Shown piece after piece: positions 1 to 64,000 of a DNA stretch of 64,000 bases. Position 1 is the first letter of the stretch. The number at the start of each line of letters is the position of its first letter. Source of the stretch: Branchiostoma floridae. Taxonomy: Eukaryota; Chordata; Leptocardii; Amphioxiformes; Branchiostomatidae. The stretch lies in assembly GCF_000003815.2 (NCBI RefSeq), contig NC_049985.1:7748066-7812065 (forward strand), read 5' to 3'. The notes under the pieces are model-generated. The model was not told where the DNA came from and did no database searches. It worked only from the letters and a program-made list of their open reading frames with translations. The translations under genes and the position numbers were made by a program.

Positions 1-3000
1 ATCCAAATCATCATCCTCTTGCTCCTCCCCTGATAAATCAGCCTCTGCGGCATCAAAGTCCCCGAATCTCCTCTTCAAAATCCTCCCCAGAGTAATGAAT
101 TATCCCTCCGCCGCCTCTTCTCCTGACACAAATGTCGAGGCCGACAAAGAAGTGGCGGAGATTATGGAGAAGGCACAAACTTCGAAGTTATCTGTTGATG
201 TCCCTGAGTTTGTTCCCAAACAGGGGAACCTGTTGACACCTGGGGACTTTGTGCCCCCCATGGTGCCAGCTGGCCACCCTGTTCCCTATCCCTCTGAGTA
301 CGCAATGCACTTTCCCCACCCAGCATCCGACCCGTACTGGCACCCTCGGTTTGGGATGCCGGTTCACCCCCCATTCTTCCCCCACCCCCCTCGCATGCAT
401 ATGTACGGCCCCCATGTTGCCAGGTTCCCTCCCCACATCCCTATGTACCCTGCGCGGCCAGTGGTTTCTTCCCCCATCCACCCATCAATGATGAAGGGTG
501 GAGCCGGCTCCCCTCTTGTTCTACCCGACGGTAAAAGCCCCCAAATTCCTAACGAAAACCGCCTCTTTGGACCCCCTTTCGTCATACAGGACACCCCATT
601 TGTGTTATCAGATAGCCCATTTCCCAACCAAGAGGCAAACATGTCGTCAAAGTCCAACACGAAGGAAGAGAAAAAGGAGAAAAAGGGAGGGGAGATAGAC
701 AGACGCGTAGGGTCACCGTTGATTATGTCGGATGGAAAGCAACAGGAAAGTGACACGGCGTCAGAAGCATCGACAGACGACGGGAAAAAGGTTTCCACTT
801 CAGTCGGGAAGAAAGTCAAAACGGCCGGACCCAAAAAGCTGTATGTGCTGCGTGGATGTCCGGGCAGTGGAAAAAGCACTCTGGCAAAGTAAGATAGTTT
901 TACAATGCACAGTATTGCAGTGCGTATTTATTGTTTGACTCCTCTTATTGTCTGATCCATCTTTGGGGTTGAAGAAACTATGATCATGATAGTACACATG
1001 GTTACTACTATTGGTTACTAAAAGATGCATAGTTTTGACTCTTGTTGTTCTTGTATTAAGTTTGACAAGTCAAGTCGTATTCTTAAGGGAAATATTGTTC
1101 TCTTTACAGGAAACTGAAGGGAAACAAGGGCGTGATCTTGAGTACAGATGACTTCTTCATGAAAAAAGACAAGTACGAGTTTGATCCCAGCCAGCTTGGA
1201 GATGCGCACGCTTGGAACAAGGACAGAGGTAACCTTAGTATTTTCTGTGCTGGAAAATTGCCAGTGATGATCTTATCTTAAGCTTTTGGCCTAGTCTATT
1301 AATGTAAGGGTGGCCACATAGTTTGTAGAAATAAAAGGGTATGTTAGGTTAAAAGTAGTTGAATACTGTGAATGCCTTAAATTTAATTTCATGGTAGGGA
1401 TAAGATAAATAATAGGGGTAAAGATCAAAATAAAAATGGTTTAAAAGAAAACCTCTAAACTTTGGAAATGGAAAAGTCCTTATGATAAGTGACTTCTACT
1501 GCGTTGACCCTGCATTAGCATACAGTTGGTTAGATTTCAAAGATGTTAATTTGTGACCCAGGGCTGAACCCTGTCATTTCTTGACCTGCTGACCTTCAAA
1601 CTTGGCTAGACATTTTTAATTATTGATGAATGGATAACTTTTGTTCGTTTGAGAGGAAACAGACAATACAAAATGACAGGTTGTCAAAATGTACTGGCAC
1701 TCGTGCATGTTTCTTTTCTGATGGTAATTCATTCATTCACCATAGGTTACATGACTTGTACTTCTGTGTTATGAACCCACAAAGAAACCACCAAGACCAT
1801 GATGATTCAGCAGGAGAGTGGTATATTCTGTAACCTGAAAATAGTAGATTGTATGTAAACAAGTCGACCTGTAGCCACCTACGTGAGTAAAATCATTCAA
1901 AGAATCATTATGGAACATAGCTCTGTTTTTCGGGTTTTCGGAAAAACCTGTCCAGTCCGGAATGCGGAAAACCCTGTCCAGTCTGAAGAGAGGGTCTGCA
2001 TGGGGGTATCCGTTGTATACAACATATCTTTGATATGGCTAAGCACAGAAATAACACCAACTTGACACAATGTGACACAATGTCATACAAAAATTATAAC
2101 TTAACAAAAATCAGCCATCATTGTTACTTCTGTGCATCATATAAAAAAAACTTCTACTCTTTAAGTCTTTGAGATTGAACATGCTATTAGCCTTACGGCA
2201 TAATTTTGCAAATAAAACACATTATTTTTAAAAGGATACATAGTTCTATATAGCTCACAACTTGTACTAGGGTTTGAAAAATGCCATCTCGGCTTTATTG
2301 TAGTGCATTGTAAAATATATGTAATGTTATCACATTGTGTACTAAAGTCGTGTTGATATTGAAACCTTTTGCAGTCATTTTATTAATCCAGGATTTAAAC
2401 AAACCAGCTCTCAAAATGAGTGCTGCACACTTATCATTTAAAGAAAACCTTTCAAAGCCTGTCTTTGTAATGTATTGCCACTATTTAACAACCCAAAATT
2501 GACGGACACTCACTATCCATTGTTTGATGGACAATGGGTGTAATTCTCTCCCCCTCATGTCCTACCAGATAAGTGTTAATTGGGTACTTTGCATTTGACA
2601 GAACTGACTTTGTGTGCATGCATATTGCACCTTTGGGTCACTCATTATGCTGCCGATTCTATGGTTATGTGTATCAGTATAGTGTAAGTGCAGTCTGAAG
2701 TAATAGTTTTAAGCATTGCCAGGAACCCCTTTGCAGACCCTCTTTTCAGACTGGACAGGTTTTTCCGCCCCATTTCCCTGTCTGGACTGGACAGGGTTTT
2801 CCGAAAACCCCTGTTTTGGGTTAGTATGATAATCAATTTATTTTACTCTAGCTGAACTAGCCATGAAAGTTGGTATGACTCCAGTCATCATCGACAACAC
2901 CAACACCGAGCGGTGGGAGATGAAACCCTACGTCGTTCTGGTAAGTGGAGATTGAATGGAATACAGTTAACTTGTGAAGAATTGTTTTCGGTCTGTCTGT

Positions 3001-6000
3001 CAGTCAGTGTGTGTGTGTGTGTGTGTTTGTACATTATATGTCTGTGCATATGCATGTGAGTGTGTATGTGCATATGAGGGTGTGTGTATGTTGATGTTTG
3101 TATGTGTGTGTTTGTTTGTGTTTGTGTGTGCATGTATATGTGTGCATATGTGTGTGTGCATGTGTATTTGTGCATATGCATGTATACATGTGTGTGTATT
3201 TGTGTAACTTTGTGTGTCTCTGCTATTCCTGGTATGCCTAATGAATTATTTCCTTACATTGTTGTGGGCCTGAAATATTTTAGAGCCAAGGTGAAGTTGA
3301 TAAATTGACATGACCTGAATTGACAACAGTAATATGTGTAACTCTTCTGTGGTACAAATTCACAACAAACATAAAATAATGTCATGACATCTTTACAGGG
3401 GGTGAAATATGGGTACATGATTGAAATCCGAGAGCCCAACACGCCCTGGAAGTTCAAGGTTGGAGAGCTATCCAGGTAAGTCTTAGTTGTGTACTCGAAA
3501 GGTGTTGAAGCAGCCACGCCTTAGGGTTTCTATTTTTGTCCCTCGCTTGTTATTCATGATTTCAAGTAGAAGCCAGCCAATCAGGTTATTCCACCACTGA
3601 GGCATGTCAATCCTGTAGACAGACTAGTTGAAACATTACATACATACATGTAAATGTTGGGGCTACTAATAGGGAACAAGGCCACTGTGATTAACTCGAT
3701 ATAGATACTAATGCTATAAATACATGTATACTTAGTAAACCGCATAGTTAGTCAGTGTGAGCAATCTTAGACTTCTAGTATTACAGAATGTGATCTTACT
3801 GTTTGGATAGGGGGTTCTCAGAGGAACTCAGCTGTCAGAAAACCAAATTATCTTTCATCCCAACACCTGCTTGGACATCACCTACTATGTACTCGAAAGA
3901 TGGACTAACGATGAAAAAATATGTCTGAAGAGAAGAATATTAACGTTACCATTGTTGGCATCATGCTATGTTACTATTCCTCGACAGAGTCATAGACAGG
4001 GGCCATTTTAGGGCCCAAATGTTGGCTTTTCAGAAAATCAGTTAGGAAGCATGTCCCTCACTCTAATATATACATTTGTAGCATAATGTCTATTGATTTA
4101 AAGAAGCATCCTCATTGGTTAGCTTTAATAGCTAGATGTACAAAAGTTAGCTGTAATAGAATGTTCAGTATAATATAACCAGCCGCTGCAGCACCATGTG
4201 CCTGGGATGCTGTTGTGTTACGTTGAAGAGTGGTCATATAGTATACCGGCTACATAGATACAGATACAGCTATCAGGTGATTTTTGACACACCGTTCTTT
4301 CAAATCAACAGGAGAAATAGCCATGGGGTTTCCAAGGAGACCATCAGGAAAATGTTGGATCGTTACGAGAAGAATGTCACTGTTGAGAGCATTATGAAAG
4401 GCATGGCTGATCAAAAGATCGAGCAGCAGCGTGCAGCCAAGGAGGCGGCCAAACAAGCGGCAACCAGCAGGTAAGAGATGTTGTTTTAAATGCAAAAGTT
4501 TGAGCCACACCTCGAGCATGTTAAAGAAACCGCCACACTTATCGAGTAGGAGTCCTTTCCAGTGTAGGTGGATCAAATAAATCTGTTCAGATAGTACTGT
4601 TCAGTACAAACCTGGTATGTTACACCGTAAGGCAGTTTACTGGGTATGCAAAACAAACAAAGAACGTTCACCTGTGTTGATAGAAAGCAGTAGGAAACAA
4701 TTAATATGAGGCAAATGAAAATGGAAAGAAAAGTGTCGTTGGATGATTCTGAATTTTAACTACCAGTTGACTGATAACGAAAATATATGTAATCACTTTT
4801 TACTATTGTTTACCACAGTGTGAAGAACAAGGAAGTCGCCCAGTCCAAGCCTAAGCAGGCCTCCACATCAAAGGGTGGCAAAAGTGTCATAACCAACAAA
4901 CCTTCCCAGGATGCCTCAGGGAACAAGCCGGCAGACAGCGCGTGGCCCTTCCCAGTTGTCCTTAAGGACAACAAAAAGGCAAACACTAAGAAAAACAACA
5001 AGACCAAAGCCAAAAAGAAAGATGCTGAGGAAGAATGGCTAAAGGTGACTCATGGTTCCAGACAGAAATCCCCCTCTCCTCTCACAACGAGAGACAGAAG
5101 TGAAGAAAAGAAGCAGTCTGCAAGCAAGAAGTCAGACACTGTCTGTGGTAAAGAAACGTCCAAGGTGGACAACAAAGCTGCGGGCAAAAACAATCCGTCA
5201 AGTTCCTCGTCAGATGTTGCCAAGGAGAGTAAGAAAGATATGGTGAACAAAGCAGCACAAGAAGCAGCCAGTTTGTTAGGTCTGCTTCCAGACAAGTCAG
5301 ACCCAGTAGAAGCAGTCAACACTGTAGCCTCAGATTGGGATGTTGGGTCTTCCCCTAAACCACAGAGAGACACGCAAAGCAAGAAAGCTGATGTTGATTC
5401 CAGTTCACAAAGACAAATCGAGCAGAAAACGTCCGAGTCCCCGAGAACGTTAGATTCTGTGAATGTTCCCGCTACATGCGACTCCAATGATGTACTTTCA
5501 GATCCAGCTTTACATGACAGCTCAGATGACTGGGGAGACGGTAGATCAGCCAAGCCCAAACGTCAGACCAGGAAAAATAGGCTGGCTGCAGTGTTCAACA
5601 AGACGACAGTCAGCACAGATGTGAAGGACAAGGCCCTAAAGGAAAACTGGAGCTTCCCAAGTCATCCTGACACCAAGGACGGCAGCAGTACGGACATGAA
5701 TACAGCAACCTGCTCTGCAGTTCAACAGCCAGATGAGGAGGACCTTGTGGAGGAGGTGAGCACAACGGAGGCAGCCACCAACACCAATCCTCTGTACTTC
5801 TCCATTGTCCAAAGGGTGCAGTCTGGGACTCCAGTTGGGGTGGATGACAACATCAGGATCCTCACTGGAAAGGCGAACACCTCTGATGTACAAGCCTTGC
5901 CTGGTGAGGAACCTGACCCTCAGGAGGAGACAAAAACATCCGCGCCCTCCAGTCCCAAACGACAGAAGCTGAGGCTAGAGAAAGGCTGCTCCACTGACGA

Positions 6001-9000
6001 CATTCCATCGGAGAGAACGCACACGGGTGACCTTGGCTTCTTGCAGAACTGTTTTCCCTCCGTGTCTGTGGAAGACCTGAGAGACTTCTACGAGAAGTGC
6101 AACCATGAACTGGAGTGGACTATCAACATCCTGCTGGATTCTGGGATTGAATACATTGAGCCTACAAAGTCTGAACATTCCACAGAAGATAATGGTCCCT
6201 CCATGTCTCAGGCAGAAGAAGGGAAAACAGTAGCAACAACAGAAGCTGCTTCTAATGTAGATGAATCACAGAAATCTGAGACAAGTCTTGATCCTCTAGA
6301 AGAGCAAACTCCAGCCCAAGAGCCAACAGTAGCCACTTCCACACCAGATGTAGATGCCATACAAATCCCTCCATCAATCAATATCTTTACTGGATTGTTG
6401 ACAGCTGATGTGAATGAAGATGACATGTACTCGTCCAATCCTGGCACTGCAGTATCAACCAATGAGGAGTCAGAAAACTCCTCTAGTACCCCAGTTCAGG
6501 AAAATGGCTTAGACATCAATGCTGCAGAGTCAAAAGCAGAAACCCAAAGTAGTAGCTCAGATATGGACCACTGTGATTCTAGTGAGAACGTTGTCAGTTC
6601 CAAACAACCTAAGTGCCAGATACATATACCAGTGCCTTCCACGTTTGAGAGCGATGAAGAGTATGAGTCTGCAGATGAGGAGGTGGCAGCAGACCTGGAT
6701 GGTGCCTTGTTGGAAGCAGTGAAGGGAGGGCTGATGCCGGGTAGTTTGGTCGCCCACCACAGCAGACAGAGCAGCCTCAGCAGCCTCACTAGTTCTGTAC
6801 TCAGCTCCACCGACCAGGAGCATCTCAGCTCAATGGAGACCGATCATCAAGTGCCTGTGAATAAAATAGTTTCCTCTGAAAGCAGTCCGCATAGTAGTAG
6901 TCAAAACGAACTGAGTCCTGGAAAACAGACTCAGGAAAAAAACACTGAAAAGAAAGCAGAAGTTTGTGTAGAGTCTGCAGACCCTTGTAGCACTGGACTA
7001 GGACTGATACAGCAAATTACTGAAGAGAGTGTTGAAACTTGTCCTGAGGTCTCAGAGGAAATATTATCTAAATTTAAAGAGACCAACAGACCATCAGAGG
7101 GGAAGGCAGTGGGCCCTACCATGTCAGAACTGGCCCTGAGGATGGACCCACAGTTTGCCAAGCAGCTGTTGGAAATCTTTGGACCGGTTGGCTTCCACAT
7201 TTCCCCTGGTAAGAAAGATTTTCTTGTTCTGAAGATTTTTTATGCACTGTATACGTGTAGAAAAGTAAGGTTCTTGATCATTTACTAAAATTTGGGATTG
7301 AACTCTAGATGGTAGAATTTTTTTTGCTATCTTTTGGTAGTTTGTTTTGTTATTAGTAAACATGTATAGTATAGATCTATCAAATACAGTAACATAGCTA
7401 TTAGATACTAATAACTTTTCTTAATCCCCTTTCAGGATCATTGTCGGAAGAAGATCTGTATGTTCAAGTTGACTACAAAACAGCCAGGAGAATACACTAC
7501 AAGTGGACGCAGACTCAGAAGGTAGAAATGCCTAAAAAAAGTTGGGTCTCTTTCCATTAAGGACTTGTTGATGCTCCATTATTTGTATAGGTGGCAGCTG
7601 AAGTTAACTGAGAAAGAGTGGTAATCATTTCTTAGTAGGGAGTTGCTTATTTTTGGGTAAGAAAGTTTCATTGGAAAAGCATTGTAGATTTTTTCAATTA
7701 TTATGCCTGACGACTTTGATTGCAAAATTCATGACATTGTATACAAATTGGATTGTCCACATATAAACCAAAATAGAATAGCGCCACCTATGGAGGTTTC
7801 ATGGGACTGCACCATATACTACTGTAACTGTACTATTCAAAAAGATAATAACTGCTAATTTTCCTTACTGGACATTACCTAAATCTCTTATGCTTCCACA
7901 AATCTAGGCCAAGTTCGATGAGCAAGAAGAAGCTGTAGAAGCCATGGAAGCAATGATCAAAGAAGGTGAGTCAAATTTTACCTGTGGTGCCGTTTTTTAT
8001 TATTACAAAATGCCTGTTTCTTTATCATTCCTCTAAGAACTAAGAAATTAGATTGGTGTTGTCTGATGTAAACGCTTAATATTTGTGTCTTCTAGACGAG
8101 GCCTTAGCGAGAAAGCTCCAGGAAGAAGAAGACTTTGCAGTGGCGCTCCAGATGAAGGAGAAAGAGGAATCGTCAGCACGACAGTCCAGGTCAGCACAGC
8201 GCAGGAGTCCTGTCCGATCCCTGGCCGCGCTGTCCGCAGAGGCAGGCCGGAGGACCGCGCTGTCCCCTCCAGCACTAGCCGACATCATGGACGAACAACT
8301 GGCACTGGAAGTCAGCAAACAGGAACAGGTACAGAGTCAGTCTCATGGCTGGATTGATATAAAAAATGGATATATACATTGCCATAAAGTTTGCTCAAAT
8401 GTTAAAAGAGCTTATTACTAGTAGAACAGCTGTAACTTCAAGTTGACAATGACAATATCTGTTATACCAAAGTATCATCCTGTTTGGCCATGATTTGTTT
8501 TGTTGTATTGTCCAAGAAGTACATTCAATTTGCTTTTTATGAACAGGTGCATCTCGGCCAAGTGATGACATAACCAACTTTCAGTCAGTGTAATACCTGA
8601 ACTTGATGTCTCTTTGTTTGTGAGACTTTAGACAGATGAAATCAGAATTTAGCTATGAAACTCTTTTAATACCATCTCGGTGTCTGGTAGCACATGATTA
8701 CAAACAGTTGACATCTCTCTAACCACTGCTACAATGTACTCCAGGCCCAGAGTGCAGGACCTCGGCAGGATGAGACTCTGGCCACCAAGCTGAAGAGGGA
8801 GAAACTGTTCAGCATGTTCCCTCGCATGGACAAGGGTGTGCTGGAGGAGATCTTCTCTGCTAATGGGTAAATAAAAAATCATCACTTTTCTGGTACATGT
8901 ATCTCAGTAGACTGTGCCAAAATGCACTATGGAATTGCTCCATTTTGGGGAATTTGTGCCATTTTTCCCTTGCATTTTTTCCTATGCCTTACCATGCTGT

Positions 9001-12000
9001 CTGATATACATCTATGTAACAACAACAAAAACCATGATCGTAATTTCAGGTTGTCAGCATAGCCATGAGCAAATGTGAAATGTGTAGTCCATTCCTGTAT
9101 ATTGTTTTGTATTGCATTCTTTTCTCTAAGGACCAAGGCAGCACTTACAAGGTATACATGATACAGTTGTATTTAGAAGTAGGAAGATTATTCTTCAAGC
9201 TTTGGTTTTGTGAACAGTTACTTATATATGTGAGATGGCAAAATGATCACTGCTCAATAGATATTTTAAAGTATTTTGGTGCATATATAGTAAATCGCAA
9301 AATGTTGGCCATCACATATGAGCACACCACAAACATGTGTTTAGCCTTCTGTTATGCACTCCCCCTTCCCCTTGCACAAAGGCCTTCTTCTACCCCACTG
9401 CAAAATGAAGTACTTGTAAACATAATGACTTGATAGTTACTGAAGTACACGTAGTAGTATCCAGTATTTGATTATGCTGGGTGGGTTCCTGACACGGGTT
9501 GTCAACAGTCAAATAGTCCTCTTTCCGTGCTAATGCTCCATCTGTATCTGTATCTATATAGCCAGTATAACCGGCCTTCAGAGTAACGCACCAGCTTTGC
9601 AGGCATGCGGCACAGCAGCAGCTGGTCATATGACACTGAACGACCTGTCACACCTAACCACACTTTGATGTCCTTCCTGACACACTCCAACCAAGATTTC
9701 CCAAGTCCTTTGTTGCCTGGTAACTGCAATTTGGTGATAGAATTTCCAGTTTCCATTTTCCGTCACCAACACTACAGTAATTGTCTTTTCTCTGTCTGTG
9801 TTAGGTACAAGCTGGACCCCACGGTCAATGCTGTTGTCGTGTCGGAACACATGACAGCAGAGGCCCCCCGTAATGTGATGACGGACGCGGCACTGAAGCT
9901 GTACGAAGACCAGCTGATGGAGCAGGCCAGGATACAGAGTCAGCAGGAGGCAGCTGCACAGGTATTGTTTTTACGCTTGTTCATTTTTCTACTATACATG
10001 TATATGTAGAAGGGGGTGATCAATAAGTTATTGATCACCCCTCGTATATGTATGTGGTCACAATATCAGTTAATTAGCCATGTGCCTAGTGTCCACATTG
10101 TATTGTACTTGTTGCAATTTGGATAAAGTCAAAGCTGCACACTTAGGTAAGGTTAGGCGGTGTGGTGGTGTCAACATTCACACTTTTTGTTTTTCATGAT
10201 GAAAACTGTTGCGTGATCAACTCTGATAATCGACACTTGTTACTCCTTTGTATCTTGATATACAGGCCCAGGCTAGCTCCCGTCCTGCTGTAGTTGTGGT
10301 TGACCGGAATACAGAGGCCTTCCAGGAGACTGAGGAGCCAGACTATGAAGACTTCAGGACGGAGGCTACCATACATTACAAACAGCGGCAGGAGTGCTTC
10401 CAGAAGGCTGCAACAGCCTATCAGAAGGGGCAAAAGGAACTGGCTTTCTACTATGCTCAGCAGGTAGGGTTAGAACATTATTGTGGTTTTTCCATTGTAG
10501 AATATAAGAAAGGGGCACTCAAGAGTGTGTTATCAGTAAGAAATACAGGCTTAAAGCAAGTAAGAAAAATCAAAATTGAAAAAAATAACACAAACATTCT
10601 TTAAACTCATCTGCAGAGACCTTGAAATAAAAAATAAACAACTGGAGGCTGCTGCCTTAACCCTTGTGACAGGGATCCCAGCAGCAGTATAATAAAAAAT
10701 GGATATGAGGACGACGAGGTGACTCGGAGTCCTTAAAAAGATTCTTCAATAATTGGGTAGAAAGTACTAAACATTGTATTTGGAAGTAGGATATGTCATG
10801 GAAAGAGCTATCTATATGGTATTGCACCATAATTGAGGCTAATTGTGGATCTAAATAAACTCAAACTCAATTAAGATCCACCTTTTCTCTCCCAACAGGG
10901 ACATTTGCACACAGACAAACTGAGGGAAGCAAACAGGAGAGCATCAGAGAAAATTCTGGAGCTCAAGTGAGTATCCATGGAGTTATACAGACTACAGTTG
11001 ACAGTGACATTCCTCCAGTTATAGCCTTGAATTCTCATGTAAAGCTATGCTGCTGACCTACAACATGTAGAAGTATTTGAGTGATGGCCAATTTTTTTAG
11101 CCAAGCATGTTTTCAAAGGTCCTGTAATGTTTATGTGTGTGAAGATGAATCTGGCTGATTTAAAACAAAACTGGCGAATTTGTTGAATTATTTTAGATCG
11201 TTAATATTATAATGTTTTCCAGAGTTGCTTCTTTGTTACTGTGTAATTGAATGTTGAACTATGCTCTGTCCTGTAGGAATGCTGGGTTGGACCAGCTGAA
11301 CTGTCTGGACCTACACGGACTGCACGTCAATGAGGCCATCGATGCTCTAAAAAGTGTCTTGAAAGAAAAAGAGAGAGGTAATACAGCTGAGTAGCATCTT
11401 ATAATAGGCTTGTTCACAGTTTCAAGTGCAACTAAGCAAAGGTCAAAGATAAAACCACTTACTAATCAACGGTCTTTACTTGTTTTGCTACAGCTGTATA
11501 GATCACGTTTATGTCTTAGGTTAGGTTTTCAAGCCATTTGGCAACTTTGAAGTCTGATGATCCTCTCATGATCAACAAATACAGCCAATGCTTGTCTACT
11601 GTGTGGCAGAGTTATAACCTTGTTGGGACCACAGAAACAGCATTTGATAACAGTTACTACACTATGCCAACAGGAATAAACAACATGATATTGAATATTC
11701 CTTTAAAATATCCCCTCAGAGCTTCACCATGCCAGCACCAGTCGACACCCTGTGGCCAACTACATCTGTGTCATCACCGGGCGGGGCAATAACAGCCGTG
11801 GAGGGGTTGCTAGGCTCAAACCTGCTGTGCTGAACTATCTCCACACCAATGACTACAGGTACGACATTGCCACACCTTTATAGTACCGTCTAACCTGTAC
11901 AAGTGACCAACTCCATATAAGGATCATCTGTTACATTAGGCACATAATCAATGGAGTATTGTTTTTGGCCTTTTTGTGTTGTGTGTGTAAATTTTGTTGA

Positions 12001-12561
12001 CATAATGCGTGCAAGTTGATTAATTCAATGTAAACTCCACATGAACTTTGAACAAAAGAAATGGGGAAAATCCACTCTTCTGTAAGGCAAAACAATAAAA
12101 CAATGTTTTAGAACCAAATTGTAATTTATAGATTGATGTTTACGTTTCATTTTTCTGTGTTCAGTTTAGCCCAGTCTGTATTTGTATCTATATACCCGGT
12201 ATAATCGCCCTTCGGCGTAACACACCAGCTTCGCAGGCACGCGGTGCGGCAGCAGCTGGTTATATTACACTGAACAATCCGTCACACCTAACTTCTGCAC
12301 ATCTATCTGCAAGCGTTCTTTAAAACTATCCAGAGAAGAGGCCCCTACTGTGCTTGGTGATAACAAGTTCCACTCTACGATAGTTCTGGGAAAATACGAA
12401 TTTTTGAACACATCAATCCTAGCTTGGTAACTCTGGTACTTGAAGTCATGTCTTAGTCTTGCAGTGTATTTGTTATTTAAAGATAAGTGTAACTAAGATG
12501 TTCCTCTATTTCCAGGTTCACTGAACCACAGGTGGGACTGGTGAAGATCACCCTGAAATAA
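1..12561 (+). CDS. N4BP2: N4BP2-like P-loop kinase / Smr domain protein (5' end may lie outside the window)
   Basis: Sixteen exons join with consistent GT-AG phases: <1-888, 1110-1228, 2852-2940, 3399-3475, 4312-4470, 4819-7208, 7436-7521, 7908-7965, 8096-8328, 8745-8866, 9805-9961, 10266-10463, 10899-10966, 11277-11377, 11720-11858, 12516-12561. From the ATG at 95 this gives 1611 residues (human N4BP2 is about 1770). The frame is open to base 2, so the true start may lie upstream. Domain order: a Pro/His-rich head; a Walker A motif GCPGSGKST at residues 254-262, followed by an STDDFF motif typical of the polynucleotide-kinase-like N4BP2 P-loop; a long acidic Ser-rich region in the 2.4-kb exon; a CUE-like segment near 816-856; a second near 1358-1400; DUF1771 near 1455-1510; and Smr with LDLHGLHV near 1530-1611. 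Family knowledge: N4BP2 has kinase and nicking-endonuclease domains and binds NEDD4/ubiquitin. The exon map is my reading of the splice sites. Confidence 0.93.
1932..2810. mobile_element. MITE with subterminal repeats, in an N4BP2 intron
   Basis: Inverted arms of about 80 bp start with GGGTTTTCGGAAAA at 1932 and end with the complementary sequence at 2810. Each arm contains two copies of an AACCCTGTCCAGTC-type subrepeat and a GAGGGTCTGCA block. The flanks CTGTTTTTC (1923-1931) and CTGTTTTGG (2811-2819) look like a 7/9-matching target duplication. There is no coding capacity. An 8-9 bp duplication fits hAT or Mutator-type superfamilies; I cannot choose between them. Confidence 0.75.
3005..3215. 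repeat. Degenerate TG-rich microsatellite
   Basis: An imperfect (TG)n tract with interspersed CATATG and TTTG units lies in an N4BP2 intron. It creates long, meaningless Cys/Val or His/Thr reading frames on the two strands. Confidence 0.95.
4161..4269 (+). mobile_element. LINE 3'-end module with GATACA tail, copy 1
   Basis: This segment matches the reverse complement of 9542-9645 and 12175-12280. It begins at ATGTTCAGTATAATATAACC, continues through a GTGTTACG core and ends in TAGATACAGATACAG. In copy 3 the same module follows an RT C-terminus, so it is a LINE 3' end (or a SINE sharing it). It stops about 43 bp before the acceptor of the N4BP2 exon at 4312, so it sits close to the branchpoint and polypyrimidine region. 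Confidence 0.7.
6028..6150 (+). other. CUE-like ubiquitin-binding segment inside N4BP2
   Basis: The translated stretch has [20 protein letters not shown] followed by a second helix that ends near ILLDSG. It shows the FP start and the di-leucine-like end expected of a CUE/UBA fold. It sits in the middle of the 2.4-kb exon, C-terminal to the kinase. Human N4BP2 carries its annotated CUE at the N-terminus, so this placement is of interest. The fold assignment is by motif only. Confidence 0.6.
9542..9756 (-). mobile_element. LINE 3'-end module, copy 2, with RT-tail-like upstream sequence
   Basis: The minus strand carries the same 3' module, ending in GATACAGATACAG at 9542. Upstream of it (9645-9756) the minus strand encodes [13 protein letters not shown], which resembles the basic, Trp-containing C-terminal end of some non-LTR ORF2 proteins. 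This upstream part differs from that of copy 3. It lies in the intron between N4BP2 exons 8745-8866 and 9805-9961. Confidence 0.6.
10009..10039. repeat. Perfect short hairpin in an N4BP2 intron
   Basis: GGGGTGATCAATAA is followed, after one G, by its exact reverse complement. This gives 14-bp arms. It could be a remnant of a palindromic element; no function is claimed. Confidence 0.8.
11277..12561 (+). other. Smr domain exons of N4BP2
   Basis: Three exons (11277-11377, 11720-11858, 12516-12561) encode the C-terminal Smr domain. LDLHGLHV matches the LDLHG signature, and the later [10 protein letters not shown] matches the conserved TGRG-x-S/H loop. Family knowledge: Smr domains of this type nick DNA or RNA. 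The stop codon TAA lies within an AATAAA hexamer (12557-12562), which is probably coincidental. Confidence 0.9.
12175..12481 (-). mobile_element. 5'-truncated non-LTR LINE: RT C-terminus plus 3' module, copy 3
   Basis: The minus strand at 12305-12481 encodes a fragment containing [12 protein letters not shown] and [14 protein letters not shown]. This is the familiar C-terminal end of CR1/Jockey-like reverse transcriptases (RxH...FPR...WN.LP). It is followed downstream on the same strand by the 3' module, ending in GATACAAATACAG at 12175. It lies in the last N4BP2 intron, 34 bp upstream of the terminal exon. Confidence 0.8.
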
Positions 12562-14640
12562 AGAGCAACTTTCAAGCTTTGTTGACACTGTTGTTTCCAG
12601 ATGTTTTGCCATGATCTTAAATTTCATTGTCAGCCATATCTTGCACATGTTTTCCTGATGATTTTAATGCCATGTGATTACTGTAGAATTGATTATTTAG
12701 ATGGAAATGGGACCAGGTTTAAGTGGTTGGAACATTATAATGTTATCTCATGAAGTAGGGAAGGGGAAAGTGGGGCGACTGGAAATTTGATCATTTCTGG
12801 TAGGAACGGGCTAGTAGAAAGATATTCTTTGGGGTATATGGAATGTTTATATGAATTAATCGTACAGGCAATATTGTTATGTCAACATAATTATCAACTT
12901 ATGTACAAGTATATTCACTATGATATATTGAAATTTTTTGAGTCATAATGGTAATGAACTATTTTGGAAGTCATATTGTGTGATGTTGGACAAGGCAATT
13001 TTAACCTTGTACCTACAATGGACTCATCCATGTATTTACAGCTGTTTTAGTTACAGTAGAGTTTGATTGGGTAGGAGAAGGGTTAAACAGAATAGGGTGG
13101 AGGGTTATTTTGTATGGATGTGTCTTTAACACAGACAAGCCATCACAGAGCACAGGTCTTGTGCGATGTTTGCCTGACATGGATGTTTTAACAAGCCCAC
13201 CTGCACCTAAGCTTGCCACAGTGTGATGGACATTTTTTTTGTATCGTAGAAGGAAGTGTCAAAACTTGTAGTACAGGTTTTGGGCATGTTTGTATATCTT
13301 GGGACATTTATATATTTTGGGACAATCTTGTTAATGTTGTGCAGTGGAGGACAATAATGATTAAACTTTTAATGTTTCATTACTATTGTGGGATTACAAG
13401 AAGGCCATGAGCGTTAGATAACTTGTTTAACAGACCCACATACTTCCATTTGTTGCGAAATGCTGAAAAATTTCACGTTGACATATTTTCTCCTGTGCTT
13501 ATGAAGTGGTCTGTTTATCAAGTTATTTAGTTGCCATGGCCAAAATTGATTTATGTCTTTATTATGTCAAGGTGCAATACTGTGGGTGTTGGGTTTTGCA
13601 TTGTGTTGTTTATGTATTTTTTAGAAAAAAATGGTAAATGAATTGTGTGGTATCATTTTGCGAATCAATTGATGAATTGTGTGTTTATTATTTTGCAAAT
13701 TAATTGTTATTGTATAATTGTTATTTACATATCAAGGTAAAGGCTCAAAGGGTGGAAGGGAAGGAATGAACCATGAAGGGTTGGTGGGGGTGGCAGACTA
13801 TTTTTTTCTTTTTCCATTATGATGTGAAAATTTATTGGTAATCTGCAATGTTGAAATGCTTTCCTTGCTCTACGTATTATTTCTTTTTCAATATTATGTA
13901 CAAAAGGATTTTTCGACTACAACGTCAAAAAGGTGATGTTATAATTTCATCTCACCCCCAATTCTCCATGGTCCATTCCACAGCAATAATCTATATCTGA
14001 ATTCCTGAAAAGCATAGACGAAAGATGTTGAAGGAATTTGCATGTATTTATGTACACAGAAATGATATATAAGAATGGAATTTTATCATGCACAACAAGT
14101 GCTTCTTATGGTCTGAATGTTATGCATGGGTTCAGGTGCTTGTTGAGTTTTATGTGTTGTTCAGAGCTTGTCCACCTTGCAGTTTGCATAGAAAAATCAG
14201 CACCAGGATGAGGTTGGCTAGAAATCTGTTAGACATTTGTCAAATTAAGATCGTGAAGTTCCAGGTAACTTCTGAGGGGTTCTTCTCTGATTTCACAATT
14301 GAGACTATTTGTCTTCAGGATTGTGACTTTATCAACAGATGGTGATGGGAACAGTTGAGTAATCGCAGTTTCAGCCATGACTGCAGTACCAATTGGCTCT
14401 GCTAGGGGGAGGTAGTGTTAGGTTGGACTGGACCTCAAACAATATGATATTAAAAAAAATATCCTACTGCACTTCCTATGTTTAGACAAGTGTCATCATG
14501 TGGGTTAAATGTGTTGACTAGTTGCCTTAGATGGCATACTCGTGCACGTCACATGCACGCAGAGGTTGATCTTTGTGGGTCGGAGGTTTTATACACTGCA
14601 CTTTTGTACCGGGCCATTCAGGAATAAATTTTTCTACATT
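12562..14640 (+). other. Probable long 3' UTR of N4BP2 (no gene seen)
   Basis: No convincing reading frame lies between the N4BP2 stop and about 14.64 kb, and the DNA is AT-rich. A canonical AATAAA lies at 14623-14628. The last 600 bp (about 14070-14670) are homologous to 17285-17830. Whether the transcript really extends this far is inference. Confidence 0.5.
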
Positions 14641-14670
14641 GCAACTTGCCTCCTTGTATTTCATACAACA
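14070..14670 (+). repeat. Diverged segmental duplication, copy A (N4BP2 3' region)
   Basis: Copy A shares many colinear blocks with 17285-17830, for example TTTAGACAAGTGTCAT, GTGTTGACTAGTTGCCTTAG, ACACTGCACTTTTGTA and CGGGCCATT. The order is the same, with small indels between blocks. The two copies bracket the intronless 15237 gene. Confidence 0.85.
14623..14628 (+). promoter_or_regulatory. Candidate polyadenylation signal AATAAA
   Basis: A canonical AATAAA hexamer lies 2.06 kb after the N4BP2 stop. The equivalent position in the duplicated copy near 17770 reads AATTTAAA, so the canonical signal is lost there. Confidence 0.4.
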
Positions 14671-15099
14671 TCAGTGACTTGTTTCTATTCATACATTTTA
14701 GATAGATTATGACACATGGTGACATTAACTTCTTTTTCCATTGCTCCATTATGAAAAAAAATTCCCCAATGACTTTGTATTCATTATATTAGTACATGAC
14801 CCATTACCAACTGTAGCGTTTTGTTGATTTGGTTTTCCTTCAACTCAGACTTTTTTTATTCCCTTTGTCCACCACAAGTAAACCATGATTTCCCCTTGTA
14901 CACCACTAACTGTTAACCCATGATTTCCTTGGGGTAGTGTGGCATAACGGCAGGGTGTTAAAATCTTCTAACGGTTAAAATTATCAACACAGCAACAGGT
15001 TGTCGTTATGCTGCAATAATCATATCGTTAGATGTCCTCATTGACATGTTAAGCTCGTTCAAGATGTGATACACCCCAAAGTACAATGGTAGAGCCATA

Positions 15100-15204
15100 G
15101 GGGAATTCCAGAAGTGAGCATTACTCATCGGTTTCACAATAGAAACTAGTCTGTCAAAAGGGGAATTCCAGAAGTGAGCATTACTCTTCGGTTTCGCAAT
15201 AAAG
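15100..15204 (+). repeat. 60-bp tandem duplication just upstream of the 15237 gene
   Basis: GGGGAATTCCAGAAGTGAGC followed by ATTACTC-TCGGTTTC-CAATA occurs at 15100-15145 and again at 15160-15204, with only a few differences. It ends 33 bp before the ATG. It is probably a duplicated promoter or 5' UTR segment. Confidence 0.9.
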
Positions 15205-15236
15205 GTACACTACGACAGTTTCTCTCGTCAGAAATA

Positions 15237-16844
15237 ATGGCTACCAGCAGCTCTCGATGTTTCCGATGTAGACAGTGTTTGTCCTGTACGTACTTCACTT
15301 GCTTTGGCGAACCACCGGTTCCCTCCCGGAGGCTGTCGTGCCGTGGAGGCGGCGGGTACTCGATCACCACCTGTTCGTGCCGATGTGAGGAGGAAGTTAC
15401 GTGTACCTGTAAATGCAATGTCGGAAAGGCACACGATGTCCTACAGAAGGTTGCCTCTATCGCCGGGGGTGCTGTTCTTGTTGTTGGTGGCGCTGCCCTG
15501 GCTGTGGGGTCCGGCGGGGTAGCGTGCCCTATACTAGGAGGCATGATAGGAGGTGCTGGACTGAGCTCGACCATCCATGGTGCAGTTAAAGCGGGGAAAG
15601 GGGAGAAAATTAGCGCAAGTGAGTATTTTGTGGACGTCGGTGTCGGCTTTGTAACCGGTGCGGTGGGGAGCGGAGGGGCGGTTGCAACGGAGAAGCTAGC
15701 CGAGAATTTGGCGACTACTGCGGCGAAAGAGCTTTCAGAAAAAGCGCTCGTTAAAGGAGGTACCAACTTTGCAGCTCGCCTTGTAACCGATGCGGTGGAA
15801 CTGGGCGCAGGGACGGTTGTAAGGAAGAATGCTGCACAGAAATTGGCGACCACTGTGGCGAAAAAAGTCACAGAAGAAGCGGTCGTTAAAGGAGGTACCA
15901 AGTTCGCAGTCCATATGGCAGGAGGAGCGGCGTCGTCATTGGCTAGCACTGCGGTACAAGAAGCTGGGACGTGTGTAAAGGGGAAAAAAGACTGGGGAGA
16001 CTACGGAGACGACGATGCAATGTGGGGCAAAGCCGCTGCCTGGGGTGCAGTGGCAGGTTTCGGGTATCATGCCTGGTCTGAAGTCAAAGAGTTGCACGAG
16101 TTGGAAGAGGTGCAATACATCTTGAAAAATCAAGGTGGCTTGAGTGCACGTGATCATCCCCGATGGTCTGAAGTGTCGGAACAGATGAAAGACATCCTGA
16201 AAAATCAAGGTGGCTTGAGTGCACGTGATCATCCCCGATGGTCTCAAGTGCCGCAGCAGATGCAAGACATCTTGAGGAACAAGCAAGACGATGGGAATGA
16301 CGCGTACGGCCCTCACGTTGCATTAAGCGACCAGGACAAGAAACTTTGTACCAAACTGGTCAAAACGACGGGAAAGGCAGCAAGGGCGATACACAGCGAG
16401 TTAAGTGAGACTGATGAACGGACTGGCAATAATTCCATGAGTCACGCTCCTTATTATCGTTCGACCCCAACTGGAAGCCCCACTGCTGCCACGTTCAGCA
16501 CCCCTTCACAACACACACGCTTCATGACCAGTCAGCAACCGGGACCGTACAGTTTCCCGCCAAGCCAGCAGCTGGGACCATACAGTTTCCCGCCAAGCCA
16601 GCAGCTGGAACCATGCAGTTTCCCTCGAAGCCAGCAGCTGGGACCGTGTAGTAGCCCGCGAAGCCAGCAGCTGGGACCATACAATTTCCCGCCAAGCCAG
16701 CAACCGGGACCACCGTCGGGAGTATCCCGCCAAGCCAGCAGCTGGGACCATACAATTTCCCGCCAAGCCAGCAGCTGGAACCACGGAGTATCCCACCAAG
16801 CCAGCAGCTGGGACCATACAGTTTCCCGCCAAGCCAGCAGCTAG
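15237..16844 (+). CDS. Unrecognised Cys-rich, glycine-zipper, tandem-repeat protein (intronless)
   Basis: I do not recognise this protein. The frame is open from 15174, but the first ATG, in the good context AATAATGGCT, is at 15237 and gives 535 residues. Visible parts: a Cys-rich head (residues 1-70, with CxxC and CxC pairs including CSCRC and CTCKC); a hydrophobic Gly/Ala segment VLVVGGAALAVGSGG followed by GGMIGGAG (about 78-110), which looks like a membrane-active glycine zipper; a second Gly-rich segment, GVGFVTGAVGSGGA; two diverged copies of a KLATT-AK-VKGGT unit; two and a third copies of a 25-residue repeat with GGLSARDHPRW; and a C-terminal 11-residue repeat SQQLGPYSFPP. In that last array a 38-nt unit shifts the frame, and the ORF ends at a TAG, while the original repeat frame stays open to 17038. 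The lack of introns contrasts with the neighbouring genes and may indicate retroposition or a young gene. Confidence 0.75.
   Translation: MATSSSRCFRCRQCLSCTYFTCFGEPPVPSRRLSCRGGGGYSITTCSCRCEEEVTCTCKCNVGKAHDVLQKVASIAGGAVLVVGGAALAVGSGGVACPILGGMIGGAGLSSTIHGAVKAGKGEKISASEYFVDVGVGFVTGAVGSGGAVATEKLAENLATTAAKELSEKALVKGGTNFAARLVTDAVELGAGTVVRKNAAQKLATTVAKKVTEEAVVKGGTKFAVHMAGGAASSLASTAVQEAGTCVKGKKDWGDYGDDDAMWGKAAAWGAVAGFGYHAWSEVKELHELEEVQYILKNQGGLSARDHPRWSEVSEQMKDILKNQGGLSARDHPRWSQVPQQMQDILRNKQDDGNDAYGPHVALSDQDKKLCTKLVKTTGKAARAIHSELSETDERTGNNSMSHAPYYRSTPTGSPTAATFSTPSQHTRFMTSQQPGPYSFPPSQQLGPYSFPPSQQLEPCSFPRSQQLGPCSSPRSQQLGPYNFPPSQQPGPPSGVSRQASSWDHTISRQASSWNHGVSHQASSWDHTVSRQASS
16117..16280 (+). repeat. 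75-nt coding tandem repeat
   Basis: About 2.2 units of 25 codons encode ILKNQGGLSARDHPRWS plus a variable tail. The central part of the two complete units is nearly identical at the DNA level, which implies a recent duplication or conversion. Confidence 0.9.
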
Positions 16845-16990
16845 AACCATGCAGTTTCCCGCGAAGCCAGCAGCTGGGACCGTGTAGTAGCCCGCGAAGC
16901 CAGCAGCTGGGTACATGCAGTTTCCCGCCAAGCCAGCAGCTGGGACCATACAGTTTCCCGCCAAGCCAGCAGCTGGAACCATGGAGTAGC
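16530..16990 (+). repeat. 33-nt coding minisatellite, 14 units, with one 38-nt unit
   Basis: The units begin with AGCCAGCAGCTGGGACCA (SQQLGP). Starts fall at 16530, 16563, 16596, 16629, 16662, 16695, 16733, 16766, 16799, 16832, 16865, 16898, 16931 and 16964. The unit at 16695-16732 is 38 nt long and shifts the reading frame by +2. Downstream of it both the shifted frame (to TAG at 16842) and the original repeat frame (to TAA at 17036) are open for some distance. Confidence 0.95.
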
Positions 16991-17038
16991 CCTGCCCTGT
17001 TCGGTCACTCACCTGCTCCATTGAGTTTTCCATCATAA

Positions 17039-18480
17039 AACAATCGATCCGATACCTGGCGTATCTCCCCGGAGTGGCCCCACTGAATTGGCCTCTACGT
17101 CAGTGTCCATCAGTGATCATCAGTGGGATCGCCCTAGCATTGTAGTAGGACAAGCATCAATTAATAACTTGTTGAAGCATGACAAGACTCTGCAACAGTT
17201 AGATGGGCGGAAAAATATGTAAGACTTTTGTTTTCTTCTGTATGAATCCCATGTATTTGTTAGAATACTTTTAGATCTGTATATATAACGTTAGACAGCC
17301 CTCCCAGCTGGATAAGAACGGAGTTCTATCATGCACATCAAGTACTCAGTATACATGTAGTTTGAAAGTTATGCATGAATGGATGATTGTTGAATAGAAT
17401 ATGTGTTATTCATAGGTTAGTAATACATTTTATCTGGAGATTGTCCACCTGACAGTTAGCATGGGAATATCAGCACTAGGATGGGTTGACAACGGTTGTC
17501 AGTTTGAGATAGTGAAGTTTGCGTGAAGACGGTGAACTAGTAGTTCCGATTCTGCTAAAGGGAGGTAGAGATCGTATCTCAAACTATGTAATTTAGTTAT
17601 CCAGCTGCACTTCTTACGTTTAGACAAGTGTCATAACGTGTTGACTAGTTGCCTTAGATGACTTTTAAAAGTATTTCTCCTAACCAGAATATCATGTCAC
17701 TTGCTGTTGATCTTTGTAGGTCAGAGATGAATATGTATACACTGCACTTTTGTATCGGGCCATTTCAGGAATTTAAAAAATGTACATTTATATTGCAATT
17801 TGTCTTGTCATGTATTCCAGTGAAGATGAATCTTGTTAGCACGTATTACTCCTTTAGCTCTGGCCATAACACAAAGCCGTGTAAGAAAAATTGGTTATGA
17901 ATCAATGACAAAGGTACTTCCCCTGATTCGGCAGTAGTCAACAGAATTTCATGTCTTATCGTTTAATCGCTTTTGGGGTGACTGACAAGAAGTGAAAACG
18001 TACATTTAGCAACATTCTAATAACAAAGATACGACAGTGACAAATCAAAAAAGAAATTAAAAAATGCAAAAAGAAGTGCGTACGCGTCACTTCGGTTCAA
18101 ATGGGGCCTCAAATCAGAGTAAAAAAGGCCATTCAAATATCATTTTCAGACTCCAATCATACAGAAGGGAACAGGCAGTCTAATAGATAATATCTGTGCC
18201 ACAATAAATGCGGATTTTGATAATTTTCTACAAGTCATTAAAGGGCCTCCAGTATGATTCCCTAGTACGCCATATTAGCAGCACATAATCTGCATAACGT
18301 TATACCACCTAGTATCGGTCTTACGACCCATGGTTTCGGAAGTGTGCGTCAGAAATATACCTTCCGCATGCCAACGCACAGCAGTGCCTCGTAATATTCA
18401 TCACAAAAATAACGCGGCGAAACAATTGCAAGTACATGTATCATGTATCGTGGGTGATGTCAAATTAACATGTAGACAGA
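17039..18480. other. Gene-poor stretch with the second copy of the duplicated 3' module
   Basis: I see no coding exon here. The segment 17285-17830 is the diverged copy B of 14070-14670; it probably acts as, or derives from, the 3' UTR of the 15237 gene. The rest is unremarkable. Confidence 0.6.
17285..17830 (+). repeat. Diverged segmental duplication, copy B
   Basis: This is homologous and colinear with 14070-14670 (see copy A). The canonical AATAAA of copy A is not conserved. Its position directly downstream of the 15237 gene mirrors the position of copy A downstream of N4BP2. Confidence 0.85.
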
Positions 18481-18487
18481 TGATGCA

Positions 18488-18495
18488 TATATAAA
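18488..18495 (+). promoter_or_regulatory. Candidate TATA box of the TRIM-NHL gene
   Basis: TATATAAA lies 268 bp upstream of the ATG at 18763. It would place a start site near 18520. It is only a motif match and there is no other support. Confidence 0.3.
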
Positions 18496-18795
18496 TGTCT
18501 GGACTGGCAGTCACGAATGCTGGTGCTTACACATCAAGTGTGTGGGAAGCGTTTGTCTTGGGATCGAAACTGGCCAGAGTTCAATATATGCAGCGGTGGA
18601 TTCTAGATCATTCTGTTTCGTTGCGATGCTGAATCAGGGGAAGACCCGTCGTCATACTGACGCTTTAAGGGTTGTGGGGGTTTGATGTTGTTATTTAAAG
18701 TCCCACGGTTTTAAGATTTAAAGGAGAGTGCAACAGTGTGTGTGTCGATTGCTCAGAGAATCATGGATGGCATTTTGAAGCAATCCTTGGAGGAC

Positions 18796-18798
<3 letters not shown>

Positions 18799-18831
<33 letters not shown>
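18799..18831 (-). repeat. Poly(A) tail of the LINE (poly-T on plus)
   Basis: A run of about 33 T immediately follows the left target duplication. A second T/A-rich block (18838-18860) belongs to the LINE 3' UTR. The tract may be unreliable in length. Confidence 0.85.
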
Positions 18832-21800
18832 CCCAGGGTTTTTTTAGAAAAAAAAAAAATACTTTTGCCACCAACAAATTTTCAAACCTCCTTTTGTCCT
18901 GGGGGAATTTTAAAGTCCTGGGAAAATCCACAATAGGTAATGCGCATGGAAGAAGTATCATTGTCTATATAAGAATTTCTCTCATGTACTTATACAGGCT
19001 ATTATGTATAACCAATATACACCACATGGTTGCCACAATTGTCATGGAATAATTATGATACATGTAGATGGTTATCAAAAACAACAAGTAACTTTTAACA
19101 TTCGGGACTTTTTCTTTCATAACAATGTATAGTTTACAGTATGTTATAACACAGTAGATCTAGACTGGACTAGAACTATAGTTTACATACTATGGGTTTA
19201 ACAGTTGTTGTTGCTTTTTATGAGCTTAAAAATTATTATTTAAGTACATAGAAGTAAACATTACAGAACATGAAGTCTGTTTTTGAGTTCACAATTGAAG
19301 ATGTTAGATAAGTTATGGCCTGAAATTGGCCGTGGGCACTTTCTAGAAAAAATCCATGTTTTAAAGATAACCCACTTTGCTATAGATATTATTCGTATTC
19401 TTTTCTTCAGGATATTTTCGTTTATTGGCTGGTTTACCTTTCCCAGTATCATCTCTTCAAAATCAATATAAGGGTTACTGGGGCTAAATGGTACAGAAGT
19501 ATGTACTAAATTCCACAGGTTAGTTAGCCTTTTACATTCCAGGAACATATGTTTATAGTTGTCAACATGACCACTGTCACATAATTTACATACAGGATCA
19601 ATTACTTGACCATCTTCATCTTGTATTCTCCATTTGCTTAATTTCTCACCACATGGTAAAATTTGATGAAGTAGTTTGTAATTAAGCTCTGCTATTTGTG
19701 TTTCTTTACATGAAGTTGTGCCTAGCATTTTCCAAATCTTCTTCCAATTAAGTGAGTATATATCAAAATGTGTCTGCCATTTCTGTTGGCAGTTTGGAAC
19801 TATAAATATTTGTAACATAAGGTTTTGGTATATCACAGAAGTTTTTGGAAAATCTAAGGCTGGTGTTTCTAACGTTTCTCTTTCGATACAACAATTTTTA
19901 CGTATGGCTCTTTTTACAATGAGCAATTCACACATCCAGTTATGTTTCTTGGTAAGTTTTCGGAATACCTCTCTGTCACTTATAAAAGTACCATTTTGTA
20001 AAATATCCTGTATATAAACAAAACCAGAGTTAATCCAATGTGGGTACAAGAGTGTTTTCCCCCCTGATACAATATGCTTGTTTCCCCAGATAATCTGGTT
20101 TGTGTCACAATTGCTTTTAGCTTTGTACCATGCATAGATAACTTGCTTATAAAAGAGGGGTACATTACACAGGTATTTGTCTTCAATGCAACTCATTTGA
20201 AACACAAAATTCAAGTCTATATCTAAGGAAGATAAGTAGTGTAAAGGGATATATCTCCAAGAACCTTTACCATTAAGTAAACGTTTAACCCAAGACGCCA
20301 AGAGAGCATCTTTCACACTATGTATGTCTAGCATTTTTAAACCTCCCTGTTCATAGTTGCCAATGAGAGTTTTCCGTTTAATTTTGTCCTTTTTTCCACT
20401 CCACACAAAGTTAAAAAAGGCAGTATTTAGCTCCTTTAACACTATTGTTGGTGTTGGAAGAATGTTCATTACATATGTTACCTTTGCAGCTGCCAATGCC
20501 TTTACAATGGTTATTTTCCCAAATAAAGTAAGATTCCTTTGGCACCATGTATTGAGAACTGTTTTAACTTGTTTTACCTTGTCATCCCAGTTTAATTTCA
20601 TTAGTTGTTCCTTGCTATGACCAAAATTTACACCAAGTGACTTAATTACAGAAGGCCATTGGATACCTGCTATTTCATCTTTTCTGTGTTTCCATATACC
20701 TAGCCACAGTCCTTTTGTTTTAGCTTTGTTTAAGTTGGGTCCAGCCACATTAGAGAATGAGCTAAGGCACTCAAGTGTTTCATACAGTGAGTCTTCAGTG
20801 GACAAGAAAACAGTGGTATCATCTGCCACCTGGCACATCTTAATTTCTGCTTCGTCTACTGTGACACCTTTGATATTTTGGTTATTTTGTATGCTATAAA
20901 ATAGGATCTCTGCTACAAGAAGAAACAGTAGCGCACTTAATGGGCATCCTTGTCTTATACCCCGCTGCAGTTGTATACTAGCGGCTTTCCAGCCATTGTT
21001 GATGACTGAGGCCAGACAGTCAGAATACATGATCTTTACCCAGTTTACAAAAATTTGGGCCAAAGTTAAATTTCTCTAATACCTTAAACATAAAATTGTG
21101 CTCCACACAATCAAATGCTTTCTCAAAATCTATGAATAGTACAATACCTGTCTTATTTTTGGAGTCACAGAAGTCAATTATATCTTGAATTAATCTAACA
21201 TTTTGTCCTATGAAACGTCCTTTTATGTAAGCACACTGGTCCTTATTTATTAGATCTTTCAGGAGAGGTTTAATTCTATTTGCCATGACAAAAGCAAGTA
21301 TCTTATAATCGGTATTTAAGAGGCTTATAGGTCTCCAATTGCTAAGTGATTCCATGTCTCCATTTTTGTGTATCAATCTTAGTAGGGCCTTTCTGAAGGA
21401 GGGTGGTAGTTTTCCTTCACTGAGTGCATTGCAAATAACAGAGTGCACTAAAACTCCAATTGAAGGCCAGAACAGTTTGTAAAATTCAGGTGAAAGCCCA
21501 TCAGGGCCAGGTGTTTTACCTTGTTTCATGCTTGTTACAGCTTCTTCACACTCATGTAATGTGATTGGTTTGTCACACTCCTGCTTTTCTTGTTCAGATA
21601 GTATGTTTGGAATATTCATAGATCCCAGGAAGTCTTCAATTTTGTCTTCGGGTACCTTTTTAGAGGAGTATAGAGTTTGATAAAAGCTTCTACACTCTTT
21701 TAATATCTCTGCTTGGTCATGTATTTTTTCATTGTCTCTCACTAGCGAGGTTATACAATTTTGACTTTGCTTCTTGTTTTCTAAGCTCAAAAAGTACTTG

Positions 21801-22482
21801 GATGGTCTTTCACCTTCTGCAATATATCTTGCTTTTGCTCTGATTTGTTGACCTTTGGCCTTTTCTAGGAGAATACTCTCCAGCTGCGTCTTAACACATT
21901 CATATTCAGCAAGAGTTTGAGGATTTAAATCCTTATCTATTTTCTCTTGTAGAGTTTCCAATTTATTTGTTGTTTCTTTTTCTAAGGTGTTTCTCTCTTT
22001 AGTTTTAAACTTTGACCATGCTATAGACAGCTCTTTGATCTTCATTTTGCATATTTCCCATATAAGTTCTGGTTTACACTGTTTGAATTCTATTTTGGTA
22101 TCTTCTATAAGCCTTTCTATTTCGTGTTTATAGTTTGGATCGTTTAAAAGATTAACATTTAGTTTCCAGAATCCATTTCCTCTTGGTGTTTCCTTAACAT
22201 GCATATCTATAAACACAGCATTGTGATCACTGCAAATACTGGCATAATGGCCAGCTTCCATAACATCAGTCAAGGTGTTTTCAACCAACCAGTAATCTAG
22301 CCTTCGTGCAGTTGTTTTTCTTCTCCAAGTGAAACTTTTCAGTGTGGGATGCATGTGCCGAAATATATCTTGTAGGTTGAAATGGGCACAAAGGTCCCTT
22401 ACGGCCTGATTTTTGTCAATTGTCGCCAGGGACCCACCAAGAAGGTCCATATTTTGGTCAAGTATGGAGTTGAAATCACCGG
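18799..22482 (-). mobile_element. 5'-truncated Tx1/L1-like LINE inserted in the TRIM gene
   Basis: The minus strand encodes the end of an apurinic-type endonuclease (GDFN at the very 5' junction, RRLDYWL, SDHNAV) and a reverse transcriptase (ADDTTVF catalytic box, GIRQGCPLS, IDFEKAFD). A C-terminal region ends at 19261. Two reading frames (22528-21020, whose first codons are flanking TRIM sequence, and 21063-19261) overlap, so one frameshift lies near 21050 in a short A/T run. The 3' end is marked by about 33 T on the plus strand at 18799, i.e. a poly(A) tail. The flanks GGAGGACGAG(TTT) at 18789-18798 and 22483-22495 are a target-site duplication. The 5' truncation falls within the endonuclease domain. 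The clade call is from motif style only. Confidence 0.9.
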
Positions 22483-23788
22483 GGAGGACGAGTTTCTTGT
22501 GTGCCGTGTGTGTTTGAGCAGTTTTCACAGGCCAAAGTCCCTGCCGTGTCTACACACCTTCTGTGAGCGATGTGTGTCTGTCCTGCACGATCAACAGAGG
22601 CCTTTACGGTGCCCGATATGTCGCCAAGCACACTACCTTCCTTCGGAGGGAGTTTCTGGTCTCCCGGACAACTTTTTCATTGCTAGCTTGGCAGAGAGGC
22701 TAGATACATCAACACCGCGGCGTCTGGGCAATGTAGGATGCGAAACTCACCCCGACCAGAACTTGCTATTCTTCTGCAAAGAGGACGCTTGCCGCAAACC
22801 GGTCTGTACCCAGTGTCTTCTGCAACATCACAGTGATCACAGAATCACACCCTTACGGAGAGAAGATCATCAACGGACTTCAGAGGGCATAACAAGGAGC
22901 GTCAGTCCCGTAAGCACCGAGACGGAAGAAGACGAAGAAAGAAACAGTGAGTGGGTAACCAACTGCCAAGTCAGAGTATTGCTCCGTATTGAAGAAAATG
23001 GCGAGGGTGAAGGTCTGATATTATAACCTCTCGACCTTGTGTTTGATGATGTCAGCGGTCGGCTGTACGTCTGCGACGCCGTCAGCGAGGGCGTATTGAC
23101 GTTCGACCGCCAAGGTGTGCTCCTGTCGTCATGGAGTACCAAGACTTCGGAGTCGACGTCAACGCCTTCGGGAATCGCCCTCAATGTAAGGAGCGGTCAC
23201 ATGTACGTGGTTGACAGTTCTGACGCTGTGGTCAAAGTGTACGATAGAGCAGGTGCCCTACTCAGTACCTTTGGACAGGGCTTCTTCGAAAAACCGTGGG
23301 GTCTTGCACTGAGCACACAGGGAGAAGGACGAATTGCGGTGACGGACATCGGCCAGCACCGAGTATCGGTCCACAGACTGGGCGGGTCCGTTGTTTGGAC
23401 CTTCGGGACCAAGGGTAAGGGCGACTCAAACCTCCAGTACCCGCACAGGGCGGACTTTCTCCCAGACGGACAGCTTGTGGTGACAGACTATATGAACCAC
23501 TGCGTCAAGTTTATTTCAAATGACGGTGCATACTTAGGAAAACTTCAAACGGGGGACACAAAGAGACAGTCAGGGCCCATAGGGGTAACTACACTCCACG
23601 ATACTCAGCTTGTTGTTATAGCAGATGATAGCAACAAGCAGGTGCAGGTATACGATAGTGAAAGTGGGCGGATCCGAAGCGTGATTGACAGCGATGACCT
23701 GAGTATGCTCAAGTCGGTCCGCAGTAGAGGCAGCCGGCAGTTTGCTGTGATTAATGGTTGCGAAATAACTCTGTATGAAATGATTTGA

Positions 23789-24450
23789 TACGTTTGCATA
23801 GGATTCTTCAAGTATAACGCCTTGTGCCAGGTATGGGAAAATATGTGCTACAATCTGTCTCAGTGACATTACACGATAAGCTTTGTAGGCGTTTGATTTC
23901 TACATGTTTGATTCACGTTCATTGTATGCAGATATAGAGGCAGCATCATTATCATTCGCGTGGCTGGCAAAAGATATATACTATAGCTAGTATGGCTGTT
24001 ATGGAAGAAGCTCAGAATTGTCACTGAACTTAAAGATAAATTGGTGTATTGCGCTTTTGATTACAATTTACTATGAGCATATACGGTGATCATAAAGTTG
24101 GACTCATATGATACTAAATTTAGTTCCATACAAAGAACAATGGGATTTCCATGGCCAAGTAGGATCTGTCTAGTACAGTCTGAGAAAAGATAGAATGCTG
24201 TATGTGTGCCAAAAGACATCAAGTGGTTTTAACATGACCAAGAAGCACTACTCCTCGCCTGTGACATGGACTTGTTATTATTTTGTCAAGGAATTTACAA
24301 AAACTCTACCTTTAGAGGTATGAGATCTTGTAGTTGCGTTATGCTATGGTTCCTTTGTATTTTGATAAGTTTGTGCTAATTATAAATATACATATATTTC
24401 TGGTTTGCTATAACGTTACATGTATAAAGAAATTAGCTGTTTAACTTACC
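23789..24450. other. Intergenic stretch, nothing recognised
   Basis: There are only short reading frames, no repeats that I can delimit, and no recognisable RNA gene. Confidence 0.5.
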
Positions 24451-24454
24451 ACTC

Positions 24455-25110
24455 CCACGCTTTGCAGCTGAGCACACCGCCTCCCTCCATCTCACTCTGT
24501 CGTGCCAGTGCTTGGGCGTACTGGCAAGGGGCAGGGCGGTCCACTGCTTAATGTTATCATCACATTTCTTTCTTTGTCTACCTTAGTACCTCTCCTTCTT
24601 TTCCCTTCTACTGTTCCCTGCAGGATCACTTTTGTAGACGCCTTTGCTTCTGATGATGTGGCCGTACTATCGCAGCTTCCTTTTTGTGACAATACTAACG
24701 AGGTCCTCAAGGTGGTTTATTTCAGCGGCCGTAGCTTCTTTATTTTGATAATGTTCCTAACTTCTGTGTTGTTGATGTGGTCACGGTAAGTTAAGCTTAG
24801 TAATGTTCTGTAACCATCCCCACTGCTACATTTTTCCTCGAGTGTTAATGTGCGAGCATCACACGCATGCAGGAAATGGAGATGACCAGTGCCTGTAGTC
24901 GTCTCATCTTGGGATGTCGACTTTAATGTTCCTGTCCCTCCAGATGGGTATCAGCCTTGCCATGGCTGCTGTTGTCTGTGCAGCTCGGGATATAATTTCT
25001 GCCTTTGATCTTTCCTTGCTGATTATGAAGCCAATGTACTTAAACTGATCCACTATTTGAAGCTCTTCCTGGTTTACTACCACCTTAGATGTGCCGGGCT
25101 TGGTCGACCT
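24455..25110 (-). mobile_element. Decayed RTE-like LINE remnant (ORF2 C-terminus)
   Basis: The minus strand encodes pieces such as QFKYIGFIISKERSKAEI and TTAAMARLIPIWRDRNI, the characteristic region after the RT catalytic domain in RTE/BovB-type elements. Further along lie an INNTEV piece and an ILQGTVEGKRRRGTK piece near the C-terminus. Frames are broken by stops and shifts. It is clearly an old, dead copy. Confidence 0.8.
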
Positions 25111-26201
25111 AGGTATGCATGCAATTCAGAAGTTCACATGCTTTTGTTTTTAATCGCATTCTTTGTGTAGTAAAGATCGACAATGAGCACTGGGCTTTTT
25201 GAGGAAAACAAGTCAACTCTGTCATGTTTGGCCCAGTTCCAAGGTGCCGCATTCACCACATCACGTGGGTCTGTGGGTTTGGGATAGTACGATGTCTATT
25301 ATTATAAACGAGGGAGGAATCTTCAACAAAAGAATACTAGAAAAACATACTAAATGTCTATTCTACTAACAGAAGTTACAGTCGGGGGAAGGGCGTAGTG
25401 GTGTATAGGGCCGAGATTGCTTTCGCATGCCTACCTACACGAAAGAAATCCCGGTCATCACTATTTTCCATGGCATCTGCAGGCCCGGCCCCCGTCGCTG
25501 AATGTCGTGCAGTCCCTTAGAGGCCACGCCCAATCTCGCTCTGTTGACAAAAACGTTGACCGTCAGGTACCGGGCGCCATAACAACATAGTACTACGGGC
25601 GCAAATGCAGTACCCTTGAACTCAGCCGTGGGTTTCAAAGTACACACAAATGGGCCGGTCCCACCGCCTTTGCGTGGTCCTCAAGGGCAGGTCAGTTTCT
25701 CAGTGCTGCAATTTAGGTAGTTGTATGCTAAATATGGCCGGAAAGTAATTTTAGACAATGTGAAAAGGTGTGTGGTAAGGTAGCTGCGTCACGTCTCATG
25801 GTTCGTCAGGAACGCGTTCCGCTCAAATTGTTGCACCTTGAAAATTGTACATTTGGGGGAATGACTTAGTCAAACTTGGATTGAACTTAACTACAGGCAG
25901 CTTCATCTCACAGTAACCGGATTGACATGATGTACTATGCTTCTGCTATGTACCTTTAATGGGAGGAATTTCAGTAAGCAGCCTTTTAAATTTTAAACAC
26001 CAGAACAGCACATGTAATAGGCGCATGAGCTATCGCCATTGCTCATGAATGGTTGCCGTGCCTCAGAGAGCTAGCTAAACATCAGGATTGATAGTTCTTT
26101 TTTGGCAGACTTGCTCTAGACTGAATTTTTTTTTAGCCTTGAGTTGCTCACAGAATTTGATATGTTGTTGTGTTGAATTGCTCAGGGGAATCCCCATTTA
26201 T

Positions 26202-26223
26202 TTGGGTATTACGTAATACCCAA
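26202..26223. repeat. Perfect 22-bp palindrome
   Basis: TTGGGTATTACGTAATACCC continues with AA, an exact palindrome. It lies 6 bp after a second palindrome, GGGGAATCCCC (26185-26195). Function unknown. Confidence 0.9.
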
Positions 26224-26501
26224 GACGTCATACATGAATATTCTGGAGGCCTTGTATGTCGGGCCATACTGTACTCCAGAGGAGAGTGTTATTTTCTAAA
26301 AGACCACATCTTTATGCACACAAAATCAACTAGATGTGTAACAATCAATCACAGATGAACAAAGAAATGGACCATTTATAATCCAGTATTAAACTGAGTA
26401 TTGCCCCTTCATGCAGACCCATCAGGTGTGATGCATGATGGGAATAATGCCTTAACTATTGGAAATTTGGAACCAATAATAATAATTGGCTCAGTTAAAA
26501 G

Positions 26502-26532
26502 CAAGGAGGTTATATCAGATATAACCTCCTTG
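26502..26532. repeat. Perfect hairpin with 15-bp arms
   Basis: CAAGGAGGTTATATC, one A, then the exact reverse complement. It may be the fused ends of a deleted inverted-repeat element. Confidence 0.85.
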
Positions 26533-26700
26533 GTTAAAAGTAAACAGAACGTCTGAAACTAGTACTGGACTTGCAAAAAAAACTATCACATGCTTATGTT
26601 CTCCTTTATGTTGTAAATCATCGAAAACCACCCAAAGATCGTGAAATTTGTGTTGGAAAAGACGAAAATGGGTTGATGTCAAAGAAACAAAAAATGGGAT

Positions 26701-26803
26701 CTGCCAATGCTACCATATTTGGAAATGGCTGCCAATGCTGCCATATTTGGAAATGGCTGCCAATGCTGCCATATTTGGAAATGGCTGCCATATATGGAAT
26801 TGA
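26701..26803. repeat. 28-bp tandem repeat, about 3.5 units
   Basis: The units read CTGCCAATGCTGCCATATTT plus GGAAATGG, with one substitution in the first unit and a truncated last unit. Confidence 0.95.
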
Positions 26804-28358
26804 GTAGCGTCCTCTAGCGTTTTTTATTAGAACTACAGCTTTCACAAAGAATAATTATGTTTCAGGGACTAGAGTCCATTCCAAGTCACCATGAGGGTTT
26901 TTAAGTGATATTTGTAATTAGTCTGAATTGTTTTGAATAAAAGAATATCTGAGCCACAATAATTAAATTGTTTTAAAAAAATTGACTATGAAAAAACTCT
27001 TCTATTTGAATTCCTTTGAATATTTTAGAAACATTTTGAAAGTAACTGTACAAAAATATCTTTATTTAGAATAATTTTGATACCTCTGTGTGATGATTTC
27101 ACATTTACAAATATTTACAAATATTTGTAAACTTTGCCAAATGGTAAAATTAGTTTATTGCCCCCATAAAAGTAAGCCTTATTGTTGCATCTGTATATTT
27201 TTAAATTTGCTTGCTGGGCACTGGCGGATCCTTTGTGGTGGGCCATTGTTGCATGGCACCCAACCATACTTTGCAAGGATGTGTGAATTGCTATCTTCCC
27301 AGCCCACTGAACCTTTTACAAAAAATGGTAGAAAATGGTAAATGATGGTAGAATGCTGTTATCATTATTTAGAAACCATTAGAAATATCCAATTCAACAC
27401 CATGAATATTTCCTATGTTTTACGGGACCAGTGAAATATTTATTAAGTTGAAACAGTGTTAAAATATTTCTGAAGTATGAAATGTCCTAGACCTATAATT
27501 ACAAAACTTTAAAATCAATTCTAAACAATTGCAACAAACATCCGCACGGTGTCTTGGAATGGACTCTATCTATTTTTTTGGGTTAAATTAAGTCAATTTA
27601 TTGTTGTTGTTGCTACATTTGACATTAAACTATGCTGAAAAAGTTTTTAAACTTTTTTAAAAGTTGTAGGTGTTGAAATACTCTTTTTTTTGTCTTTATT
27701 ACTAAGCATTATTACAGCTTTATTACTGTGTATGCCAACATGCAAATTTTGCATGTAATTGTAACTGGATAATTATTTTTCCACACATACATGTATACAC
27801 TAAATGATGATTATTATTATTATCATTATATACCATGGGAACCTGAAGCTCTGGACCTGAACCCAGACTTGTTGCAAGTTTTTTTTTTTCCCCCTGTCGC
27901 TCCAACTTTTTTCTGAAAAAATCCGAGAACCAACAAATTAAATTAATATGGCCTAAAGTACCAGGTCAACTTTGGGGTCAAATAAATAGAATATTTATGT
28001 TGCTGAGGATGGAAAATGATGAACAACTATTCACACACATGCTGCAAGCATTGTTTTTTATGATCGGACCTCCATTTCTTAAGAGCTGTCATTTTTTATG
28101 AAGGCCCATTTTTTCAAGTCTTAAGTATGGGTTTCAATGGGATGATTGACAAAGATCAAAGCCCATTTTTTACCAAAAGCAAGTCAGAAATGAAGTTAAT
28201 AAGGCTACAAGTTGTCAAACAAGTATCCAGAAACACATTGCAAAAGAAATTTTCAAGCTCAACCAAATATTTCTTTAGAGCTGCCAAGTTGAAGTTTGTC
28301 CAATGGTTGTTCACAATATAATGTGTCACACCTGGCTGTAAGTTAATTAGAGGGTACT

Positions 28359-28372
28359 GGGGGGGGGGGGGG
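28359..28372. repeat. Poly-G run
   Basis: About 14 consecutive G. A similar run of about 15 G lies at 52776-52790 in a NUP98 intron. Length is likely unstable or prone to error. Confidence 0.9.
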
Positions 28373-29190
28373 TTAATGCTTTATAATAACTGCTCCCTGG
28401 TCCAGGTTCAATGTCAAGTGGTCTATACAATTTCATTTTGGGATTCAGAAAAATATTACTAGCAGAACTGGAACACTCTACTCTGGTGTACAGTATGGCT
28501 TTTAAGGTCACGCTTTTTCCTGACATCATGATCAACAAAGCTTTTTGTTTTAAATTCATCTACACTACTTAAGCTTCCTTTTTGTCTCTTTCGTTGTTAC
28601 TCATAGACTTGATAAACTCAATAACCGTACAATGATTTTTCAAGACAAACTTTTTTTTTAAGTATGACTGTTCAATTTACTTGCAAAACACGTCGGTAGC
28701 CTTACGTAAGTGGACACAAGTTGCATATGAGCTCTACATTTATATAATCTATGATGGTTTCTTCAGGCTTCATGTGACAAGTGACATTGTTACTGTTGGT
28801 GTGAGGCAGTAAAAAAATAAGGTAAGCAGGTGTTTTGTTGATGCGATAATGATTTTTTATAGATTACAAATGATCTTTTATTTCTTAGTCTACGACAGAG
28901 GTTTCCTGGCACACAGTGTGCCTCAAAACAGTTGCTTACTTAGCTAGCTATAGGGCACAAGTTTCATGCCAGAAAAGCCTTGCTATCATCAACATGTTTC
29001 TGTCAATATGTGAAATGGATTCTTTACAAAAATGTGTTCATGACCGATGCAGTTCCAGGCTATTGAGCCATTTGCTATTTGGTTAAGTATATGCAAGGAC
29101 GTTATATGTTTCCAATTCTAGCATGAAAAATTAAGCAACCATGTATTAAACCTGGGGAGCTGGCTAACATTATTTTGCTTTTTTTTCAGC

Positions 29191-32160
29191 ATGGCTACAG
29201 ATAACATTTGTGAAATATACTGGTACAAGAATGGGCAAGGCAAAGATGTATGCTCTCTTGACTATTCATCAAAGCTGCTGCAGTCCAAAAAATTTGAACG
29301 CCCTCCGGGAATTCATCCTGAAGCTATTACCCGCATAAATCTGGAAAAAAATGAGTTAAAAACTATTCCAGCCGAAATCTTTGACATGCCAAATTTGGAA
29401 GAGTTGGATCTCAGGCACAATTTCCTAACTGAGCTGCCAACAGAAATCAGCAAGTTGCACAAGCTTAAAAAGCTCTGGGTGGCAATGAATTACATCAGAA
29501 AATTGCCAGACACCATATGTCAGATGGAAAATTTGGAGAGTCTGCATCTCGGTTCAAATGAGCTCAGAAACCTCCCCAAGAAATTTGGCAACTTGGCAAA
29601 TTTGAAGGAGCTCTGGGTCAATGATAACTATTTTGCCAGCTTTCCTCGTCAGATCACAGTAATGAAAACAATTACAAAACTTGATTGTCATGGTAACCAA
29701 ATGAAAACGATGCCCAAAGCAATTGGCAACTTGTCAAATCTGACTTCTTTGGACATGCACAAGAACAGATTAATCTCATTCCCAAGAGCTGTTGTTTCAA
29801 TGTTAAAGTCTAAATTGAAGCACTTTGTCTATCATGCAAATAGGATTGCAAGTCACCCCCATGGGTTTGATAAAGTTATGTCTAAAATGAATGACAGTCC
29901 TCCCAAAGACAAGAAGCATAAATCTCTGCAAAAGCAAACCAAGGGGAAGAGCAAGAAGTCTGCTTCAACCACGGAGGCAGCAAAGGTGAAAGGAGACAAT
30001 GTTGTTGATGCAAAAGCAACAGAACAAGCAGGTAAGATGGAAGTTAAAACGTTTCAACATATATGTTCTGAATGGAAATGTTATGCATAACATGAAATCT
30101 AATGTCCAGTTGCTTCTTGAATGAGATGTCATTGCTGAGGTATGACAAGAGGCAAGTTGTACATAAGTAATATTGTGCTATTGAGGATGTCAATAATACG
30201 CGCTACTGTTTGAAACTGGCATATTGATATCCTTTCTGGAAATGATTGACACTAAGATGGACATATCTTTGCAACAGAGACATCATTGCCAGAGTCATCA
30301 CAACGGCATGCTGCAGTGAGTTTGCCACTTTTTTGTTCTATTTAATTTTGCATTAATTGATAAGCACAATCATCTTTTCAAGTCAATTTTATCAGGCACT
30401 GCCAGCAACTTGAGGTTATAATACTTTCGCTCAATATTGTTCCTGTTAAGGTATCTCGGTTGGCTAAATTGGCATTTTGACCTTCCACTGTTTTCTTATT
30501 AATGAATTAAGAAAGAATGGAGCCATAACGAATGTTGATAGATGGGCATTAAAGAATTCTAAATCTGCTTTTTTGGGGGCCAAATTGATGACGTCATCAT
30601 TTTTATTACCTCTGATATTATTTTTTTCTATGACAAAATACAGCACTTTGGTACATCCACCAGTAAGGAAATTTGTTTTTTGTTGGATAATGAGGGAAGC
30701 TCCAAACGTAGTGTGGCCCAATCTGATATCTTACTGTTACTAACGATCTGTAGTTATTAGGAATGGAATTTTTTTAATTGGATGAAAACAAACATTTTCT
30801 AAAAATCCCCCCAAAATCAGATTTAGAATTCTCTAATGCCCATCTATCAATATTCGTCACGGCTCCATTCTTTCTTAATTCATTATTAAGAAAACAGTGG
30901 AAGGTCAAAATACCAATTTAGCCAACCGAGATTACCTTAAACAACACTCACTATGGGCTTCTTCTATGGGCTTCAACATTGCAGATTAAATCAATGATTT
31001 CTGAGGCACAAAGGAATTGAATTGATGGCATCTTTCTTTTTCAGCATCAGACACCAGAAACTATGCAACTGATTGCAGCAACAGGCCAAGTAATGCAGGA
31101 TGTTGGAGGACAAGAAATCAACTTGAGCATCCAAGTTTCTGTTGATGTCAATGTAGGAAACAATAATGGCCATGGTAAGAACATTTAGTTTTGATTTACT
31201 GGTTATAACGATGACGAATGAAAAACCAATGAAGCATACTTCCTTTAACCTTTATGTACTCTTAGAAAATAACTTCATGTGTATATATATGTTCTCAGAA
31301 TTATTCCGGTTGCTTGTGTCTGCTATATGCAATGACATTATCTCTTTCTATGACCATAATCAGACAATATGTCCTTCCCTTATCATGTGTGTTGGTATCC
31401 CATTCTTGTGAAATATAATCATGATTGGCTGTGTGAAGTTATAAACAACAGTCATTTACAAATAGGCTTGATGTACAATATGATGTAGTCTATGTTGTAA
31501 CTGTAATGTTTTTAGCTTCAGGTGCAAGCAATACAGATCCCCAGGCCCTCAAAGATAAAAAGACCATGGCCACAAAGGGTCCACTTAGAGGTAAAGTTAT
31601 AACAAAGTTAAGAGTATTCAATTCCATGTAGCTACTAACCTACCAATCTGCTTTTGCTTTAAGCTAACATCATACTAGGTATTAGAGCATTCTAATGAGA
31701 AGCTAACTCTGGAGATGCTGAAGTTAATTGTGTTGCTGCTCTTTGCCCTTTACATTTGTATTACAGTCGTGTCAAGAAAAAAAAACACTTCAATTTGTAT
31801 ACCATTTATTTACACAATGAAAAGACAAACACAGAGAAACTAATGTCTGCCTTGGCTTTCACTACAGACTTCATTCAACATGTCACAGATACAGCGTGTT
31901 CAGTCTGGAGAGACCTTGCTCATCGACTAGGGGTGGAGAATAATGAGATAAACCGAATACACAAGGAGAACCTGGGACAGATGAAAGAATGCTGCATAGA
32001 GGTCCTCAATTTGTGGAGAGAGGAAAAGGGAAAAGATGCAACTGTTGAAGTACTCAAGAAGGCCTTGTATGAAGCTAAACGCAAGGATGTCGTGGACGAA
32101 TTTGAAGGCATGACTCCTTTCCAAACTCTGGTGTGCTGGGTAAAAACAACGATTGGGTAG
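29191..32160 (+). CDS. Leucine-rich repeat and death-domain protein
   Basis: Five coding exons join in phase: 29191-30031, 30278-30315, 31045-31174, 31516-31590, 31835-32160, giving 469 residues. The ATG follows an acceptor at 29189, so a 5' noncoding exon is expected upstream (an exon ending at 28821 before GTAAGC is possible). Residues 45-215 hold about seven 23-residue LRRs of the SHOC2/PIDD style (LKTIPAEI, LTELPTEI, IRKLPDTI). A Lys-rich linker follows. The last exon is a death domain near residues 370-450, with SVWRDLAHRLGV and a terminal LKKAL helix. Family knowledge: LRR-death proteins act as adaptors in apoptosis and innate signalling, and the family is large in amphioxus. I chose the acceptor at 31834 because the alternative at 31766 is out of phase with the previous exon. 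No ZU5 domain is visible, unlike PIDD. Confidence 0.85.
30450..30936. mobile_element. piggyBac-like MITE with TTAA duplication
   Basis: Inverted arms of about 118 bp (30450-30567 and 30818-30936) start with GGTATCTCGGTTGGCTAAAT and differ at only a few positions. Both ends are flanked by TTAA (30446-30449, 30937-30940), the diagnostic piggyBac target. It is in an intron of the LRR gene and has no coding capacity. Confidence 0.85.
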
Positions 32161-32262
32161 TAAAACAAAGCAAATAACAATGTTAATATGAAGTATAGTA
32201 GTATCCTTTATATGATTAGAATACTGCTGCTGGGTTCCCTGACACAGGGATAGGCAGCAGTC

Positions 32263-32430
32263 GGCTAGTCTTCACAACGCTGGGCCGGGCAGTTTTGGAG
32301 AACGGAAAGTACGATATAAAAGACAACAAAAACACAAAACGGACCAAAAATAATTCAACAGCATGCCCTGTGCATATTCATTGGCGTAAAGTTAAATTTT
32401 TCATTTCCGCAAACAGCCCGACCGGGCCTC
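32263..32430. mobile_element. Diverged relative of the 34176 MITE
   Basis: GCCGGGCAGTTTTGG, ACGATAT and a purine-rich A tract are followed by CATTTCCGCAAACAGCCC. This parallels the layout of the element at 34176-34382. The ends cannot be defined. Confidence 0.4.
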
Positions 32431-32493
32431 AGGTAGGTAATGTGACGTAGCCCATAGCTAACTATCTATTCTTCTGTTCATTCATACCAACAG

Positions 32494-34100
32494 CAGCAAA
32501 CTGTGAGTTGCAGGATGTCACCACTTGTGATTCGGGACAAGTGGAGGTAGAGGAGGCAAGGTATGAAATTCATATACTCACTTCACTTTAGATAATTTCT
32601 TGAAAAGATTTCCGTTTACTTACTTTACTACTTACTTTGCAATGACAATTTTTTTATAACATGGGCCATAAGAGAAAATAATTTATCTATTTAGTAACAA
32701 GTTTTCAAAATTCTATTTCTTTATTCAAGACCTGCAGTCAATTCTATCTGATTTCCCTTTTCTAGCATTATGGAGGCAGCAAGCAACTACTGCAATGTTG
32801 GGTCAGACAGATGGCATTGTCCAAGAGAGGCCACCACTGATCGACTTCAGGATCCCCAAGCAACAACACAACCAACAAATGCTTCTAGTACCCTTCCAAA
32901 ACAGCCCATACCAAAGATTTCCTGCTCAAGGTACTGTACTCAAGACAGATAACTTTGTACTGAGCAAAACAACACTGTCGGAATCTTAAACAGAGAACAA
33001 AATATCTACCACTAAGTACTGCCACTTTGGGGTGGACAAATTCGATGACTTGAGTTTTGCCGTGAGCTGCACCCGTAGCACCCTCACACTCAGGGTTGAC
33101 ATCGCGGCAAAGCCTTACGATATCACCCCTGACAATTCAGCCAGGGTATTTGGGTATTTGGGGCGTGGCTTCTAACCAACTGGCTTTTTGTTGTCGAAAG
33201 CTCGGAAAGGCGCCATATAAGGCGACTCATTAATATTCAAGAGCAAGATAACAGTACCGGCGTAACGTTCTTTCAGCGTCCAGACGTCTTTATCAGGTAC
33301 CAAATTTAACATTTGTCGGTTCTGTGGGTATAGGGTAACCACGGCATCACCGTATACATGTACCGACCTAGCATACGAAAAAAAAAAACATTACCATCAC
33401 GCAAAGATAAACAGATCTTTGTACACGCCGCGCCGTACGCTGTTTGTTCGAAACTTGCAATCCGGTCGCTGATTGGCCCGCGACAAATCAGGCAAGCTCA
33501 TTAATATTCATAAGCAGGGCGCCCCAAATACCCAAATACCCTGGCTGAATTGTCAGGGGTGATATCGTAAGGCTTTGCCGCGATGTCAACCCTGAGTGTG
33601 AGGGTGCACCCGTAGATGATGCTGGTCATGCCTCGAGTTGAGCCAAGTCAAGTACAATGCCTGCTGATCTACCACATTGTAACGATACTGGAAAATTGTT
33701 CAATGTCTTTAGAGTAGTTAAGTGAGTGAAAATTTCCTGAACGGGAGGTGTGGTGATTTTGTTTTCAATTTGGAGTTCCGAGAGGCAATTAGATGTACAT
33801 GTAATTGAATTGGCATGACCTTATTACGAAATGTATCAAGTACTGATGCATTCCTATTTCTCGATATAGCTGACCCAAAAAAGCCAAACGACTGTGACTA
33901 AATATTCTTTCAGGAGCCCAACTTGTGCTCAAATGACATCTAAAGAAAGTCAACCAGGAAGGAACAAGCAGAGCAACAGGTGGTCTTGCAACAAGAGGGG
34001 AGCTGAACTCGACCAAGATCCAAACGAAGGGGGTAGAAGGCCTCAGAGCAGACCTGGCCCAAACACCTCTGCAGGACATGAGAAAGGGGCACCAGATTAG
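32494..34100 (+). CDS. Alternative C-terminal exons of the LRR gene (no death domain)
   Basis: Three further exons, 32494-32560, 32766-32930 and 33914-34100 (TAG), keep one open frame and matching phases. Their entry phase fits the donor at 31590, so they would replace the death-domain exon. They encode a low-complexity, Gln/Pro/Ser/Thr- and Lys-rich tail with no recognised domain. The evidence is phase consistency and splice signals only, with no homology, so this could be chance. A MULE-like MITE sits in the intron before the last exon. Confidence 0.45.
33079..33606. mobile_element. Mutator-like MITE with perfect 87-bp inverted repeats and 9-bp target duplication
   Basis: The left arm (33079-33165) begins CACCCTCACACTCAGGGTTG, and the right arm (33520-33606) is its exact reverse complement over 87 bp. 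CACCCGTAG flanks both sides (33070-33078, 33607-33615). Nine-bp duplications with long arms are typical of MULE elements. The interior (354 bp) has no reading frame. Identity of the arms and of the duplication points to recent insertion. Confidence 0.93.
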
Positions 34101-34175
34101 TACTGGTTTCCTTGGAAAAATCAAACCAAGGACCTGAATCACACTAAATATGCCTCTTATGGGGACACTGAGTAA

Positions 34176-34382
34176 GGCTTAGGTCACATTTCCAAACCGT
34201 GGCCTGGCGGTGCAGCTTTTGGCAGGGAAAAGAACGATATGGAAAACATAAAAAATACACAAAATGTCAAGATAAAATTCTTGGGTTGTTGTGTATATTT
34301 CTAGGTACATGTGTATACATTTTAAATTTTCATTTCTTTAAACATGCCGGCCAGGCCCCGGTTTGGAAATGTGACCCAAGCC
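34176..34382. mobile_element. Short MITE, probable TAA target duplication
   Basis: Arms GGCTTAGGTCACATTTCC (left) and its near-complement GGAAATGTGACCCAAGCC (right) are flanked by TAA on each side. This fits the PIF/Harbinger type. It is about 207 bp long and lies just after the last alternative exon of the LRR gene. Confidence 0.75.
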
Positions 34383-35222
34383 TAAACGGGGAAATGTTCA
34401 AGGGGATCTAACTTCATGGCAGGGAGCAAATGGAGTGTTGTCAGTGGTTTTAAGATCTTGGTTGAAACTGCATGCATGCTGGGATTTACTGCAAAAGGGG
34501 AAATGCTTGTCAGCTTGTGGTAGTTTTTAGTTTGTGGTATCCAGGCATATTAGAGCTCCTGAGTCTATGTCTGGATACCAGGCTTGGTGAAGAGGTAAAA
34601 CTGACACAAAAAAGTCCCCTTTTACAGTATTTCTAACATATCATCACATAGCCAGGCTGTGTGGACCAATCAAAAGCCTCCAGTTATATTCATTATACAG
34701 TCACAGCATTATAAGCATGTGTTTACAGAAAAGTATTACATCGATAAACATGCATTTAGTGTTTTGTATGATTGTGTTGCCTTTTTTTGTATTCAACAGC
34801 TCTTTGCATGATCATTTCATTGGTGTGGAGTTTTTATGGATAATACAGTACTACTGTATTACGTCTTGAGGTGACATTGTGTAATAAACAGAATATCATA
34901 TCACTGCATCAACTACTAAGTATATGTTAAATTGAATATAACAGTTACTAGTGTATCATTTGTCCACCTCTCTCTATGTTTTTCAGTCAGCAAAATCGCT
35001 TAGTTACCATGCTATGACCAATTCTGTTCTAATAATTGTAAATAATCCAACAAAAAAAACATCTTTCAGTCGGTGAGAATGTGGCTTGCTGAGTCCACTT
35101 TCAACTACATGTATCAATTCCATCATTTTTTTTCTTCTGAAAATTCCAAGCTGAAATCCCTACTGATCCATTTTATCATTGTATACTGATGTACAGTAAC
35201 ATCCATTAGCAATACCGCCATG

Positions 35223-35655
35223 TAGGGCTGGGTATCGGTACAGCGTACCGGTACAAAACCGGTTTTTCTTATTGGACCGGTCCAGAAAAACCGGACCTGA
35301 AAAAATTAGGTGGACCGGATGTTGGACCGATTCGAAAATTAACAGATTATTTTATCAGGCATTCACACATTTTAGCGCTTGCAGATGGAAGAAAATAACA
35401 AGAGTGAAGTAGAGTAGAATTTATAGTAATTTCTACCAAGTTTTACAGCCAATCGTACAGGTGCAGTTAGCGTTGTATGGTTTTAAAACGCCAGTGTAAG
35501 TCTAATACTCCACCAAACAGATTTCTTTGTAGCAAAATGGACCATTGGTATGAGTCATACTGCATCAGGTCCAGGTTCAGGTCCGGACCTGGACCTAATC
35601 CTTTGGACCTGAACCGGACCTGGACCTGAATTTTCTGTACCGGTACCCAGCCCTA
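35223..35655. mobile_element. hAT-like MITE, copy 1
   Basis: It starts TAGGGCTGGGTATCGGTAC and ends with the complementary GTACCGGTACCCAGCCCTA. The 8-bp duplication CCGCCATG (35215-35222 and 35656-35663) is perfect, as expected for hAT. The ends are rich in GGACCGG/ACCGGACC-type subrepeats. A second copy lies at 40839-41245. Confidence 0.93.
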
Positions 35656-35669
35656 CCGCCATGTTTACT

Positions 35670-37300
35670 GCGATTTCTGAAGCGATACTACATGTAATTT
35701 GACAAACGATCATTGCTTATTTCATTTGGCAGTATAAGTGGCAGTATTATGGCATATGCTAAAAGGTGGTTAGATTCTTATGATGACTCATAATGATGGG
35801 AGAACCAAACTGAAGAACAATACTGCAGTAGAACTATGTATATGTAGTATATATATACTTAAAAGTTTATTTTCCTTCAAACAGAGGGATTTGTACTTGT
35901 TGTGTATATGATTATAAACTTTGGTTTGACACTTACCGGGAAGTTTCACATCACTTGTTAATTTGTATGATAAGTGATAGAGATATGCCAGCACTAACAT
36001 TAAGGCCTAATCTAGACACAGTTTTTCCTGACATCTGCAGAGCCGATATCTGGTCGCTGACAGTTTTTTTGTGTCTAGATGGGATTTTTATTGTCGTAGT
36101 CCAGATGTCGGCAAAATTTCACCCGACAAGTCCAGAGTATTCGTCCAACAACTCAGCGAGGGTCTGTCTTTGACCTTGGCTGTCTACCTGGGCTGGCTAT
36201 CACGTCAGGCTACTTGGACCTACGAAAGCCCATTGGGACAAAAGCTGTTTTAGCAATAGCCAGTAGGGGTTGTTTGTGCTCCGAGCGAAGAAGTTGTGTC
36301 TGAAGGATCTGTGTGTTATTATGTGAAAGAGCTGTGTGAAGTGGCTTTATGTGAAGGAGCTGTTTGTGAAGCAGCTGTGTTTGAAGGAGCTGTGTATGTT
36401 ACATAACCCAGAGGTTCTGGGTAGGGTTTTCCGTAAACCCGAAGTATGTAACATCTGAAAATGGTAAGACTGGGACATGCAGTCTCAAAATCTTATGTCA
36501 ACCTAATGCATAGCAAACAGACCTCATATGACTTCAATGCCGAGACACATTTGGAAAATTCCCCATGTACCAACACTAATCACATCAATGATCATCGCTG
36601 AAACTTTTAGTGAAAGGATATCCATGCCCAAATTTCATTGATATGACTATAACGTTACAGTATATGGTAACAGAAATTAGGAGATTTCAAGTGTTATTTA
36701 CCATATTTGGTAATATTTGTCCACAACACATGATATAATTTCCACAAATCATCCAAGCAAAACCAAACAAACAAGATAAATTTAATTATTATTATTATCT
36801 ACTTAGAGGTCAGCCAGTCAGCCACACACAACCACACATCAAATCAAGCACACTTTATCGATAAGAGCACATATTTATCATTAGGATTCCCTAAATCAGT
36901 ACTTGATCAGCTCAAAACCCTGGTCAACGAGTTGACTGACTGGGTTGTTGGGCTGAGTTGATCAGGATGTTGGGCCAAGAAGTTGACAGTTGGTAATGAG
37001 GGCTGAGAATTGTCTTACCCGGTGACTTGCCCCAGTACCAGCAGTCATTCTTCCAGTGCTGCAGAAAAACCTTAGTACATATAATTATAAATGTCAAAAT
37101 TGTACAATTGATGAATTTTCAATTTTCTTGCAATGATTGATAATCAGATAAGTCCATCGTCACCCTTTGGATGGTCCATCATCCATGGATGATCAAGGAG
37201 ATGGGATGATCTGATGATCAAGTGATGGTGACAGCCGCGAGACGTGAGCATCTCTAATACTATTAACAGTAATAGAGTAGAGTAGGGAAGAGAAGAGTAG
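35670..37300. other. Intergenic region without recognised gene
   Basis: No exon is supported. At 36300-36400 there is a degenerate GTGAAGGAGCTGT-type repeat, and at 36900-36990 a short block of GTTGAC/GGTTGTTGGGC-like repeats. Confidence 0.5.
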
Positions 37301-37559
37301 ATTTCTCCAATGTGGGAACACAGTGAGTCAAAACTTTAGCAGCTTTGCCACTAGTTTCCTCAGCCCGAAGGAAAAGCAGATGGAGATTGAAAGTCAAGGA
37401 GGATGGGTGGTGGTGTTGCACACTTTCCAACTTCCGCTTTGAGCTCGTACCCAGAGTGCCGTGCGTTCTTTCTACTCTTTGTTATGCCCCTGCGCCCCTG
37501 GGTACGAGATCAGCTCATCACAGCGAGGCTGTGCTTCACGAGGAACGCTGAAAACTTCA

Positions 37560-37663
37560 CTACAGAAACTGACTTTATTTACAGGATTTCTGCTCGACAC
37601 GACAACTTTGCAGCATGTAGTGTCCTTTCACCAGTTTAACAGAGTCCTACCCTTAGTCCAACA
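37560..37663 (+). promoter_or_regulatory. Possible first noncoding exon and promoter region of NUP98
   Basis: The NUP98 coding start at 39167 lies in an exon that begins after a TTCATAG acceptor at 39060, so an upstream 5' exon is needed. A stretch ending ...CAACAG followed by GTTAGTATT at 37664 is the best donor nearby. A YY1-like AAAATGGCGG occurs at 37749. Support is weak. Confidence 0.3.
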
Positions 37664-37720
37664 GGTTAGTATTATTCGCTTTTTGGTCAGAAAATGTAGA
37701 GAAACCTGTCGTAGGTGCGC

Positions 37721-38151
37721 GGGAAATCCCCAGCACGTCATGGGATAAAAATGGCGGTATGGATCTGACTCGTTCAAACTAGTTCAGTTTCTTGACAATA
37801 TATCAATTCTACTGTTCACACAACCATGCGAAAAGTTTCCCCGGGAACCTTCGTCAACAAATCTGTTGTATTTCTAAATCAATGCACCCCGAGTGCATAG
37901 ATTTTGGCCCAATATATAAGTCGTAAACTGTCGCCCCCCTCCCCCTTTCATTTTGGTAGTAAACGTCATACCTCGCTTGCCACAACCTGTTTTGTATTGA
38001 GTTGATTAATGTGATATGCCATAATCATGGTGGTCCCTAATCTTTCTAAGCTGATGATTTTTGACAACTTGACATGGGTAGGAAATCCCCAGTGTTCCTG
38101 TGTGCAATATGTTGGTCTCAACCAGTGCAGGCTAGTTTATGGGGAATCCCC
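37721..38151. promoter_or_regulatory. Cluster of three kappaB-like sites upstream of NUP98
   Basis: GGGAAATCCCC (37721-37731), GGAAATCCCC (38081-38090) and the palindromic GGGGAATCCCC (38141-38151) fit the NF-kappaB consensus GGGRNWYYCC. They are motif matches only. Confidence 0.35.
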
Positions 38152-38685
38152 AAGCCCTGCATACGAAGGTGGTCATTGGAAAGATTGGGGATTGCCCAGA
38201 AACCAGATAGAAGCAGTTGAAACAAGATATCTCATGTCAATCTTATAAAAGAGGCTACAGGGTTTGTTTACCATCACATTTTGCTGCCAGCTGCCCTGGT
38301 GAGCATTGGGTTTGTGTATGTCACTATGTCGTATGTGCCAGTTTTGTACATCCAATGATCCATGTTGCTAATTGTTAGTGTCAGGATTATGTTCTGCGTA
38401 GATGTGGTTCTTCTTGCACCTCTGCCTAGGCCTGTCCCATTTTCTTGTCTTTCCATTAGTGCCCACGATGATACCGGGTGACCCCCACGATCATGTTGAC
38501 ATGTTCCCAAAGTGAAAGGTTTTGATCCACCCACACCAGGAAGGACCCGGCATACTGTTTTAACTTTTCGCTATGTGCGGTGGGTTCTTTAAGTTTAACG
38601 GGCTGGAGCCTCAAGGTGTGGCTCTCTTCAAACATACGACCTTCATTTATTATGTCCAATCCTATGGACGTCCCTATCTGAAGCT

Positions 38686-38855
38686 ATAATTCACCTGAGT
38701 GAAGCAAGGAAATTGGTGTTAGTGCGTTTCCCAAGCACACAACATACACTCACTCACAGCATGTCACTTTTGTCAGCTTTGTTAGGGGATTCAAACCCAG
38801 GACCTCCGAGTTCTGGGCCAAACATCCGAACATTGTGCCAAGTGACGCCACTAAT
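38686..38855 (-). mobile_element. tRNA-derived SINE
   Basis: On the minus strand a Pol III B box, GGGTTTGAATCCC, is preceded by an A-box-like TGGCGTCACTTGG. The body then contains TGAGTGAGTGTATG and AATTTCCTTGCTTCACTCAG. The limits are approximate. Confidence 0.65.
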
Positions 38856-39166
38856 TTGTGGTTTACTGCCCAACTCTGCTGCTTCGTAGCCTTGAAAGAG
38901 CTTTATTACAATGAATGTTTTCAATTGTACATTAGTCATTCCATTTTATTTTCAAGAACTATGCTGAAGGCTCTGCAAATACTTTGTGGCAGTTACACAT
39001 CATATCATGTTTGTTGTCATTGACTCCAAAAAATGATTTGTGTTTGTTTTATCTTCATAGGTCAGCTGAAGAGGAATTCATTACAAAGTAACAAGACTTG
39101 AGAGATCAACAGCGGGAGACACCATTACCATTGCTATTGGACACTGAATAGTGCACAAGTTTCAAC

Positions 39167-42100
39167 ATGTTTGGTCAGCAGAAGACTCCCTTTGGGGGAA
39201 CCACTGGTTTCGGTATGTCCATGACTGACTATATTTGTTAGGAAATGGAATGTTTGCATCGAACAGATCTAGACTAACAGCTCCAATGTGACTATTGGAA
39301 TAGCTGTGCTTGTCTTATTGAATGTATGCTAAAAATGTGCTGCTATACAGAGAACCTAGTGGTTTGATGAATCTTGAAAGTTAGGAATTATGAATGTATG
39401 TTACAAGTCATAGTCTTCCTAGGCATGTGGCATACTACTATGATAGTGTTCATTGAATTTGAACTAGCATTGAGACTGAATTTATTTGCAGGATCAAACT
39501 GAGTTTCTCTCAAGTATATTGACACTCTCCCTGCTAACTAACTGCATCCATGACATGGATTGTTACATGGCAGAAAGAAGGTTGATTTATATGAGGTACT
39601 TTTGATTCCAGCAAGCAATAACTTGGTCACTGTTGCTGTTCTTAACTTAAAAACTCAGATTAGAAAACAGAAATATTTTACGTTATTGCATAGCCCCTCT
39701 TTGTTTTCTACCGGTATGTTGCATCAAAAAGCCTTTCAAAAACAGTCTAAAAGTGTGATTTAAATTGTGTTAGTCAGAGAATGCGTTATACGTTTTTATT
39801 GGCATGTTGTTATGTTGGTTGCATTGGGACACGTTGCATGTCTGTGTGATGTACGTGTATGAAACAGTACCCACCACGGTGTTCATGTTTGCTTGCTGGA
39901 CAGAAGTGACCCGTTTCTCCGCATGTTTAGGCACAACTACAAAACCTTTTGGTGCTGCTAAAACTGCAGGCACAGGTGCTTTTGGCACCAGTAGCTTCGG
40001 GGCCACCCAGACCCCTGCCACCGGAGGGCTGTTTGGCGGCACAGCGACGAACACCGGGACGGGGCTCTTCGGAGGCACCAGCTTCGGCACACCGTCCACG
40101 TCAACGTCCACCTTTGGAGGGTTTGGCACGAGCACCACGCAGACGGGAGGGGGGCTGTTTGGTACCTCCACAAGTACAGCAGGGACAGGACTGTTCGCGA
40201 CGCCACAGCAGCAGACGGCACCGTTTGGGGCTGCGAACAAGACAGGATTTGGAGGTCTGCATCACAGATGATCTGTTAATGGAATTTTAGTCTTTTGACA
40301 ATGCTGAACATCTAGAACAACATACACATTTTTATTACCACAGTTTGACCAACAACAGATCTCAGCCAGTTTAGAATAGTGAAAACATGTGTCGTTGTAT
40401 CACTAATTATAGCTTACTCTTCAAGCAGAGGTTTCAGTCGGGTTATTTTGTTGTGCTTTTTCTTGCCTTGTTTACGAATCTATGTTTTATAAGTAGTGCC
40501 TACGATTTATTTCAGTTTCCTCCTCCTAGAAATCACAGCAACTACCATAGAAATAGAAAACCAAAGAAATGGCAAAAAAATTAGAATAATCCTCGGCTGA
40601 AACATCTGCTTGGAGAGTAATCATATGTACTTCCCATATATATTTTTCATTGGACTATTCCATTGTGTATTTGTAGGGTTTGGAACCCAGACGTCCACAG
40701 CTGCCACAGGTACAGGGTTGTTTGGAGCCACCCAGCAGACACCAAGTCTATTTGGAGGGGGACAGACCACCAGTACAGGGCTGTTTGGTGCAGGTAAGAA
40801 CATGTACAAATGTGTAACAGACATGGTCATCGGCTCAGTAGGGCTGAGTATCGGTACAGCGGACCGGTACAAAACCGTTTTTTTCTTATTGGACCGGTCC
40901 AGAAAAACCGGACCTGAAAAAATTAGGTGGACCAGATGTTGGACTGATTAGAAAATTAACAGATTATTTTATCAGGCATCCACATGTTTTGGCGCTTGCA
41001 GGTGGAAGAAAATAACAAGAGTGAAGTAGAGTAGAGTTTATAGTAATTTCTACCAAGTTTTACAGCCAATCATACAGGTGCAGTTAGCGTTGTAGGGTTT
41101 TAAAACGCCAGTGTAAGTCTAATACTAGTACTCCACCAAAAAGATTTCTTTGTAGTGAAATGGACCATTGGTATAACTTAAGTCATACTGAATCAGGTCC
41201 TGAACCGGACTTGGACCTGAATTTTCTGTACTGGTACCCACCCCTAGTCATCAGTATTGATCCTGTAGAAGGGGATGTGGTTGTTGATCTGTGTATACCT
41301 TTGTGGTGGAAGAAAGTTTAGCTTTGTACTATGATTACTACCAACACAGATGAGCTTCCATGATATATGTACCAGACTTGTAACAAAATGTTTTTGCCCT
41401 GTATATCATGTGAATGTTTTTCCTACTGCTAGTTGGGGGGTTGCAAAAGGAAAATTGCCTTAATTTCATGAGATGTATTGTGTTGTTTGTACTGTATTTC
41501 AGTCAATACAAGGGGTAGCAATACTTTTCATGCAGACTTTGGCCAGGGAACAGTAAAAAAAGGGAGCGTCTTCATATAAAATTCAATATTACATTTTCTT
41601 GCCAGTTCTAATGTTATGCAGTATCTGACAGGAAATTGAACAAGTGTGATTTTTATTTCAGTTGGAGGCATTGCAGCTGGAACAAATGGGACAACTGTGA
41701 AGTTCAATGTGAGTAGAACATGTTTATGTGTACTTAGCTGTTTGGGCACTCATGCAGAAGAATTGGGATCTCCAGAAAATATCATCCAGAAGATCAAGCT
41801 TCTCTGGTCTTAATAGTATATAAGAAAGCACTGTAAATTCAATTACTTGTGTGTTTGTTTTATTTTGCTTTAGGAGCAAAAAAAGAGGTTTTCATTCTGT
41901 TTTATATTTTTGGTTGAAACAATTCCCTAGTAGTAGTACAGTAGTAATACATGTACATTGCATTGGAAAAGAAATATTTGCAGTGTCAGATTTATTGTGA
42001 GCTGTGTACAGGTAATGACTGCCACATTGTTCCTGTATGTCCGCAGCCTGTGTCTGGTAGTGACACCATGATGAAGAATGGAGTCTCCCAGAACATTCGT

Positions 42101-45100
42101 ACAGCTCACCAGTGTATCACCGCCATGAAGGAGTACGAGACCAAGAGCTTGGAGGTTTGCTTGTCTTAGTTACTTCCTCATAGGTGGACATGCCGATACT
42201 GATTAGTGTGTAGATATGGTATATGCATGTAATGTCCCCAAAACTGGGCAAACTCTTACTATTGTTAACAGTTGAATCTGAATTTATAATTAGCTTGGTC
42301 AAAAAACACCTCCTCAGCCAAAAGTTACAATTTTATTAGTTGGAGGACAGATTATCTCTTCATAATGTGTTTTAAAAATTCAGGTTAATTTTCATACTAA
42401 CATTGCTTTATCATAATGATGGTGTGAAGAAGAACTTCCTTTTGTCCATAGGAACTCCGTGTTGAGGACTACCTGGCCAATCGTAAGGGCGGCTCGACTG
42501 GGACAACTGCGATGTTTGGAGGGACAGCGACTCCACAGACGGGAGGCGGCCTGTTCGGCAACACCGCCACCACCACCAGTACCACTGGCTTTACCTTTGG
42601 CAAAGCTGCCTTCGGTACAGGTCAGACTCAAGCTAAAGGTGATGCTTTGTACTCTCAGGCTGTGCGAAAGTGACATGTGATAGTATGTGGTCCACAGGTA
42701 ACCTTGTGTAAAATCATTGCTTTTACTTGGATAGAGCACATGCAGCTCGGTGATCACGTGACCTATAAGAGAGATCACATTTTTGCACCTATCATGCGTT
42801 ACACATTGCATAAAGGTGTTGTTTGCCGATACACCTGTCCCTGATAGAAGTGATAGAGGCAAAAGAAAATCATGTTGTCATATGGTGCAAGGTTATGGTC
42901 TTATTAGATAGATTTCCTGCACTCACGACCCATGACTGCAGTAGTCGTAGGGGCTTCATGACAGCCAGCAGCAGTGATCTGTGCCCATCATTTCCTGCAA
43001 TGTTCAGAAAAATTGGAGAATTATTTCATTTTTGGAAATGTTGGTGTTAACGATATCATCTTTTAACAGGTGCTACAGGGTTTGGTACCACCTCAACAGG
43101 CACTGGCCTCTTTGGACAGACCCAGACAACCCAGGCTGGGGGCCTTTTTGCCAGCCCTTTTGGAGGCACTGCCACCACTACAACGGCCAGCACAGGCTTC
43201 AGCTTTGGGCAGACCAACACCGGGACTGGGCTGTTTGGGCAGACTCAGCAGAAGGTGGGGGTAGTTACAGAAGATAGATGAAAAATATGTGGTTTTCGGC
43301 AATAGCTTGCTTTGCATGCAGTAGGTGGATGTCTAAATCATCCGAAAGACTTAAAGGATTATACATACTGCTTCTCTTCTTAGAACTCAGCACTTATTGC
43401 ATTATTGGCAGGGCTCAAATTCATTTTGGGGATTAGGTGCACTGGTGCACCCAGCTTAAAAAATTGGGTGCACCAAAAAATTTTTGGGTGCACCACTTAA
43501 ATCTAAGTAGAATGTAAAAAAAACTAATAACAAAACTTAGTTACAAGCTATCAAATTCTTAAACAAGTAACATGACAGACATTTTTATTGTCTTTCTAAC
43601 ACTTAGATGTCAAGAATATGATGTATACTAGTATACTTGATATCTTTCCATACATAAACCTAAGAAAATATTTGGGTGATGTTGCTTAGTGCCATAATAA
43701 TCTATGATAAAGATTGAGGGCACTTAACAAGAAGAAGAAGAAGAAGGGTGCACCTTGTGCACCCACTGAAAATAATTGGGTGCACAGTTCCAATTTTGGG
43801 TGCACCTGGGTGCACATGCATTTCGAGCCCTGATTGGCCAGGAGTATGGAAGTTGTACATGTAGTGCGATCAGGGGATTGTCCCCTTGCTGTAATATTAC
43901 TTGTGCTTTCACAGCTGTGTGGCCCAAGGGCTAAGAAAGTGGAGATGGGTGCCAGCCTATACACCTTATGGTGTGCGAAAGACTTAAACTTTTTTGTGGG
44001 AATAGAACACTGTAGAAGAAGGAATGCTCTCAGCAGTTTTTTGTTTTTGGTTAGGACTTCTTGTGCCTGCCCCCTTGTTTTACCTTTTTTCTCCCTACTG
44101 CCAAGAACATCTCCGCATTCACAGTAAATTGCTGTAATAACCATATCTATATTTTCTTTGCTGTTTGCTCTAGACTGGGCTTTTTGGTCAGCCCACCACC
44201 CAGACCACCGGACTGTTTGGTACACCCAGCACAACCACTACAACTGGCTTTGGCACCACATTCGGCACAGGAACATTCGGCACACAGAACCAGGCTGTAA
44301 GTCTCATACCGCCTTGAATCAATCCATTTTCCCTTTGCTGGTATTTTTCTTTTGATGTAGTTGAGGATGCATTTTATTTTGCTGCACAGATATATTGTTT
44401 CCTCAGCATCCAAATATTCATATTTTTTAGTCTGAAAGTATGAACAGGTCATAAAGATAAAGAAATTTGCCTTTTATTACTAAATTTAGATGTGACTGTT
44501 GATGACATGTTTGTAACTTTCTACATCAGCATTTCTTTGATATGGGTGTGCTTACAAAAAATTTACTCAATACTGTACACTTCAAACTGATCAACAAAGC
44601 CACTTAGATTGCTGATAAAATCTGGTCTATATGGACAGGTAGTCACTACAGACAGGATCCTTAATCTTTGTGTTAATGAAAAAATTATCTGACTTCATTT
44701 GCCAGATGGTCCTTATATAGAGGTGGTTACTAGTACTGGTTTGACTATACATGTACAGTCAAACCTGTATTAGCGGCCACCTTTGCATAGCAGCCACCTG
44801 GCCATAGTGGCCACTTTTTGTCGGTCCCTTGGATTCGTAATGATTAAGAAATAGGCTAACGATTTCCGGTCCCTTTGATACAGTAAAACTGCCTATTGCA
44901 ACCATACTGCAGCCTTATGTGACCCTGCACCGAGTTTGAAATTGTAGTTTGTGAGGATTTGGAGTTCCTGACAGGGTCATTTTCGCAGTAGCAGAAGGTA
45001 TGCATGCCTTGAGCATTAAAATGCAAGTCTTTGTTGGTGAATTTACCGATCGAGACAATGTTACTTGGTGAGAAAGATTTGTGGGAACTGAAATCATGTG

Positions 45101-48100
45101 TAGCTTGCTCATGGCCAATTGATAAACATTTTCTCTATAGTGGCCACCTGTCTATAGTGGCCATATTTCTCCAGTCCCTTGAGTGACCGCTATAGACAGG
45201 TTTGACTGTATTTGTATTAGTGGTCAACAGTTTCTTGTATCCTATATTTCAGGGTGGCTTATTTGGAGCTAACAAGGCTCCTACCTTTGGAGCAACCACA
45301 ACAACAAGTACAGCAGGAGGGCTCTTCGGTAACACTGCTACCAACACTGGTGGGCTCTTTGGTCAAAACAAACCTGGCCTGACTTTAGGTCTGGGTAAGA
45401 AACACTTATTTCCCAATGGTATCATTCTTGTCCAGATGTTCATAATGATACTTGTGTATACTTGATAAAATAATAATAATAATTCTTTGATATCATTGAC
45501 TGAAAGAAGTTGTAAAATTGTAAATGACAATATCTTGTATAGTTTGTGTGATCTTATACTTGGAGTCAATACATATATTTTTTCATTGCATTGCCCAAAG
45601 AAAGACAAACATGCTTGTGGCTCTCTAGAGAGATAGCAATTAAACTTAAACCCAATAACAAAATCTATGTCTCCACATTGTACAGGAACAGGATTTGGTA
45701 CTGGAGCCTTTGGCACTACCACCACTTCCACAGGCACCTCCCTGTTTGGCCCGAAGCCCACCAACACGTTTGGGGCTGGCCTTGGTACTGGCCTGGGTGC
45801 CGGGCTAGGGACCCTGGGGACAGGTTCAATCTTTGGAAATACTGGTACTATTTTTTTTAGCATTATTTGTCAGATTTTGAAGTGTGTCATGCTTTTTATG
45901 TCTTTCCATTAGAAATGAAATGGTAATTCCAATATATTGTTTTTTATCAATGTTTCTGAATGATTCATGTTTTTTGGCATGTTCAACATTTGTTTGAAAG
46001 TACTAATCAGATCACACCTGCCTTACTTGTATCAGGTTTGGGTGCTGGAATTGGCACTGGAACGACTGGACTAAACCTCACACAACCAGCAGCTGCACTG
46101 GGGTAAGTTCTCAGTTTTTCACTCCTGAAATCTGTAACAGTGAAGGTTTACTCTCAGAGAGTCATAAGAGCAAAGAATAACTTTGAGGCTCCAAATATGA
46201 CAACTGTTGTTTAAGATTTGAAGGAAGGAGAAGTTTTTCCCTTTGGCTTTCTTTACCTTTACCAGCAAGGTTGTAGTTTATGTACTGTTTGTGTGTCTGC
46301 GGACAGCATAACTTGAGAAGCTGTGAATGAATCCTTATAATATTTGGTATGTGGTTAAAGGTTAAGGTTAAGTTCAATAATCAGCCTACTAGCGGCTTTC
46401 TATGGTACTGCAGGAGAACTTCCAGTTTTGATATCTTGTGTTCTGGACATGCTATGGTCATGATTTATTTATTGAGTGATAGTTTGTAGTTAAAACCCAT
46501 CATGTTTTTAAAACTTTTTTTCTTGCAGTACTGATGCTGCAGCACAGCTTGCCCAGCAGGCCCAGATCCAGCAGCAGCTGCAGGCTCTGTCCAACTCACC
46601 CTTTGGGGATTCACCTCTCTTCAGAAACAATGTTGCTGTGAGTACAAACATATATTTACTGTAAATACAGGTCACTAGTTTTGTAAAGTCAGTTTTCAAT
46701 TTCTAAGGGTACTACATACAATATACATCAGTCAAAGTCCTTCTCGCACATAGGGCGGCACCCATCTCAGTTTCAGTAGCCATGGGCCACACAACTTTGT
46801 GCTATCACTACAGCAGGGGGCTAGTCCACTGGTAGTGGTGTGTGTTCAACTTCCACACTCCCGAATGCTGAGTACTCAGCAGATAAAGCAGCATGTACCA
46901 TTTTTAAAGTCTTTGGTAAGACTCAGCCAGGGATCAAACTCACGACCTACCGAATGCAAGGCGAACACTCTACCCACTCGGCCATTGCAACTTTTCAATT
47001 TGTTATGGCTGTTCAGTTAAAGCATACTTCTCTTTTTCCATCTCTACATTTGTCACATATACTAATCAAAGTACGTGCATTGAACTGTTCCCAGGACCCA
47101 GCCAAGCGAGCCGAGCTGCTGAAGCCCACCAGTCTGGCTGCACAGAAGGCCCTGACCACGCCCTCGCACTACAAGATCTCTCCACGTCCAACGGCCAAGA
47201 TCAAGCCCAAACCGCTACATTCACTGGTGGCAGGAAAGGTAAACATTATTGGCAGAGGTTGATGTTTTTTTCTCTTCTCCTTTGCTATTTATCATATGTT
47301 GTATTTATGATATATAACTTCTCTACATTCCTCAGAGGGTAGGAAAATCTTACAATGTTCAAGAGTCGAAATGTACAAGTATGATCAAGACTTAATCTCA
47401 ACATTTTACACAGACTTAGAATTTTGATAAATGTATGATAGACAATTAGTTTCATTTTACGGAATATGATGTTAAGACCCACATCTATGGCACAAAATGC
47501 TAATGACTGGTTTAGCAAACGAGTCAGATATAGTATTGGGGAGTTGCTGTACCTAAATGTGTTGGCTTTCAGGATGTTTAGTTTGTGTCCATTTGCTTGC
47601 ACCTTGAATGGTAGATCTGTACTTTGGCAACCAGTGTTCAAGTTCAGAGTTCAAAAGAGAAATGTTTGACAATGTGGAGGTAGATGCAACTTGATGATGA
47701 TACTTGAAGGCACTGTACACAGCTTGTAATCAATTGTTGTTGTTTATTTTTTAGTCTCAACTGTTTGAAGGCCTTGATGACGAGGACACGTCCCTCAGCA
47801 ACGACACATTTGTGCCCAGAAGGAGTGTGAAGAAACTCATCATCAAGAACAAGGCATCTCCTGTAAGTGTTTGCACCTGTATACAAGAATCAGGCCCGTC
47901 GATCAGGAAAAATTCTTTACACATGACATGACTGCTCTGTGTCTATCTGATTTGGGAATAGGTGGATTTTTATTATCACAAGGTATGATGAAAAATGACA
48001 GGATATTTCTTTTATTTTGAAACTTCAGTTAACAATGGCTGGAGACCAATTTCATTCTTTACTTGTATAGAGAGGATTCTTGAAACAAGAAACCGATCCA

Positions 48101-51100
48101 GGCTATCCTTATGCTTGTTTCAGACTGCAAGTGAACTTGATGCAGGGCTTGGAGAGGAGGATGACTTACTCGCCCCTCCTGCCTACCCTTCTGACACATT
48201 CCTAGTGGAGGACAAAAGAACAAGGTAGGATAGATCACTATTCTGTCTTTTGATAATCATGATATAATATTGATGCAGTTGTTCGAGCGATATTTTTTAC
48301 GTCTGGTACTGTCCCAAGTCTCCGTTGCTAGTTACCTCTGTGAAGACAAGGGTATTGTTTTCGGTTTGTTATTTGTTCGTCATAATGTGTGTGCAAGTTT
48401 GTCCCCGCTGGCCTGGATCTAAGGTTGTCCTGGTGAAAATGGTGTAACTGGAATTAGCGGAAACTTGCAGGATGAGAAGGCTGGTTTGGGCCCTGACCCA
48501 GAGTCCTGCAAGAAGGGAGAAAAATACTTAGACTGAATTTCACAATAACAAATAAGAGATGAAATTCACAGCAAATCAAAATATTACACACAGGCATGAG
48601 ACGTTTGATTTGTTTTTTTATTTTGATTTCTATGATGATTGATTGATGTTATCCACCCTGACAGTGAGAGTGAGAAGGAGAATGACCCTATGGAGAACCT
48701 TTACTCCAACCCTGTCAGGAAACCCATCCCTGAAACACCTGCAAACAAGTGGGTCTCTCTTCTATCCCCTATTCATCTAAATCATCTTGAGCTTCTACTT
48801 TTGTCATGCTATTTCCACCCATGTATGAGCTGCTTTTTTGTATATATGTGCTGTCTTTTCATTGTGCTTTGCTTAGAAATGTACTAAAGAATGGACAATC
48901 CCAGTTGAATAGCACTGCATATTATACTGCTGTTACTACTAACATTCCTGTATCTAGGTAAAATATACTTCCAGCATGTTCTCAGCTCATTATGCTTACA
49001 CACTATACAGATATTCTTGGCATTTTTAATACTTTAAATATTACAAGAAGAAATGATGCACACTTATATAGAAGATTGTTTCTGAATTGCCAGGTCCTCC
49101 CCTGCTCCCGATGACAGCATCATAGCTCTGAACCTGCGACAGAGGAGCTGCAGTCCCGGCCAGGACAGCATGGGGGAGCCGACAAACGATGACCAGGGGG
49201 AGGTCGAGGATGAGGTGGAGAGAGAACCACACCCTGCTGGTAGGGGACATATGCACAACCTAGTTTTGTGATAAGGCCTAGGAAAAAAAATGTTGTGTTT
49301 CCTGTTTCAGTCCTGAAAAAATTAGGGTCGGTAGGTAGGGATTATCTTTTTTTTTTTTCTTGTATTTTTTTTTAGGCTGGCCAAAACTCTAGTGATACAT
49401 ATTACAATACCATATTACAATACAGTTGAACAAAGTAAACTGAAATGCATGATGACACTTATCTTTCAATCTCAAACTTTTGTGCATGATAGATACATTT
49501 ATCCTTCATTAGATGGGACAAGCAGTGTTTTACTTCAATAGGAAGCAGGCTGAATAAAAATTCTAACTGGAAGCTATGTGACTCCACTGCCCACCCAAAA
49601 AAAAGTCTAGGGTCGGCAGGTTTTTTTAGGGTAGGTAGGGAAACAGGAAACACAACATTTTTTTTCCTAGGCCTAAGCAGAAACAGTGACTTCTAGAAAA
49701 ACAGATGTAAAATTGAACTTTTTTTCTTTGGTTAAGCCACACCATTATAATTCTTCGTTCTAGCACATATTTCTGTAGGGCATCCTGAAAACACAGGGCT
49801 AGGATAAAAGCTTGCATCTGACTATATTCTCCCCCTAAAACTTTGTGTGCAAAGGCACAGACTTTACCCTCAGAGTTTGTTTTCATATTCACATTCCAAT
49901 GTAGAACCAGGAATAAAATTGGTGTGGCCTTATAGTGATGGCTGTTATCTCACGTCCCACCTAGACGTAATATGTTGAAATTCATGGATTCTTTTTTTTT
50001 AACGAGTTTGCTCAGTTAAGTCCTGACCACTTCTATGCACTGAACTGCTTCCTCAATGCTCATCAACATATCAAGACCTGAAGGCCACTTGAAGGTTATG
50101 GATTGCATGAATAAGACTGGAGCAGCACCTCTCCTCCCTCGTTGAGAAACATCATGATGTAGACAAGCTCGACTAACTGAGAGTTTTATTTTCTTTCAGG
50201 CATTATCCTGACCAAGAATGAGTACTACACCGAGCCGTCCTTGGATGAGCTGGCCAACATGGTGGATGAGAATGGGGACTGCTGGGTGGAGAACTTTGTC
50301 ATCGGGAGAGAAGGCTACGGCTCCGTCTTCTTCCCTGGGCTCACCAACGTCGCCAACCTCAACCTGGATGAAACTGGTCAGTTCCATTTTTTATAAACTT
50401 TGTTAACACACCAGTGTACTATACTGCCAATGTATAATATAGTCAAATTTGCAGATGGATTGTACCTTTACTGAAGGTTAGACATCCAGGTGATATGGTA
50501 TGCCAAATAGAAATTACTCAAGCAACTGGTTATGATTTGGGAAATGACATTTCAGGTAGTGACTAAGAGCCACAGACGAAAGGTAGTGGATGCTGCCTGA
50601 AATATCTGACTGTTTCCAAAATCATATCCAGTTGCTACATATGTATATGACTGGTTTATTTCGAAAACAAAACTGACAGTAACATAGCAGCCACAAGGCT
50701 GAATTACGACATGTCATTACATCAATCATTAAAGTAGTTAAAATCGAATATCATGAGTCATTACAATAGTACAGCTCTTAAAAATCGTTGCAGACGAATT
50801 AAATCAGTATCGGGATAAAGCATATAAATTAGTATTTGCAGTAATATCAGCATATCCCTTTATCGGAAGGTAAACAAATATTTAAAATACACAATGACTT
50901 ACTATTTGATACAAAGCACAAACATACAGGTTACAATTACTTGTTCAAAAGACGGACCATGAAGGGTACAGCGCTGTTGCAATAGCGTTCAGTTCTACAG
51001 CGAGTAGTGTTCAGTTTGTGGGATGACCTTGTCTGTCTACCACTGATCTCACCTCTGGCTGGTGGCAGTAAGTGCAAGAAATGATCGGACTGACTGAGAG

Positions 51101-54100
51101 AGTTAGCAAAGTGTGTGATCAGTTCAAGACGTTGTGCTTGTAGCGAAGGTAGACCCAAGTCAGAACAGGCATCAGTGTAAGACGTGTATCTCTGTCCCAG
51201 TATTATGCGCACAGCTCTCCGTTGGACCTTCTCGACCCTGTCACTAAGTGCAGTGGTGAGCCCGGAGTGCCAAACGGGGGCACAATACTCCAGGACTGGT
51301 CGGATGTAAGTCACATACACTGTGACTAGGTCGCCGATGGACACGTTAAAGTGTTTCAGATTACGGAGGAGGTAAAGGCGTCGGCTAGATTTGTTACAAA
51401 TGTTGTCAACGTGAGAGTTCCAACGTAGGTCAGCCTGCAGAAACACGCCCAGGATCCTCATCACTGGCACCTGTTGTAGCTCAGTGTTGTCGATCATGAG
51501 AGATGGTGTTGGGTACGGGACCTTCCTGAAATGGATGTACATAACTTGACATTTCTTGGGATGCAACTTCATATGGCTGGTGCGAGACCAGTGGTCCAGG
51601 TCGTTCAAGTCCTGTTGCATATGAGACATACTTAGGTTGGGGGTTCTTATTTCCAAGAGATTCAGGTCGTCAACGAATTTCCAGCGTTTGGAGGCAGCCT
51701 GATGTGCGGCGCTGTTGATATACGCAAGGAAAATCAACGGCCCGAGTAGAGTGCCCTGGGGTAATCCGCAGGTAACCTTCAAGCTGTCGGAAAGTGTTCC
51801 ATGGTAGCGTACAACCTGGCTCCTGTTTGAGAGGAAGTCAACGATCCATTTTGTATTTGGCACACATCAGCAGCAACTTTATATATATTATATGTGATGA
51901 TATGTTTAGATATTCATTGCCTGTAGGAGTAAGAGGTAATATTATTTGCATTTATAATATTATATTGCTATTTATTACCTTGTTCCATAGTGCACATCAG
52001 AAGGAAGGAGATCACCGTGTACCCAGATGACTCCACTAAGCCCCCAGAGGGAGACGGCCTGAACAAGAAGGCAGAGGTCACCCTGCACTGTACCTGGCCC
52101 ATGGACAAGACAGCTCACATTCCCATCAAGGTTAGGACATGGCTTTTTACAGTAACATGCAAGTCAGGTAGTAAAATGTGCTTGCTCTGTGTTTTGGAGA
52201 TTCAAAAATTTTGTGGGTTCAAAAATTGGCAGGGTCATACCAAAGACTTTTGAAAGTGGTAAATGCTGCTTTCTCTTCTTAGCATTCAGCATGTAAGCAA
52301 TATTGAGATGAGCACTGTTCAATGTGAAATGCTTTTAGCTATTAGTAACTTAGATTTAATACAAGTCATATGAGCTACAACAGCCCAAAAGCAAGACCCT
52401 AACAACTTAATCACAAAGGCATCACATATTGTTAGGCTTAAGTTGGCTTTTTATATCTCCTTACCAATGAGATATGTTAAACGTGTGACTTTTATTTAAG
52501 ACGTCGTGAATGTGTTACCTCAGAGTCCGGATCGCCTGAAGAAGATGGGTTACCAGGAGAAGATCGAGGTGGCCACATCTAAGATTGGAGCAAGGTTCCT
52601 GGAGTACAGACCTGACACAGGGTCCTGGGTTTTCCAGGTAAGTTACAGCATTGTTTACTTTCACTAAAAAGACTGTGTTTTAGCCTTCCTAATCTTCTGT
52701 TTTTTTCTTGTTCATTTAAAGACAGGATACAAGTAATTGAAAAAATAACATCATTGATAGGAGTTTGTGTTTTTTGGGGGGGGGGGGGGGTTGCTAAGCC
52801 ATGAGAAAAAAGTCTTTAAGATAAGAGTAAGGCAGATAAAAGGTTAGATTTAAGGATTCTTTAGTAGTCTATATGATAATACAATACTCTTGCCACATCC
52901 TCCAGTAGGTGACAAACCTACCTGTCCCAGTATGAAGGTTATGTTATCTGATTCACTAATGCACACCTGTACACGTAGGTGCCTCACTTCTCCAAGTACG
53001 GCCTGGATGACAGTGAAGACGAGGAAGAGCTGGTTGGTCAGGAACAGAAGAAAATGAAGATGCAGCAACAAGCAGATCTTCAGGTGTGTAGATCTTCCGA
53101 CTCTTAAGCTAAATGCTGTATGCACACTATTCAAGTGCTGGTAGTAGTAATTTGGTAACAGTAATTGTATCACATAGTACTGGTACATGGTATGAGATAG
53201 TTAACTCAACAGTCTTCTTTTAAATGGTAAAAGAAAGCCAATGCATAGTTTTTTTACAGTGTGTAGTTGATGTAACAAGGTTATTTCACAGTAATGATGG
53301 CACATAGCAATTTTGAACATTTGCCAACTTGACCAGTAAATAAGATGTTACATTGCCATGAATGCAGAAACAGCAGCAGCAGAAAGAGAATCAGCCTCCC
53401 AGTTTGAATAAGCAGCAACCAATCACAGAGAGGGTGAAGTCTGAGCAGCCAATCATGGAGCAGATGCAGGATGACAGTGACATGGCTGACATCAGCCAGG
53501 AGCCAATCCCTGACCTGGCACCTAACAGCTCTGGTAGGAAGAATGGGCAGCAATACATGTACATGAAGGGGGGTGGGATTGGACTGAAACAACTTATTGG
53601 CAAAATGACATGAAATAGAAACTGTCCCAACAAACTTCCTTGTAACATACGTCTTATCAACAATGCTGTATCTATTTGTATTGTACATCTCACATGAAAT
53701 CTGTTCAGGGAATAATATAAATGTGTACTCTTATAATGATTGGTTTGATACAAAACTTGTATGTCATGCGCTTTTTCATAGCACTACAGTGTCAATAAGA
53801 CATGATGTTGTTAGTGAAATCAGGATTTGAAATACTCACCTACCACCTGTGATTTGCAGAAACATTTCCTAGATTTCTGGTAAAAGACTGAAAAGTTGCA
53901 ATTTTGTGGGATTAAGAATTTTAGATGTGGTATAACTATTAGATGTACAACCAAAAATCAAGTTGGTTAATAGTGTACAAAAGCTTGTTGTCTAGTAGGG
54001 CAGAAACAAGTGCTTCAGTATTTACAGAAACGTTTTGAAACTTAAAAATAGCAGTTCAGACAACCAACATTGCAGGTTATAGAAATAAGTATTTTGCAAG

Positions 54101-57100
54101 ATAATTAAGCTAATGTGGCATGTCCTCAGGTGACAAGATATGCCACCTTACCTTTACAAAATGTGTCACTCAAATAAGTGTTTCAGTATTTACAGAAAGC
54201 TTACAAATGGCATTTCAGACAACCAACATTGCAGGTTATTGTAAGATGAATAAGACAATGTGGCGTGTCCTCAGGTGACCAGGACGGTCTGGAGGGCCTG
54301 TCTGAGGAGGAAGTTGTGCCGTCCTCCCACCGCCTGGCCACCCACCTGGGGATGAGCGCTCACCGCATGCAGGTCATGAAGGCTTCCTTCTTCGGGGATG
54401 AGGAGGAAGGGGAGGGCATGGGTGAGCATTCTTTCCATCAATGTGGCCTCCTTTGGTAAAATCCTAATTGATTCAGTCATACAGCTTCAACTATGACTAA
54501 ACAGTCGATAAGGTGTCATAACGATGACTAAACAGTCCAATACGAGAATGGCAGTCCCTGCAACTTAGGGCACATTTGTAAGCTAACATACCAGTAGGGC
54601 CATGTGTCTGTGTTTGTTGCCATTATTGCATTACCCTTTGGATGGGGAGTTAGATTTTGTTAACAAATTTGGTTAGATCTGAATCAACTTACAGATGTGC
54701 GACTAGAGCCCAAACCAAGAATGTGAAATATTTATATACAATATAGGCTATCACAAAGAAGTACATGTACATCATGATATTTGTTATAAATTAAGCTGAA
54801 CAAAGAATAAAACAGGTGATACAAGGTCCTTTCTATGTGGTTATTAATGAATTTTACTTTTATCATTGTCCATAGATTACAAACCAGTGTTTGGAGGCAT
54901 GAGTGGGAGAAGTTCCCTCCGTGGATCAGCCCCTCCATCTGGGTCTGCCTCCCCCCTTCCTCACAGGATGGCAGAGGCCAAAATGGACAGAGGTGAGGGT
55001 GTTAGGTATAGTCTATGCTCCATGAAATGATGGTGGCAAATTGTAGCCTCTATCTCGAGTAGTGGTGCGTACCGAAGCTCACATTCCGGTTCAGGTCCGG
55101 ACTCGAGTCCAAAAATTCCGGTTCAGGTCCGGACTTATAAGTCCGGTTTTTTACGGTCGCTAAAGTTTCCCAATTAACGTTAGACACAAGCATAAAGCAA
55201 CTTGCTCTACTGCGGCGACCCATTTGCGTATCCGGCGCCCGCCGCTGGGCCGCATGCTATCAAAATATTGCCAAAGACGACTGCATCATTTTTAAAGGTG
55301 TAGAAACATCGATTTTTAATAAAAACTATCGGGAAATCACGGCAAAATTCGACATTTTCCGCTTGTTTTTTGACGGCCGAAATTTCAAAATGGCGCTTGC
55401 GAGGTTACAGGGGTCAATGGGATAGCCTACTGTAATGCGGGTAGAAATGATGCGTGCGGTGTTTTTATCTTCTACATTCAACAGTAGAATTAATTTTAAA
55501 TTTATTCGTTACAAAGATATATGCAGCAGGTATAAAATAAGTTCATGAACTTAAAACTTTTTTTAAAATAGAACGTGCCGGTGTTTCTTTTTAACAAGCT
55601 GCTCACCCATGCTTTCAGTGAAGTATCCCGGCAAGCGGCAAATGTCTTTTACAGTCGCCGCGCCGGAGATTTGTTTTAGCTTGTTTATCTTGGAAATTTT
55701 CTTCATTTTCAGAAGATATGGGACTTAAAACCCATACCAGGAGATAAACAAATCCACATGCTTTATTTTCATGGGTAATATTGCTAAAGTCAACCTGTCA
55801 TTTTTGCCGCGTTGCCGGATTTTGAAAGAAGGTTCCCGCGGCGCGACCATGTGCTTGGCTTATGGCGGTAGGACAATACGCAGAAATACGTTATTTTCTG
55901 GCCTGTTGGTTGCGATTAAAAAGTTACATAGGCATCTAGCGTTGTTTTTAGATGATACTAGTATACAACAAGAAAGAGATTTCCGGTTTTCCAGAAAACC
56001 GGTTTTTGACGTTCCGGTTTTAACCGGACTTGAACCGAAAGTTATAGCAAGTCCAAGTCCGGTTCGGCGAACCGGTACGCACCACTAATCTCGAGTCAGA
56101 ATTGCTACATTTTATTTCAACTATAAAACACACTGCACGTTATGTGAGCTTTTAAAAAATTGTAGACAATTTGTATGTGTGTGTGTGTGTGATTTTTATT
56201 ATCTTATACAGAGACTGACATCTGTTAAATCCAATCTTCAGGGTCCTTCCTTGCACACACAGCCAGACTCGGGTCCTTAGCAAGCCCAGTACGCGGTCTC
56301 GGTGGAATGTCCCCCTCACACAGCCCCAGAACTCGTATTCCAAGCGGAGGATTCTCCCCCAAATACTCCCCAAAGGTGGAACAGTCCGGGCTCTTCCCCT
56401 CATTGTCCAAACCTGCGCAGTATCCCGTGTTCGAACGGAACCAGGGACTCCTCCTTCCGAGCGGACTTTCCTCGGAAATAGAGCGACCTCGAAAGATCGT
56501 TGGGAGCCAGCGTCAGCCGATGCTGCTGCCGTGGAAGCAGACGGTGACCAATGAGAAGCAGAGCTTGGTCGCAGACGCTGCGCTCATGATGGGCCGGTCG
56601 TTCAAAGTTGGGTGGGGACCGAACTGGACACTTGTGAGATGTGCAGGGGCTGACAGAGAAGAGGCACCAGGTAATAGGGAGTCAACAATGCTGTATGCTG
56701 TATGTGTGATATTGGTGCTTGTGTGCAGAAAATATAATTACACCTGGGCTTAGGCTTACAAAAAAATTTAGCGGCTACTTTTTTGATAACAGATATATCA
56801 ATATGCCTTCTTTACATCATGTGTTATCAGACCACAGAACACATTCTAGAGCATAGATTTAGAAATTTGACCAAAAATACTTAATTCATAATCTTACGTA
56901 GCAATATAAACAATGCAAACCATGCTTCCATTTTTCCACCAAGTAAACCACCAAATACACCAATTCTGCCTTGCATCTTGCCACTCTTAAATATACACAT
57001 AACTGCAGATGCGCACCAACACAAACAAACCAACACCAACTGACTGCAATACCAACGTTTTTACAGAGGTAATAATAATTTTGTGATGTAATGTGTTTGT

Positions 57101-60100
57101 AGAAAGAAAAAAGGAGACCAGCATCCCCTTCTCCATCCTACCCAAGTCCACCCCCCGTCTGGCCAAACTTGGTACGTCCTCACCCTTCAGTGTTGTCATG
57201 GAGAGGGTGGACGTGGCACCTCACTTTGTGGTGCAGGACAAGGTCACAGTGGTGAGTAAGATCTTGTTTTTGTTTCTTATTGCTAGTATCAAGATCAAGA
57301 AGAAGTGATTACAATTAGAACTGGAAAGGTAACATTTGCAAAAACGAACGTATAATGTTGACCTTCACATGATGTAGTCTAATACTGACTACTTTTATTG
57401 TTATGTTTATTCTTACTCCAACACATTCATATACATGTATATGGTGACCACCCCCTCCAGTTCTGGTGTGCTAAGCCATTTTGCTACATTTTGCAGCCAA
57501 ATACCACAGGCTCTTTGCTTCTTTATCGGTAACCATGGAAACAGCTGGCTGGCCCAGGACATTGACCTTATTTGTTTTGAGAAGAGGAGGAAGAAACATA
57601 GCAAAAAGAATATAACAATCTTCATTGCTTGCCTTGTGATTCTTCTGACATTTTCCTTCTGTGTCCCCAACTAGGCGAACCACGTGTCTCACCTGGAAGT
57701 TGAGCTGGAGACCAGCCTGTGCTCGACAGAAGACCACCCCTGCCCAGTGTTCGTCCCCACCCCGGGGGTCAACGCCCTGCACCAGCACGCCGATGTGGCG
57801 TGCAGGAACAGGGAGAACACCGGTGTGAGACACCCTGAGAGGGAGTCAGCTGACCATGCTAGCCTGGTGCTGAGTCTGTGTGTGGCTCTGTGGGGAGACC
57901 TGCCAGACCAGGACAGGGAAGATGGGGAGGATGGTACATATGATGCTTACATTACTCTTAATGGTTTAAGTGGTTGAACAATTTGAACTTCGTTCCAACA
58001 CAATTGTAGATTCCATCTACCTGCTACCTTTGATTCACTGTTGACATCATCACTTTGATAATTCCTTTGTGTTGGAACAAAGCTCAAATTGTACAACTAA
58101 GGATTCTACCAACAGATGAGTTTTCATTGGGTTGAAGGGGCTTTTAGTTTTAAAATTACATGTATTGGGTTCTTGGCCTGTAGTGTGTTTGTCTGTTCAA
58201 CATTTTACAGGCCCATCATCACATAATTTTTTTTGTCCTGGAGACTGCCACTTAAACACAAAAATCCTTATTGATAGCTTTTCTGTTGGAGGATCATCTG
58301 TTGCTCCATAGAATAGGTAACTTGTATTAACCGTTAAACATACTTCTGCCCACTATCTTGTTGACAGTTTGTTTTGTCCTCACATTTATAGGCCTTGACA
58401 TGACCAGCTATGCATACCACATGGCCAGAAGAGAGGCAGTCTCCCATTGGCTGATGAACCAGGCTCAGGACACCATAGAACAGGAAGTACAAGACTCAAA
58501 ATTCAAGGTCAGATTCTTTTTCAAGAACGCCATAGCAAATGAAAGTGTTTCATTCTTCTCTATGTGCCATTTTACAAAGTTCTAAAACATTACATTGTAA
58601 TAGTTTGATGAATGAATTTAAGTCCTGAATACATCTCTACTGCTTTTGTAAAAAAAGAATCGTATTGACGCAAACAATTGATGTAAACTCTGCATCATGT
58701 ACCACTATATAATACTGTTTACAATTAATTAAACCAATCAGCCAATGTGGCATAGCGATTAGTCACTTGTTACATAGAACCCATTATCATTGTTATGTTT
58801 AAACAACTATGTAGATATTAGTTTTGATATTCTGTACATATAATAATTGAACCAACCTGCCTTGCATTGTACCTTGCATTTGCGCAATAAAGATTGAATT
58901 GATTTATTGTATTTTCTAATGACCTGAATAGGAGGGTGGGCACACAGATGCCATCTTCAGTCTTCTGAGTGGGCGCCAGATCAGCCAGGCTTGCTCATTG
59001 GCTCAACAGTCAGGTGACCACAGACTAGCCCTGCTATTGGCACAGGCCAGTGGTAGCCATTTTCCCAGGGAACTTGTAGGGAAGCAGCTCAGTGATTGGG
59101 AAGAACTAAAGGTACTTTTTTTCATACATTTAAAAATACATGTAGTAAGAAGTTTTTTATGCATAAAGTGAAAGTAAGAAGTCAATGTGCTCTGGAAAAA
59201 ATATCACAGTTTGAAAGTAAAAGCAACCATTGCTTAAATGTTTCGATCAACCACACACTGTTCTTTACTGTTTCTTTGAATTTCAAAAACTTTTCATTGA
59301 TTCTGGGGACAAACTTTCACACAATGTTTTAAATGAGGACTATCTATTGTTATTGCATGTGTTGTTAATTTTTGCTGTATTTTTTGGTAAAGGCTGACAG
59401 ATTCATCAGTGACTCCAGACTGAGAGTGTATGCCCTGCTAGCGGGGAAGCCTGTGTGGCCGACCACAAATGGTGAAATCAACACCTGTGAAAACCTGGAC
59501 TGGAAACGAGCCCTGGCTGTACACTTGTGGTAAGAAGAAAAGCAGTACCGTTATATGTAAAAGCTTGATGGATCTTAAAGCATACATGTAAATTTTAAAA
59601 ACTCAGTTTGGATGTACTAGTACCACTTGCTTCTTTTTCAGCACTTAGAATTTTTACATGATGGAAGTCTTTGGATTGAACTTAGACAAGAGTAAGCTTA
59701 AGTACTGTAGATTGTTGGTATATGTCTGCTTCTCTTGTGTTCATACAGGTACTTGTGCACACCTTCAGCCACTGTATCTGAAGCTCTTCAACTGTACTGT
59801 AAGGCCTTTACGGTAAGCCGCCTCTTGTGTGTTTTATGTGTTTTAGATTCACAGTGGAAACAATTTTTTAATACAGTCGTAATACGTTGGAAATGCATAT
59901 GTAATGTCCTACAGCAGCAAAAATTAAACCACCTTTAAAGCTTGAAGATTTCAGTATTTCTGGAGAATATGTCTCTTCTCCTTAGTCATTTTTTTTTTTT
60001 TTCATTATTAAACAGAAGAATAACTCTGACTATGGGGAGTACGCGAACCCTCCCCTTCCCCCATACCTGGAGCGGAGTGCGGACAGATCAGGTGACCAGG

Positions 60101-63100
60101 AGGACCGGTACGTGATCAGGGACATGTGTTACCACCTGCTGCAGCTGTACGCTGACCGGTCCCACCAGCTGGACAGACTGCTGGCTCCCACGACGTCCAC
60201 ACCTAACCAACTGGACTACAGACTGAGGTAAAGATTTCTCTTATCTGATTTTTCACTGAACAAGACTTCATCCTGTTTTAACTCTTGTGCTGGATAGAGT
60301 AGTGAAGTAGTTTGCAATTGTGATGTTTGGTAAATTTTTTAGCAAACTTGCAGTGCTTTTCCTTTTTCGTAGTTAGGCTTTGGTGAAACATTGTTTGGAT
60401 CTGAATCTTGAAATGGTTTTAGAGATTAGAAAAGTGCTGTCTTAAAAAAGGTCTACACATGTACATTGTATCAGTGTTTTTTTTGTCTAATTGATAAATC
60501 GACTGATACTTTCAGCATTTAACTTTTATGCGTCTCTTAGTCCACACCAAGGACTGAATTTTGTGAATAATGTCCTTCAGATGCAACATAGCCCAAAATG
60601 GATGAGAGAGCACACAAAAAATGATAACAAGGGAAGTACAAATAATGAACACACAGAACTCTTTAATCAGGAGGAAGTATACCCTTACTTATTATGCCAT
60701 GTTGTCTTGTTTTTCAGCTGGCTGGTGTGCCAGGCGCTGCAGGCGCTGGATTATACGCACCTGTCTGAACACCACCTGAACACCATCCACGCCGGCTACA
60801 TCGCCCAGCTGGAGTCACTGGGCCTGTGGGAGTGGGCCGTGTTTGTGGCACTGCACATAACTGATAACAGCAGGTACGTGGAGGGCAGTGGTGTTCACCT
60901 GTTTGACTGAATCTTTCACTTTGTTCTGACAGGAGGAAAGAGGATTATCCAGAGTATACAGTTTATATACCTGGGGTCCAGGCCATACAAACTATACATT
61001 TTTGACTTATACACTCTTTAGTGGACCTCAAGTTTATGTCCCGTCCAAGAGATAATCAAAGCTAGGTACTCACAATCATCTTCGTCTTCGTGGACTCAAT
61101 GGATGGTTGGTCTCAATTGCCTTTCCCAAGGGTTCAACATTGGAACCAGCTCAGTATTCCGACCAGGACTGCATATGCATTTATTTGATCCTATTATATA
61201 CATGTGGTGTGGTAAGAAAAGGCTGGAGCAAGACATAGTCAAATTGTATATAGTAGATATACTGAAGTGAACTGTTACGGATGAGAGTACTTGTCTTTGA
61301 ATTGAAAAAGAAAATGCAGTAAAAAGTCATGCTTCAAAGCATTCAGCAGAAAGTAAATCTTCTGTTCCAGCCATCTAGAGCTGTAAGTTAAACTCTTAAC
61401 AACTATGTTACAAATAGATAGAAATCTAGTACCTCATTTTCTGATGATTTTTGGTGAGGTTGTTTTTCTCGTTTTCCCGACAGGAGAGAACTTGTAACTA
61501 AAGAGCTGCTGTGCAGACACTGTAGTCTGTCAGAAGAGGAGGCATATGTACAGAAAGAAGAGTTTCTGCAGGAGAAACTAAGAGTGCCAGTTGTATGGAT
61601 ACATGAAGCAAAGGTGGGTCTTCATGAGCTTCTCTCTGACACAAAAGATCCACTATTTAATCTGTTAAAACATGTGTATACATAGGTGAATAGAAAACAT
61701 TGTAACATCAGTTCCTCTGGTCAAAAGAACAATCAAGGAGATCAACAACAAATCTTTGGTCCTGTTTATGTTAATTTATGGCATAATGATTATAGATGAC
61801 AATGAAGAAATATTCTAAATCAGTACCGACCAACCCGATTTTTTAAACACTGTTACTGTAAGGACAATGTTTTATTTTGTTGGCCTCTGCTGTAGTTTTG
61901 TCAGAAGTTGTGTACAGTGTATTAATCCTCAAAATCTCAACACATAGGCATTTGCTAGTAAGTAGTATAATCCCTCCAAACAATGTTTAACTTAGGACTG
62001 GTAAGCTCAGTTTACTGTTCCTAATAAGTACATTGTGTTTGGTGTGCAGGCTCTGAGGGCGCAGTATGAAGGCAAGTCCCACGATGAGGCCTGGCACCTG
62101 CTGAAGGCTGGGAAGTGGAACGCCAGTCACAGGATCGTACTGAAACACCTGGCTGCAGATGCTATCATCAATGGTAGGTGACAACAGGGGGATTTTTGTG
62201 AATCTATTAGAATGATCTCTTCCCTTCCTCTTTCAAAAATATTTGCCCTATATTCATGCTAATGTTTGTCCTGCAATGTCCAACCCTTGCAAGATGGGGA
62301 ACAACGGATGCTTAACCGCATAGTGAGTGTATGAGTGAGTGAGTGAGTGAATGTTTGTACAACATATACATGCCTATACATGTAGTTTTTGTCAGTACCA
62401 TCAGTGCTATTGGATGGATGGATTGATGAATTGAATGATTGATTGATTAATTAATTAATTAATTGATTGTAGTTTTTGAGGACAACAATACACAGATGCT
62501 TACTGATCTATTACACTTTTTATGACAGAATTTTTATGAAGTATTTTTATGTTGTCCATTTCCTTGTACAGAAGATTACGAGTATCTGAAGGAGTTCCTA
62601 GAGGAGCTGTCTCCCCCTGACAGGTCCTCTACCATCCAGGACTGGAACTTTGGAGGGAGGGTGTTCCTCGACTACATTCTCATCAATAATGCTTTGGTAG
62701 AAATGGCAAAGGTAGGGAAAATGTGATCTGGCACAGTGCAATGTCTCATCACACCAACTCACTCACTCTCACTCAGCTCCGCTTGCTCACACCAACCATG
62801 GTTTAAAAGAGAACTTTTGTTCTTTAAATGCACCCTCGCACTTCAAAAGCATAAAGGTTTTATTTTTACCTAAAAGAGTTTCTTGGCTAGGTTGTACTTG
62901 TAGATCTTTTGCTCTGTAAATATAGAATTACAACGACTGTCCAATACTGTAGTTATTAAAGCTGAACAGAGCATGTGATTCTGTATTGCAGGAGCAGTTT
63001 TCTTTTCTGTATGTCCCCTGTTGGGACAGTGGCAACACATAATTTTAAGCTGCAATTCACAGCAACTTCATGACAAGTGACAACCATTCATTCCTTTATG

Positions 63101-63568
63101 AGCATTGTAATTGTATGTCTCTGTGGAAAATAGTTCGGAACGAGGTACAGTTAGCATATGACTAAACATAAGACTGTTTGCACTGATACAAACTTATGTG
63201 ATGTACAGGGGAATTCCAGCAGCTATGACCTGGAGAGGCTCCATCCACAGGTGACATCCCTGTGCAGTAGGATTGAGAACATCCCCTGCCTCACACCTAA
63301 AGACAGGTAGGGCAAAAAACAAGTCCATGTACTTAAATTTACTATAATATAATTGTATTCTTGTAGATACTGAACAAAATGACATCCTAGTATCAGCAGA
63401 TACTGTGCATGGTACATGTACATTATTGTCTACATGTGGACTTGAAATGTAAGTTGTGTCTGCTATCCATCTTGACTTAATGTTAACATATTTTTCATTT
63501 TCAGATTATGCCAGTCTGAAATGGCCAAGAAAGCAGCCAGCTTCCTTAGACTAGTGTTGGAAGGACAG
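39167..63568 (+). CDS. NUP98: NUP98-NUP96 nucleoporin precursor (last exon(s) outside the window)
   Basis: Thirty-nine coding exons join in consistent phase to 1834 codons, against about 1817 in the human precursor. The order is GLFG/FG repeats, GLEBS (Rae1-binding), more FG repeats, linker, autoproteolytic domain with HFS/KYGL, then the Nup96 helical region. Family knowledge: the precursor self-cleaves between F and S of HFS, giving Nup98 (permeability barrier, mRNA export through Rae1) and Nup96 (scaffold of the Nup107-160 Y complex). The start ATG at 39167 encodes [11 protein letters not shown], within the exon 39061-39212. The last exon seen, 63505-63568, ends at a GTTAGC donor in phase 0, so a terminal exon is missing to the right. 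Exon coordinates are given in the part-entries. Introns carry many transposons and are otherwise ordinary. Confidence 0.95.
40839..41245. mobile_element. hAT-like MITE, copy 2, in a NUP98 intron
   Basis: It is homologous end to end with 35223-35655: start TAGGGCTGAGTATCGGTAC, end GTACCCACCCCTA. The flanking 8-mers CGGCTCAG and GTCATCAG match only in their last four bases, so the duplication is decayed or lost. Copy 1 looks younger by this criterion. Confidence 0.88.
43409..43832. mobile_element. MITE with CAGGGCTC ends and clustered GGTGCAC motifs
   Basis: It starts CAGGGCTCAAATTC and ends with the complementary GCATTTCGAGCCCTG. ATTGG flanks both sides (43404-43408, 43833-43837). The ends hold at least nine GTGCAC palindromes in the form TTGGGTGCACC, a typical subterminal protein-binding pattern. 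The superfamily is uncertain (5-bp duplication seen). Confidence 0.8.
44756..45208. mobile_element. Mariner-like MITE with TA duplication
   Basis: Ends CAGTCAAACCTGTATTA and TATAGACAGGTTTGACTG are inverted repeats flanked by TA on each side. Internal TAGTGGCCACC-type subrepeats occur in both halves. It lies in the intron between NUP98 exons 8 and 9. Confidence 0.88.
46755..46990 (-). mobile_element. tRNA-derived SINE in a NUP98 intron
   Basis: The minus strand starts with a tRNA-like head: A box TGGCCGAGTGGG (exact consensus) and B box GTGAGTTTGATCC, 50 bp apart, followed by an unrelated body. It is not a functional tRNA because no acceptor pairing or CCA-side stem was found. Confidence 0.85.
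48877..48957 (+). other. Candidate 81-nt cassette exon of NUP98
   Basis: An acceptor TTGCTTAG and a donor TAGGTAAA bound a fully open 27-codon segment ([20 protein letters not shown] followed by TNIPVSR). It enters and leaves in phase 2, so it can be skipped without a shift. It lies between the KPIPETP and DDSIIALN segments, where human NUP98 has a short variable spacer. Confidence 0.65.
49274..49674. mobile_element. MITE with 36-bp inverted repeats
   Basis: AGGCCTAGGAAAAAAAATGT continues with TGTGTTTCCTGTTTC at the left and is mirrored exactly at the right end. Subterminal TAGGGTCGG/TAGGTAGGG motifs follow. The target duplication cannot be fixed. It is in the NUP98 intron after exon 49094-49239. 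Confidence 0.8.
50937..51866 (-). mobile_element. 5'-truncated non-LTR retrotransposon (RT) in a NUP98 intron
   Basis: A 308-codon intact minus-strand frame encodes the RT C-terminal half: [13 protein letters not shown] (motif B region), FVDDLN (catalytic box), [11 protein letters not shown], and the downstream [16 protein letters not shown] and [12 protein letters not shown] region typical of CR1/Jockey-related elements. The N-terminal RT and endonuclease are missing (break near 51866). The frame has no stops, so the insertion is fairly recent. The 3' end probably lies between 50640 and 50937, but I could not find its tail or duplication. Confidence 0.88.
52776..52790. repeat. Poly-G run in a NUP98 intron
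   Basis: About 15 consecutive G after a T run. Confidence 0.9.
54009..54280 (+). repeat. Tandem duplication that copies an exon's splice acceptor
   Basis: Copy 1 (54009-54134) and copy 2 (54177-54280) share CAGTATTTACAGAAA, CAGACAACCAACATTGCAGG and TGTCCTCAGGTGAC. Copy 2 contains the real acceptor at 54274 for the NUP96 exon; copy 1 has an intact duplicate acceptor at 54129. Confidence 0.88.
55060..56087. mobile_element. 1.03-kb nonautonomous hAT-like element
   Basis: Ends TAGTGGTGCGTACCG and CGGTACGCACCACTA are inverted repeats. The perfect 8-bp duplication ATCTCGAG lies at 55052-55059 and 56088-56095. Subterminal TTCCGGTTCAGGTCCGGACT-type repeats occur at both ends. No transposase frame is visible. 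It is in the intron between NUP96 exons 54876 and 56242. Confidence 0.92.
56176..56191. repeat. (TG)n microsatellite
   Basis: A short pure TG run about 50 bp before the acceptor of the exon at 56242. Confidence 0.9.
57973..58097. repeat. Small inverted-repeat element
   Basis: Arms of about 31 bp (GTTGAACAATTTGAACTTCG... and its complement near 58068-58097) share CGTTCCAACACAA with two to three mismatches. The total length is about 125 bp. It lies in a NUP96 intron. Confidence 0.7.
62325..62470. repeat. GAGT and ATTG/ATTA simple repeats
   Basis: Short (GAGT)n, then GGATGGATTGATGAATTGAA and (GATT)n/(AATT)n runs, in a NUP96 intron. Confidence 0.85.
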
Positions 63569-64000
63569 GTTAGCTTCTTCAGCCTTCTTTGTTGTTTGAC
63601 CTATGTGTAGATTTTATTTGTATTACATACTTGGTAAACCACCAAATAAGATTAAAGTAAACCTTACAGCATTACACACCAGGTTTGTACTGAAGGGTAC
63701 AAGCTGCATATTTGGACAGATTTTGTTGATGTTTGTATGAGGCAGTACCATTTTGATATCATGCCGAATGCAGGTATTTCACTGTTCAGAGACACAACAT
63801 TCTACATGTAGCTTGTCTGGTGTGTTTATATTCTTTCCAGTCCACTCATATGAATCATATGCTTAATTATGCACCAGTGTATTGAAATCGTACAATGTCT
63901 TTCAGTAGCTAAATGAATAATCTTACAGTCTCTTACCAAAGTACCCACTATCAAATCCTGTTTTACATAATGGATCTGTCTCATTGCTGATAATCAAATT
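63569..64000 (+). other. Intronic sequence of NUP96 to the window edge
   Basis: No further exon is seen after the donor at 63569; the terminal coding exon must lie beyond 64000. Confidence 0.7.

Follow-up and report, generated by a model that had tools for sequence, protein, structure and literature searches.

How did a TRIM-NHL gene of Branchiostoma floridae come to carry a LINE element between its twelfth codon and its RING domain, and was it this insertion that inactivated the gene? We addressed the question in a stretch of 64,000 nucleotides, hereafter the window. With high confidence we attribute the arrangement to a recently active LINE-1-like family of non-LTR elements, a copy of which inserted near the start of the gene by target-primed reverse transcription. 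A sequence-only reading of the locus had already proposed a LINE insertion with a target-site duplication, splitting a gene with RING, B-box and NHL domains after codon 12, and the exact repeat, the phase of the flanks and element borders drawn from sibling copies all agree with that proposal. We found no paper on this locus in a literature search of limited scope, and scans of the window for Rfam families and tRNAs gave nothing. The features that define the insertion are as follows.

18763-18798, plus strand: codons 1-12 of the TRIM-NHL gene (MDGILKQSLEDE), which share the reading frame of the RING part on joining
18789-18798, plus strand: left copy of the target-site duplication, GGAGGACGAG, 10 bp, at most 13 bp with TTT
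18799-22480, minus strand: LINE-1-like element, 5'-truncated (3' UTR and most of ORF2), recognised by RVT_1, a LINE-1 ORF2p match and sibling alignments
18799-18831, minus strand: poly(A) tail of the LINE, T33 on the plus strand (33 T counted)
18834-18930, no strand: probably corrupt stretch of 97 bases
21049-21053, minus strand: run of five A (as read on the plus strand), one A more than in each of four aligned siblings; the ORF2 frame shifts here
22481-22482, no strand: extra GG at the 5' junction of the LINE, absent from the three siblings compared and from the target copy in the left flank
22483-22492, plus strand: right copy of the target-site duplication, GGAGGACGAG, exact match

The repeat GGAGGACGAG(TTT), noted earlier beside a poly(T) run at 18789 and again at 22483, is located at exactly these positions, both on the plus strand. 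Neither strand of the window has GGAGGACGAG at any other place. With its TTT the repeat is 13 bases long, yet only 10 are certain, because the left TTT is indistinguishable from the T run. Given the base composition of the window, two fixed ends would share 10 identical bases by chance with a probability of about 1.3e-6. Once joined, the flank 18763-18798 and the sequence from 22493 (FLVCRVC...) are in the same phase. The interval 18799-22482 had been proposed for excision. It has the right ends as far as the duplication is concerned, whereas sibling homology stops at 22480 and leaves the GG of 22481-22482 as extra bases. The borders given by the siblings and by the duplication thus agree within two bases.

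The element is approximately 3.7 kb long and antisense to the TRIM gene. In the window copy, the Pfam RVT_1 domain is divided between two minus-strand frames. For the 5' frame, phmmer finds human LINE-1 ORF2p at E 2e-46, aligned over query residues 21-502 of 509, and scores against PDB entries only are 161.8 bits for LINE-1 ORF2p, 139 bits for an entry named 'RNA-directed DNA polymerase' and 50.2 bits for R2. ORF2 of one sibling, L063, encodes an APE endonuclease followed by a reverse transcriptase, with a complete Exo_endo_phos domain at residues 10-230 (45.6 bits) and RVT_1 at 106.4 bits. The window copy begins at a GDFN motif that corresponds to residue 145 of this ORF2, and its endonuclease is truncated. 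The earlier description of the element as antisense and 5'-truncated inside its endonuclease is therefore correct on both points.

Sibling copies were searched for in the genome using 500 bases from the 3' end of the element, which gave at least 42 matches (40 of 74 candidates were scored). We took 29 sibling loci for comparison, four of them also on the 5' side. In all three longer siblings the homology to the window stops at 22480 and the LINE sequence goes on for about 1.9 kb; approximately 5.5 kb is common to the three. Two of these have listed open reading frames; in each, ORF1 is open over 381 aa and ORF2 runs without a stop to where the stretch ends. Sibling C2, the fourth, is rearranged. 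It matches the window only to 21616 and its 5' part is inverted, a pattern that suggests twin priming. The duplication check covers four of the 29 sibling loci, those with both ends covered, and all four have duplications (16, 13 and 16 bp by script; 12-14 bp by eye in C2). Duplications, poly(A), truncation and inversion are marks of target-primed reverse transcription.

Based on these observations, we suggest the following series of events. The endonuclease would have nicked the plus strand, presumably after GGAGGACGAGTTT, and the poly(A) of the LINE would have primed at the nick. Reverse transcription would then have halted in the endonuclease coding region, which would account for the 5' truncation. 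Two extra G would have been added, and the target GGAGGACGAG(TTT), which covers codons 9-13, would have been duplicated.

It should be noted that the reference bases next to the T run are doubtful. In the 97 bases of 18834-18930 the window has 28 mismatches to the sibling majority, and each of 19 siblings has 0-2. All 28 mismatched window bases are identical to the right-hand neighbour in the majority of the 19 siblings. Such a change could have shown in 73 of the 97 columns, and a run with 12 siblings gave the same result. If the two bases bordering the T run are included, the count is 29 of 30 where about 11 are expected at random, a figure not attained in any of 10,000 random draws. Beyond the patch, the following 350 bases agree throughout with the majority of 12 siblings. 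We know of no mutation process that gives this right-neighbour pattern. The same test rules out that the divergence of the patch marks an old or recombinant element. Judging from the pattern and from general knowledge, a mixture of reads one T shorter probably explains the patch; the length of the T run is therefore uncertain as well. Used for dating repeats, these 97 bases would mislead, with 28 apparent differences against 2 private ones in the next 3,550 bases.

With the corrupt patch excluded, substitutions between the window copy and 11 siblings chosen as the closest (15 loci) amount to 0.11-0.42%, stretches below 97% identity having been excluded by script. Other siblings are more distant, with identities down to approximately 87-90%. 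Over 3,550 bp, the window copy has two private substitutions, found in none of the covering copies among the 11 siblings; they lie at 20266, where 10 copies cover the site, and at 21493, where 4 do.

The age of the insertion depends on the mutation rate. Passages of PMC12862219, which also name 35 resequenced individuals, give 5.89e-9 per base per generation for B. floridae and put Ne at about 1.68 million; a different exponent appears in a single sentence of the introduction. Rates of 3e-9 to 1e-8 are used in a passage of PMC7417228. At 5.89e-9, two private substitutions correspond to approximately 96,000 generations (Poisson range 12,000-346,000). As a point estimate this is an upper limit, because the private bases may stem from an unsampled source copy. 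The range of 3e-9 to 1e-8 gives approximately 190,000 to 56,000 generations. We estimate that the insertion would be at most about 10^5 generations old, a figure tied to the assumed mutation rate.

The interrupted gene is made up of the first 12 codons and the following features on the right side of the element.

22382-22384, plus strand: LINE-derived ATG, a hypothetical chimeric start in the phase of the RING part, 214 aa to the TAA
22484-23023, plus strand: RING/B-box part, with RING at approximately 22502-22615 and B-box at approximately 22739-22855
23024-23026, plus strand: TAA in the joined frame at the start of the NHL region, between RING/B-box and NHL
23027-23788, plus strand: NHL part (Pfam NHL, 66.5 bits), with its own end stop at 23786-23788

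Pfam identifies zf-RING_UBOX with 32 bits (cut-off 25.2) and zf-B_box with 30.8 bits (cut-off 24.1). In PDB, the RING/B-box part matches TRIM2/TRIM3, and the NHL part matches TRIM71, TRIM2 and Thin, and also Brat. The earlier label of an immune-type E3 ligase is not implied by the sequence. RING/B-box matches in the genome number at least 151, window included (150 of 416 candidates were scored). The 29 RING/B-box paralogs compared are 36-48% identical over the match, so the search brought up no close second copy; nine NHL paralogs compared have 26-34% identity. The joined frame has a Met 15 codons ahead of the first RING Cys. In 28 of the 29 paralogs there is a Met 10-20 codons before this Cys, some having several; the spacing is 17 codons in 19 and 15 codons in five. 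By our estimate an ATG at such a spacing in an open frame arises by chance in about 1 of 6 cases, and taken by themselves the first 12 codons carry little weight. Open frames of at least 599 codons surround 20 of the 29 paralogs, which suits a gene that may be intronless.

The joined frame had also been predicted to restore a continuous, in-phase TRIM start. This holds from 18763 through the RING/B-box part, but the frame then ends at the TAA at 23024, before the NHL region, which lies in the same frame. On either side of the TAA there are 180 open codons (RING side) and 253 open codons (NHL side). We gave 38 paralog loci to a test of the TAA column, and 20 of them yielded 21 alignments across it. 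Fifteen of the 21 alignments retain the conserved NHL proline just after it, and at the column itself they have various residues but no stop. The other six are uninformative on the TAA: L008, L016, L019, L023 and one of L030 fall between the B-box and NHL, while L014 aligned poorly. As these 15 keep the proline and have no stop, we consider it unlikely that a wrongly read intron or frame accounts for the TAA. Since none of these alignments has a stop in the column, either this haplotype carries a nonsense codon here or the TAA is a sequencing error.

What could be made from the filled site is limited. Translation from 18763 would run into the T run and give 57 residues, with a stop at approximately 18934, the exact end being uncertain as it is set by the doubtful patch. 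A normal protein should not be possible from this haplotype, which would amount to loss of function. The NHL part would be lost even without the LINE, because the TAA at 23024 is in the same frame.

The locus had been described as a gene caught in the act of inactivation. The LINE does split the gene, but whether it was the inactivating event is another matter, as the TAA is probably older than the LINE or independent of it. The probability of a nonsense change in the joined frame since the insertion is approximately 0.03 (0.004-0.10 over the Poisson age range), so it is more probable that the LINE hit an already truncated copy, or that the TAA is an error. We give about even chances to the reading that the TRIM copy was a pseudogene or a truncated allele before the LINE arrived and that the insertion is neutral debris; the phase of the TAA and the low probability of a new nonsense change argue for it. 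It has to contend with the two pieces, which are otherwise open and have domains recognised by Pfam, and a loss before the insertion would therefore have been recent too. Alternatively, the TAA may be a sequencing error or an independent polymorphism, or the shorter RING/B-box product may be functional. This reading concerns the order of the lesions and is compatible with insertion by target-primed reverse transcription. A different fate for the locus would be that translation now begins at the LINE-derived ATG at 22382 and yields a 214-aa chimeric RING/B-box protein. The frame is open from 22376 into the RING, and the TRIM part has no in-frame ATG between 22484 and the TAA. Nevertheless, the element is without its 5' region and the frame is short and may be due to chance, and we consider such a protein very improbable. 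The predicted product would end at the TAA and be without NHL. That this LINE-TRIM chimera, with RING and B-box, might be kept in the population as a dominant-negative ligase is a speculation to which we likewise assign a very small chance.

Insertion of a young LINE by target-primed reverse transcription leaves two further possibilities to weigh, namely that the insertion is fixed in the species, with the gene lost there, and that the LINE was joined to this site by mistake during assembly. We found no second or empty allele: the left flank (18600-18800) and the right part (22483-23788) each have one match in the assembly, which is the window itself. The assembly searched comprises 513,431,437 bases in 431 contigs, and the search skips very common words, yet it gave one candidate for each flank. 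Presence of the filled site only is what fixation predicts. However, according to passages of PMC7269912 the chromosome-scale B. floridae assembly merges both haplotypes of a single diploid individual, sequenced to approximately tenfold depth with Sanger reads, whereas an earlier diploid Sanger assembly had kept them separate. Should the assembly searched here be the merged one (Simakov et al. 2020), the other allele would be hidden and its absence is uninformative. The ratio of age to 4Ne also speaks against fixation: it is approximately 0.014, and 0.05 at the upper Poisson bound, with Ne as given in passages of PMC12862219. At about 1.4% of 4Ne, drift has hardly had time to fix the insertion, and we regard fixation as improbable. 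The low divergence suggests that the insertion is probably segregating in the population, and the earlier idea of a possible insertion allele fits the very low divergence between the element and its siblings, with the filled site alone in the assembly. For an assembly error one could cite the probably corrupt 97-base patch at the T run and the fact that misjoins are common at young repeats. A misjoin is not expected to yield a duplication at the exact ends of the element together with an in-phase gene, and each flank has a single match, which makes an error of this kind extremely unlikely.

The element resembles the L1 group (L1/Tx1-like) in having an APE-type endonuclease and a reverse transcriptase in ORF2, as seen in sibling L063, and in its best PDB match, LINE-1 ORF2p. 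It shares with this group the poly(A) tail and the 5' truncation, and in the siblings one 5' inversion and duplications of 12-16 bp. ORF1 of L063 gave no Pfam match at E 0.001, and by eye it has CCHC-like zinc-knuckle motifs; mammalian L1 ORF1 differs from an ORF1 of this type. Gene-disrupting LINE insertions with target-site duplications are known for human L1. The present case has the same anatomy and mechanism and differs only in the animal and in the target gene. As in TRIM2/TRIM3/TRIM71, Thin and Brat, the order in the frame is RING, one B-box and NHL. In contrast to TRIM-NHL ligases, this gene is interrupted twice, and there are approximately 56 residues from the B-box to the TAA and the start of NHL, leaving little room for a coiled coil.

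In brief, this is a textbook LINE insertion in a coding sequence, ordinary biology, young and probably polymorphic. The LINE copy is young, clean and datable, and it interrupts the coding part of one gene of a large TRIM family. According to PMC12862219 the effective population size of the species is unusually large, so that direct genotyping of the site could show whether insertions of this kind segregate.

The TRIM-NHL gene carries a second lesion, an in-frame TAA at 23024-23026, with the RING/B-box part on one side and the NHL part on the other; this codon is absent from the sequence-only reading. Other features in the window are as follows.

10230-10604: host gene piece, DUF1771 match
16533-16987: minisatellite, 33-bp unit, 13.6 copies
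29122-30090: host gene piece, leucine-rich repeats
31699-32160: host gene piece, Death domain
39774-40271: host gene piece, nucleoporin FG repeats, under the Pfam cut-off
50937-51866, minus strand: second LINE-like remnant, RVT_1 (42 bits)

The minisatellite partly overlaps a long open frame on the plus strand (15150-16844), for which a Pfam search gave no match. The repeat is also open on the opposite strand and in other frames.

Adjoining the T33 run left by the LINE poly(A) tail, the reference sequence at 18834-18930 looks corrupt. It departs from the majority base of 19 siblings at 28 positions, and at each of the 28 it carries the base of the neighbour to the right, the pattern that reads shifted by one base in the homopolymer would leave.

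One sibling of the window LINE, L057/L065 (G000:C2, about 25538466-25541290), has poly(A) at its end, together with a duplication of 12-14 bp. Its 5' part is inverted at the junction, a pattern suggestive of twin priming. Two further sibling loci, L063 and L064, share approximately 5.5 kb at 99.5% identity; ORF1 (381 aa) is open in both, as is ORF2 to the limit of the fetched stretch. They represent a LINE-1-like family that has apparently been active recently.
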